Made by a program: the position numbers and the translations under genes. From contig JANXSX010000061.1 in assembly GCA_025356475.1 (NCBI GenBank), forward strand, positions 1-42,884: DNA of 42,884 nucleotides. The letters are read 5' to 3'. Source of the DNA: Isosphaeraceae bacterium. Its GTDB lineage: Bacteria; Planctomycetota; Planctomycetia; Isosphaerales; Isosphaeraceae. The notes beneath the pieces are model-generated. The model searched no databases. It was not told the origin of the DNA and worked only from the letters and a program-made list of their open reading frames with translations. This document shows, one piece after another, positions 1 to 42,884 of this stretch; position 1 is the first letter of the stretch; every line of letters starts with the position of its first letter.

Positions 1-1
1 G

Positions 2-49
2 CTTCACTACACTGACGACTTCGGAGGCGCGGCATTGATCCCCGGCTGA
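2..49 (+). CDS. Possible 3' end of an upstream gene (partial)
   Basis: One frame is open from the window edge and stops with TGA 11 bases before the dehydratase start, giving a 15-residue tail ending in GGAALIPG. If real, it would be an upstream gene in the same direction and probably the same operon. It is too short to assign to a family, and another frame is open nearly as far, so this is only a possibility. Confidence 0.25.
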   Translation, partial: LHYTDDFGGAALIPG

Positions 50-60
50 AAGGTCCTGGT

Positions 61-1626
61 ATGGCGACGGTGACCGAGGAGCGGCGTGCGATTCTCTTGC
101 GCAGCGACGACAATGTGGCGGTCGCTGCCAGACCAATTCCTAAAGGCGCGATACTGACCTTCGAAGGACGGCGCGTTGAGACCCTCGAGCCGATCGGGCT
201 AGGTCATAAAGTGTCGGTCGTCGATATCGCAATCGACGCCCCAGTCCGGAAGTACGGCCAGATCATTGGATTTGCCTCGAAGTCGACCCCCGCCGGTTCC
301 TGGGTCCATGAGCATAACCTCAAGGCCGACCTCTTTGAACGTGACTACGCCTTCGCTACCGAGCTTCCTCCAACCCCCAAGCCTGATCGAATCCGGACTT
401 TTCAGGGTTTTCTCCGACCCGATGGCCGTGTTGGCACGCGTAACTATATCGCAGTTATCAGTACGGTAAATTGCTCGGCGAGCACTTCAAAGTACATCGC
501 CGACCGATTTCGCGACAATGCCTGGAAGAAAGAGTTCCCCAACGTCGATGGCATCTTCGCGATCACCCACAAAGGGGGCTGCGGACTCCCCTTCGGTGGG
601 AACGATCACAAGACCCTCGAACGTGTGCTCGCAGGGTTCGCCAATCACCCGAACATTGCAGCCTATGTGATCGTTGGTCTCGGTTGCGAAGTAGGTTACG
701 CCCAGCACTTGGTCGATGCCCAGAATCTGCTCCTCATGCCAGGGGTCAAGCAGAAGGCTTTACCGAGACAGCGACCTCGGACAATCAATATTCAGGATCA
801 GGGGGGGATCGCCAAGACAGTGGAAGCGGCGGTGGCGGCCGTCACCCAGCTCCTCCCTGAAGCGAACGCCTGGACCCGTACGGAACAGCCTGCCAGCAAG
901 CTCAACCTGGCGATGGAGTGCGGCGGGTCGGACGGGAACTCAGGGGTCACAGCCAACCCCGCCCTCGGCGTCGCCGCCGACATGCTGATTGCACAGGGGG
1001 GAACCGCGATTCTCGGCGAAACGACCGAGATCTATGGAGCAGAGCACCTTCTGACACGCCGCGCGGTCAGTCGAGTCGTTGGTGAAAAGCTTCTCGAACG
1101 GATCAAGTGGTGGGAATGGTACACCGGGATCTTTGGCGCTGAGATCAATAATAACCCGTCGCCCGGCAACAAGGCTGGGGGGCTGACCACGATCTATGAA
1201 AAGTCGCTTGGCGCACTCGCGAAAGCAGGCTCAACTCCATTGGTTGACGTCGTTGGCTACGCCGAACGGGTGGATACTCCCGGCCTCGTCTTCATGGATA
1301 CTCCCGGTTACGACCCACCCTGTACAACCGGTCTGATTGCTTCGGGGTCGAACGTCCTCGTTTTTACGACCGGGCGTGGTAGTGTCCTAGGGCTGAAGCC
1401 GACACCTTGCATCAAGGTGGCCACAAACACGCCCATGTTCGAACGGATGTCCGATGATATGGATATGAATGCCGGCACGGTGCTTGAGGACGAGAGCCTC
1501 GAAGATGCCGGTAAACGCATGTTCGAACTGATCCTTGATGTTGCAAGCGGACGCCAGACCAAGAGCGAACTGAACGGGGTTGGCGAGGAGGAATTCGCTC
1601 CCTGGCATATCGGACCGACCCTTTGA
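61..1626 (+). CDS. uxaA: UxaA-family altronate (or galactarate) dehydratase
   Basis: Hexuronate/sugar-acid dehydratase, 521 residues, the usual size for UxaA/GarD enzymes. These remove water from D-altronate or galactarate to give 2-keto-3-deoxy acids in uronate catabolism; the enzyme is cytosolic. An N-terminal SAF-like domain (about residues 10-90, with the HEHN metal-site motif at 83-86) is followed by the large catalytic domain, which starts at DGRVGTRNY (121-129) with a conserved Cys at 138. Further on are CGGSDGNSGVTANPALG and FMDTPGYDPP, both typical of the family. The ATG start has AAAGG about 8 bases upstream. The last bases overlap the TTG start of the next gene. The choice of altronate over galactarate rests on the TPGYDP-type motif and is not certain. 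Confidence 0.88.
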   Translation: MATVTEERRAILLRSDDNVAVAARPIPKGAILTFEGRRVETLEPIGLGHKVSVVDIAIDAPVRKYGQIIGFASKSTPAGSWVHEHNLKADLFERDYAFATELPPTPKPDRIRTFQGFLRPDGRVGTRNYIAVISTVNCSASTSKYIADRFRDNAWKKEFPNVDGIFAITHKGGCGLPFGGNDHKTLERVLAGFANHPNIAAYVIVGLGCEVGYAQHLVDAQNLLLMPGVKQKALPRQRPRTINIQDQGGIAKTVEAAVAAVTQLLPEANAWTRTEQPASKLNLAMECGGSDGNSGVTANPALGVAADMLIAQGGTAILGETTEIYGAEHLLTRRAVSRVVGEKLLERIKWWEWYTGIFGAEINNNPSPGNKAGGLTTIYEKSLGALAKAGSTPLVDVVGYAERVDTPGLVFMDTPGYDPPCTTGLIASGSNVLVFTTGRGSVLGLKPTPCIKVATNTPMFERMSDDMDMNAGTVLEDESLEDAGKRMFELILDVASGRQTKSELNGVGEEEFAPWHIGPTL

Positions 1627-3773
1627 ATCCTCCCATCTTCGATCGTGTGCAGGCGAGATTGCGGAGTTCCTGGCCGTTTGGGCTCATTGCTCTCGGGATT
1701 GTCCAATTGGTCTGGCTGGGCTGGATCCTCAACATTCCATTCCCAAACGTCGAGGCCAATAAGAAAGTCCCCACTCCGGGACAAGTCATGGCATCGCCAG
1801 TAACGCGGGCATTCCTGGCGGTTCGGGCGATCCCTCAAGTGGTTCCCGGTGTCACCTTTCGCGAATCCTATCTTGGACTCGCGATGGGTGAACTTAGTGC
1901 GGTTAGCAACCTGTCACAGCGGGGGCCGATCGTCGCCGCTGCCAGCCTGATTCTGTTGGCCGCGTTGTCCCTTGGTATGAACATGATCCGGGCGCTTGGA
2001 CTCGGCTCGGCGTTGAACCTTCACGAGCGGATTCCTCTTGGGTTCGGGGTTGGCATCGCCGGGCTCGGAGTCCTCACGCTGATCACTGGCCGACTTGGCC
2101 TGATCGGCCCTTGGCCGGTGCGGATTGGCCTTGGTGTGATCACGATCTCAGGAACCCGCGAATGGTGGTTACTCTGGCAGGAACGAGGTGATTTCTTCCC
2201 GGCCTCTCCTTTTGATAAGAAAGGGTATGTGGCCGCTGTTCTCCTTGGCATTCCCTTCGTTGTCTTGATGGCCTTAGCCGCGATGCTGCCGACAAGCGAC
2301 TTCGACGGGTTGGAGTACCACCTGCAAGGGCCCAAGGAGTACTACCAGGCGGGCCAGATCCGTTTCCTGGCGCATAACGTTTATACGGCAATGCCATTCT
2401 CGATTGAGATGCTCCACCTCCTGGGAATGGAGATTCTTGACGATTGGTGGTACGGGGCGCTCGTTGGTCAGCTTTTGATCATGGTCCACGCGGTTTTCGC
2501 GACGGGTTGCATTGCCCTCGCGGCTGGGAAGTGGGGCTCCCCCCGAGCGGCCTGGGTGAGTGCAGTCGGCTACCTGTCGACCCCGTGGATCTACCGTCTG
2601 GCTGCAATGCCTTACGTCGAAGGACCGCTCTGCTACGTTCATGCCGCGATCGTTTACGCAGCAGGATGGGCCTGGACGTGCCGGGATGAGCTTAAGGCTC
2701 GGGCCTGGACGCTCGTTGGGCTTCTGGCAGGCGGGGCGATGGCGATAAAGTACCCTTCGCTGGTGTCAGCAGTGATCCCGTTCGGATGCGTTGCCTTCCT
2801 CGATTCCATCCGCGCGAAGAATTGGAAGATTGTTCCCTGCTTCGGCTTAGGTGTTGCTTTGATCATGGCTTCCTGGCTGGGCAAGAACCTGGTCGATACA
2901 GGGAATCCGGTCTACCCGCTAGGTTACTCGGTCTTCGGTGGCAGCAACTGGTCGCCTGAACTCGACAAGAAGTGGGCAGCCGCTCATGGTTCGGCGATGG
3001 CGGGCTATAAGTCGTTTGCCTTAGGTGAGTTGTGGTCATCAATCGTTGACGTGGCCGGCAAGTCCGACTGGCAGTCGCCGCTCTATGCGATCCTCGCCCC
3101 ACTCGCCTTACTTCGCGCTGGTTCGAGACGCGTGGCCTTCGCTCTGTGGGGTTTTGTCGTCTACCTCTTTCTGACGTGGTGGCTCTTCACCCATCGGCTC
3201 GACCGCTTCTGGATCCCTTTGCTTGCGCCGCTTGCAGTTCTGGCCGGGCTGGGGGCGGACTGGATTCGCAACCGTGCATGGTCGGTCTGGCTCGGGATCA
3301 TCCTGGCCATTTGCCTGTTTACGAATCTGGTCTACAACACGACTGCTCTGGCCGCTCTGAACGAATGGACTGCAGATTTACCCAGACTTCGAGTGAGTCT
3401 TCGCGAGCGAGTCGATAGCCCTCTGCTCAGGCTCGATGATACGAATGCACCCGGCGAGGTCACTTTGGTCGTCGGCCAGGCTGCCGTCTTCCCGATGGAA
3501 CACTCCGTCCAATACAGCGTCGTCTTTAGCCCTGAGATCTTCGAACAACTTACCCGGGACCGCTCGGCTGAACAGATCCGCCAAAGCTTACGTGACCGAA
3601 AGATCACGCGAGTTTACGTGGATTGGTCGACAATCGATCGATTCAAGTCTCCAGGCAATTACGGCTGGACGGAATACACCACTCCCGAGCGATTTCGTGG
3701 CTTAGTTGAAGCCGGGGTGTTGTCCTCGCCTATTGCCTTGGGCCTGAAGCACGAGGTTTATCAGGTCAAGTGA
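1623..3773 (+). CDS. Polytopic membrane glycosyltransferase (GT-C / ArnT-like)
   Basis: A 716-residue membrane protein with a dozen or more hydrophobic segments, the first at about residues 20-38. A DFDGLEYH motif at 226-233, in the loop after a membrane segment, resembles the acidic catalytic site of GT-C enzymes that use polyprenyl-phosphate sugars. The C-terminal 130 residues are soluble, probably a periplasmic domain. The chosen start is TTG, overlapping the uxaA stop as TTGA, which suggests translational coupling; an internal ATG at 1788 is the alternative. A role in cell-surface glycosylation is inferred from the fold only. The neighbouring dehydratase gives no clue to a sugar donor. 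Confidence 0.7.
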   Translation: MNPPIFDRVQARLRSSWPFGLIALGIVQLVWLGWILNIPFPNVEANKKVPTPGQVMASPVTRAFLAVRAIPQVVPGVTFRESYLGLAMGELSAVSNLSQRGPIVAAASLILLAALSLGMNMIRALGLGSALNLHERIPLGFGVGIAGLGVLTLITGRLGLIGPWPVRIGLGVITISGTREWWLLWQERGDFFPASPFDKKGYVAAVLLGIPFVVLMALAAMLPTSDFDGLEYHLQGPKEYYQAGQIRFLAHNVYTAMPFSIEMLHLLGMEILDDWWYGALVGQLLIMVHAVFATGCIALAAGKWGSPRAAWVSAVGYLSTPWIYRLAAMPYVEGPLCYVHAAIVYAAGWAWTCRDELKARAWTLVGLLAGGAMAIKYPSLVSAVIPFGCVAFLDSIRAKNWKIVPCFGLGVALIMASWLGKNLVDTGNPVYPLGYSVFGGSNWSPELDKKWAAAHGSAMAGYKSFALGELWSSIVDVAGKSDWQSPLYAILAPLALLRAGSRRVAFALWGFVVYLFLTWWLFTHRLDRFWIPLLAPLAVLAGLGADWIRNRAWSVWLGIILAICLFTNLVYNTTALAALNEWTADLPRLRVSLRERVDSPLLRLDDTNAPGEVTLVVGQAAVFPMEHSVQYSVVFSPEIFEQLTRDRSAEQIRQSLRDRKITRVYVDWSTIDRFKSPGNYGWTEYTTPERFRGLVEAGVLSSPIALGLKHEVYQVK

Positions 3774-3789
3774 AGCGGGCTCGGCGCGA

Positions 3790-4281
3790 TCACTTGAGCG
3801 GGTAAATCGCGTTCCAATCCTCTTTCATATCCATCAAGACCCACCCTCGCTTGGGGGCCTCGTCAATCGCCCTATCGAGCCGCCCCACAGGCGATTTTCG
3901 GTCGTAGGCCCATTCGCGCTCGGGCTCGATGTGGTGGATGATGACGCTGAGCCGCTTGCCAGGTCCCGAGGTCGTCCACTCGAGCATCTCGAAATCACCG
4001 TCCGAATTGCCAAAGGCAGCGATCGGGCGTCGTCCGATAGATCGATGAATCCCTTCCGGCTTACCCGCCTTGTCGTCGATGAACTCAAATACGGCAATCC
4101 GCTCAACCACTGGGACGAAATCGGGTCCCCCTTCTTCAGTGACGCTGGAGACGAACTTCACGGTCGCGAACCTCGTTGCCCCCTCATTCCATGAAGGAAG
4201 TGGGCCTACGGCGAGTGCGATATTCGCCAAGAGAAACAGCACCGGGGTTACGTGCCAAGAGCGTAGTCGCATGCGGTTCAT
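3790..4281 (-). pseudogene. HAD-family phosphatase lacking its catalytic core (in-frame deletion remnant)
   Basis: The 163-residue product joins two separate parts of an exported haloacid-dehalogenase-like phosphatase that is normally about twice this length. Residues 1 to about 24 look like a signal peptide, and then LPSWNEGATR to ERIAVF matches the stretch just before the nucleophile motif. In the intact family as I recall it, the next residues are DNDGTLW. Here the reading goes directly into FIDDKAGKPEGI, the segment before the late acidic motif (IAAFGNSDGD, kept), and continues to a normal C-terminus with REWAYDRKS. The nucleophile Asp and the cap domain are therefore missing, although the frame is preserved. 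There is no good Shine-Dalgarno. It converges on the glycosyltransferase gene with 16 bp between them. It is called a pseudogene, although expression of a dead protein is possible. Confidence 0.72.
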
Positions 4282-4298
4282 AAGTTATTCCGGAATCA

Positions 4299-4889
4299 TC
4301 AAGAGGACGTCGCCGGTACAGACGGAGGGGCTCCTACGCCGAAGAGGTCGGCGACCAGGCAGTGAAACCCTGGCAGAACGTCCTCGCCTGACAGATCATC
4401 GCCAGCGCGGAGAAAACCAATCGATCCGTCGAGGCGATAGAGCAGGACCGTCTGGCGGATTGGATCGACGACCCAGATCAGCCGGACGCCGGCTTTGAGG
4501 TACTCGTCAACTTTCTCGGCGACCTTGTAAGCAAGGTCGTTTGGCGAGAGAACTTCGACAGCAAGGTCGGGCGGAATGGTGGCATAACCGGCTTCGAGTT
4601 GCTCAAACGTAAGACGTTCGGTCAACACGCAAGAGACGTCCGGGCGATGGAGGCGTTTCTTGTCCGCGAAGCAAGCGTACCCATAGTCGGACGGGAAGAC
4701 GTAGGCCAGGCGGGTCGGCTCGCAGTGGTTCATCAGGATCCGGACCAATTTGCCGCCGATGTAGCTCGAAAGTCCGCTCACGGTTCGTCCCTCGAGATGG
4801 CCATCGACTAATTCGAAATGCTTGCCGTTTGCCATCACGGCCAATTGGTCGAGCGAATACTCACGTGGCGGTGCAGTGACAGTGCTCAT
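4299..4889 (-). CDS. Uma2-family (DUF820) putative restriction-like endonuclease
   Basis: A 196-residue protein of the Uma2 family, abundant in cyanobacteria and planctomycetes and carrying a PD-(D/E)XK nuclease-like fold. Visible hallmarks are the early FELVDGHLEG segment, RPDVSCV, the core PDLAVEVLSPND and the closing EYLKAGVRLIWVVDP, which hold the expected acidic residues. The start was placed at the ATG at 4889 because AAGGA lies about 10 bases upstream; a longer open frame reaches 5018 without a better ribosome site. It is divergent from the epimerase gene across about 150 bp. The biological role of Uma2 proteins is unsettled. Confidence 0.82.
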   Translation of the reverse strand: MSTVTAPPREYSLDQLAVMANGKHFELVDGHLEGRTVSGLSSYIGGKLVRILMNHCEPTRLAYVFPSDYGYACFADKKRLHRPDVSCVLTERLTFEQLEAGYATIPPDLAVEVLSPNDLAYKVAEKVDEYLKAGVRLIWVVDPIRQTVLLYRLDGSIGFLRAGDDLSGEDVLPGFHCLVADLFGVGAPPSVPATSS

Positions 4890-5039
4890 GAGCGACAGTC
4901 CTTGATTCCCAGGCGATGGCTCTTCGACCCGTTCTATGTCTTCAGACTCAGTCGAGTATCCAACCTCTATTGTCCGATGCGTTGGAGAACTTGTAAACGA
5001 CCCGCCCGTTCCGTACACTCGCGACGAGCGAGGGAAGTT

Positions 5040-6092
5040 ATGATATCAGATGATGGGATCACTATCGTAACCGGTGGTGCCGGCTTCATTGGTTCGCACC
5101 TGGTCGGGAAATTGGTTGAGCGAGGAGATCGGGTTCGAGTTCTGGAACGATCGGGGGTGGCTCTCTCCCATCTACCGGATTCGGTCGAGATCATTGAGGC
5201 GGATATCCGAGATCGGTCGGCTGTGGATCGCGCGATGGTTGGTGGGCGCTGGGTCTATCACCTGGCGGCCAATCCTAATCTCTGGGTGCGGGACCGCGGC
5301 GAGTTCGAGCGGGTCAATCACCAAGGGGCGGTCAACGTCATTGATTCTGCGCTCGCGGCTGGAGCCGAGCGAGTCCTGCACACAAGTACCGAGAGCATTT
5401 TGACTTGCGCCCGGTCGACTGGCCCGATCGCTGAGGATGTTGAGATCCTCGTGGAGGATGCCGTTGGCCCGTACTGTCTCTCGAAGCTCCTGGCCGAAAA
5501 TGAGGCGATGGCCCGGGGACGCAGTGGCAAACCGGTGGTGGTGGCCAATCCGACCATGCCGGTCGGCCCAGGCGACCGTGGAATGTCCCCTCCCACGCGA
5601 TTGATCCGCGACTTCTGCCGAGGCCAGCTCCCCGCCCGGATGGATTGCACCCTAAACCTGATCGATGTCCGCGACGTCGCCGATGGATTGATCAAGGTGA
5701 TGGAACGTGGCCGAACTGGTCAGCGGTATTTGCTCGGGGGCGAGAACCTGACATTGGTAGGGCTGCTCGGGATTCTCTCGGGCCTCACCGGGGTTCCTGT
5801 TCCCCGCTGGCGAATTCCCTATCCTGTCGGTCTGGCGGTTGCATATTTCAGCGAATTCTGGGCGGATCATGTGAGCGGGGCGACCCCCAAGGCGACCATT
5901 ACCGGGGTCAGGCTGACCCAACGGACGATGCATTTCGACGCCTCACGCAGCCTGGCCGAACTCGACGTGAGCCCTCGTCCTGTGGCACAATCACTCGCCG
6001 ATGCGGTCGATTGGCTCCGAGCAAACGGGCAAATCCCTCTCGGCTCAAGTCGAAACCGACCTCGGCACGACATCTCAAGGTATCAGGATTGA
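5040..6092 (+). CDS. hpnA: NAD-dependent sugar epimerase/dehydratase, HpnA-like
   Basis: A 350-residue extended short-chain dehydrogenase/reductase. The Rossmann motif TGGAGFIGSH lies near the N-terminus, then HLAANPNLWV, the Ser region LHTSTES, and YCLSK for the catalytic Tyr-Lys pair. VANPTMPVGPGDRG and RYLLGGENLTL match hopanoid-associated sugar epimerase (HpnA), which is linked to hopanoid side-chain sugar metabolism. The start is ATG with GAGGGA just upstream; the same frame is open further upstream but overlaps the divergent Uma2 gene. The methyltransferase gene follows after 27 bp, so the two are probably co-transcribed. Other hopanoid genes are not in the window, so the HpnA role rests on sequence resemblance. 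Confidence 0.8.
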   Translation: MISDDGITIVTGGAGFIGSHLVGKLVERGDRVRVLERSGVALSHLPDSVEIIEADIRDRSAVDRAMVGGRWVYHLAANPNLWVRDRGEFERVNHQGAVNVIDSALAAGAERVLHTSTESILTCARSTGPIAEDVEILVEDAVGPYCLSKLLAENEAMARGRSGKPVVVANPTMPVGPGDRGMSPPTRLIRDFCRGQLPARMDCTLNLIDVRDVADGLIKVMERGRTGQRYLLGGENLTLVGLLGILSGLTGVPVPRWRIPYPVGLAVAYFSEFWADHVSGATPKATITGVRLTQRTMHFDASRSLAELDVSPRPVAQSLADAVDWLRANGQIPLGSSRNRPRHDISRYQD

Positions 6093-6119
6093 GCAAGCTC
6101 CCCAGGGAGGACGTCGGCG

Positions 6120-7601
6120 ATGAATTCGGCCGTTCGCGACCAGTATGAGCAGTTCCCTTATCCGTCCGAGGCCGAAGCCCCGGTCATTTCTCGCCCGTTC
6201 GACCCGATTGATGATAGCCTCCATTTCGGTTGGGGCTGGGCCAGGCACCGGTTCGTTTATCGGCGCTGGGATGGACTGAGGATTCTCGACGCCGGCTGCG
6301 GCAGTGGCCTTACAAGTGTCGGATTGGCGAAGCTCAACCCTGGCTCGACCGTCCTGGGGCTCGATGTCGCCGAGAAACCGTTGATTCTGGCACGGCACCG
6401 TGCGGAAGCGTCGGGAATTCATGGTCTCGAATTCCGCCACCACGACCTGGATGAGCCGATCCCATCGGCCTGGGGAACCTTCGACTTCGTGGTTTGCCGT
6501 CGAGTCCTGGGTCAGGTGGACGATCCCGTCAAGGTCTTGAAGCACCTCGGGGCCACGCTCGACCCACGTGGATTGCTATTGGCCACCTTCCCCGCGAGTG
6601 TTGGGCGGGGTCCAGCCGTCGCCCTTCGCCTGGCAGTTGAGGCCCTCGCCGGACCAAATTCGACTTTAGGTGATCAGGCCACGCTTGGGCTCGAACTCCT
6701 GACGGCACTTCGTCCCGATCACCCGATCCGACAATATGACGCGGCGCGGCATGGTGGGCTCTTCCCTCGCGTGGACCAATTTGTCGCGACCTATCTGAAT
6801 GTTGCAGAGCGTGGCCGAAGTGTGGCCGAAGCCATCAGATTGCTTGAGGCGGCCGATTTGCAAGTTCTCGTGGTCCCGGCGAAGCAGCCTTGGCGGCCCG
6901 AGGAGATTCTTTCAGGTCCAGTCGGCCCCGCGCTGCGGCGTGAGGTCACTGCAATCGACGACCGACGTATGGCCGCTCTGACTGATGCACTGAACCCAAC
7001 TTTGCATGGTGAAGAGTATCGCTTCTATGCGTGCTCGGTCGACTTCGAGCCTAGATTGCCCACTTGGCCAGAGTCGCTCAAGACCACGCCTGAGGTCGTC
7101 GAGCCCTTAATCCCGCATCCCACCGGGCTGGCAGCTCCTTCCCGTCTGTCCGATCGACCGGGTTGGATGGTCTATCGCACCGTCACGGGTGCATTTGGAG
7201 AGGTCGACGAGCGATCAAGTACAGTCCTCAAGTTGGTCAACGACCATCACTCCTGCGGGGCCATCGATCAGCTCGTCTCCGAGAAGCTTGGGACCGTCGA
7301 TAGCCCGGAAAAAAGTCGCGATCGCTGGGTCGAACTCGCCAATCTTGGCTTCATTGCTCTCGAATCGCTCGATCGCCGCGAGCATGTCGATTGCACGCAT
7401 CTCGGTCCTGTGCTCGACCGACTTGACTGCGCCTGTCCAAGACGTTGGGTGCGGGCCTGCGAGCTTCACGGTCACTGCACAATCACTCGAGTTGGTCCCG
7501 ACGATGAGAAGGCGCAGGCAATCGCTGCGGCGCTCAATCGGCTCACCCTCCACAAGATCATTGCGTGCGACGATTGCCCTGACTACACTGCGGATGAATA
7601 A
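6120..7601 (+). CDS. Class I SAM-dependent methyltransferase with Cys-rich C-terminal domain
   Basis: A 493-residue protein. The N-terminus has RDQYEQFPYPSE, a YPYP-like lead-in seen in some methyltransferases. The SAM-binding motif I LDAGCGSGLT and the acidic LGLDVAEK mark a Rossmann-fold methyltransferase over about residues 50-250. Near residue 345 a second region begins (FGEVDERSSTVLKLVND) that resembles the winged-helix regulatory/PqqD-like tails of such enzymes. The last 60 residues hold Cys 437, 439, 447, 453, 483 and 486 with His 450 and 452, arranged like a metal site. GGGAGG lies 9 bases before the ATG. It follows the epimerase gene closely. The substrate is unknown; a lipid or glycan is only a guess from the neighbour. 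Confidence 0.75.
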   Translation: MNSAVRDQYEQFPYPSEAEAPVISRPFDPIDDSLHFGWGWARHRFVYRRWDGLRILDAGCGSGLTSVGLAKLNPGSTVLGLDVAEKPLILARHRAEASGIHGLEFRHHDLDEPIPSAWGTFDFVVCRRVLGQVDDPVKVLKHLGATLDPRGLLLATFPASVGRGPAVALRLAVEALAGPNSTLGDQATLGLELLTALRPDHPIRQYDAARHGGLFPRVDQFVATYLNVAERGRSVAEAIRLLEAADLQVLVVPAKQPWRPEEILSGPVGPALRREVTAIDDRRMAALTDALNPTLHGEEYRFYACSVDFEPRLPTWPESLKTTPEVVEPLIPHPTGLAAPSRLSDRPGWMVYRTVTGAFGEVDERSSTVLKLVNDHHSCGAIDQLVSEKLGTVDSPEKSRDRWVELANLGFIALESLDRREHVDCTHLGPVLDRLDCACPRRWVRACELHGHCTITRVGPDDEKAQAIAAALNRLTLHKIIACDDCPDYTADE

Positions 7602-7634
7602 TTTAGACGTATTTCTTGAGCCTGCCGGAACGAT

Positions 7635-7658
7635 TTGATTCTGACCTTGATTCTGACC
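7635..7658 (+). repeat. 12-bp tandem duplication (TTGATTCTGACC x2)
   Basis: TTGATTCTGACC occurs twice back to back just downstream of the methyltransferase stop. It is probably a slippage product; no function is apparent. Confidence 0.7.
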
Positions 7659-7922
7659 TTGGGTCGGAAACGAGGGGCTAAGATCGGGCGTACGCGCATG
7701 ACGTCTGTCCCCCCCCCTGAATCGCCCAGTTTGCCTCCGAATTGGATTCCATCGCATCCTAGAGCGAGGCGGAGCTGGATGCCAATCCTCAGCCTAGACG
7801 ATTCCGAAACAGTCCAGTTCTCTTTGCGACTGGGCTTGACGGGCTTTGATGATGGTTGGATTGTAGGGGCTGGCGAAGAATCGTTTGAAAATACATCCTG
7901 GCGGTTCGTGTTGCCGCTGGGC

Positions 7923-7928
7923 TATAAT
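7923..7928 (+). promoter_or_regulatory. Candidate -10 element for the FHA gene pair
   Basis: A perfect TATAAT lies about 70 bases before the first FHA start. No clear -35 element sits 16-18 bases upstream, so the call rests on one hexamer in otherwise GC-rich DNA. Confidence 0.35.
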
Positions 7929-7998
7929 AAATTCAGGAACCTGCGGATTGGCCCGGCGATTCACATCGACACTGTCGCCTAGGCTCAGGGACTGTTTT

Positions 7999-8607
7999 AT
8001 GCCCATACGCTTGGTGGCTCTTGATGAGGGAGGCGACATCCCCCTGGATCGCTCGATGATCGTTGTCGGGCGTCACCCCCAGTGCGACGCTCGCCTAGAC
8101 TCGCTACGAGTATCGCGCCACCATTGCTGTATGACACGCGATAAGGACGAGATCCTCGTACGTGATTTGGGTAGCACGAACGGGATACGGATCAACGGCC
8201 AGCGTGTCGACGCAGGACGGCTTCGGCCTGGTGACGAGCTATCGATTGCCCATATCCGTTACAAATTCGAGGATAGCAACGCGGTCGAAGCGACCTTGGC
8301 CGAGGCCCATGTCACGTTGCGCCGCCCCGAGACTCCTGGCGGTTCGCTCGAGAACCCATTCCTGCAAGGCACGGGGGGGGCACTCTCTCCGCCGATGTAT
8401 CCTCTCTCAAAAGGATTGGAAGGACCGCTTGCTGCCGCTGTCCGAGAGATGCTCCCCTTGGGGATGGGTGGCGAGAATTGCAGGATCCAGGTAATCGTTC
8501 AGGTCCAGAGTAAGGACGGCGTCGAAGGCTCGATCGCCCCGGTCGGCGCGATGGCCCTCCCAAGCCCGAGTGGTGATGCTGTATGTCGGCCCGCCTCATC
8601 CCACTGA
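7999..8607 (+). CDS. FHA-domain protein (first of tandem pair)
   Basis: A 202-residue protein with an N-terminal forkhead-associated domain that binds phosphothreonine peptides. The key residues are Gly24-Arg25, Ser39-Arg-His-His42 and Asn61-Gly62 in VVGRHPQCD, RVSRHH and GSTNGIRING. The C-terminal half (about 95-202) is Pro/Gly-rich and unrecognised. The ATG start has AGGGA 8-9 bases upstream; an upstream in-frame extension of 38 codons looks non-coding. The gene overlaps the next FHA gene by 25 bases, which implies coupled expression. A partner Ser/Thr kinase is likely, but none is in the window except the atypical PrkA 14 kb away. Confidence 0.82.
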   Translation: MPIRLVALDEGGDIPLDRSMIVVGRHPQCDARLDSLRVSRHHCCMTRDKDEILVRDLGSTNGIRINGQRVDAGRLRPGDELSIAHIRYKFEDSNAVEATLAEAHVTLRRPETPGGSLENPFLQGTGGALSPPMYPLSKGLEGPLAAAVREMLPLGMGGENCRIQVIVQVQSKDGVEGSIAPVGAMALPSPSGDAVCRPASSH

Positions 8608-8993
8608 GTGTCGACACTCGCACAGCACCCATCGTGGCTCTCCAACGCCCCGTGGTGCTCATCGGTCGGCATCCCGAGTGCGACATACGGATCGATCTTC
8701 CCGAAATCTCCCGACGACATTGCTGCATCGCCCTCGCTTACGAACGGGTCATGATCCGCGATCTTGGTAGTCGGAACGGCCTGCGTGTTAACGGACTTCG
8801 AGTCGAAGAGGCCGAACTCCATCCGGGTGACGAGGTTGCCATCGGCCAGGTGATCTACCGACTTGAAGGGAGTTCCTCCCAAGTTGCACCAGCAAAGGCC
8901 AAGCCCCAACCTCGACGCGTGCCGCAACCCCCACCGCCGCCTCGTCCACAGGATGATCCCGATGACGAGCTCATCCCACTCGATGATCTTTGA
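8583..8993 (+). CDS. FHA-domain protein (second of tandem pair)
   Basis: A 136-residue protein that is nearly all FHA domain, followed by a Pro-rich and then acidic tail (last 35 residues, ending in DDELIPLDDL). Phosphopeptide-binding residues are present: Gly28-Arg29 in LIGRHPECD, Ser43 to His46 in SRRH and Asn65-Gly66 in GSRNGLRVNG. The order and spacing of motifs match the preceding gene, including a shared HCC after the SR.H motif, so the two probably arose by duplication. It starts 25 bases inside the previous gene in another frame. The ribosome site is weak, consistent with translational coupling. Confidence 0.8.
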   Translation: MSARLIPLSVDTRTAPIVALQRPVVLIGRHPECDIRIDLPEISRRHCCIALAYERVMIRDLGSRNGLRVNGLRVEEAELHPGDEVAIGQVIYRLEGSSSQVAPAKAKPQPRRVPQPPPPPRPQDDPDDELIPLDDL

Positions 8994-9183
8994 GAATCAG
9001 ATTTCTGTCGGATTAGCAAGATTGGCATTAGAAGTGCTATATTTCTGGAGCAGTCGTTCACCACATCCCACGACTGCACCGACTTGAATGGTCGGTAAGA
9101 GAGTATTGACTTTCGCCGTGAACGGGTCAGCGAGAATGAAAACATCGGTCGATCAGAAGAAACGATTCCAACGGAGCTTCACC

Positions 9184-10281
9184 ATGCGACTTCGCTTTGC
9201 TTTGACCTTGGCGGTGTTCGGTATGTCGATGCACGGCATTGCCATGGATGCGCTGGCCCAATACGATTATCCAGGTGGCTATGGCGGTTACGGTTGGGGT
9301 GGCTGGGGTGGTGGCGGCACGATCGCAGGTGATTACGCCCGAGGAATGGGAGTCTATGCCGCAGGGGCTGGCATTTACAACCAAAAGACCGCCGTTGCCA
9401 ACTCGATCGACACGGACACCTTGTTGCGATTCAATGAGTACGTTTACCAAGGTCAGAAAGAGAACACTCGTCGCTACTACGAACGTCAAGCCCTCAACAC
9501 CAAGAAGCGGCGGGACGCAGCCGACGAGATCATGAAACGGATTCATGAGACTCCTGACCAGAACGACATCTTGAACGGCGATGCCTTGAATGCCATTCTC
9601 GATCAGGTGACCGACCCAAGAGTCGGTACCTCCTCGCTCCGGATGGCGAAGACCATGATCCCTGCCCAGGCGATCAAGCAGATTCCCTTTACCTATGCCT
9701 CGCAAGGGGTTACGTTTAGCCTCGCCCAACTGAGTTCTGACGAAAATTGGCCTCTGGCCCTCAAGAGCAAGATCTATGAACCCGAGCGAGAGGCTTATCT
9801 CGCCGCCATGGAGTCCGCCCGGTCCAAGAATGACGAGGGCGAACTCTCAGCCGAGGACATCGGCAAAATCCGCTCGGCACTTCGCAACCTACGCGACAAG
9901 GTGGCAGCAAATCCTCCCGAGAAAGCAAGTATTCCCGAGGTAAACGGTTACGTCCGGGGTCTCGCCGGCTTTGCCAAGATGTTAGAGAAGCCGTCGATCG
10001 ATCACCCGATCGCCGAACTCGACAAGATCAAGGAAGCCACGATGGGGGACTTCCTGAGCTTCATGCACGTTTACAACCTCCGCTTCGGCCCCGCCACGAC
10101 GGCTCAACAAAGGGCGGTTTACACGCAACTCTTCCCCATTTTGGCGGAGACCCGCGACAAGACCCTGGGTCAGAAGCCCTCGGAAGTCGCCAAGGCGAAC
10201 CCCACCGCTACGAACGGAAAGCCGATCGACTTCTTCCAAGGTATTCCCAACGAGCACCTCTTCGACGAGAAGAAGAAGTAA
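9184..10281 (+). CDS. Secreted conserved protein with Gly/Tyr/Trp-rich N-terminus
   Basis: A 365-residue protein with a signal peptide (MRLRFALTL followed by a hydrophobic run, cleavage probably after the ALA at about residue 25). The mature N-terminus is a short Gly/Tyr/Trp-rich segment (YDYPGGYGGYGWGGWGGGG), then a largely alpha-helical, charged body with Arg/Lys-rich helices. No known domain is recognised. The start was set at the ATG with GGAG 7 bases upstream rather than at an upstream ATG. The gene is followed by a strong hairpin. Its role is unknown; export across the membrane is the only inference. Confidence 0.72.
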   Translation: MRLRFALTLAVFGMSMHGIAMDALAQYDYPGGYGGYGWGGWGGGGTIAGDYARGMGVYAAGAGIYNQKTAVANSIDTDTLLRFNEYVYQGQKENTRRYYERQALNTKKRRDAADEIMKRIHETPDQNDILNGDALNAILDQVTDPRVGTSSLRMAKTMIPAQAIKQIPFTYASQGVTFSLAQLSSDENWPLALKSKIYEPEREAYLAAMESARSKNDEGELSAEDIGKIRSALRNLRDKVAANPPEKASIPEVNGYVRGLAGFAKMLEKPSIDHPIAELDKIKEATMGDFLSFMHVYNLRFGPATTAQQRAVYTQLFPILAETRDKTLGQKPSEVAKANPTATNGKPIDFFQGIPNEHLFDEKKK

Positions 10282-10314
10282 GCAAGAATTCGGTCGGTTC
10301 TGAATCTCCAACGA

Positions 10315-10359
10315 AACCCCGCCCCAGGCCGATCTTGACGATCAGCCTGGGGCGGGGTT
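10315..10359 (+). terminator. Strong hairpin after the secreted-protein gene
   Basis: A perfect 15-bp inverted repeat (AACCCCGCCCCAGGC and its complement) with a 15-base loop that can itself pair through GATC. It begins 33 bases past the stop codon. The T-tract is poor (GTTGTTAC), so it could act in termination or in protecting the mRNA 3' end. Confidence 0.65.
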
Positions 10360-10503
10360 GTTACGTTCTCACGCTGTGCTTGCTCCATTCCCTCCCCGAG
10401 AACCTCGGAATTGGGGACCCACGACGAGTCGAACTCCATGGGCCCGTCACCAAGTCTGACGCCAAACGTATCGAAAATGGCCTTGCGGGATGCGCTGATT
10501 CTC

Positions 10504-10533
10504 TTGACAGCTAGGCCTTCCGGCCCCTAAGAT
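10504..10533 (+). promoter_or_regulatory. Candidate sigma-70 promoter for gap
   Basis: A perfect -35 TTGACA (10504-10509) is followed after 18 bases by TAAGAT (10528-10533, 4 of 6 matches to TATAAT). It lies about 85 bases before the gap start, in a gene-free stretch after the preceding hairpin. The rest of the 10360-10616 interval shows nothing else. Confidence 0.5.
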
Positions 10534-10616
10534 CACGACTTAATCTCAACGCGAGAGCTGGGCAGCGGTCTGCGCTGTTGCATGCTCACTTGCGTCTCTT
10601 GTCAGGAGCCGGATGA

Positions 10617-11624
10617 ATGGCGGTTCGTGTTGGCATCAATGGGTTCGGGCGAATTGGACGCCTGGTGTTTCGAGTCATGGCGGCCCAGCCGGAGAAATTC
10701 GAGATCGTTGCGATCAACGACCTCTCGGACGCCAAGCACCTGGCGATGCTGCTGAAGTACGATAGCGTCCACGGGCAATTTGCCGGCACGGTCGAGGCAG
10801 GTGAAGGCTCGCTGATCGTCAACGGCAAACAGATCCGGATCACGCAAGAGAGAGACCCCGCCAACCTGCCGTGGAAGGCGCTCGGTTGTCAGGTCGCACT
10901 TGAATCGACCGGCTTCTTCACCGACAAGGCCTCCCTCCAGAAGCACCTGACCGCCGGTGCCGAACGCGTCGTGTTGAGCGCTCCTGCCAAGGACAAGCTC
11001 GACGCCACCATCGTGCTCGGTGTCAACGATCATACGTTGAAGGCGACCGATCGGATCATCTCGAACGCGAGCTGTACCACCAATTGCCTGGCCCCCATGG
11101 CCAAGGTGTTGCACGAGAGCTTCGGGATCGAAAAGGCCCTGATGACGACCTGTCACGCCTACACCAACGACCAGCGCGTGGCGGATCAGGTCCATACCGA
11201 TCCTTACCGTGCTCGCGCTGCCGCGATCAACATTATCCCCAGCTCGACCGGTGCGGCCAAGGCCGTCGGCGAGGTCATCCCCGAACTGAATGGCAAGCTG
11301 ACCGGTTATGCCCTTCGCGTCCCCGTACCCGATGGGTCGATCACCGACCTGACGAGCCTCCTCAAACGCGATGTCACCAAAGAAGAAGTCAACGCTGCGA
11401 TGAAGGCGGCTGCGGATGGCCCGTTGAAGGGTATCCTTCAGTACACGACTGACCCCCTCGTTTCCAGCGATATCATCGGTAACCCCCACTCCTCGATCTT
11501 CATGGCCGACTGGACACTCGTCCTGGGCGGAAACATGATCAAGACGATCTCCTGGTACGACAACGAATGGGGTTACTCAACCCGCACCGCCGAGCTGATC
11601 ACTCTGCTCGCCAAGCTCGGTTGA
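10617..11624 (+). CDS. gap: Glyceraldehyde-3-phosphate dehydrogenase, type I
   Basis: Converts glyceraldehyde-3-phosphate, NAD and phosphate to 1,3-bisphosphoglycerate in glycolysis; cytosolic tetramer. At 335 residues it has the normal length. NGFGRIGR near the N-terminus is the nucleotide-binding loop, with Asp35 in INDLSD suggesting NAD preference. [12 protein letters not shown] carries the catalytic Cys153, and the partner His180 lies in [18 protein letters not shown] is conserved near the end. CAGGAG lies 9-10 bases before the ATG. It is the first gene of a gap-pgk-rpe block, with pgk 123 bp downstream. Confidence 0.97.
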
Positions 11625-11747
11625 TTCTTCTGAGCATCCGTCCTTGAACGGGTGGGCTGGTCCCGCTCTACTAGCTTTGGGGGATCTGGACTTTCTTTGG
11701 AGAGTTCAGATCACCCTCGCGACCTAATCCTTCCAGAGGCTACCTCC

Positions 11748-12938
11748 TTGGCCAAGCAGACGATCCGCGACTTCGACGCAAGTGGCTTGAGAGTCCTGGT
11801 GCGAGTGGACTTTAATGTCCCCCAGACCAAGGATGGTAAAGTCTCCGACGACCGCCGAATCCGCGCCGCGCTCCCGACTTTGAACTACCTCTTGGACCAT
11901 GGCGCAGCGTTGATCCTGGTGAGTCACCTCGGTCGACCCACAGGTGATCCCACGACAGACGCTTACTTTACGCTGGATTTGGTGGCTGCTCGGCTCCAGG
12001 AGCTGATCGGTCGGTCTGTGATCAAGGTCAACGACACGGTTGGCGACGAGGCCAAGAGTGCCTGCTCGTCACTCGTCCCAGGCGGGATCGTGGTGCTCGA
12101 GAACGTTCGATTTAACAAGGGCGAGAAGAAGGGCGACCCTGCCTTCGCCGCTCAACTTGCAGGCCTTGCCGACGCATATGTCAACGATGCTTTCGGCACC
12201 TGCCACCGGGATGAGGCCTCAATGGTCGCAGTCCCCGAGAAGTTCCCCGCAGGACGACGCGCGATCGGCTTCCTGGTCGAGAAGGAACTCCAGATCCTTG
12301 ACACCTTGCTCAAGAACCCCAAGTCCCCCATGGTCGCGGTCATGGGCGGGGCAAAGGTTTCCGACAAGATTGGCGTGATCGAGAACCTCTTGCCCAAGAT
12401 TGATCACCTGCTCGTGGGCGGGGCGATGACCTACACATTTCTTAAAGCCCAGGGTCATGGCACCGGCAAGAGCCGGGTGGAAGCCGACAAGCTCGACGTG
12501 GCAAAGCACTTGCTCGACCTCGCCGGTCAGAAGCTGGTTTTGCCGGTCGATCACCTTGTGGCCGAGTCGCTCGATGTTGGTGCCAAGACGATGGTCGTCG
12601 AAGGTTCCGACATTCCCGAGGGCTGGCTGGGACTCGACATTGGCCCCAAGACCGCTGTGTTGTACGGAAACATCATCAAAGCCGCTGGGACTGTCATCTG
12701 GAATGGCCCCATGGGCAAGTTTGAGGATGAACCCTACCGCCAGGGCACGATCAAGATCGCGGAAGCGATGGCATCCTCTCCCGCTGTGACGGTGGTTGGT
12801 GGTGGTGAGACTGCGGAAGCTGTCGAAGAGTTTGGCTTTGCCGATAAGATGAGCCACGTCTCAACAGGGGGTGGGGCCTTCCTCGAATCGCTCGAGGGGA
12901 AAAGCTTCAACTCGCTCAAAGTTATTCCCGATCGTTAA
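11748..12938 (+). CDS. pgk: Phosphoglycerate kinase
   Basis: Transfers phosphate from 1,3-bisphosphoglycerate to ADP, the step after GAPDH. The motifs RVDFNVP, SHLGRP, the central NDAFGTCHRDEAS and GGGETAEAVEEFG (nucleotide site) are all present. The start was set at TTG 11748, which has AGAGG 8 bases upstream and gives 396 residues, the family norm. The GTG at 11652 would add 32 unconserved residues. Its position between gap and rpe suggests a joint glycolysis/pentose-phosphate operon. Confidence 0.96.
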   Translation: MAKQTIRDFDASGLRVLVRVDFNVPQTKDGKVSDDRRIRAALPTLNYLLDHGAALILVSHLGRPTGDPTTDAYFTLDLVAARLQELIGRSVIKVNDTVGDEAKSACSSLVPGGIVVLENVRFNKGEKKGDPAFAAQLAGLADAYVNDAFGTCHRDEASMVAVPEKFPAGRRAIGFLVEKELQILDTLLKNPKSPMVAVMGGAKVSDKIGVIENLLPKIDHLLVGGAMTYTFLKAQGHGTGKSRVEADKLDVAKHLLDLAGQKLVLPVDHLVAESLDVGAKTMVVEGSDIPEGWLGLDIGPKTAVLYGNIIKAAGTVIWNGPMGKFEDEPYRQGTIKIAEAMASSPAVTVVGGGETAEAVEEFGFADKMSHVSTGGGAFLESLEGKSFNSLKVIPDR

Positions 12939-13024
12939 GATAAGGTACATTGTCTCGATCGGCGTTCTGTGCGTCGGTCGAGACGATGACTTCGCTGTCT
13001 CTTGGAGGCGGTTTACGACCACGT

Positions 13025-13792
13025 ATGGGTGACGACTCGTCGCCTCGGACTCGTGACCAACGTCTTGCGGCCTGGGACTCACTCCCGCGCCCCGTTGTCA
13101 CTCCATCGATGCTGAACTGCGACTTCGCTCGCGTCTCCGCTGAACTTGATGCACTTGCTCAGGCTGGCGTTCTCGCTGTGCATCTCGATGTTATGGATGG
13201 TCACTTCGTCCCCAACCTCAGCTACGGTGCTCCGGTGATCGCCGACTGGCGGCCTCGCACCGACTTCGCGTTCGACACCCACCTGATGATCTCTGATCCC
13301 GCCCGTTACCTCGACGATTTCGTCAAGGCGGGCTGCGACACGATCATCTTCCACATTGAGGTTGTTCCTCAGCCGATCGAACTCATCCGTCGGATCCGTG
13401 ACCTCGGGTGTCGGGCGAGTCTGGCGATCAACCCGCCTACCCCCTTCCATGCGATCGAGCCCTTCCTAGGCGACGTCGATGCGATCCTCGTCATGAGCGT
13501 GAACCCGGGCTTCGGCGGCCAGAAGTTTGAGCCCTTGGTGCTCGACAAGGTTCGCGCAGCTCGATTAGCCCGCCCCGATTTGTGGATTTCGATCGACGGT
13601 GGGATCAACCCGACCACGGCTGAAATGGCCGTCGCCGCTGGAGCGACGCAACTTGTCGCTGGCTCAGCGGTTTTCAAGACCCGAGATGGACATTACGCGA
13701 CGGCCGTCGGTGAGTTGACCGAAGGCGCACGTCGCGGGACCGAACGAGGCGAAGCAACGGCCCGACCGGCCGAAGCGGCGTCCCAAGTATGA
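13025..13792 (+). CDS. rpe: Ribulose-phosphate 3-epimerase
   Basis: Interconverts ribulose-5-phosphate and xylulose-5-phosphate in the pentose-phosphate pathway; a TIM barrel with a divalent metal. The motifs TPSMLNCDF, HLDVMDGHFVPN (metal ligands and catalytic Asp), FDTHLMI, VMSVNPGFGGQ and IDGGI are intact. The start is uncertain: ATG 13025, ATG 12986 and TTG 12950 are all in frame and none has a well-spaced ribosome site, so the protein carries 20 or more extra N-terminal residues relative to the usual start. A C-terminal tail rich in Arg, Glu and Ala is also unusual. The stop overlaps the next gene's ATG (ATGA). Confidence 0.92.
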   Translation: MGDDSSPRTRDQRLAAWDSLPRPVVTPSMLNCDFARVSAELDALAQAGVLAVHLDVMDGHFVPNLSYGAPVIADWRPRTDFAFDTHLMISDPARYLDDFVKAGCDTIIFHIEVVPQPIELIRRIRDLGCRASLAINPPTPFHAIEPFLGDVDAILVMSVNPGFGGQKFEPLVLDKVRAARLARPDLWISIDGGINPTTAEMAVAAGATQLVAGSAVFKTRDGHYATAVGELTEGARRGTERGEATARPAEAASQV

Positions 13793-14370
13793 CCCAAGTG
13801 GTCCTGATCCGCCCCGGCGCGACGGTCTACGACGAGCAGAACCGCGTGCAAGGTATCCTCGACATCCCACTCTCCGACCGGGGCCGCATCGAAGTGGTTG
13901 CCCTGGCCGAGAGCCTCACCGGTGCCACGATGGCCGCCCTCTATTGCGGACCCGGCGAGAGTGTCCTCCGAACCGCCGAGGCGGTCGGCAAGGTGCTCGG
14001 CCTTCGACCCAAACGCGTCGAAGATCTTCGCAACCTCGATCAGGGATTGTGGCAAGGTCTCCAGGTCGATGAACTCAAGCGGCGACACCTCAAGGTCTTC
14101 CGCCAATGGCTCGATGCTCCACTCACTATTTGTCCCCCACTCGGTGAAGATGTTGAGTCTGCCCTCCAGCGCATCAAAGATGCCCTCAAACCATTGGTTC
14201 GCCGCCATCGCGATCAGGCGATCGGTCTCGTCGCCGGCGAGCCAATCGCCCAACTCATCGCTTGCCACCTCCGCCGTGACCCACACGTCCACCTGGAGGA
14301 GCATAGCCCAACCTGCGGCGTCGAGAGAATCATGGTCGTCCCCGAACTCATCCGAAATGGTTATGTCTGA
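13789..14370 (+). CDS. Histidine-phosphatase-fold protein lacking catalytic histidines
   Basis: A 193-residue protein of the phosphoglycerate-mutase/histidine phosphatase superfamily. The N-terminal strand reads VVLIRPGAT where active members have a RHG motif, so the phosphohistidine His is Pro. The later strand GLVAGEPIAQL lacks the second catalytic His (usually SHGG). The scaffold is otherwise recognisable: LSDRGR after the first motif, VLRTAEAV carrying the binding Arg, and LDQGLWQG in place of the usual E..G.WEG. It probably cannot hydrolyse phosphoesters by the family mechanism. It overlaps rpe by 4 bases, so translation is coupled; a sensory or regulatory role beside the sugar-phosphate enzymes is only an inference. 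Confidence 0.8.
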   Translation: MTQVVLIRPGATVYDEQNRVQGILDIPLSDRGRIEVVALAESLTGATMAALYCGPGESVLRTAEAVGKVLGLRPKRVEDLRNLDQGLWQGLQVDELKRRHLKVFRQWLDAPLTICPPLGEDVESALQRIKDALKPLVRRHRDQAIGLVAGEPIAQLIACHLRRDPHVHLEEHSPTCGVERIMVVPELIRNGYV

Positions 14371-14675
14371 AATGACATGATCATATATTCGCAAATGTCC
14401 ATCGTCAGGATCTTCGCGACGAAGTTGTAGGACAGCGTGCTGGGATAGGGAATAAATTCTCTAGACACGCGGAATGTCATTGATTCTGATGGACGATCCG
14501 CAAGAGCGCCTTGTGAAGCGAGTATTCTCTGGACCGAACTCACAGAATCTTCTTGTGAGTGTATGTGGATTCTTAAGATATTCCAAGAGTCATGACCTCT
14601 TTTGATAGCCACACGTCATCGCAGTGATCTGACCAGTATCCGTTCACGCTACGATTTCTTGGAAGGGACGCCTCA
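14371..14675. other. Intergenic region upstream of accD
   Basis: About 300 bases with no convincing gene and slightly AT-richer than the surroundings. It contains one hairpin-forming palindrome. No clear -35/-10 pair was found. Confidence 0.45.
14538..14560. repeat. Inverted repeat (ACTCACA ... TGTGAGT) upstream of accD
   Basis: Two 7-base arms, with AGAA/TTCT extending the pairing inward past one bulge, form a small hairpin about 115 bases before the accD start. It could be an operator or leader hairpin; there is no further support. Confidence 0.35.
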
Positions 14676-15524
14676 ATGCCGACCAAACCTGGAGCATCTT
14701 CAAACGGTTGGCACGGCCAGTCCGAGCCTCGTGGAGTCCCTGTTGGGGTCTTCATGCCTTGCGACTCTTGCGGGGCGACCTTGTTTCGCAAGCAGGTTGA
14801 GCGAAACCTCAACGTCTGCCCTGAGTGCAGCCACCACTTCACCGTCACGGCGCACGAGCGGATCCTCCAACTGCTCGATACCGACACGTTCGAGGAGTGG
14901 TTTGCCGACCTGAGACCGGGCGACCCCCTCGGCTTCAATGATCGACGACCTTATCCCGATCGGGTGAAGGCCGAGCAGGAACGGACGGGGCTCACTGAGG
15001 CCGCTGTGGTTGGCCAAGGGTTTATCAAGGGCTTGCGGCTTGTGTTTGGGGTGACCGATAGCGGTTTCATCATGGGAAGCATGGGCTCGGTCGTTGGTGA
15101 AAAGCTCACCCGGGCGATCGAGGAGGCGACCAAGCAGCAGCTCCCCATCATCATCGTCTCGGGCTCTGGGGGTGGGGCCCGAATGCACGAGGGTATTTAT
15201 TCGCTGATGCAGATGGCGAAAGTCTCCTCCGCACTAGCCCGCCATCATGCTGCGGGCGGGCTCTATGTGAGCGTGCTGACCAATCCGACTATGGGGGGTG
15301 TCGCCGCCAGTTTCGCCTCCCTCGGCGACATCATTCTCGCGGAACCCAAGGCACTTGTCGGATTCGCTGGCCCCAAGGTTATCGCCCAAACGGTCCGCGT
15401 TCGGCTTCCTGAGGGCTTCCAGACGAGTGAGTTTCTGTTGGAACATGGTTTCGTGGACAAGATCGTTCTCAGGAAAGACCTGCGGAGTATGCTCGCCCAG
15501 TTGATCGACTACGTCACTCCATAA
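14676..15524 (+). CDS. accD: Acetyl-CoA carboxylase carboxyltransferase, beta subunit
   Basis: Transfers the carboxyl group from biotin to acetyl-CoA together with AccA, the first committed step of fatty acid synthesis. At 282 residues it has the normal length. The N-terminal four-Cys zinc finger is visible as Cys29, Cys32, Cys48 and Cys51 (PCDSCG and CPECSHHF). The crotonase-like carboxyltransferase core contains [13 protein letters not shown] and [11 protein letters not shown]. The ATG has AAGGGA about 9 bases upstream. accA is not adjacent, and the neighbours appear unrelated, so the gene is probably transcribed alone. Confidence 0.96.
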
Positions 15525-15616
15525 GCCTGACTGAGTTCGACCGGCTTGCCGTTGGGCGACTGCGACTTTAGACTGGCACCCGGTCGTCTCCACCCAACCC
15601 GCGAGGAACTGCAACC

Positions 15617-17194
15617 ATGCCCCGCACCATGGCGCTTGGGCGAGCCCGTCGGCTCGGCCTAGGTCTCTCCGCTCTGCTTCCGCTGGTCGCCTTCCAGGCA
15701 GCACGCGCTGATGTCGGACTCCCCGCCATCTTCGGCACCCACATGGTCCTCCAACGAGATATGAACGACCGTGTCTGGGGCTGGGCAGAACCCGGTGAAA
15801 AAGTCACCGTCACGATCGCCACCCAGTCCAAGTCGACCGAGACCGGAGCGGACGGCCGTTGGTCAGTCACGCTGGATCCGCTCCCTGCCGGTGGCCCCCA
15901 CACCCTGACGGTCAAAGGTAAAAACATAATCACCTTTGAAGATGTACTCGTGGGCGAGGTCTGGATTTGCTCGGGCCAGTCGAATATGCAGTGGGCGGTC
16001 GGCCAGTCGAACGATGCGGATCTCGAAGCGGCGACTGCCAAGTTCCCCAATATCCGCTTCATCTCCGTGCCCCAGGTCGGCACCCAAGAGCCCCAGCGCG
16101 ACTTCAAGGGCTCATGGCAGGCTTGCTCACCCGCCACGGTGAAGGAACTCTCCGGGGTCGGTTACTTCTTCGGACGCCAGCTTTATCAGACGATCGATGT
16201 CCCCATTGGCCTGATCGATAACGCCTGGGGTGGGTCGGCCTGTGAGGCTTGGATTGAGCCCAAGATCCTCGCTGCCGACGAGTTCTATAAGCCCTTGATG
16301 ACGAACTGGGAACGGATTGTAGTCAACGTTGCCAAGGCCAAAGAAGAGTTTCCCGCCAAGCTCAAAGAGTGGGAAGAGGCGGTCGCCAAGGCCAAGGCCG
16401 AAGGGAAGACCGAGCCCCGCAAGCCACAGGCCCCTGATGGACAGCTCAATGGCAACTCGCGACCGGGCAATATCTACTTTGGTGTGCTTAAGCCGACCAT
16501 CGGTTATGGGATTCGCGGTACGATCTGGTACCAGGGCGAGTCAAATGCCGGTCGCGCTTATGAATACCGTGAGATGTTCCCACTCATGATCAAGAGCTGG
16601 CGTGATGAATGGAAGATCGGCGATTTTTCGTTCTACTGGGTTCAGCTCGCCGACTTCCTACCCGAGAAGAGCGAGCCGGGTGACAGTAGCTGGGCCGAGC
16701 TTCGCGAAGCTCAGACCATGACCATGGCACGTCTGCCCAAGACCGGTCAGGCGGTTATCATCGACCTCGGCGAAGCTCAGGATATCCACCCCCGCAACAA
16801 GCTAGACGTCGCTAAGCGTCTCGCACGCTGGGCGTTGGCCAAGGATTATGGGATCGATGTCCCCTACCAAAGCCCAACCTATAAGGCGATGGAAAAGAAA
16901 GGGAACAAGGTTGTGCTCACGTTTGATAACGTTGGCGCAGGCCTGAAGGCATTCGATGTTGCCGATCTCAAAGGGTTTTCAATCGCAGGGTCCGACCGAA
17001 AATTCGTCTGGGCCGATGCCAAGATCACTGGCAAGGACACGGTGGAAGTCTCCGCTTCCTCAATCAGCGATCCCGCCTCGGTCCGCTACGCCTGGGCCGA
17101 CAATCCCGTCTGTAACCTCTACAGCCGCGAAGGCTTGCCCACGACTCCGTTCCGCACAGACGATTGGCCTGGTGTGACTGCGATCAAGAAGTGA
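15617..17194 (+). CDS. Sialate O-acetylesterase (SGNH-type)
   Basis: An exported 525-residue esterase predicted to remove O-acetyl groups from sialic acids or other sugars. A signal peptide spans about residues 1-31 (Arg-rich start, hydrophobic run, cleavage near ARA). A beta-sandwich lead-in (VLQRDMNDRVWGWAEPGEKV) precedes the catalytic block CSGQSNMQW, with the nucleophile Ser122. DNAWGGSACEAW and IWYQGESNAG are conserved, and the Asp/His pair is probably in AQDIHPRNK. The C-terminal region after about residue 410 is another beta domain. Planctomycetes commonly carry many such enzymes for polysaccharide breakdown. A terminator follows directly. Confidence 0.9.
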   Translation: MPRTMALGRARRLGLGLSALLPLVAFQAARADVGLPAIFGTHMVLQRDMNDRVWGWAEPGEKVTVTIATQSKSTETGADGRWSVTLDPLPAGGPHTLTVKGKNIITFEDVLVGEVWICSGQSNMQWAVGQSNDADLEAATAKFPNIRFISVPQVGTQEPQRDFKGSWQACSPATVKELSGVGYFFGRQLYQTIDVPIGLIDNAWGGSACEAWIEPKILAADEFYKPLMTNWERIVVNVAKAKEEFPAKLKEWEEAVAKAKAEGKTEPRKPQAPDGQLNGNSRPGNIYFGVLKPTIGYGIRGTIWYQGESNAGRAYEYREMFPLMIKSWRDEWKIGDFSFYWVQLADFLPEKSEPGDSSWAELREAQTMTMARLPKTGQAVIIDLGEAQDIHPRNKLDVAKRLARWALAKDYGIDVPYQSPTYKAMEKKGNKVVLTFDNVGAGLKAFDVADLKGFSIAGSDRKFVWADAKITGKDTVEVSASSISDPASVRYAWADNPVCNLYSREGLPTTPFRTDDWPGVTAIKK

Positions 17195-17220
17195 ATTGAC
17201 ATTGGCAAGTTGATCAGCCA

Positions 17221-17257
17221 GCCGTCCCAACCTCGCGAGGTTGGGACGGCCTTTTTT
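17221..17257 (+). terminator. Rho-independent terminator
   Basis: A 30-base perfect palindrome (15 bases per side, GCCGTCCCAACCTCG and its complement) is followed by C and six T. It lies 26 bases after the esterase stop and reads on the plus strand; the minus-strand gene ending at 17264 gains no T-tract from it. Confidence 0.93.
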
Positions 17258-17263
17258 GATCAC

Positions 17264-18757
17264 TTACATGTGTCCATGTCCATTGTTGTTTTCTTTCAGA
17301 GAATCAAGCTTCGGCAGGATCGCCTGGCCACGGTCCCTGCGTTGCTTGCGAATCTGATTCCTCGCGAGCAGCGAGGCAACAGAATCCGAATAAAACATGC
17401 CGACATCTGTCAGTGTGAACGCTTCTGACGAGACATCCATCAGTCCTGCGATTTCAAATGCTTCGAATTCGGCAGGGAAATCATCGGTCGGATCGGTGCC
17501 AAAGAAGTCGCGGTAGTTCAGTCGGTCGATCTGGATCGCTGCCAGCCGCCGCGCGAGGTATAAGATTTTCAGATCACTGGATGAGTACCGGAACTCGCGA
17601 TCCCAACGTGATCGGCCCTGATCGATCATGGCGTTGTAGGAAGCAGAATCGTCGGGGTTCATGACCTTTATAGCGGTCCGACCTGCAAGCGAAGCGGAGA
17701 TGGCGGCAGGGCCGAAGCCCAGTACGTCATAATGGTCGGGCTGAAAGCTGAGTTCTTCATACTGGAACCGTGTTGGTCGGCCACGATGTTCCTCACGCTC
17801 GAAATTCGTCAGCGTAGCCTGATCGAACCCTCGTTTGAGGAGCATCTCGCGAAGTTCCCGCCAATTCTGAGCCGCGACCTCATTAGGCGGCAGGCTCGCA
17901 ACCAAGGCTGGGTCTTGAGACCAGTGTGTCCCCAATCCCGCGAACAACACAAGATGATAGAGGCCGATGTGGTCGAGACCGATCTCGATCGCTTGATTGA
18001 CGTCGCATCGCATCGCTGACATCGATTGGCCAGGCAGATTGAAGAGTAAGTCACCAGAGACTGTGAACCTTCGCTGATGTCCGGCCTGAACAACATCCTC
18101 GAATGTCTTGGTGTTGCCGAATCCCGTGCGTCCCATCTGCTGAAGACGTTGATCATCGAAGGTTTGGATTCCCATGCTCAGGCGGAAGTGGCGAGCGGGC
18201 AGCTCTTCTCGGAGAATGTCGATCAGGAGCGGCTTTCGATCCAAGAATGCGCCCGGGACCCCCTCCAGGGTGACTTCGGTCGAGGTGAGATCAAACGACT
18301 CCGCGAGTGTTCGGCAAAGCTTGCGAAAAGACGCCGGCGGGCTGAGATTGGCGGTACCGCCACCAAAGTAAAGGCCCGTCACGGACCGACCGACCAGGCT
18401 GGGATCCATACGCAGACGTTGCTGGATTTCACGCACGACGTGATCGATGACGACCTCAGCTTTGCGTGTGCTGAAAGCCTCATGCGGAAAAGTGCAGAAT
18501 CCGCAGCCAGCGATCGCCGGATTACAGAACGGATGCGGCAAGACACCAATCAAGAGCCCACGCCCAAGCTCGTAAGAGAGACTCAGCGGCGTCTGCGGGT
18601 CATGAAGTTCGTCGACGCGCGGCATCGCTGCGGCGAGTGGATATCCATGAAGGAGCCGGTGCCGTTGAGGCCTCTGCATTAGTCGATGAAGGTTCCGTGA
18701 CTCCGGGGATGAGCCGCCGAACAAGGTTTTCTGCGGTAGATCGATCTGCGATAGCAT
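17264..18757 (-). CDS. HemN/HemW-like radical SAM protein with C-X6-C-X2-C motif
   Basis: A 497-residue radical SAM protein whose body resembles oxygen-independent coproporphyrinogen III oxidase-like enzymes: LYFGGGTANLSPP (SAM-binding GGGT), a GIQTFDDQRLQQMGR segment matching the family's QS/QTF..L..MGR signature, and GDLLFNLPGQ. The cluster-binding cysteines are Cys78, Cys85 and Cys88, giving C-X6-C-X2-C instead of the usual C-X3-C-X2-C. The first 70 residues and the last 100 are not recognised. The start is the ATG at 18757, although the ribosome site is weak; an ATG 26 codons downstream is an alternative. It lies 49 bp after the small gene following spoVR and may be the last gene of that operon. 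Haem synthesis is unlikely to be safely inferred. Confidence 0.75.
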   Translation of the reverse strand: MLSQIDLPQKTLFGGSSPESRNLHRLMQRPQRHRLLHGYPLAAAMPRVDELHDPQTPLSLSYELGRGLLIGVLPHPFCNPAIAGCGFCTFPHEAFSTRKAEVVIDHVVREIQQRLRMDPSLVGRSVTGLYFGGGTANLSPPASFRKLCRTLAESFDLTSTEVTLEGVPGAFLDRKPLLIDILREELPARHFRLSMGIQTFDDQRLQQMGRTGFGNTKTFEDVVQAGHQRRFTVSGDLLFNLPGQSMSAMRCDVNQAIEIGLDHIGLYHLVLFAGLGTHWSQDPALVASLPPNEVAAQNWRELREMLLKRGFDQATLTNFEREEHRGRPTRFQYEELSFQPDHYDVLGFGPAAISASLAGRTAIKVMNPDDSASYNAMIDQGRSRWDREFRYSSSDLKILYLARRLAAIQIDRLNYRDFFGTDPTDDFPAEFEAFEIAGLMDVSSEAFTLTDVGMFYSDSVASLLARNQIRKQRRDRGQAILPKLDSLKENNNGHGHM

Positions 18758-18806
18758 CGGTGTCGGTCCATTCGTGCCGGAGAATGACCCTCAGATTCGG
18801 CTGGGT

Positions 18807-19286
18807 CTAATCGAGGCTGGTCGCCAGGTCATTCGCGAGTCGCTCGATCGCCTCACGCGTGAACTGGCACGTTGCGGCACTTCTTTTTCGAGTCGCCTCG
18901 TCAAAGGTTACGCGCGCGAGTCGAAGCGACGCATTTCGATCAACTTGAATCTCGTAGTAGGTACGCATGCTTTGACGCTCGCTCGGCGATTGACTGCGGA
19001 GTTGGGCCTGGCCAACCTCGGCATCCAGCTCCAGGACGACCAGCGGCTCCATCAAGTAGGTGAGTTTGGCAACCAGTCGGTCGGCCCAGCCCTTCAATTC
19101 CGCCTTAGTGAGAGGGGGGTGATCGAGCAGTCGATATTCCAGAGAGTCTAGCGCCAGCCCAACGGCTCCGCCGGTCGCGACATGGAGAGTGAGGTGACGA
19201 TTCTCGAAATCCGCACTAATTACGCATGCACTCGTATCGGTGTGAGCGTCAATTGCGGCGGCGATCTTTTGGGTCAGGGGGTTCAT
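18807..19286 (-). CDS. Uncharacterised protein nested in the end of spoVR
   Basis: A 159-residue soluble protein that I do not recognise. It has an N-terminal helix, a beta-rich middle ([13 protein letters not shown]), and a conserved-looking [22 protein letters not shown] segment that reads like part of a compact alpha/beta domain. A perfect TAGGAGGAGC ribosome site lies 8-9 bases before the ATG, inside the last codons of spoVR, so the 38-base overlap is real and translation is likely coupled. Its position after prkA, yeaH and spoVR suggests a partner in that stress system, which is an inference from context only. Confidence 0.72.
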
Positions 19287-20805
19287 GGCTTGCTCCTCCT
19301 AAAGGACGGATCGTGTGATCCGTGCCGTCGAATGATAAGAGTGTGCTCCGCCCATCCACGACCGTCTCAAGATGGACCGGTCTGGTCCAGAGGCGGTTCA
19401 AATGCCGCAACGTGTCCTGGGCATGGTCCAGTTTCAGGTCGAGCCCGAAATGATCGTGCCTCAGATACAATTCGCTGCGGTTACGATAATTCCCTTCAGT
19501 GACTCGGATAATCGGCTGGCCGAAGTTTGTCAACCCAAAAAGCAAACGCTCTTTGATTTGTTGGAATTGACGACTCTCGATCTCGTAGGTTTCCTGAGCA
19601 TCGTTATGTTTGAAGCTGAACATGTTGTGACGCTTGCAGAAGTCGGCAGTCAAAAATGTGTCGACGAACGTGATATCATTATGGATCTTACGAACTTCGA
19701 AGATCTTGGCTCGCCCCTTCCCCAGCTTGGTATCCCAGCGCCGTCGTTCCTCCGTATTCTCGCAGGCATCATACTCCGGGCCAAATTGGCCCTTATTCCA
19801 TCGATCTTCGATGTCGCGAAACAGCTCAATCCCGAGCTTGTAGGGGTTCAAGCTACCGGGAGACGTCGCCATCGTCCCGGAGTGATGGTCGGCGTAGTCC
19901 ACCACCTCGGACGCGTCAAGAATCCGGGTCGTCATCATGGTCGAGTGCCAGTAACTCGCCCAGCCCTCGTTCATGATCTTGGTCTGGCCTTGCGGAGTGA
20001 AGTAATAGGCCTCCTGGCGGACGATATCGAGTACGTCACGCTGCCAGGCGTTCAGCGGAGCGTTTTCGAGCAGGAAGAGCAGAACATCTCGTTCGGGGTT
20101 CTCGGGGAACTGCCGCGATTTTTGCTGTTCGGCTTCTTTCTTTTTTACTTGCTCCTTGAGGAAGCTGGGAGGATTCACATACGAATCCATATAATCCTTG
20201 CTTTGAAACTTGTGGACTCCGTTGTCAGCCTCGGAATCGCGTTCGAAGTTGTACCGGTCGGGGGTATCGCGTCTCTTGATGAACATCGAGTGGATATCGA
20301 TCAGGTTTTCGAGTGAGAGGCAACTATCGATAAAATCCTCGACAATTTCTTCGCCAAACCGCTCCATGTAAGAGCGGATGCGGTTGCCATGGTTGGCTGT
20401 CTCATCCATCATCTTGCGGTTAGTCTGGCTGAACCAATGGTTATTCTTGAAGAAGTCGTTATGACCATAAACGTGAGCCATCACCAATTTTTGATCGACT
20501 CGCATATTGCAGCGCAGCAGGTATGCGTAGCATGGGTCATTATTAATGACCATCTCGTAGATCTTTTGGAGACCGTACCGATAACCTTTTGAGAGTTGTT
20601 CATACTCCATACCGAATCGCCAGTGGGGGTATCGCGTGGGGAATCCACCGAGCGCGGCAATCTCGGACAGTTCGTCGTAGTCGAGCACTTCGAAAATCGT
20701 GTTGTAGAAGTCGAGCCCATACTCGAGCGCATAGCCTTCAATCTCGACCTGGAGTTCCCTCAGGTCAGCGGGCAAGTTATGCGAATTGACGAGATTAGCC
20801 ATCAC
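19249..20805 (-). CDS. spoVR: SpoVR family protein (YcgB-like)
   Basis: A 518-residue member of the SpoVR/YcgB family, close to the usual length of about 510. Early conserved segments are seen: [45 protein letters not shown], then [17 protein letters not shown] in the middle, which has His/Glu residues suited to metal binding. The family is named for a spore-cortex gene of Bacillus but is widespread in non-sporulating bacteria. There it travels with prkA and yeaH in a stress and stationary-phase module, which is the arrangement here. Its biochemical activity is unknown. It starts 41 bases after the yeaH-type stop. Confidence 0.95.
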
Positions 20806-20846
20806 GATCTGACCTCACCCTTGAGCTTCGATTGTTCGGTTTGCCC

Positions 20847-21950
20847 TTAACGTCCTCGCCCGAGAAATTCCTTGATGGAGTCGTAGATTCCCTCTTTGTT
20901 GCGAATCTCCGACAATGCGAGGTTCGGGACATTTTCAAAGGCTTCTTCAAGCTCCCGAAAGAACTCGCCGGAGCCGTAGGGGCTCTCGACCTGCCCGTAG
21001 CCGAACAGGTTCGACTTGGGGAGGATCTGGTCGCGTAACAGACTGATGCATTGGCGGTTATCTTCTCCCCAGTTGTCGCCGTCGCTGAAGTGGAGCACAT
21101 AAATGTTCCAGTCTGCCGGGGGATGATCGGCCTCAATGATCTTGTTGGCGAGGTTGTAGGCCGAGCTGATCCGGGTCCCGCCACTCTCGCGAGTGTGATA
21201 AAAGGTATGTTGATCAACTTCTTTGGCCACTGCATCGTGGATAATATATCGCGTCGTCACTCCGTCGTACTGGCTCCTCAACCAGGTGTCTATCCAAAAC
21301 GCTTCAATCCGTACAATCTCTTTTTGGTCGTCGGTCATGCTCCCCGAGACATCCATCAAGTAGAGGACCACGGCATTGGAATGGGGCAGGGCGATCGGAT
21401 TCCAGGACCGATAGAGCTTGTCCTCGCGAACGGGGATGACCAGCGGGTCGCGGGGGTTGTACGTGTTCGAGGCGATCTGCCGCTTGAGGGCTTTCTTGTA
21501 AGTTCGTTTGAAGTGCCGGAGACTTTCGGGACCTGTCTGACGGATACCCGTGTACTTATCCTTTTCCTCGATAATGTTCGCTCGTCCCTTGGGCTCGATC
21601 CTGGGCAGGGCGAGCCCCTCGCCGAGAATGGCGGCGAGTTCATCCATCGTCAGTTCGACTTCGAGGAGGTGTCGACCGGGCGAGTCGCCCGCTCCTTGGC
21701 CGGGCTCGCCATCGGCGGATCGTCCGATCGGCTGACCCACATCTCCTGGCCCTTGGCCGACCCCCCCGGAATTCTTGCTCCCATAACGGAACTCGGGTAT
21801 TTGAATCTGAGGAAGAGGGATCGACACCAGTTCGCCACCGGTCTTGCCAATCATCTCTCCATGCGTGATATATTTGCGCAGGTCTGCCTTGATCTTGCCG
21901 CGCACGATCTGCTTGAATCGGTTTGCATCCCGCTCGATTTTCCGGACCAC
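20847..21950 (-). CDS. yeaH: YeaH/YhbH family (DUF444) von Willebrand A-like protein
   Basis: A 367-residue DUF444 protein, a regular companion of Prk[16 protein letters not shown] and ITHGEMIGK begin the protein, a Gly/Pro/Gln-rich linker spans about 57-92, and a von Willebrand A-like domain carries the MIDAS motif DVSGSM at 200-205. [15 protein letters not shown] and HFSDGDNWG complete the metal site. The start was set at GTG 21950, with GAGG about 11 bases upstream, because the 45 residues before it lack similarity and begin with TTG without a ribosome site; the longer form to 22085 cannot be excluded. It is probably a scaffold or adaptor in PrkA signalling. Confidence 0.9.
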
Positions 21951-22235
21951 AGCACAAGGTCCTCGCCACTGGAGGTGTAGGAAATCACCGAGTGCGACCG
22001 ACGCTTCGCCCCCGAGCGCGGCAAAATATGCCCGCAGCCTGGGCGGTTCGATCCTCTCGGATGGCAAAGAACGGGAAGTCGGCAACGGAGGAAGAAGGAG
22101 TCAATCGAGAGGCAGGTGCAGACCTTATGGCGATGATGTGGGATTGACCCGATCGGCTCCGCCACGAGTCTGTTCATCCTGTCCAGCAAATTCTATACCG
22201 GCAGGTGGTCGTGCTCAAGGCCCGTTTCCTTCTGG

Positions 22236-22283
22236 AGTTGGGGACTGGCTCTTAGGGGGCACACACAGAGCCAATCCCCAATT
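22236..22283 (-). repeat. Hairpin in the prkA-yeaH intergenic region
   Basis: Two 17-base arms (AGTTGGGGACTGGCTCT and AGAGCCAATCCCCAATT) pair with one mismatch and one G-T wobble around a 14-base loop. It lies about 40 bases after the prkA stop in a 370-base gap before yeaH. There is no T-tract, so a role in mRNA processing or in setting the PrkA:YeaH ratio is more likely than full termination. The rest of the gap shows nothing. Confidence 0.55.
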
Positions 22284-22320
22284 CCAAGGCAAGGAAGAAC
22301 AGGGGGAGTTTTGAAATGGC

Positions 22321-24381
22321 CTAGTGGGTGCCGCGTTTCACGTCACCACGGGCGAAGATACTAGCGACATAGTTCAGCACGTCGGTTGCCGAATCTTCAT
22401 CGTAACCGTAGTTACGGATCAACCGGCCCTTGACGATATCGATCTTCTCCTGGGTGTCCTTATCGACAACACTCGACACGAGGCTTGTCAGCTTAATCGT
22501 ATCTTTCTGGTCCTGGAACAACTTGAGTTCAAGGGCCTTTTGCAATCGTTCATTCGTTCGATAATCGAACTTCTTGCCATCAAGTGACAAGGCACCGATG
22601 TAATTCATGATTTCGCGTCGGAAGTCGTCCTTTCGACTTTCGGGGATGTCGATCTTCTCTTCGATCGAGCGCATCAGGCGTTCATCGGGTTCCTCGGTCT
22701 GTCCTGTATACTTGTTCTTGACTTTCTCGCGCTGGGTGTAGGCCTTGACGTTATCGATGTAATTGCCGCAGAGCCGGGAGAGGGCCTCTTCGTCGGCGGC
22801 GATAGCGCGTTGGACCTCGTTCTTGACGATATCCTCATATTCCTCTTTAACGACCGAGAGCAAGTGCTTGTAGTGCTTCTTGACCTCGTCGTTATTGATC
22901 AGAGAATGATGCTTTAGACCCGCCTCAAGCTCATTTAAGACCATGAAGGGATTGACGGAACGCTCATCGGCGTGGGCGACCAAGGCGTTGCTGATCTTGT
23001 CCTGAACGTATCTCGGGCTGATCCCGTGCATCCCTTCGCGTTCGGCCTCCTCGCGAAGCTCCTTAATGTTGTCCTCGGTAAACCCGGGCAGGGTTTTACC
23101 GTTATAGAGTTTGAGCTTCTGGAGCAGTGTGAGCCCGGCGTTCTTGGGCTCTTCAAGCCTGGTCAAGACGGCCCACATCGCGGCGACCTCAAGCGTATGA
23201 GGTGCGATCTTCTTGCCGCGAACGCGCCGGCTGTTGTAATCCTTTTGATAGATATGAATTTCATCGGAGAGCTTGGTGACATACGGGACGTCGATCTTAA
23301 CCGTTCGGTCGCGAAGCGCTTCCATGAACTCATTCGACTGAAGCTTTTTGTACTCCGGTTCATTGGTATGACCGATGATGACTTCATCAATATCCGTTTG
23401 GGCAAACTTCTTCGGCTTGATCTTATGTTCTTGACTTGCCCCAAGCAAGTCGTAGAGGAAGGCGACATCGAGCTTCAGGACTTCGATGAACTCGATGATT
23501 CCCCGGTTGGCAATGTTGAATTCACCGTCGAAGTTGAAGGCTCGCGGGTCGCTCTCGGTGCCATACTCGGCGATCTTGCGGTAATTGATATCGCCGGTCA
23601 GCTCGGTTGCGTCCTGATTCTTCTCGTCCTTGGGCTGGAATGTGCCGATGCCAACGCGATCTTGTTCCGAGAGGATCAAGCGGCGAACGCGAATGTCCGC
23701 CAAGACCCGAGACCAGTCACCGTCTGTTCGGGCCATCCGCTCGTTGAACATCTGACGGCAATATGGGCACAGATCGCCCTCGATCGAAATCGGGTAGGCC
23801 CCTAATGAGATCTCAGTGTTGAGCTCGGCCAGAATATCGGTACGAAACTCTTCAGGGATCAGGTGCAGGGGGTCTTCATGCATGGGGCAATCGACCCAGA
23901 CGTCCTGCCCTTCGACCCCTTCCTCGCGCCAGCCATACGTGTAAAGTGCTCCATCATCAGTTCGCGAGTAATGCTCAAGTCCTTTCTTGAGCAGGCGAAC
24001 AATCGTGCTCTTGGAAGACCCGACCGGCCCATGGAGAAGCAGCACTCGACGTTCGGTTCCATATCGGTGGGCGGCACTCTTGAGCACATTGACAAGGTTC
24101 ATCAAGGTGCGATCGAGACCAAACACCGCGTCTTTGCCGCCATCGACCGGGTCGTCGAAGAACTTGTATTTGACGACCTTCTCTTTGTTGACCTCGATCT
24201 CATCGGTGCCGAATTCCAGGATCATGTCGTACAGCCGTTGGTAGGCGGTGCGGGTGACCTTGGGGTTGATATGGACGATGTCGATATAGTCGGCGAAGCC
24301 ACCGGTCCAGTGTTTCTTCTGGTAGTCGGCCAGATTCTGGCGGCGGGCAATCTGGGCGATCAAATCCAGTCCTGCAGACAT
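22321..24381 (-). CDS. prkA: PrkA family serine protein kinase
   Basis: A 686-residue PrkA/YeaG-type protein. It has an N-terminal AAA-like ATPase domain with Walker [10 protein letters not shown] (118-126) and a C-terminal kinase-like region. [37 protein letters not shown] (Cys pair) and [14 protein letters not shown] are strongly conserved. PrkA proteins are described as serine kinases, and some recent work treats them as AAA+ proteases; either way they act in starvation and stress responses. The start is the ATG at 24381 with AGGAGGG 10 bases upstream; the open frame further upstream is not coding. It heads the prkA, yeaH, spoVR block. Confidence 0.96.
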
Positions 24382-24884
24382 GGCGAATTCCCTCCTGATC
24401 GTTGACTTCGATGGGAGCGAGCGAGCGGATGCTCGCAGGGGATTCAGGCTCCGATTCCCCTTCGTTCCATCATCAAAGGGTATGCGAATCAAGTCGCGCC
24501 GACAGATTCATGAGTGTGGGGATACATGGCTCAGGCAACGGCGGGCGTGTGCGAGCAGCCACGCGGACCCTCACGATGAGGCTCGGCGAATTGTCAAAGG
24601 AGGACGGCTTCGTCGGTGACGAGTTCACTCATGATCGAGCGTCGCCCGGCGTGAATTTTCAGAAACGGTCGTTCGGGTCGCGGACAGTGCTATCCGAAGA
24701 GGTCAAGATCACCGAAATTGATGATCTGATGAAGGTTGAACGGGAGGAGGAAGTCCGACTCAATGCTCGGCTGGGCGAGTGCCTTCAGTGACTCATCTAT
24801 TGAATTAGAACCCCGGCGGCGCACGATTGTCAAGCGGACCAGATCGGTTGGTTTACGAAAGGTTCAACCGATCCGCGCAGCAAG
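24382..24884. other. Non-coding region upstream of prkA
   Basis: About 500 bases between prkA and the convergently oriented 3' end of the membrane protein gene. A 129-codon plus-strand open frame (24402-24791) shows no motif and is taken as chance. The prkA promoter should be here, but no clear consensus was found. One inverted repeat lies at its right end. Confidence 0.45.
24842..24873 (-). terminator. Inverted repeat downstream of the membrane protein gene
   Basis: Arms GATCGGTTG and CAACCGATC, 14 bases apart, begin 11 bases after the stop of the minus-strand membrane protein gene. No T-tract follows, so a terminator role is plausible but not clear. Confidence 0.4.
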
Positions 24885-26240
24885 TCACACCCCCGCCGCA
24901 TCTTGGACGTTTCCCGCTTCAGAGAGGTTCGCGTTTGGCAACGTTCGCTCGCCGAGTTCCACAAGCGCGGCCAGGATCATCAGGCCCACCGGCATCGTCA
25001 CATAATGGGCATAAGAGTCGGCGGCGGCGAGTACCCAGGTTTGCGTGGGGAGTGATAACAGGATGGAATAGGCAATACCAGAACCAACGCCCGCGACCAC
25101 ACTCGCCGCCCCCAGAATCGCGACCAAACGCCCCCCTTCCGCCGCCAGAATCCGGCCATAACCCGCCAGAGCAGCGCGAGGATTACCACGTGTCCAGGCA
25201 GCGGCACCCACCACCCCGACCGTTAAGAACGCCAGACCTTGTTCATACATGATCCCCTCGCGGATCTGCCACCCGAGCAGATTGGTGATCCAACCGCTGG
25301 GTAGGTAATACTGGAACGTCTCCAGCAGAAGGAGCGCACCCATCGACAGATAGCGAGCGGGCAAGGCGAGCACACACGCGAAGATCGCGACGGGAAAGAG
25401 CTGGACAACGCTATCGGCATCAATGAGTTCGTTACCGGTATCGCCCAGGCTAGCGTTTCGCAGCTCGACGAGGATCCACGCGACGATCAAGCCGTCGGCC
25501 TGCATCATCAAGAGGGGAACGACCAGTGAGTCGAAGGGGACCGCGCACCAAGACTTGGGAGGGTCGTTTGCCCCTGCGATCAGCAGGGCGACCCTGTGGA
25601 CAACATAGAGGGCGGAACTCCCCCAGGCGAAGGTCGCCCAGATCGAGAGGGTCGGCTTCTCGGATCTCGCCAAGATGTAAGGGTTTGCGCCCGCTTTCGT
25701 TGCCGCCTGGAAGATGATCACTGCGGCCAGAATCGCCAGCGGGAGGTAATCTCCCATGCTGAAGACATCCCTCCAGGGGATCACCGTCGCGTACACCCCA
25801 TGTTCAAAGGTCAGTTCGCCGAGTCCCCGCGACTTGGTCAGAAGACGCAGGTCATCACTGCCACGGGGTTGGCTGTAAGTCAACATCTGGTCACTGGTCC
25901 AGACGAGAACAGTCGCCCCAATCGCCACCGCGACGATCCTGCTTGATTTCCTAAGACGATCCGCCGCCGCTTTGACCAGTCGCAGATGGCCTGGAAAATC
26001 GAACAATTGGCCCAGGGCCCGACCGAATCCCTGGCGAATGCCGACCAATAGAAAGAGGAGGAAGAGGCTGAGAACGGTCACGCCAAGCGCACTAAGGTCG
26101 GGGGTCGGCGTCGAAGGCGAGAGCGTTCCGCTGCCGAACCAGCGGCGGATTCCCAGCGACACGAGCGAGCCCGTCGTCGGAGCCCCCGACCCTGCTGCCC
26201 TCCCGCTCGCTGATTGCGCCCAGATCAGAAACCCGCTCAA
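24885..26240 (-). CDS. Polytopic membrane protein of unknown function
   Basis: A 451-residue protein with about ten hydrophobic segments and no domain I recognise. An N-terminal hydrophobic stretch is followed by a Gly/Ser/Pro-rich segment, then membrane helices such as VTVLSLFLLFLLVGI and YLPLAILAAVIIF. The start was set at TTG 26240 because AAGGGG lies 7 bases upstream; another TTG 7 codons earlier is possible. The last 20 residues are soluble. It is divergent from the truncated Anbu frame. Transport or anchoring cannot be told apart from the sequence. Confidence 0.65.
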   Translation of the reverse strand: MSGFLIWAQSASGRAAGSGAPTTGSLVSLGIRRWFGSGTLSPSTPTPDLSALGVTVLSLFLLFLLVGIRQGFGRALGQLFDFPGHLRLVKAAADRLRKSSRIVAVAIGATVLVWTSDQMLTYSQPRGSDDLRLLTKSRGLGELTFEHGVYATVIPWRDVFSMGDYLPLAILAAVIIFQAATKAGANPYILARSEKPTLSIWATFAWGSSALYVVHRVALLIAGANDPPKSWCAVPFDSLVVPLLMMQADGLIVAWILVELRNASLGDTGNELIDADSVVQLFPVAIFACVLALPARYLSMGALLLLETFQYYLPSGWITNLLGWQIREGIMYEQGLAFLTVGVVGAAAWTRGNPRAALAGYGRILAAEGGRLVAILGAASVVAGVGSGIAYSILLSLPTQTWVLAAADSYAHYVTMPVGLMILAALVELGERTLPNANLSEAGNVQDAAGV

Positions 26241-26297
26241 GACGACACCCCTTCCGAACAACCTTACGACCCAATTCCCGACCCGACGACAATTGTA

Positions 26298-26768
26298 ATG
26301 AGTCAGATCTCAAGGCGACAGTGTGAGCTAAGCTTATGCTCCTTTTCAGAGACGACCCGAGCTGATTCTCTCAGGTTTTCTGAGCTGGAAGTAACCTTTC
26401 CCGGCCGCTTCGCGTGCGACTTCTCCCGAAAGGGGAGGTCAAGATTGACCAGTTTTGAGATCTTCCTCAGAGATCCCCTCTCTCTCCGACCCATCCTCGA
26501 TCGTGGCGTCCGTTTCGACCGCACCTCGCTGGAAGATGCGGCACGGTATGCGCTGATCTCGCTCGACTCGACGATGCGTTCGAATGTCACCGTCGGCTCA
26601 CCGGTCGATCTGCTAGTCTACACGCGCGATGATCTCCGATTGAATCGCCATCTGCGGTTCGCTGAACGAGACCCCGATCTCGTGGCAATCCACACCCAGT
26701 GGGAACAGGCCCTTCGCGTGGCCGTTCAATCGCTTCCTTCCGTGAAATTCGACGAGCCGAACTCATAA
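26298..26768 (+). pseudogene. Truncated Anbu (proteasome-like) peptidase, C-terminal part only
   Basis: From 26490 onward the frame matches the C-terminal third of Anbu, the predicted bacterial proteasome-type protease: PILDRGVRF, LEDAARYALISLDSTMRSN, VGSPVDLLVY, and a closing IHTQWEQALRVAVQSLP. The first 65 residues of the frame (26298-26489) do not resemble Anbu, and the N-terminal nucleophile and most of the beta-sandwich are absent. There is no ribosome site at the ATG. An intact Anbu has about 240-250 residues; about 90 are kept here. The usual Anbu partners (ATP-grasp, alpha-E and transglutaminase proteins) are not nearby. It is best read as a gene remnant. Confidence 0.72.
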
Positions 26769-26817
26769 TCGCTGCATTGATCGGTCGAATAAACACTTGT
26801 GAAACGAGGTCGACGGA

Positions 26818-26994
26818 ATGGCTGATGATCCCAATCCATTCGCCCCATCACAAACTCCGGTCGGTCTGAGCAAGGATGAGCTAGCCGATTTGGACGGTTG
26901 TCTTCTGATGTGGTTGGTCAATTTGCTGCCGGTCCTTGGCTTCTTGTTCTTGGCTTGGGTGCTCGCCGTCGTGATTTTTGGGTCTCGGATTTGA
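26818..26994 (+). CDS. Small single-pass membrane protein, 58 residues
   Basis: A short gene with a good GAGG ribosome site 8 bases before its ATG. The N-terminal 28 residues are polar and acidic (MADDPNPFAPSQTP...), followed by one membrane span at about 29-54 (LLMWLVNLLPVLGFLFLAW) and a short basic end (GSRI). It lies 49 bases after the Anbu remnant, in the same direction. No family is recognised. The clean start and the membrane helix argue that it is expressed. Confidence 0.55.
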   Translation: MADDPNPFAPSQTPVGLSKDELADLDGCLLMWLVNLLPVLGFLFLAWVLAVVIFGSRI

Positions 26995-27065
26995 GCGACC
27001 TGGGGCGGGTTGGGAGACGGTCGAATAAAGACTCGTCGGGTCCGGCATTGGTGCTCAGAGGGAAC

Positions 27066-27794
27066 TCAGCTCAACTCGATTCCGAAGGTGCGATGGCTGG
27101 AATAACGGGCAATCCCAGCCTGGAGCACCAGCAATTCGCCGTTCTCAAAGGATGTCCAGTCCTCGCCGTCGAGTGAGCACGTTGCCACCACGTACCCGGT
27201 TTCGAGCTTACGAAAATGGAGCCCCTTCCACCGGTTGACGTCATGGTAAACAAAGAGGCGTTGACCATCCGAGAGCAGCATGTTGATCTTGCCGAGCTGA
27301 TTGATCTCCGACAAGAATCGATGCAGCCAACGCCAATCTTCGACATGGTCGAGATGGCCACCTCGGCGATCGAGTTCGGCGAGCAGGTGACAGAACGCAA
27401 ACTCGGAATCGGTGACGCCGAGCGGTCGGTAGTTACCTAGCGGCCTCGTGAGCAAGTTCCCTTCGAGCGTACCACTGTGCACGAAGAGATACTCACGTCC
27501 TTGTCGTTCACGCAGAAACGGATGAGTATCGCAATACGCGGGCACATCGCCGCGCGTCTTGTAACGAACATGAGCCAGATAGATTGTTGAAAGCGAATAT
27601 TTATATGTTTCGATGAACTGGGATAATCGACTGGCTCCCCACCGAACCGGTTCCTTGATCAGGACGGCTGCTCGGTCGGGATAATACGCCAGTCCCCAAC
27701 CATCGGCGTTCTCTTCACCTCGCGAGGCGAAGCTCTGGAGCCAGGGCCCGGCTGAGGCCGGTTTCGTAAAGCTCAATGCCATCAGCTCACACAT
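27066..27794 (-). CDS. Class II glutamine amidotransferase (YafJ-like)
   Basis: A 242-residue Ntn-type glutamine amidotransferase domain without an attached synthase domain. Cys2 is the nucleophile after removal of the initiator Met (MCELMALS), which also fixes the start. RGEENADGWGLAYY, LAHVRYKTRG and FVHSGTLEGN supply the conserved Arg, Asn/Gly oxyanion and substrate residues. The family releases ammonia from glutamine or acts on gamma-glutamyl compounds; the physiological substrate is unknown. It lies 138 bases after the RNase gene, past a hairpin, so it is probably transcribed separately. Confidence 0.88.
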   Translation of the reverse strand: MCELMALSFTKPASAGPWLQSFASRGEENADGWGLAYYPDRAAVLIKEPVRWGASRLSQFIETYKYSLSTIYLAHVRYKTRGDVPAYCDTHPFLRERQGREYLFVHSGTLEGNLLTRPLGNYRPLGVTDSEFAFCHLLAELDRRGGHLDHVEDWRWLHRFLSEINQLGKINMLLSDGQRLFVYHDVNRWKGLHFRKLETGYVVATCSLDGEDWTSFENGELLVLQAGIARYSSHRTFGIELS

Positions 27795-27878
27795 AATTTG
27801 ATTCCAAACTTGTCTTGTTGATACATGAAGAGCTTCGTAAGATGTCGAACCTGGCAGAGATCGCTCACCCGGAATGCG

Positions 27879-27909
27879 ACAGGCCCGGACGTAGAACGCC
27901 CGGGCCTGT
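27879..27909 (-). terminator. Hairpin downstream of the RNase E/G gene
   Basis: A perfect 10-bp stem (ACAGGCCCGG and complement) with an 11-base loop begins 23 bases after the RNase stop on the minus strand. It lacks a T-tract. It separates the long RNase operon from the amidotransferase gene. Confidence 0.5.
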
Positions 27910-27932
27910 TGATCAGAACCTTTACCGCGATC

Positions 27933-30900
27933 TCAGCGACCACGCCTCGTGGGAGGAGCAGGGGCGGGGAGCACCCGCACCTCGTTGTTCGCAGCGTCAT
28001 AGCACTCGAACTGAAGGTGTTCGGCGGCGGCACCGTCCTCGGGGCGGACATGGATGGTCATGGTCCCCTCGGTCTCCAGCTTGGCGATCTCGAGACGCTT
28101 GCGGTTATTAAGATAGGTGGCGACCGGCACACTCACTGCGACGTTGATCCGGCGGACCTCCTCGCGGTGCGCGGCCAACGCCAAGAGACGCATGACGTCG
28201 ATCGACATGCTTTCGACCGTCTTGATCAGGCCTGCCCCGGTGCAGTTCGAGCAATCCTCGTACACTGAACGCTTGAGGCTGGGCCTGATCCGTTGGCGAG
28301 TCATCTCGATCAGACCAAATGCACTCATCCGGAGCACCTTGGTCCGAGCACGGTCGCGTTTAATGGCGTCGCGGAGGGCCTTTTCCACCCCTCGGCGATG
28401 CCTCTCTTCACGCATGTCGATGAAGTCATTGACGATCACGCCACCCATGTCACGCAAGCGCAATTGGCGAGCGATCTCCTTCGCAGCGCGAAGGTTCATC
28501 TCATAAGCCGTTCGTTCGGCATCGTTCTCGACCCGGAAGTTCCCCGAGTTGACGTCGATCGCCACCAAGGCTTCGGTCTGGTCGATGACGATCGATCCCC
28601 CCTCCGGCAGGGGAACATGCCGACGCTGGATCTTGGCGATCTCCTCTTCCAGGCCGTACTTGTGGAAGAGTGGCACCTTCTCGCTATACAGCTTGAGCCG
28701 GTTGACAAACCGAGGCATCACGACCCGAAGGAACTCCTGGGCACGCTCAAATGCTTGCGGCTCGTCGATCCAGATCGTGTCGATCTCAGCGTTGAAGATA
28801 TCGCGAATGGTACGCGTGATCATATCCGATTCTTGGTAGATCGGAGCTGGGCTACGCGACTTCTTGATCCTGCGGAGGATCACCTTCCAGAGTCGGAGCA
28901 GATAGGCCAAGTCGCGAGCGAGTTCGCCCTTGGTCCGATCCAGCCCCGCCGTGCGGACAATGAAGCCTAGACCCTTGGGCGGGTTGAGTTCGGTCATCAA
29001 CTCGCGGAGTTTGCGCCTTTGACCTTCGTCGGCGATCTTGCGTGAGACGCCAACCCGGTTTAGGCCTGGCATCAAGACAAGGTATCGTCCCGGGATACTA
29101 ATATAGGTCGAGAGTGTCGGACCTTTATTGCCGATTGCCTCTTTGATGACCTGGACAAGGACATCGTCCCCACGCCGGAAAATGTCCTGGAGCGGCGGCT
29201 TGGGTCCACCGCGACCACGGGCGGGTTCACCCCGACGCGGGCGAGCTTCCACTGGGCCACGCAGGCCCATCTCACGCTCGAGTTCGGCGATCTCCTCAGC
29301 CTCGCGACGGATCTCCTCTTCAAGTTCAGGATCGATCTCGTCGTCTGGGTTGGGAGGGCGAACCTCGTCATCGTCATCATCCTCGTCATCGAAATCGTCG
29401 TCATCGTCGTCGCTCAACCGACCTGTCGGCTCGTCGTCGAAGTCGAAGTCGTCGATCGGCTTGGAGGAAGCGGGCGATGGGGCCGGCGCACGACGGGGAG
29501 GGGGCTCGGGACGGCGGGCGGCGGGTGCCCGACGCGCTGGCTGCGGAGCCGGTGCCGGCTCGTCCTCTTCGTCGAGTTCGGGGAAGTCGAGATCGGCATC
29601 AAGGTCTGAGGTCGAACCGACTCCAGGCCCAGTGACATCACGCTCGCCCTTGCGGCGGCGGCGACCACGACCGCGTCGACGGCGACGACCTTCAGCCTTG
29701 GCTGCTTCTTCGGCGGGGGTCCCGATCACGTCGGAATCAAGGTCGAGGTCAGAATCAAGGTCGAGATCGGCGTCCGAATCGGACCAGTCGAGGCGGTCGT
29801 CCGGCTCAAACGAAGCTGGCTCGGGAGGACGACTTCGCTCACGCCTCGGAACGTAACCGGGCTCGCCGGCACGGGTATGCGGAACCTTGGGCCGATCCGG
29901 TGACCGAGGGGGTTCGATTGGCTCAGGAGCACGAGGCACAGGCCGGCCTCGCTCGCCACCACGAACTTGTTCGAGAGGCTCAGGAGTGCGGCCGGTAGCC
30001 TGACCCCGCTCACCACCGCGAACTTGTTCGAGAGGCTCGTGGGCACGAGCCGTTGGCCTAGGTCGTTCGCCACGCGACGGTTCGATCGGCTCGGGACGGG
30101 GACGCTCTCGGCGAGGATCGCGGTCGCGTGTAGGGGCGATCGGCTCGACCGTTTCCGAGGGGGGACGGAGCAGCGACTCGATCGGGGCCATCGATTCTTT
30201 GGGAACGGGACGGGGCCGTTCGGGACCGCGGTCTCCCCCTCGTGATCGGATCGCAGCCCGACCTGCCCGGGGCGGGGAGTCCTGGAGATCATCGACCTCG
30301 GGGACGCTTGACTGCAACGGCTCGTCGGTCTGTTCCTCTCGCGATTCCGCGGGAGAGGTCCGCGACCGACCTCGGGTTCCTCGTGGGCGACGATCCCGAG
30401 AGGAAGGTGATTCCGAGTCGAAGGCTTCGATTTCGTCACGAACCCGAGGCGAGCGGGGGCGGATCAGCTCTTCAATGTCGGGCTCGACGGCCCGAGCACG
30501 AGGAGGGGCTGCGGGCGGAGGAGGCGTCCTCTCCGGGGTCGTTGGGCGGGTGGTCCGTGCGGTCCGGCTCGGCGGAAGGTTGTCTTCCCAAGAATCGGCG
30601 GGAAGGTCGATCGCGGGAGGCAATGTTGCTGAAGGGGGCGTCGGTCGAGCGCTCGACCGAGGTCGGGGCGGCGGCTCGGGAGCACGGGGGGGCGGCTCAA
30701 GAGCACGTGATTCTCGAACGACACGTGAAGACCGGCTCGGGGGTAGGTCATCTTCCGCAGCGGATAAGCTCGGGGCCGGCGGAGGAACCGGAGCGACAGG
30801 TGTTCTCGACCGGGTCCGAGCGGGTGGCTCATCGTTCCAGGTAAACGGCTCTGGCGCGGGTTTGGTCCAGACCGGTGGTGCCTCTTCGACCACAACCGGG

Positions 30901-31763
30901 GGGGGTGGAAGTACGGGCGGAGCGACCGGAGCGGGGGGCGGTTCGACCTTCGCTTTGCTCTCCAACGGACGAGGCGCGGGAGGTACCTTCCAATCGTCGA
31001 TCAGGCCTTCGCCGAACCGACGATCACTCTGATCGCGACGGCCCTTCTCCGAGCGATCGGGTCGGTCCCGATCTCGATCCCTCGGCCTGGGTCGCTCATC
31101 GGGGTAGAGCGGGGGCAAACCCGCGCCGAACGTACTTCGATCTTCGATCACGGGCCGGGGCCGCTCGCGGTCCTGGGTCGGGCGAGGCCGCTCTTCCATC
31201 GGGCGAGGCCGATCCCGATCATGGACCGGGCGAGGCCGATCGCGGTCTTCCATGGGGCGAGGTCGATCCCGGTCTTCCACCGGCCTGGGTCGATCTCGGT
31301 CTTCCATGGGACGAGGCCGATCCCGGTCTTCTACCGGACGAGGCCGATCGCGATCTTCAATGGGTCTAGGTCGATCGCGGTCTTCTACCGGGCGAGGCCG
31401 ATCGCGGTCTTCGATGGGTCTGGGTCGATCACGATCGTCGGTGGGCCGAGGTCGATCGCGGTCGCTCGGTCGTCGCGGGTCTCGCGAGGAAGGGCTTGAG
31501 GGCTCGGATTCGCCTTGATGACGTTCGTAATACTGCGGCTCGACGTCGGAGACGTGCAAGAAGCCGTTACGGCCGACCGAGAAGTCGACAAACGCAGCCT
31601 GGATGGCTGGTTCGAGGTTCACGATCTTACCTTTGTAGATGTTGCCTGTGTAGCTTTCCAGGCTTGTTCGTTCGACGTAAAGCTCCTCAAGGATGCCGTC
31701 CTCGACAATTGCGATTCGGCATTCCTCGGGCTGGAGCACGTTGATCAGCATTTCTTTCTTCAT
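27933..31763 (-). CDS. rne: Rne/Rng family ribonuclease with large low-complexity insertion
   Basis: A 1276-residue endoribonuclease of the RNase E/G family, which processes rRNA and decays mRNA. Residues 1-80 are the first half of the S1 domain (MLINVLQPEECRIAIVEDG, NIYKGKIVNLEP, AFVDFSVGRNGFLH). Residues from about 856 resume the S1 domain and catalytic core: TYISIPGRYLVLMPG, the Mg-binding Asp1070 (AIDVNSGN) and Asp1113 (NDFIDM), and the Zn-link Cys1171-X2-Cys1174. The intervening roughly 770 residues are Arg/Pro/Asp/Glu-rich, with ten 9-residue repeats, a Pro-rich part and long Asp runs near 780-830. There is no C-terminal scaffold. The start at ATG 31763 follows the TIGR03936 gene by 19 bp; ATG three codons later is an alternative. 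Confidence 0.93.
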   Translation of the reverse strand: MKKEMLINVLQPEECRIAIVEDGILEELYVERTSLESYTGNIYKGKIVNLEPAIQAAFVDFSVGRNGFLHVSDVEPQYYERHQGESEPSSPSSRDPRRPSDRDRPRPTDDRDRPRPIEDRDRPRPVEDRDRPRPIEDRDRPRPVEDRDRPRPMEDRDRPRPVEDRDRPRPMEDRDRPRPVHDRDRPRPMEERPRPTQDRERPRPVIEDRSTFGAGLPPLYPDERPRPRDRDRDRPDRSEKGRRDQSDRRFGEGLIDDWKVPPAPRPLESKAKVEPPPAPVAPPVLPPPPVVVEEAPPVWTKPAPEPFTWNDEPPARTRSRTPVAPVPPPAPSLSAAEDDLPPSRSSRVVRESRALEPPPRAPEPPPRPRSSARPTPPSATLPPAIDLPADSWEDNLPPSRTARTTRPTTPERTPPPPAAPPRARAVEPDIEELIRPRSPRVRDEIEAFDSESPSSRDRRPRGTRGRSRTSPAESREEQTDEPLQSSVPEVDDLQDSPPRAGRAAIRSRGGDRGPERPRPVPKESMAPIESLLRPPSETVEPIAPTRDRDPRRERPRPEPIEPSRGERPRPTARAHEPLEQVRGGERGQATGRTPEPLEQVRGGERGRPVPRAPEPIEPPRSPDRPKVPHTRAGEPGYVPRRERSRPPEPASFEPDDRLDWSDSDADLDLDSDLDLDSDVIGTPAEEAAKAEGRRRRRGRGRRRRKGERDVTGPGVGSTSDLDADLDFPELDEEDEPAPAPQPARRAPAARRPEPPPRRAPAPSPASSKPIDDFDFDDEPTGRLSDDDDDDFDDEDDDDDEVRPPNPDDEIDPELEEEIRREAEEIAELEREMGLRGPVEARPRRGEPARGRGGPKPPLQDIFRRGDDVLVQVIKEAIGNKGPTLSTYISIPGRYLVLMPGLNRVGVSRKIADEGQRRKLRELMTELNPPKGLGFIVRTAGLDRTKGELARDLAYLLRLWKVILRRIKKSRSPAPIYQESDMITRTIRDIFNAEIDTIWIDEPQAFERAQEFLRVVMPRFVNRLKLYSEKVPLFHKYGLEEEIAKIQRRHVPLPEGGSIVIDQTEALVAIDVNSGNFRVENDAERTAYEMNLRAAKEIARQLRLRDMGGVIVNDFIDMREERHRRGVEKALRDAIKRDRARTKVLRMSAFGLIEMTRQRIRPSLKRSVYEDCSNCTGAGLIKTVESMSIDVMRLLALAAHREEVRRINVAVSVPVATYLNNRKRLEIAKLETEGTMTIHVRPEDGAAAEHLQFECYDAANNEVRVLPAPAPPTRRGR
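31194..31463 (-). repeat. Ten tandem 27-bp repeats inside the RNase E/G gene
   Basis: The frame reads ten consecutive 9-residue units of the form DRDRPRPxx, residues 101-190 of the RNase. The last two positions run TD, IE, VE, IE, VE, ME, VE, ME, VH, ME, so units alternate between a Val type and an Ile/Met type, a 54-bp higher-order pattern. Degenerate copies continue on both sides. There are no spacers, so this is not CRISPR. Confidence 0.92.
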
Positions 31764-31782
31764 GCGGACTCTTTCTGCGCAC

Positions 31783-32601
31783 TCAGAGAGGGCAATGAGC
31801 GTTGAGTTCTTGGCTTTCTGATCCGTCATCGAGCGATTCGTGCTCTTCGTCCAGACGATCGGTCGGCGCTGGGCTTATCGTCGTCTTGGAGGACGGCGGA
31901 GCCGGAGCGGGCGAGGGAGGCATAGGGGCGAGCTCGACGTCGGTCCGAATCAGTACAGCCCCAGTCTGGATCAGGTCGCGCAGGTCCAGGGCGTCGATGA
32001 CGTCCTCGGGCCGGGCCGACCCGTCCTGGGTCATTTTCAATCGAAAACTCAGCAAGCCGGAGGTGCCGTCAATTCGGCCCTCCAGCAGAAACGGTCGGAG
32101 GTCGTCCTCGGTCGCGCGCTCAGCCCGGCGGCGGAGGTACGGCCAGCGTTCGCTAGCCAGCAACCGCTCAAGACTGGCACTCGCCTCGGCCCGACGGTTA
32201 TCGGGAACTTGCAAGGCAAAACAGACAGTGGCCGCTTGGGCACTCTTTCGGGAATGGGCGGGCTCAGCTTCGAGCCATTCGAGACCTTCAGGACTCTCAG
32301 CAGCGAGCTTGGCCAGGAGAACCTCGGGCTCCATCGGCTCGGCCAACTCCATCTCAAGAACTTCGCGCTCTCCCTCGATTCCTAGGCCCAGAGCCAACGT
32401 AAAAACGATGCGCGGACGGGGGTTGAAGCCTTGGCTGTAAGCCATGGGGATCGAACCGCGCCGGGCCATCCGCTCCAGGCAGCGCATCAGGTCATGATGG
32501 CTAACGAGTCGCAGGTCACCACGCTTGGCGAACCGGAGTCGGACCTTGGTGCAAGCGGTCGTTGCAATCGGGGCGTTTGGAGATTCCGTAGGGGTCATCA
32601 C
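31783..32601 (-). CDS. TIGR03936 (DUF2344) radical SAM-associated protein
   Basis: A 272-residue protein of the family that normally sits beside, or is fused to, a B12-type radical SAM protein and precedes RNase G. The N-terminal half carries the hallmark KVRLRFAKRGDLRLVSHHDLMRCLERMARR and SQGFNPRPR, with FTLALGLGIEGE. The C-terminal 50 residues are Pro/Ser/Glu-rich and not conserved. Its place 19 bp before the RNase gene matches the family's known linkage, but the radical SAM partner is not adjacent here. The molecular function is unknown, probably linked to tRNA or rRNA modification. Two adjacent ATG codons could start it. Confidence 0.88.
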   Translation of the reverse strand: MMTPTESPNAPIATTACTKVRLRFAKRGDLRLVSHHDLMRCLERMARRGSIPMAYSQGFNPRPRIVFTLALGLGIEGEREVLEMELAEPMEPEVLLAKLAAESPEGLEWLEAEPAHSRKSAQAATVCFALQVPDNRRAEASASLERLLASERWPYLRRRAERATEDDLRPFLLEGRIDGTSGLLSFRLKMTQDGSARPEDVIDALDLRDLIQTGAVLIRTDVELAPMPPSPAPAPPSSKTTISPAPTDRLDEEHESLDDGSESQELNAHCPL

Positions 32602-32673
32602 AGCGTGGTCGTCATCTTCAGAAAGTGGTTCGGGGCAATAGGTTCGTCCAGTTTGCCGACGGATCTCAGGGCG

Positions 32674-34632
32674 TTACGCGCCGCTTGGGGTGTCGGGCAA
32701 ATTGGCGCGGAGTGTTCGATTTAGGACTTCAAGAACTCCGATGGAGGTATCACAGAGCAGGGCTTCGGCGGCGACCGCGACGGCAACTTCGGACCGAATG
32801 CCGCGGATCACCCGCTTGACCTCGGGAAGCTGGTGCGGGGCCATACTTAGGTTGCGCAGACCAAGACCCATCAGCAACATCGTGTAGACGGGGTCTCCCC
32901 CCATCGTACCGCAGACGCTCACAGGGATCCCTCGCGCCTCTCCGGCGGCAACGACCATGGCGATCAAACGCAACACAGCGGGGTCGGCCGCGCTGTAGAT
33001 GCCCGCAACGGTTTCGTCGGTTCGATCGACGGCGAGAGTGTACTGGGTCAGGTCATTGGTACCAATCGAGAAGAAATCTACCTCCTTGGCAAGCTGGTCG
33101 GCGATGATCGCAGCGGCTGGGACCTCAACCATGATACCAACGGAGGGGAGCGTCTTAGGCAACGCCACTCCCTCGGTCGCAAGTTCTGCAGCGACTTCGA
33201 TCAGCAAAGAACGGGCCTGACGAACCTCGGTCACAGTCGTTACGAGCGGGAACATGATCCGAACATCACCCAGAGTCGCCGCTCGGAGGATCGCACGCAA
33301 CTGGGTACGGAATAGGGCCGGCTCGCGTAGCGAGAGTCGTAAACTCCGTAAACCTAAAGCGGGATTAGGGTTACGTGTCAAGTCCGGCGAAGATTGGAAG
33401 AGGGCAATCTTATCGGCACCCAGATCCAAGGTCCGAATAATCACCGGGCGACCGGCCATTGAGCGGACAACAGCCTCGTACGCAGCGAACTGTTCGTCTT
33501 CCGTGGGGGGATGTTCGCTATTCAAGTAGAGGAAATCGGTCCGATAGAGCCCGACTCCCTCTGCGCCTCGTTCGAGGCAAACGGTCACTTCGTCGGCGAA
33601 CTCAATGTTGCCCCAGAGGTGGACCGCGAGCCCGTCGAGTGTCACTGCCGGGAGCGGGGCCAAACGTGACAGCCGTTCGAATCGCAAGGCCCGCTCTGCG
33701 GCCAGCCCTCGGTAACGGGTCAGAGTCGGCGGGTCGGGGTCGAGAATCACGATCCCCTGATGGCCGTCGATGATCACTTCGCGGCAGTCTCGAGCCAGGT
33801 CGAGGAACTTACCAAGTCCCACAACGGCGGGGATCTCCAGGGCTTCCGCGACGATCGCCGTATGGCTGGCTCGTCCGCCAGTCTCGGTGGCAAAACCAAG
33901 GACCAAGCTCGGGTTAAGCCCCGCAGTCTCACTCGGTGAGAGGTCCGGCGCGAGGACCACGCATTGGCCTTTCAAATCCGACAGTGTTGAGCTGGGAGCA
34001 TCGCCGGCAAGTTCGACCAAAATCCTGTGGAGAATATCGCGGACATCGGCAGCTCGTGCCGCGAGGTGGGAATCGGCGATCGCTTCCAGCTTGTTCGCAT
34101 GCCGTTCAAGAACCTCAAGAACCGCGTGTTCGGCGGCGAGGTGATCTCGTTCGATCTTCGAGGAGGCATCGCGAAGCAGAGTCGGGTCGGCGATCATCTG
34201 GGCGTGGGCCCCGAGAATGTCGGCGTACTGAGGACCGAGCTTGGATCGTGCTTCGTTTTCGGCGGCTTGGGCATCGCGATAGGCAGCCGTCAGACCGACC
34301 TTGAGTCGCACGAGTTCTGCGGGAACGATGGCGGGATCGATCGACCGCTGGGGGAGCCTGGGTCCGCGCGGGTAGATCACCAGGGCGGGTGCAATGGCGA
34401 TACCAGGGCTGACGGCAATCCCACGGAGGATCTGCATGATTGCTCTGGCCGTCGGTTCGGATCCTCGTCCCTGATCACGATTCCGCTCAATAGGGGGCTG
34501 GGACATCTGCACCGGGACTTCCAGAGGGCGAGCGTCGCGACTTCGGCGGCTCAACCTGGTCTTGGTTGGCGGGCGGTGCGGGTCTCGTTCTGGGTCCGGG
34601 TCTCCCGGCGAAATCACCCTCCGAGCGGTCAT
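32674..34632 (-). CDS. ptsI: PTS enzyme I (phosphoenolpyruvate-protein phosphotransferase)
   Basis: Takes phosphate from phosphoenolpyruvate onto a His and passes it to HPr. The frame gives 652 residues; the conserved enzyme starts at about residue 66 (MQILRGIAVSPGIA), giving a normal core of 587. The active His is 257 (192 of the core) in GGRASHTAIVAE. GVGLYRTDFLYL, the PEP-binding LDLGADK, and FFSIGTNDLTQY and VSVCGTMGGDP (domain with the catalytic Cys) are present. The chosen ATG overlaps the ptsH stop as ATGA; this gives a 65-residue Arg/Pro-rich extension. ATG 34437 is the alternative, without that extension. No sugar permease is in the window, so a regulatory PTS is likely. Confidence 0.94.
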   Translation of the reverse strand: MTARRVISPGDPDPERDPHRPPTKTRLSRRSRDARPLEVPVQMSQPPIERNRDQGRGSEPTARAIMQILRGIAVSPGIAIAPALVIYPRGPRLPQRSIDPAIVPAELVRLKVGLTAAYRDAQAAENEARSKLGPQYADILGAHAQMIADPTLLRDASSKIERDHLAAEHAVLEVLERHANKLEAIADSHLAARAADVRDILHRILVELAGDAPSSTLSDLKGQCVVLAPDLSPSETAGLNPSLVLGFATETGGRASHTAIVAEALEIPAVVGLGKFLDLARDCREVIIDGHQGIVILDPDPPTLTRYRGLAAERALRFERLSRLAPLPAVTLDGLAVHLWGNIEFADEVTVCLERGAEGVGLYRTDFLYLNSEHPPTEDEQFAAYEAVVRSMAGRPVIIRTLDLGADKIALFQSSPDLTRNPNPALGLRSLRLSLREPALFRTQLRAILRAATLGDVRIMFPLVTTVTEVRQARSLLIEVAAELATEGVALPKTLPSVGIMVEVPAAAIIADQLAKEVDFFSIGTNDLTQYTLAVDRTDETVAGIYSAADPAVLRLIAMVVAAGEARGIPVSVCGTMGGDPVYTMLLMGLGLRNLSMAPHQLPEVKRVIRGIRSEVAVAVAAEALLCDTSIGVLEVLNRTLRANLPDTPSGA

Positions 34633-34943
34633 GGGACGGGGTCCTTGTCGAGGCCCTCCTGCGTCTCATAAAACTGGGCGAAGACCAATTCGGCCAAAGC
34701 GGCAACAGCTTCCTCGGCGTCGTCACCGCTCGCTTCGAGTTCAAGCTGGGTCCCGCATTCGGCGGCCATGGTCGTCAAATCCAGGATGCTTTTTCCATTG
34801 TGACTATTCCCGTGGTGGATCACCCGGATGTCGGACTGGAACTGACCAGCGAGCCGAACGAACTTCTCGGCCGGTCGCATATGCAGTCCATAGGCATTTG
34901 TGATCTCGACCTGACGGCGGGCGACGGGCGATTGTGGGCTCAT
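34629..34943 (-). CDS. ptsH: HPr family phosphocarrier protein
   Basis: A 104-residue HPr, slightly longer than the usual 85-90. The phosphoryl His is His21 in NAYGLHMRPA, and Ser52 in NGKSILDLTTMAA corresponds to the regulatory Ser of Gram-positive HPr. A C-terminal extension (VFAQFYETQEG) is extra. The start was set at ATG 34943; a GTG 17 codons earlier is in frame and neither has a strong ribosome site. The stop overlaps the enzyme I start, so the two are translationally coupled. Phosphate is probably relayed to the EIIA of the neighbouring ptsN-like gene. Confidence 0.92.
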   Translation of the reverse strand: MSPQSPVARRQVEITNAYGLHMRPAEKFVRLAGQFQSDIRVIHHGNSHNGKSILDLTTMAAECGTQLELEASGDDAEEAVAALAELVFAQFYETQEGLDKDPVP

Positions 34944-35019
34944 CGGCGGCTCGGGTCGGGGCAATTCGGTCCAGTTCAATTCAAGCCGGGTCACTTGCCA
35001 TTACGGGCTCGACCGGTCA

Positions 35020-35041
35020 GCGAAGGACAACGGCCCTTCGC
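35020..35041 (-). repeat. Small inverted repeat upstream of ptsH
   Basis: GCGAAGG and CCTTCGC arms 8 bases apart, about 77 bases before the ptsH start, in the 290-base gap between ptsN and ptsH. It could form a leader hairpin. Confidence 0.35.
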
Positions 35042-35053
35042 CTGGGATGGCAT

Positions 35054-35079
35054 GCGGGCCGGGGGGAGAGGCGGCCCGC
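35054..35079 (-). repeat. GC-rich hairpin between ptsN and ptsH
   Basis: An 8-bp perfect stem (GCGGGCCG and complement) around a 10-base purine-rich loop. There is no T-tract on the minus strand. Together with the neighbouring smaller hairpin it could attenuate or process the message between ptsN and ptsH. Nothing else is visible in this gap. Confidence 0.45.
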
Positions 35080-35230
35080 TTCTTGACCTTTGCCAGCTTG
35101 CCCCTCACGTGAGGGCAGGCCATGGCAACCTTTACACAACAGGCAGAAAAATCGGGGAGTATCCTTAGGAGAGTCACCCGAAAACCGAGCGAACAACGAC
35201 CAACTTCAGGGCAAGGACCTTACTTGGTCC

Positions 35231-35701
35231 TTACGCGGAGTTGTGATCGGCTTCATCCAGAATTTCGATGACCTGTTCCCGAGTCTTCGATTGCCTCAAG
35301 AAGTTCGTGAACCGTTCATCTTTCAAGTGCCGCGAGATATTCTCCAAGGCCCGCAGATGTTCCCCCGGTCGATTGGGGGGCGAAACCAAGAGGAACAGAA
35401 CATGGACAGGGTCACCGTCAAGCGATGCGAATTCGACACCTTGTTTCGAGAGGGCGACCGTGCCGATCAACTGATCGACGGTGGAGTGGCGTGTGTGCGG
35501 CACCGCGACTCCTTGGCCGATACCGGTCGAACCGAGTTCCTCACGGCCGAGGATCGCGCGGATGACCCCTTCGGTATCCGCCTCTGCGATCCGACCGGCC
35601 GCGTGTAAACTGCCCACGATCTCGCGGATCGCAGCCTCTTTCCCGGTCGCCTGGAGATCTACAATGATCGCGTCGCTCACCACAAAATCCGAAAGCTTCA
35701 T
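35231..35701 (-). CDS. ptsN: PTS EIIA component, nitrogen-regulatory type
   Basis: A 156-residue EIIA of the Ntr/fructose type that accepts phosphate from HPr and regulates targets instead of transporting sugar. The phospho-His is His69 in GVAVPHTR. ILGREELGSTGIG before it and HVLFLLVSPP after it are typical. The start is ATG 35701, with GGAGGGG 5-6 bases upstream; the longer frame to 35764 has no such site. It lies between hpf and ptsH, a layout that resembles the rpoN-hpf-ptsN clusters of other bacteria. Confidence 0.93.
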   Translation of the reverse strand: MKLSDFVVSDAIIVDLQATGKEAAIREIVGSLHAAGRIAEADTEGVIRAILGREELGSTGIGQGVAVPHTRHSTVDQLIGTVALSKQGVEFASLDGDPVHVLFLLVSPPNRPGEHLRALENISRHLKDERFTNFLRQSKTREQVIEILDEADHNSA

Positions 35702-35906
35702 CCGCCCCTCCATCCACGTGCCGTCACACAACTCGTCCCGAAGCTCGGGTCGATCGGACAGCACACCGCGACGCGGCGGGCGTCGCGGCCTGACTCATTC
35801 GTACGAGATGATCACGAACTTACAACACACTCGCCGGTTCTCATCAGCGACGCGACCCATCGCTCTTCACCGATCAGCACACACCAACCATGTCTCAAGC
35901 AATGTC

Positions 35907-36272
35907 TTACTTCGACTCGACGTCAGGAGGCAGGGGAAGGTCGGGATGCGCGGGGGTTGTCCCCCCCATCGACATCTCACCCTTGTGATTTTGAACCCGC
36001 TCCTTATAGCGCCGAATTTGTTGTTCGACCTTGTGGACACAAAGATCCATCGCCGCCTGGGGGCTCGGAGCCTTTTCCTTGGCAACGAAGTCGTGTTTGT
36101 GCTCGGCGGAAACCAGGATTTCCACTTCCCACTCCGTCTTCTGGTGATCGATGGCAACATCGATCTCCATAATCCGGTCGAAGTACTTGGGAATCTTCTC
36201 CGCTTTCTCGCGGATATATGCCAAGGTCTCCGGCCCGAGTGTGACGTGGCGAGACGAGATTTCGATATGCAC
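35907..36272 (-). CDS. hpf: Ribosome hibernation promoting factor (HPF/RaiA), short form
   Basis: A 121-residue HPF/RaiA protein that binds idle 30S/70S ribosomes and silences them in stationary phase. ISSRHVTLGPETLAYIREKAEKIPKYFDRI and DVAIDHQKTEWEVEILVSAE form the beta-alpha-beta fold, and DLCVHKVEQQIRRYKER is the second helix, rich in Arg/Lys. It lacks the dimerisation domain of long HPF. The start is GTG 36272 with AAGGA 7 bases upstream. It is the first gene of the hpf, ptsN, ptsH, ptsI run on the minus strand. Confidence 0.93.
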   Translation of the reverse strand: MHIEISSRHVTLGPETLAYIREKAEKIPKYFDRIMEIDVAIDHQKTEWEVEILVSAEHKHDFVAKEKAPSPQAAMDLCVHKVEQQIRRYKERVQNHKGEMSMGGTTPAHPDLPLPPDVESK

Positions 36273-36918
36273 GACGGGTCCTTACTTCACAGACAAGAGA
36301 CTGGACCGTTCGGTCGGAGAGTCATCGAACCTCCCTGAAGCGTAACGCCCAACCTCACTCCTGGTCAAGAGATCGACCCCTCACACGAGGAGGATTCCAA
36401 AGTCTGAACCTTCTCCGACCGGGACAAAGCCGCCGAAGGTGGCTTTGTCTAGTGAATGCACAAAACCGCTGCTTCACTGTGTAAGCGATCATTATGCCCA
36501 GCGAATGGCGATTGCTCAGCGCAAGCTCGGCCGTTGAAGAAAACCGACACAGCAGAGATGTCATAAGCCTTTACAACGGCAATGGCAGTCAAATACAAGC
36601 GTGATGTTTCCGACAAAAGTCCTGAGTGGGAGCTTGGGACAGATGGGAGGCTTGCGGAAACTCGCATGTAACGCTTTGCCACAATTAGTCTTAGAACGCG
36701 GGAAGCGTCGGTTTTTCCATCAAGCTGCCCTGATTAATGTGGACAAACGTTCAATTCTGTCGGAAACGTCAGTAGGGAAGATTGAAATCTACAGTCGTTC
36801 CGTACAAGATGACGAATATGAGAAAATTACTGGAGGTCGAAGCCGGAACTCAACAGTCAACATCCAGGCAGAGAAAAACTCTAATCTATCCGAATGTAGA
36901 TATTTTCAAGTCGGAAAA
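36273..36918. other. Gap between hpf and the defence-like genes
   Basis: About 640 bases. The left third is GC-rich and ends with a hairpin. From about 36450 the DNA becomes AT-richer. A frame continuous with the ATPase is open from 36601 to 36918 (106 codons) without any family match, so it is left out of the gene. The hpf promoter should lie in the left part; none is obvious. No att-like direct repeat was found. Confidence 0.45.
36423..36449. repeat. Inverted repeat at the left edge of the AT-rich insert
   Basis: GACAAAGCCGCC and GGTGGCTTTGTC, 12-base arms with one G-T pair and a GAA loop. It sits near where base composition changes. There is no T-tract, so it may be a remnant terminator or an insertion-boundary element. 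Confidence 0.5.
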
Positions 36919-38052
36919 ATGAAATTAGATAACCTGGAAATAACAAACTTTCGGAGCTTCGCCCATTTCCGGATGAAAAGTCTTGGCCGGCTCAATCTGA
37001 TTGTCGGTACCAACAATAGTGGGAAGACAACGGTCCTTGAAGCCGTTCAGATCCTGATGGCGAACAACGACTTTGCCTCCATTTGGTCCACACTATCCCG
37101 TCGTGGTGAGGACATCTGGGTCGAAAAAGAATCTTTTTCCACAAGTTCGAGACAGGTCGAGATCAGACGGTTGTTTCACAACCATGAGATGGAAGTTGGA
37201 AGCAATTTTCAGATCACAGCACGAACGGAATTTGGCAAAACATCAATGGCAGCGAGGATCGAGGAGTATCGACCCGCTCAACCGCTGCTATTCGACACGG
37301 ATTCACCCCCACCCGATTCGGCGGAAGATGATTATCCGCCATTAGCTCTCTCCCTTTCATGGTCTAATGGCCACGATAGAGAAATGAGCATCCCTATGAG
37401 TAGAAGAGGTGGCATCGCTTCGGACTTTCCTCGCCGAAATCCCACACGCTTTTCTACGGTAGAAAGTTCCCCGCTAAGATTGGTCACGGCATCGTCATTG
37501 ACCCAGGATACTGTAACAAGTCTCTTTGAACAGATAGTCCTTACCCCGGAAGAGGATCTGGTCACTGAAGCCATGAGGATTATTGAGCCATCCATCGATA
37601 GAATCGCATCGGCTGGGTCGGAAAAGAGCCGATTCCCGTCACGATACTCCAATCGCGGTGGAATTCTCGTTCGTATGAAGAACAGCAAAGATCGGTTGCC
37701 AATTGGAAGTATGGGAGACGGTATCTGGCGAATGTTAGGATTGGCGTTGTCGGTCGTTCAGACGGCTGACGGCATACTTCTAGTCGATGAGATTGATACG
37801 GGATTGCATCACTCAACAATGAAAAAAATGTGGGAATTTCTCTATATCTGCGCAAAGAAGTACAACGTCCAGATCCTTGCCACGACGCACAGCAGAGATT
37901 GTTACCAAAGTCTTTCCGTCATCTGCCGCGATTTCATCGCCGAAAACAGCGAGGTCACCATTCAGCGGGTAGAGAAAGGACGAATCGAAGCCGTGCTCTA
38001 CTCTGAACAAGAGATCATTGCCGCTGCAGAGCGGGATATTGAGGTACGTTGA
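36919..38052 (+). CDS. OLD/RecF-like AAA ATPase of a two-gene defence-type module
   Basis: A 377-residue ABC-type ATPase of the AAA_15/AAA_21 kind. The N-terminus MKLDNLEITNFRSF is the family hallmark, then Walker A at 30-38 (GTNNSGKTT), the signature-like SMGDG at 264-268, Walker B LLVDEIDTG with Asp290-Glu291, and the switch His324 in LATTHSRD. Residues 60-240 form an insertion that is not conserved. The start is ATG 36919, after a weak GGA; the open frame extends 106 codons upstream without recognisable similarity. Local GC is lower than in the flanks, which points to recent transfer. The stop nearly abuts the TOPRIM-type gene. The pair resembles the ATPase-plus-TOPRIM phage defence modules. 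Confidence 0.85.
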   Translation: MKLDNLEITNFRSFAHFRMKSLGRLNLIVGTNNSGKTTVLEAVQILMANNDFASIWSTLSRRGEDIWVEKESFSTSSRQVEIRRLFHNHEMEVGSNFQITARTEFGKTSMAARIEEYRPAQPLLFDTDSPPPDSAEDDYPPLALSLSWSNGHDREMSIPMSRRGGIASDFPRRNPTRFSTVESSPLRLVTASSLTQDTVTSLFEQIVLTPEEDLVTEAMRIIEPSIDRIASAGSEKSRFPSRYSNRGGILVRMKNSKDRLPIGSMGDGIWRMLGLALSVVQTADGILLVDEIDTGLHHSTMKKMWEFLYICAKKYNVQILATTHSRDCYQSLSVICRDFIAENSEVTIQRVEKGRIEAVLYSEQEIIAAAERDIEVR

Positions 38053-38054
38053 CG

Positions 38055-38744
38055 ATGCCTAGAGCGATCCTGAAGAAGCTCCTTGTCGAGGGCGACGAGG
38101 AAAAACGTGTCATCCCTTACTTCATGAACGAACATTTCGTATGGGGCGACAACGAGAGGGATTGGGTCGTGACAATCGAGCAGTTCGGTGGAGTCGAAAA
38201 TCTGTTGAAACCTGGTGTAATTGAAGCCGAATCGAAAGTTCCAGGTCTTTTGGCACTAGGCGTTATCATAGATGCAGACGATTGGCTGGAATCCCGGTGG
38301 ACCCGTGTCCGTGAACGATTTCGGCGCGTAGCGCAAGATTTTCCAGAGAGCTTACCACCGGAAGGTCTCATATATCAATCACCAGATGGCGTGCGAATGG
38401 GTGTGTGGATAATGCCAGACAATCGTTCTCGCGGGATGCTGGAGACTTTTCTCAGCTCTCTCATGGAGCCGGACCGCCAAGAGATGTGGACCTTCGCCCA
38501 AAGGTCATGCGAGGAGGCCAGAGATCACGACGCACGCTATAACGACGTACAGCGAGACAAAGCATGCATCCACACCTACCTTGCTTGGCTTGATCCACCC
38601 GGTCGTCCCCTGCATATCTCAGTATTAGCCCGCGCACTTGACAGTAGGCTCCCTCTTGGAGTCTTGTTCGTTAAATGGTTCATGGATCTTTTCCAGCTAC
38701 CTCCGCGGGAAACAACGCTCGCGGGTGTATCTACAGGCCCTTAA
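38055..38744 (+). CDS. DUF3226 TOPRIM-like protein, partner of the ATPase
   Basis: A 229-residue protein of DUF3226 type, a TOPRIM-like nuclease fold. The metal-binding acidic residues are visible: Glu12 in LLVEGDEEKR, Asp73-Ala-Asp75-Asp76 in VIIDADDW, and the MPDNRSRGMLE segment (Asp122, Glu130). The ATG is 2 bases after the ATPase stop, with GAGG 10 bases upstream; a TTG two codons earlier overlaps that stop. In OLD enzymes the ATPase and TOPRIM domains are one chain, while in PARIS, AbiL and RloA/RloB-type systems they are two genes, as here. It is likely the effector that acts when the ATPase senses infection; this is an inference. Confidence 0.8.
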   Translation: MPRAILKKLLVEGDEEKRVIPYFMNEHFVWGDNERDWVVTIEQFGGVENLLKPGVIEAESKVPGLLALGVIIDADDWLESRWTRVRERFRRVAQDFPESLPPEGLIYQSPDGVRMGVWIMPDNRSRGMLETFLSSLMEPDRQEMWTFAQRSCEEARDHDARYNDVQRDKACIHTYLAWLDPPGRPLHISVLARALDSRLPLGVLFVKWFMDLFQLPPRETTLAGVSTGP

Positions 38745-38826
38745 CACGATGAAATCTTGACGCTGGGGGCTCGATCTCGCTCCGTCTCATCGGTTAAACC
38801 GGAACCAATCTCTTCCAAGAAAACCG

Positions 38827-39564
38827 ATGGAACCAACAACGATGATCCCCTTACTCCTCGCGGCTCTGATTCTGGTTCTGCAGCTTGAGGCCACCGAAAA
38901 GGCGACATGTGCTTGGGCAGCGACACCACCGACCCTGGACGGCAAGCTCGACGACCCCTGCTGGCGGTCGGCTGCTCGGATCGACAGGTTTCCTTCCTTT
39001 TGGAAAGGGGTCCCATCGACCGATGCCACGGTGGCCAAACTTGTCTGGGATGACGAAGCCCTCTACTTCAGCGCGGAGATGTCCGACACCGAGTTGAAGG
39101 CGTTTGGAACCAAACGCAACGACCTGCTCTGGAATGGAGACGTCTTCGAACTCTTCTTCAAGCCCGAGGTCGACAAGCCTGCCTACTATGAGTTCCAGGC
39201 CAACCCGCGCGGGGTGATCCTCGAATTGCAGTTCCCCGAGCGGGGCTACTCTTTCGAGAAGCTCGCGTCAAAGCCACCCCTAGGCATGGTCGCGGTTGCG
39301 AGCCTGGTCGGTTCGCTTGACACACCTGGCGATACCGACATGCTCTGGCGAGTCGAAGGCAAGATCCCTTGGACCGTGTTCGAATCCACCGGAGGCAAGC
39401 CGAAGGTCGGCGCGACCTGGCGGTTCGCTCTCTGCCGCTATGATTACGGTAAGGAGGGAACACCACCGGTCCTGACGAGCTCGGCCCCGCTGACGAAACC
39501 GAGCTTCCATCGTCACGAAGATTACGGTCAGCTCACCTTTGAAGGCCCGGCTCCGAAGCCGTGA
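38827..39564 (+). CDS. Exported CBM9/DOMON-like carbohydrate-binding protein
   Basis: A 245-residue protein with a signal peptide (hydrophobic run IPLLLAALILVLQL) followed by a single family-9-like carbohydrate-binding fold. PTLDGKLDDPCW near the start, AKLVWDDEALYFSAEMSD, the WNGDVFELFF strand and YYEFQANPRGVI are typical. No catalytic domain is attached. It probably binds sugars at the cell surface. The last 32 bases overlap the end of the convergent glycosyltransferase gene. A weak ribosome site leaves the first ATG or the one five codons later as start. Confidence 0.82.
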   Translation: MEPTTMIPLLLAALILVLQLEATEKATCAWAATPPTLDGKLDDPCWRSAARIDRFPSFWKGVPSTDATVAKLVWDDEALYFSAEMSDTELKAFGTKRNDLLWNGDVFELFFKPEVDKPAYYEFQANPRGVILELQFPERGYSFEKLASKPPLGMVAVASLVGSLDTPGDTDMLWRVEGKIPWTVFESTGGKPKVGATWRFALCRYDYGKEGTPPVLTSSAPLTKPSFHRHEDYGQLTFEGPAPKP

Positions 39565-41104
39565 TCACCTTGTAAACCAGGACCGATGAATTCTGCATGA
39601 CCAGCCTCGCTCGGCTTGGGTTCGACTCAACGAACGCTACAAGCGGGCTAGACTCCGCACGAGCGTACCGAGCCTCATCAATCAATAAGTATGCGAGTTG
39701 GTACTTGTCGAGCACTTCGGCGATTGCCTTGGGGTCGGCGGGAGGTTCGAGCCCCTTTCGACCCGAGAGCCAGAAGACATCGCCAGGGTGTCGACTCATC
39801 ACGGGTCCGGGAGTCAAGTTCTGATCTTTGAGGAAAGCACAGGCAGTCTCGAAGTCGGCATGTGTTCGCTCTTGGGCCGCCACCCGATTGCTGAGAATCG
39901 CATACGCTGCGTAAGGGATTGAGAAAATAAGCAGGAATTGAGCCGCCTGAAGTCGGGGTCTGCTCAACATGCGCCGCGCGGTATCATCATCGATTGAGTC
40001 AGTCGATGGGGACTGGTTCAGGGGGGACTCAGTCGGTGAGTGTCCCCCTGGATCGGCCCGAGAGAACAAATGCGTGAGCAGCCATTCAATCCCTTCAACT
40101 CCCCCAATCAACAAAAACGGTAGGAACGGAATCAAGAAGCGTCCAGCCTCGGTGAATGGCCAGACTAGCAACAACGGGAAAGTCACTAACGGCACGAGTC
40201 CCGCAAGCCGCCGTCCTTCGTGACCCGACAGGCAGCGCCACCATCCTGTGCAAATCAAAGCCGTGATAAGCAGAGCGCCAAAGGTTGCCAACATGCCGAG
40301 CATCGGTGTGCGAGTGAAGACCGTCGCCACTTCCACAAAGGGGCCGACAATCTGATCGGGAATCCTTCGGAGGTAAAAGAGCGACTGATCGGCGATCAAT
40401 GAGCCGAGATTCCCGCGCGGGATAAGGTCAACCTGGGTCCGCCGACCGACAACGGCCAGCCAGACTCCCCAAGGTGCAAGTAGACTCAATACCAGGGTTG
40501 TCACAACGAGCGCCGCCCGTCGAGCACGTTGCATCCACAAATCGACGATCACGGCAACAACCAGGCAGATTCCCACATGGCGGGTCAAGACGGCTACCGC
40601 CAGCACGATCGCCAGAACCAACGTACTCATCGTCGTTCGAGCTTGAGCAATCAAAACGACGAGGCTGACCAAGAGCAAGAATAGTGGCTCCGACTGGATC
40701 GAGCCGCCGACCCGTCCCCAGGTCCAATTCAGGGCCAAGGTCAAGCCCATCGTGAACGCAACCCGTGCCGAATACATCGACGCAAACCATCGCCAGAAGC
40801 ACAGAACGGCCAGCGTGCTACAACCGGTCGAGAAGAGGTGAGCCACGGCAAACGATCGTCCCGAGATTGACCAAACTGCGGCAAGTGCGATCGGATAGCC
40901 GGGAGGGAAGTGGGTATGCCGAGGCGCATCTGGGTGGGAGATCTCGCGATATCCCTGCCCCGTTCGGTACGCTTCGGCCAGGATGGCGTACCCAGCACCA
41001 TCGTATCGGGGTGGGCTGGTGAAGCGAGTATTGCCTATGATATTCAGCAATGTGAGCGTGAAAAGGATCAACGCTTGAGCCAACGTCCAGCCTTGCGGTC
41101 GCAT
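39533..41104 (-). CDS. GT39/ArnT-like membrane glycosyltransferase
   Basis: A 523-residue membrane protein with about ten hydrophobic segments. The first external loop has RYDGAGYAILAEAY with an Asp at the place of the GT-C catalytic acid, and HFPPGYPIALAAVW follows, as in PMT/ArnT enzymes. The soluble C-terminal part starts near residue 410. It is expected to transfer a sugar from a polyprenyl-phosphate carrier on the outer face of the membrane. The start was set at ATG 41104; a TTG at 41134 is in frame. Its 3' end overlaps the convergent carbohydrate-binding gene by 32 bases. Confidence 0.78.
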   Translation of the reverse strand: MRPQGWTLAQALILFTLTLLNIIGNTRFTSPPRYDGAGYAILAEAYRTGQGYREISHPDAPRHTHFPPGYPIALAAVWSISGRSFAVAHLFSTGCSTLAVLCFWRWFASMYSARVAFTMGLTLALNWTWGRVGGSIQSEPLFLLLVSLVVLIAQARTTMSTLVLAIVLAVAVLTRHVGICLVVAVIVDLWMQRARRAALVVTTLVLSLLAPWGVWLAVVGRRTQVDLIPRGNLGSLIADQSLFYLRRIPDQIVGPFVEVATVFTRTPMLGMLATFGALLITALICTGWWRCLSGHEGRRLAGLVPLVTFPLLLVWPFTEAGRFLIPFLPFLLIGGVEGIEWLLTHLFSRADPGGHSPTESPLNQSPSTDSIDDDTARRMLSRPRLQAAQFLLIFSIPYAAYAILSNRVAAQERTHADFETACAFLKDQNLTPGPVMSRHPGDVFWLSGRKGLEPPADPKAIAEVLDKYQLAYLLIDEARYARAESSPLVAFVESNPSRARLVMQNSSVLVYKVITASEPGLQR

Positions 41105-41185
41105 AGGTCCATCCCAGAGTTCACCCCGGCGCAAGCTCGCCGGGGCTTCATCATGGAACAGATCCTCGGTGACCGCAACAGGCGG

Positions 41186-42136
41186 TCATCCTACAACCGC
41201 AGCCACCGTTCGAGATGCGGAACGCGGGTTTGACGTCTTGGCCGCTGGCTTCTTCACCGAGTTGCGACCACGACAAACGGACTTCGCCTTCGGTGGCTCG
41301 GGAATCCAACCATCGTCGAGCTTCCGAACAGCTCGGACTTCGATCTTACGGACCCACTCGCGAGTCACCCCGAGCTGACGTCCGACTTCCTTCAACGTCA
41401 GGGGCGCTTCGCCACCAAGTCCGAACCGGAGTGAGACAATGGTCCGCTCGCGGTCGTCGAGGCGCTCAAGTCGCTTGTAGAGGTCGCGGCACTGGTCCTC
41501 ATGTTCGAGGAAGAAGTCGGGGGCGTTGCCGTCATCCGCTGTATTTTCGGGGCTCCAGCTCGAAAATTCTTCCGAGCTCGAACTCTCATAACGGATCGAG
41601 GATGTGAGGAGAGCTTGATTGATCAGGCCTCGCTGGGCTCCCGTAAGACCCATGCTGATTGCGATCTGGTCATGAGTTGGGGTCTGACCGAGTTCCCGGG
41701 CCAGGGCACGCTCCTCACGCCGCCACTTGGCGAGCAGCCCGACCGTGTGCGCAGGGAGTCGAATCACGGCTGTGGTGTTGGTCAATGCGTGTCGAATCGC
41801 TTGTTTGATCCAGTAGCTTGCATAGGTTGAGAATCTTGTCCCGAAGCTCGGGTCAAAATCCTCAGCCGCCCGGATCAGACCGAGGTTCCCCTCGCCGACG
41901 AGGTCTTCAAGGGTGAGGCCCCTGCCGAGATAATCGCGAGCAATTTTGACGACGAGGCGAAGGTTGGCCAGAATCATCCTGGAGCGAGCATCGTCATCCC
42001 CGGCATGGATCGCCTTCGAGAGCGAGCACTCTTCGGCTGCGGTCAACAACGCTCCGTCGGAGCAGATGTCACCCAGATAAAGTTCGAGAGCGACACAGGT
42101 GTCGCGACTTCGGCTTCGGGTTCGTGTGTGTGTCAT
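41186..42136 (-). CDS. RpoD/SigA-like sigma-70 factor (group 2/3)
   Basis: A 316-residue sigma factor with regions 1.2 to 4.2 and no region 1.1. Region 1.2 is the LYLGDICSDGALLTAAEE segment; region 2 shows LVGEGNLGLIRAAEDFDP and TRFSTYASYWIKQAIRHAL; region 3 has IRLPAHTVGLLAKWRRE; and region 4.2 is the helix-turn-helix TLKEVGRQLGVTREWVRKIE. The Ser-rich linker after region 3 is followed by an acidic stretch. The C-terminal tail is Lys/Arg-rich. The start at ATG 42136 has GGGAG 11 bases upstream; a GTG at 42280 adds 48 unconserved residues. It is likely an alternative vegetative-type sigma factor, as planctomycetes carry several. Confidence 0.88.
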   Translation of the reverse strand: MTHTRTRSRSRDTCVALELYLGDICSDGALLTAAEECSLSKAIHAGDDDARSRMILANLRLVVKIARDYLGRGLTLEDLVGEGNLGLIRAAEDFDPSFGTRFSTYASYWIKQAIRHALTNTTAVIRLPAHTVGLLAKWRREERALARELGQTPTHDQIAISMGLTGAQRGLINQALLTSSIRYESSSSEEFSSWSPENTADDGNAPDFFLEHEDQCRDLYKRLERLDDRERTIVSLRFGLGGEAPLTLKEVGRQLGVTREWVRKIEVRAVRKLDDGWIPEPPKAKSVCRGRNSVKKPAAKTSNPRSASRTVAAVVG

Positions 42137-42312
42137 CTCGGGGTGGGCTCCCGTCGCCGCAGTGGATTCGACAATCAACGTCGAATCGGCCAGGCACCAA
42201 AAAGCAAGGTCTCTCCCCTCAGCCCCCAATCCTTCGGACACCTCGTCAGCGGTCGCGTTCCGCCTCGGAGAGGGGTTCACCTCACCTCAGGAAGTTGCGC
42301 CATCATGGCGAC

Positions 42313-42347
42313 ACACCCTGACCCGTTATCCGGGTCGATCGGGGTGT
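42313..42347 (-). promoter_or_regulatory. Hairpin in the leader of the sigma factor gene
   Basis: Nested complementary arms (ACACCC with GGGTGT and GACCCG with CGGGTC) form an interrupted stem with a 5-base loop, about 180 bases before the ATG and 35 bases before the alternative GTG. It could be a leader element controlling sigma expression. The rest of 42281-42686 shows no gene. Confidence 0.4.
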
Positions 42348-42686
42348 TCTATTCTCTCGATTGCAATTCGGAGCGATTCCCGCGCAACGAATTTCCAAAA
42401 TCGTCAAAATCATCTTTCCGGCCTGAAAAGGGATCGTCAGGGAATCCGCAACCCGGACTCAAGGTCACGATCCGCACCTCGGGGTGGAGTTCTACCGTCG
42501 AGCAGGAGCGGTCGAAGGCCCACCCTTCGACGGACTCCTGACGACAGACGGTCGCTTGTTCTGAAGGCGATTCTTGCGGGAACCGCTTCACTGAAAACCA
42601 GTTACGTCTGTACTCACATATACGACAGAATTGGGGTTTATGAGAATTTTCCCTAGCGCTCGGCAGTTGGTGCGCCGATCTGGCGA

Positions 42687-42884
42687 TCAAGCGACCTTGG
42701 GAACTGGTTTTGGCAGCAGTCGCTTCGGTAGTGCTCGATCGCCACGCCATTCGTCGAGTTCACCGTTGCGCCGCGCGGCTTCCAGGGCTGCCAAGGCCAG
42801 GACCCCTTGCGGAGACCAACTCATCCCCTGGTGTTTGCAACGCGCCGACACCGCCCAGTCGTTGTATTTTTCCACGCGGGTACT
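42687..42884 (-). CDS. C-terminal part of an unrecognised gene, running off the window
   Basis: The minus-strand frame is open from the window edge to TAA/TGA at 42687, giving at least 65 residues. The segment YNDWAVSARCKHQGMSWSPQG followed by an Ala-rich helix and a basic, Pro-rich end reads like the tail of a transposase or similar DNA-binding protein, but I cannot name the family. An apparent GTG start at 42875 is probably internal. Confidence 0.5.
   Translation of the reverse strand, partial: STRVEKYNDWAVSARCKHQGMSWSPQGVLALAALEAARRNGELDEWRGDRALPKRLLPKPVPKVA

Follow-up and report, generated by a model that had tools for sequence, protein, structure and literature searches.

The disordered scaffold through which RNase E organises mRNA decay is best known as a C-terminal tail. 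The locus described here raises the question of where such a scaffold could reside in a planctomycete RNase E/G that lacks this tail. It lies in a 42,884-nucleotide stretch of DNA (the window) from an Isosphaeraceae bacterium (contig JANXSX010000061.1). Table 2 of a 2011 review gives planctomycete RNase E/G proteins a size of 509-588 aa, and because of this size Planctomycetes were marked there as having no potential for a degradosome-like complex (PMC3071783). A preliminary description of the window had proposed an RNase E/G whose S1 domain is split by about 770 residues, with the catalytic pair Asp1070 and Asp1113 at the E. coli-like spacing of 43 and with no C-terminal scaffold. All of these points held up in the analysis reported below, and the features concerned are collected in Table 1.

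The protein passes the curated cut-off of the RNase E/G family model TIGR00757 (469.1 bits against 325.95) and scores 338.4 bits with PF10150. It reaches neither of the NCBIfam equivalog cut-offs, with 425.6 against 908 for RNase E (NF008074) and 401.5 against 594 for RNase G (NF008689). The open reading frame contains zero internal stops. The longest possible start, at position 31829, would overlap the DUF2344 gene, and the start at 31763 agrees with the MKKEMLIN N-terminus of relatives. In the fetched stretches the DUF2344/TIGR03936 neighbour was present at 18 of the 19 family loci. GC content by codon position is 0.81/0.61/0.60 in the insert, as against 0.59/0.28/0.72 and 0.63/0.41/0.74 in its flanks; because these values differ, the reading frame was argued from the conservation of islands at the protein level and not from GC. 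Relatives keep these islands in the same frame, which rules out a wrong reading frame for the insert.

The catalytic core is complete. In an alignment of 81 rows picked from 150 distinct sequences, F58, K880, G892, V896, R937, T938, N1072, C1171 and C1174 are invariant together with the two catalytic aspartates. The invariant residues match those tabulated for the E. coli enzyme in PMC10126417 (F57, K112, G124, V128, R169, T170, D303, N305 and D346) plus the zinc motif, so that the catalytic Asp pair and Asn, the Zn-link CxxC, the 5'-sensor Arg-Thr and the S1 Phe and Lys are all present. The tail past the last Pfam domain (1171-1252) amounts to 24 residues, and none of the 19 family rows has a C-terminal scaffold, each ending 18-51 residues past the small domain.

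Table 1 Features of the RNase E/G locus. Positions are those of the window.
Feature	Position	Strand	Basis
RNase E/G gene (P0001), 1276 aa	27933..31763	minus	TIGR00757, PF10150; sole RNase E/G match in the genome assembly
Upstream neighbour, DUF2344/TIGR03936 radical-SAM-associated protein	31783..32601	minus	Pfam and NCBIfam
Residues 1-81, N-terminal strands and first S1 half	31521..31763	minus	phmmer; block pLDDT 81-97
Residues 82-851, S1 insert	29211..31520	minus	phmmer boundaries; composition, low hydropathy; mostly low pLDDT
Tandem repeat, DRDRPRP-type units, 11.8 copies of 27 bp	31151..31463	minus	Tandem Repeats Finder
Island I1, residues 232-256, FGEGL motif (F250)	30996..31070	minus	held-out HMM 9/9 above all shuffles
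Island I2, residues 394-406 (LPPSRT)	30546..30584	minus	held-out 9/9 above all shuffles
Island I3, residues 500-514 (GRAAIRSRGG)	30222..30266	minus	held-out 9/9 above all shuffles
Island I4, residues 626-644 (RAGEPGYVPRRER)	29832..29888	minus	held-out 9/9 above all shuffles
Island I5, residues 690-708, arginine cluster	29640..29696	minus	held-out 7/9 over 1% line, 6/9 above all shuffles
Charge blocks, positive and negative, residues 690-800	29364..29696	minus	charge-segregation z 8.8 vs shuffles
Island I6, residues 806-836, predicted acidic amphipathic helix (812-832)	29256..29348	minus	held-out 9/9 above all shuffles
Residues 852-1276, second S1 half, 5'-sensor, RNase H-like, DNase I-like, Zn-link and small thioredoxin-like domain	27936..29210	minus	
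Codon of catalytic Asp1070 (= E. coli Asp303)	28554..28556	minus	invariant in 81/81 aligned rows
Codon of catalytic Asp1113 (= E. coli Asp346)	28425..28427	minus	invariant in 81/81 aligned rows

Comparison with E. coli RNase E (2vmk) by phmmer aligned residues 3-81 of the window protein with E. coli 2-80 and residues 852-1233 with E. coli 84-466. Inside the S1 barrel, 770 residues thus replace three (E. coli 81-83). The insert is rich in P (20%), R (18%), D (12%) and E (11%) and low in hydropathy. Searches for a known folded domain within it by Pfam, NCBIfam and PDB sequence found none (even at E values as high as 1, Pfam and NCBIfam gave no hit), and AlphaFold2 gave a pLDDT below 50 across most of residues 89-796, which means no confident structure and leaves disorder unproven. 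In this model the E. coli S1 domain (1smx_B) aligned over 81/81 residues spanning 40-893 (rmsd 2.0, Z 13.5), Foldseek alone aligning just 39 of its columns. The model of a second protein, L080, likewise closes its S1 domain around its insert, the alignment spanning residues 40-560. The two S1 halves can therefore be modelled as a single barrel that closes around the loop. With the catalytic domain taken as a whole, the models arrange its parts differently from E. coli, with an rmsd of 4.3 over 389 residues for the window protein and 14.9 over 455 residues for L080.

Within the insert, conserved islands alternate with low-complexity spacers that otherwise change freely. HMMs were built from nine family rows and scored on the other nine, against shuffles that preserve composition but not repeats; the islands had been picked before this split, on an alignment of the full 18 rows, so their choice was not blind. 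I2 exceeds the 1% line in 17/18 rows overall, and the protein carries a second copy of the FGxGL pattern of I1, FGAGL, at F212. A further segment (I7, 848-862), found in 13/13 same-class inserts, is the edge of the S1 fold and was excluded from the insert motifs. The helix of I6 is predicted with a pLDDT of 94-95 in blocks 811-830, its hydrophobic moment is reached by only 0.25% of shuffles, and it is kept in 18/18 aligned family rows; the L080 insert has a helix (438-454) near its end whose sequence is unlike it. The arginine cluster I5 is, by its sequence, a candidate RNA or PNPase site, and R/K clusters were found in other planctomycete extensions too. None of the islands is identical to a published partner-binding sequence, the likeness being one of arginine-richness only. 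Charge segregation over the entire insert has a z of 3.6, and charges are well mixed at residues 82-231 (z -2.7). Two emphases of the preliminary description need amending in this light. The disorder ascribed to the insert agrees with the lack of confident structure in most of 89-796, but is not uniform, given the helix and the other islands. The Arg/Pro repeats it stressed are present, but they fall in a spacer that is poorly occupied and poorly aligned across the family, and the L066 insert has different repeats at a different place.

The long insert is a property of the family. The distance between the anchors flanking it is 567-957 in 19/19 measurable own-family rows, compared with about 30 in E. 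coli. Eighteen of these rows carry the GTDB family code of the window and L141 was placed in the same clade by a tree (FastTree, with long branches); genes cut by a contig end (G006, G016) or split over two frames (L062/G003) were not counted. The four of 24 own-family genomes without a match are at most 85% complete. An assembly artefact was rejected as the source of the repeats and of the insert, since the long insert recurs in assemblies made up of between one and five contigs (L069, L075, L076, L078 and L066; anchor distances 569-957). In one class-level group, 32 rows carry S1 inserts of roughly 200-930 residues; two of them, L167 and L182, are cut at the contig end, so a longer tail is possible there. 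Among the 104 rows of the planctomycete set without a large loop, 31 have instead a long N- or C-terminal extension, the N-terminal ones being measured from the first ATG, which may be wrong. Depending on the planctomycete, long extensions are thus N-terminal, in the S1 loop or C-terminal, and 73/146 rows have none anywhere, which indicates that such a scaffold is not required across the whole phylum. Of the 150 rows, six are cut at the contig start and four at the contig end; four measurable rows with duplicate identical cores (L145, L170, L200 and L211) were left out, and the sample outside Planctomycetota consists of four alpha-proteobacterial loci and a few other rows.

The short motif FGxGL occurs in 27/32 large inserts from three families versus 0/47 short-insert relatives, at about 70-fold above shuffles (28 observed versus 0.38 expected in the 19 own-family inserts, 22 versus 0.24 in 12 other same-class inserts). 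Four large inserts of the class clade lack it (L143, L144, L167 and L169). The strict pattern is also missing from 11/11 large inserts with core identity below 60%, one of which (L182, class clade) has the looser forms FNSGL and FTAGL, and from 20/20 N-terminal and 28/28 C-terminal extensions; in L113 and its duplicate L200, which have a long N-terminal extension, FGFGL precedes its first ATG, so that a count starting there misses it. These absences led us to reject FGxGL as a general marker of planctomycete RNase E extensions. The genome has PNPase, RNase Y and DEAD-box matches, and FGxGL is absent from its PNPase, its RNase Y and the four DEAD-type matches scanned out of 19 (two of the four frames, L231 and L232, being cut by locus ends), which speaks neither for nor against these proteins as partners.

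What is established is the place of the loop, the modellable closure of S1 around it, the completeness of the catalytic and sensor residues, the retention of the insert across the family and the conserved islands. We consider it somewhat more probable than its negation (roughly 0.57) that the protein is an endoribonuclease of the RNase E type and that its degradosome-like scaffold takes the form of a 770-residue S1 loop and not of a C-terminal tail. Judged by its sequence, the loop probably gathers partners and RNA. Islands FGxGL, LPPSRT, GRAAIRSRGG and RAGEPGYVPRRER would be docking sites for partner proteins, RNA would be held by the arginine cluster and by Arg-rich stretches, the charge blocks would favour condensation, and the acidic helix beside the loop re-entry may touch or gate the RNA channel that S1 forms with the 5'-sensor. 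Both ends of the loop emerge from the S1 barrel, so that the scaffold, together with whatever RNA or partner it binds, would be held at the active-site entrance. A scaffold is favoured by the short islands amid variable spacers, by the charge blocks and by comparable N- and C-terminal regions in related lineages. A fuller version for the three planctomycete families, in which the acidic helix at the loop's exit mechanically links partner docking or condensation to the opening of the RNA channel, the scaffold is a module that can move between N-terminus, S1 loop and C-terminus and is kept by selection on its motifs, and FGxGL marks a planctomycete-specific degradosome partner, is rather unlikely to be right in all its parts.

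The strongest competitor, which we regard as possible though less than evenly probable, is that the loop is a gate or autoinhibitor and not a scaffold; the acidic helix and runs would then compete with RNA for the S1/5'-sensor cleft, and the main role of the long loop would be to tune substrate access. According to PMC4245959, a helix in the Caulobacter S1 insert reaches into the site predicted for RNA and takes the place of the RNA, with acidic residues proposed as an RNA mimic, and deletion of the Arabidopsis insert reduces activity; the helices of the family rows and of L080 would suit this too. A gate, however, would need tens of residues and not 770, and it leaves I1-I4 and FGxGL, far from the barrel, unexplained. 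That the loop is an RNA-binding tentacle only, holding RNA near S1 through Arg/Pro and Arg/Asp stretches with no protein recruitment, appears unlikely: its arginine content and I5 fit, as does the finding that RE(E/D)R repeats, like arginine-rich motifs, bind RNA in Pseudomonas (PMC11964227), but the insert is overall slightly acidic (net charge -0.03 per residue), and FGxGL, LPPSRT and GEPGYVP are in our judgement unlike RNA-binding motifs. Lineage-specific tandem repeats, variable length inside one family, poor spacer alignment and the lack of any long extension in half of the phylum's rows would all be expected if a surface loop had grown mostly neutrally by repeat slippage, without function and tolerated as S1 folds anyway. 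Recovery of islands in 9/9 held-out relatives, the enrichment of FGxGL and retention of the insert in every measurable own-family row weaken this explanation, and we hold it to be very improbable.

S1 inserts of about 50-150 aa have been published (PMC4245959), so the position alone is not new. As far as our literature searches reach, the size of the insert, its islands and the absence of another scaffold are new, as is the variation between N-terminal, S1-loop and C-terminal extensions among planctomycetes, which suggests that such scaffolds can shift position in evolution. The conserved insert motifs can serve as bait, and two questions become directly testable: whether a degradosome exists in planctomycetes, and whether scaffold function is independent of the attachment point.

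Alpha-proteobacterial RNase E is among the closest known systems. The inserts of alpha-proteobacteria and plants occupy a consistent S1 position, and that of Caulobacter crescentus (PDB 4OXP) has the same place, is charged and mostly predicted disordered, and contains a helix; a Caulobacter fragment (1-274) comprising S1, insert and 5'-sensor binds RhlB (PMC4245959). Residue 853 of the window protein aligns with position 162 in the 4oxp chain, and 4oxp aligned with the window model over 186 residues (Z 18.6, rmsd 4.0), overall figures that do not say which insert residues were paired. Four alpha-proteobacterial loci (L239-L242) have the same flanking motifs with anchor distances of 83-185. Unlike the window protein, they have a long C-terminal region ending near GWW, and the published inserts are far shorter than 770 residues. 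Plant chloroplast RNase E, compared from the literature alone, has its insert in the same domain, with lowered activity on deletion in Arabidopsis, and also stays within the published 50-150 aa range (PMC4245959). The C-terminal degradosome scaffolds of E. coli, Pseudomonas and Caulobacter share with the S1 loop a long disordered region, short conserved motifs, arginine clusters and charge blocks, and differ from it in being tails and in their motif sequences. In Pseudomonas, short arginine-rich motifs bind RhlB as well as RNA, and the sequence RRRRRRSSA mediates the binding of cyanobacterial PNPase (PMC11964227). For Caulobacter RNase E, charge blocks have been put forward as the driver of condensate formation (PMC10412687), and the blocks at residues 690-800 give the window insert a likeness, known here from sequence, to BR-body-forming RNase E. 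Streptomyces RNase ES, with regions at both ends, holds its scaffold outside the catalytic domain and not in S1, and resembles the window protein in showing that the scaffold can be shifted relative to that domain (PMC10126417).

The product of the window's RNase E/G gene belongs to the Rne/Rng family, scoring 469.1 bits with TIGR00757 (cut-off 325.95), and the gene is the single PF10150 match in the whole 5.92 Mb assembly. With phmmer, residues 3-81 correspond to residues 2-80 of E. coli RNase E and residues 852-1233 to 84-466. Because the aligned blocks end at 81 and resume at 852, the S1 domain is interrupted by 770 residues in place of three, which confirms the preliminary description of an RNase E/G with a split S1 domain. 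The counterparts of the RNase E residues listed for catalysis, 5'-end sensing and zinc in the cited section of PMC10126417 are F58, K880, G892, V896, R937, T938, D1070, N1072, D1113, C1171 and C1174, and all eleven are invariant in 81/81 aligned rows (chosen out of 150). Asp1070 and Asp1113 had thus been named correctly as catalytic. After the last Pfam domain (1171-1252), 24 residues remain.

Immediately upstream of the RNase gene are DUF2344/TIGR03936 and PTS enzyme I genes (31783-34632, minus strand); within the stretches fetched, DUF2344 is found near the RNase gene in 18 of 19 family loci and ptsI in 12 of 19. On the same strand at 19249-24492, a SpoVR-like gene (19249-20805) and a PrkA-type kinase gene (22321-24492), both assigned by Pfam, stand on either side of an ORF (20847-22085), and this is probably a prkA-spoVR cluster.

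The insert (residues 82-851) is rich in Pro (20%), Arg (18%), Asp (12%) and Glu (11%), and its mean hydropathy of 0.325 is well below the charge-hydropathy boundary of 0.425. Searches with Pfam and NCBIfam profiles gave no family match, and no known folded domain, in this region that had been taken as disordered. The insert has a GC content by codon position of 0.81/0.61/0.60, compared with 0.59/0.28/0.72 and 0.63/0.41/0.74 for its two flanks, which is what the Arg/Pro-rich make-up would give and by itself no proof of frame; the reading frame is established because islands of the insert are kept at the protein level. Charges are segregated over the whole insert (z 3.6 against shuffles) and strongly so at 690-800 (z 8.8), where an arginine cluster is followed by Asp-rich runs, while in the repeat part (82-231) they are well mixed (z -2.7). 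Tandem repeats occupy only parts of the insert and are not the same in relatives.

The RNase E/G gene and the conserved islands of its insert (gene in nucleotides of the window, islands in residues; held-out rows scored with island HMMs)
Feature	Position	Strand	Sequence or description	Held-out rows
RNase E/G gene	27933-31763	minus	1276 residues, open, without internal stops	
Island I1			RPDRSEKGRRD..RRFGEGL	9/9, each above best shuffle
Island I2			LPPSRT	9/9, each above best shuffle
Island I3			GRAAIRSRGG	9/9, each above best shuffle
Island I4			RAGEPGYVPRRER	9/9, each above best shuffle
Island I5	690-708		arginine cluster	7/9; 6 above best shuffle
Island I6	806-836		IDPELEEEIRREIEEIAELEREMGLRGP	9/9, each above best shuffle

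These islands are separated by poorly aligning spacers in an alignment of 18 own-family rows. HMMs were built on nine rows and run against the other nine and 840 shuffled inserts; the choice of islands was not blind, the alignment used for picking having included the test rows. Beyond the window's own GTDB family, 12 same-class and 11 other inserts were searched; not one of these 23 reached the 1% line with I1-I4 or I6, and six did so with I5. A short motif is wider spread: F-[GAS]-x-G-[LIF], mostly with Asp or Glu directly after it, was observed 28 times in 19 own-family inserts (0.38 expected) and 22 times in the 12 other same-class inserts (0.24 expected). It is present in 27 of the 32 large inserts of the class-level clade (28 by a looser pattern) and in 0/47 short-insert rows of that clade, counted over their N-terminal, loop and tail parts; the looser pattern occurs in the catalytic core of 2/150 rows. 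The strict count found none in the extensions of other classes; the exception is L113 and L200, where the motif lies upstream of the first ATG. In these two rows of a distant planctomycete, which have the same core, a long N-terminal extension carries FGFGLFEE close to its beginning; this resembles the S1-insert motif and is possibly the same partner motif in a different position.

Loop size was measured from the F of the GFL motif to the G of the RRGDEVLVQV motif, a distance of 797 in the window against about 30 in E. coli (the latter from the phmmer alignment). RNase E/G was matched in 20 of 24 own-family genomes, with 18 whole loci and two genes cut by contig ends; L062 (G003:C244) was dropped because its match is split over two frames, by a frameshift or a sequencing error. 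Mapping of the insertion, as the preliminary description had proposed, gave distances of 567-957 (median 637) in 19/19 own-family rows (17 loci, the window and L141), all with 18-51 residues past the small domain. Out of 161 rows in all (81 + 80), 154 were measured, L062, L102, L125, L135, L140, L142 and L158 being unmeasurable, and 150 had distinct cores. The class-level clade comprises 79 rows, 47 with distances of 38-103 and 32 with at least 200 (236-957; own family 19, Gemmataceae-like 10, third group 3). None of these 32 has an N-terminal extension of at least 150 or a C-terminal one of at least 100 residues, L167 and L182 being cut at a contig end. Ten further large-insert rows lie at four places on the tree outside this clade, five also with C-terminal and two with N-terminal extensions. 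The large-insert label requires at least 6 changes (5 counting starred branches only) against a shuffled mean of 36.8, gain and loss being indistinguishable on the tree. A 16-row clade (9 titled Phycisphaer-) has distances of 39-41 and C-terminal extensions of 162-540 residues, with N-terminal extensions of at least 150 in six rows. In a tally of 146 rows, which excluded four Desulfuromonad rows but included L199 despite its Nitrospinota title, long extensions were in the S1 loop only in 35, S1 and C-terminal in 5, S1 and N-terminal in 2, C-terminal only in 13, N-terminal only in 12 and at both ends in 6, with none in 73; a long extension, where present, therefore differs in position by lineage.

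Five loci of one planctomycete family (L107, L108, L110-L112) combine an S1 insert (distance 253-310) with a C-terminal extension of 233-366 residues, Lys/Ala-rich at its end in those sequences inspected. L172 and L205 are titled 'Singulisphaera sp. GP187', yet the tree places them among Gemmataceae-like and Phycisphaerae-like rows. Two RNase E/G matches of equal score near both ends of one contig (G280:C1, 2743-3552 and 3449467-3450276) probably reflect a circular chromosome whose overlap was left uncut.

An AlphaFold2 model of residues 1-1195, with the 81-row alignment as input, has block pLDDT of 72-97 across nearly all folded parts and below 50 over most of 89-796, with one confident helix inside the insert (812-832, pLDDT 94-95). 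VIA-align superposed the E. coli S1 domain (1smx_B) on it over 81/81 residues with an rmsd of 2.0 and a Z of 13.5, spanning model positions 40-893; Foldseek alone aligned 39 columns of that domain. In the model both halves build a single barrel, so the S1 fold, whose closure around the loop had been raised as a question, is predicted to close. The whole catalytic domain fits 2vmk more loosely (rmsd 4.3 over 389 residues), so the modelled domain arrangement is tentative. The model of a Gemmataceae-like relative (L080) likewise closes S1 (range 40-560; fit to 2vmk, rmsd 14.9 over 455 residues) with low confidence between, and has a helix close to the insert end (438-454, block pLDDT up to 91). 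The two helices are unlike in sequence, since the I6 HMM reached the 1% line in 0/12 same-class inserts outside the own family.

What is established is the architecture, the fact that the group retains it, and the conservation of short segments. The earlier suggestion of a scaffold is partly supported; docking, RNA holding and condensates are its conjectural part. We put at about 0.57 the probability that the insert serves as a degradosome-like scaffold. The islands would dock partners, as short motifs of the C-terminal scaffold do in Pseudomonas (cited part of PMC11964227), and the PNPase, RNase Y and DEAD-box matches in the genome are putative partners. Arginine-rich parts would hold RNA, charge blocks would favour condensates, as proposed for Caulobacter in a passage of PMC10412687, and the acidic helix at the loop exit would contact the RNA channel by analogy with the Caulobacter S1-insert helix, which touches it in a crystal-based model (4OXP; PMC4245959, relevant section). 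Neutral growth of the S1 loop seems to us quite improbable; the half of the 146 rows that have no long extension counts slightly for it and slightly against the scaffold.

In the open-licence literature searched, none of the papers found dealt with RNase E scaffolds of planctomycetes. Table 2 of a 2011 review (PMC3071783) gives Planctomycetes RNase E/G as 509-588 aa, by size without potential for a degradosome-like complex, and the proteins described here are at odds with that row. S1 inserts of about 50-150 residues at a consistent position are described for alpha-proteobacteria and plants in the part of PMC4245959 cited; our four alpha-proteobacterial loci have distances of 83-185 and, in addition, a long C-terminal region that ends near GWW. 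Streptomyces RNase ES carries scaffold regions at each end (PMC10126417, section cited). The window's insert, at the same site as the published S1 inserts, is several times larger, carries conserved islands and is the only scaffold-like region of its protein.
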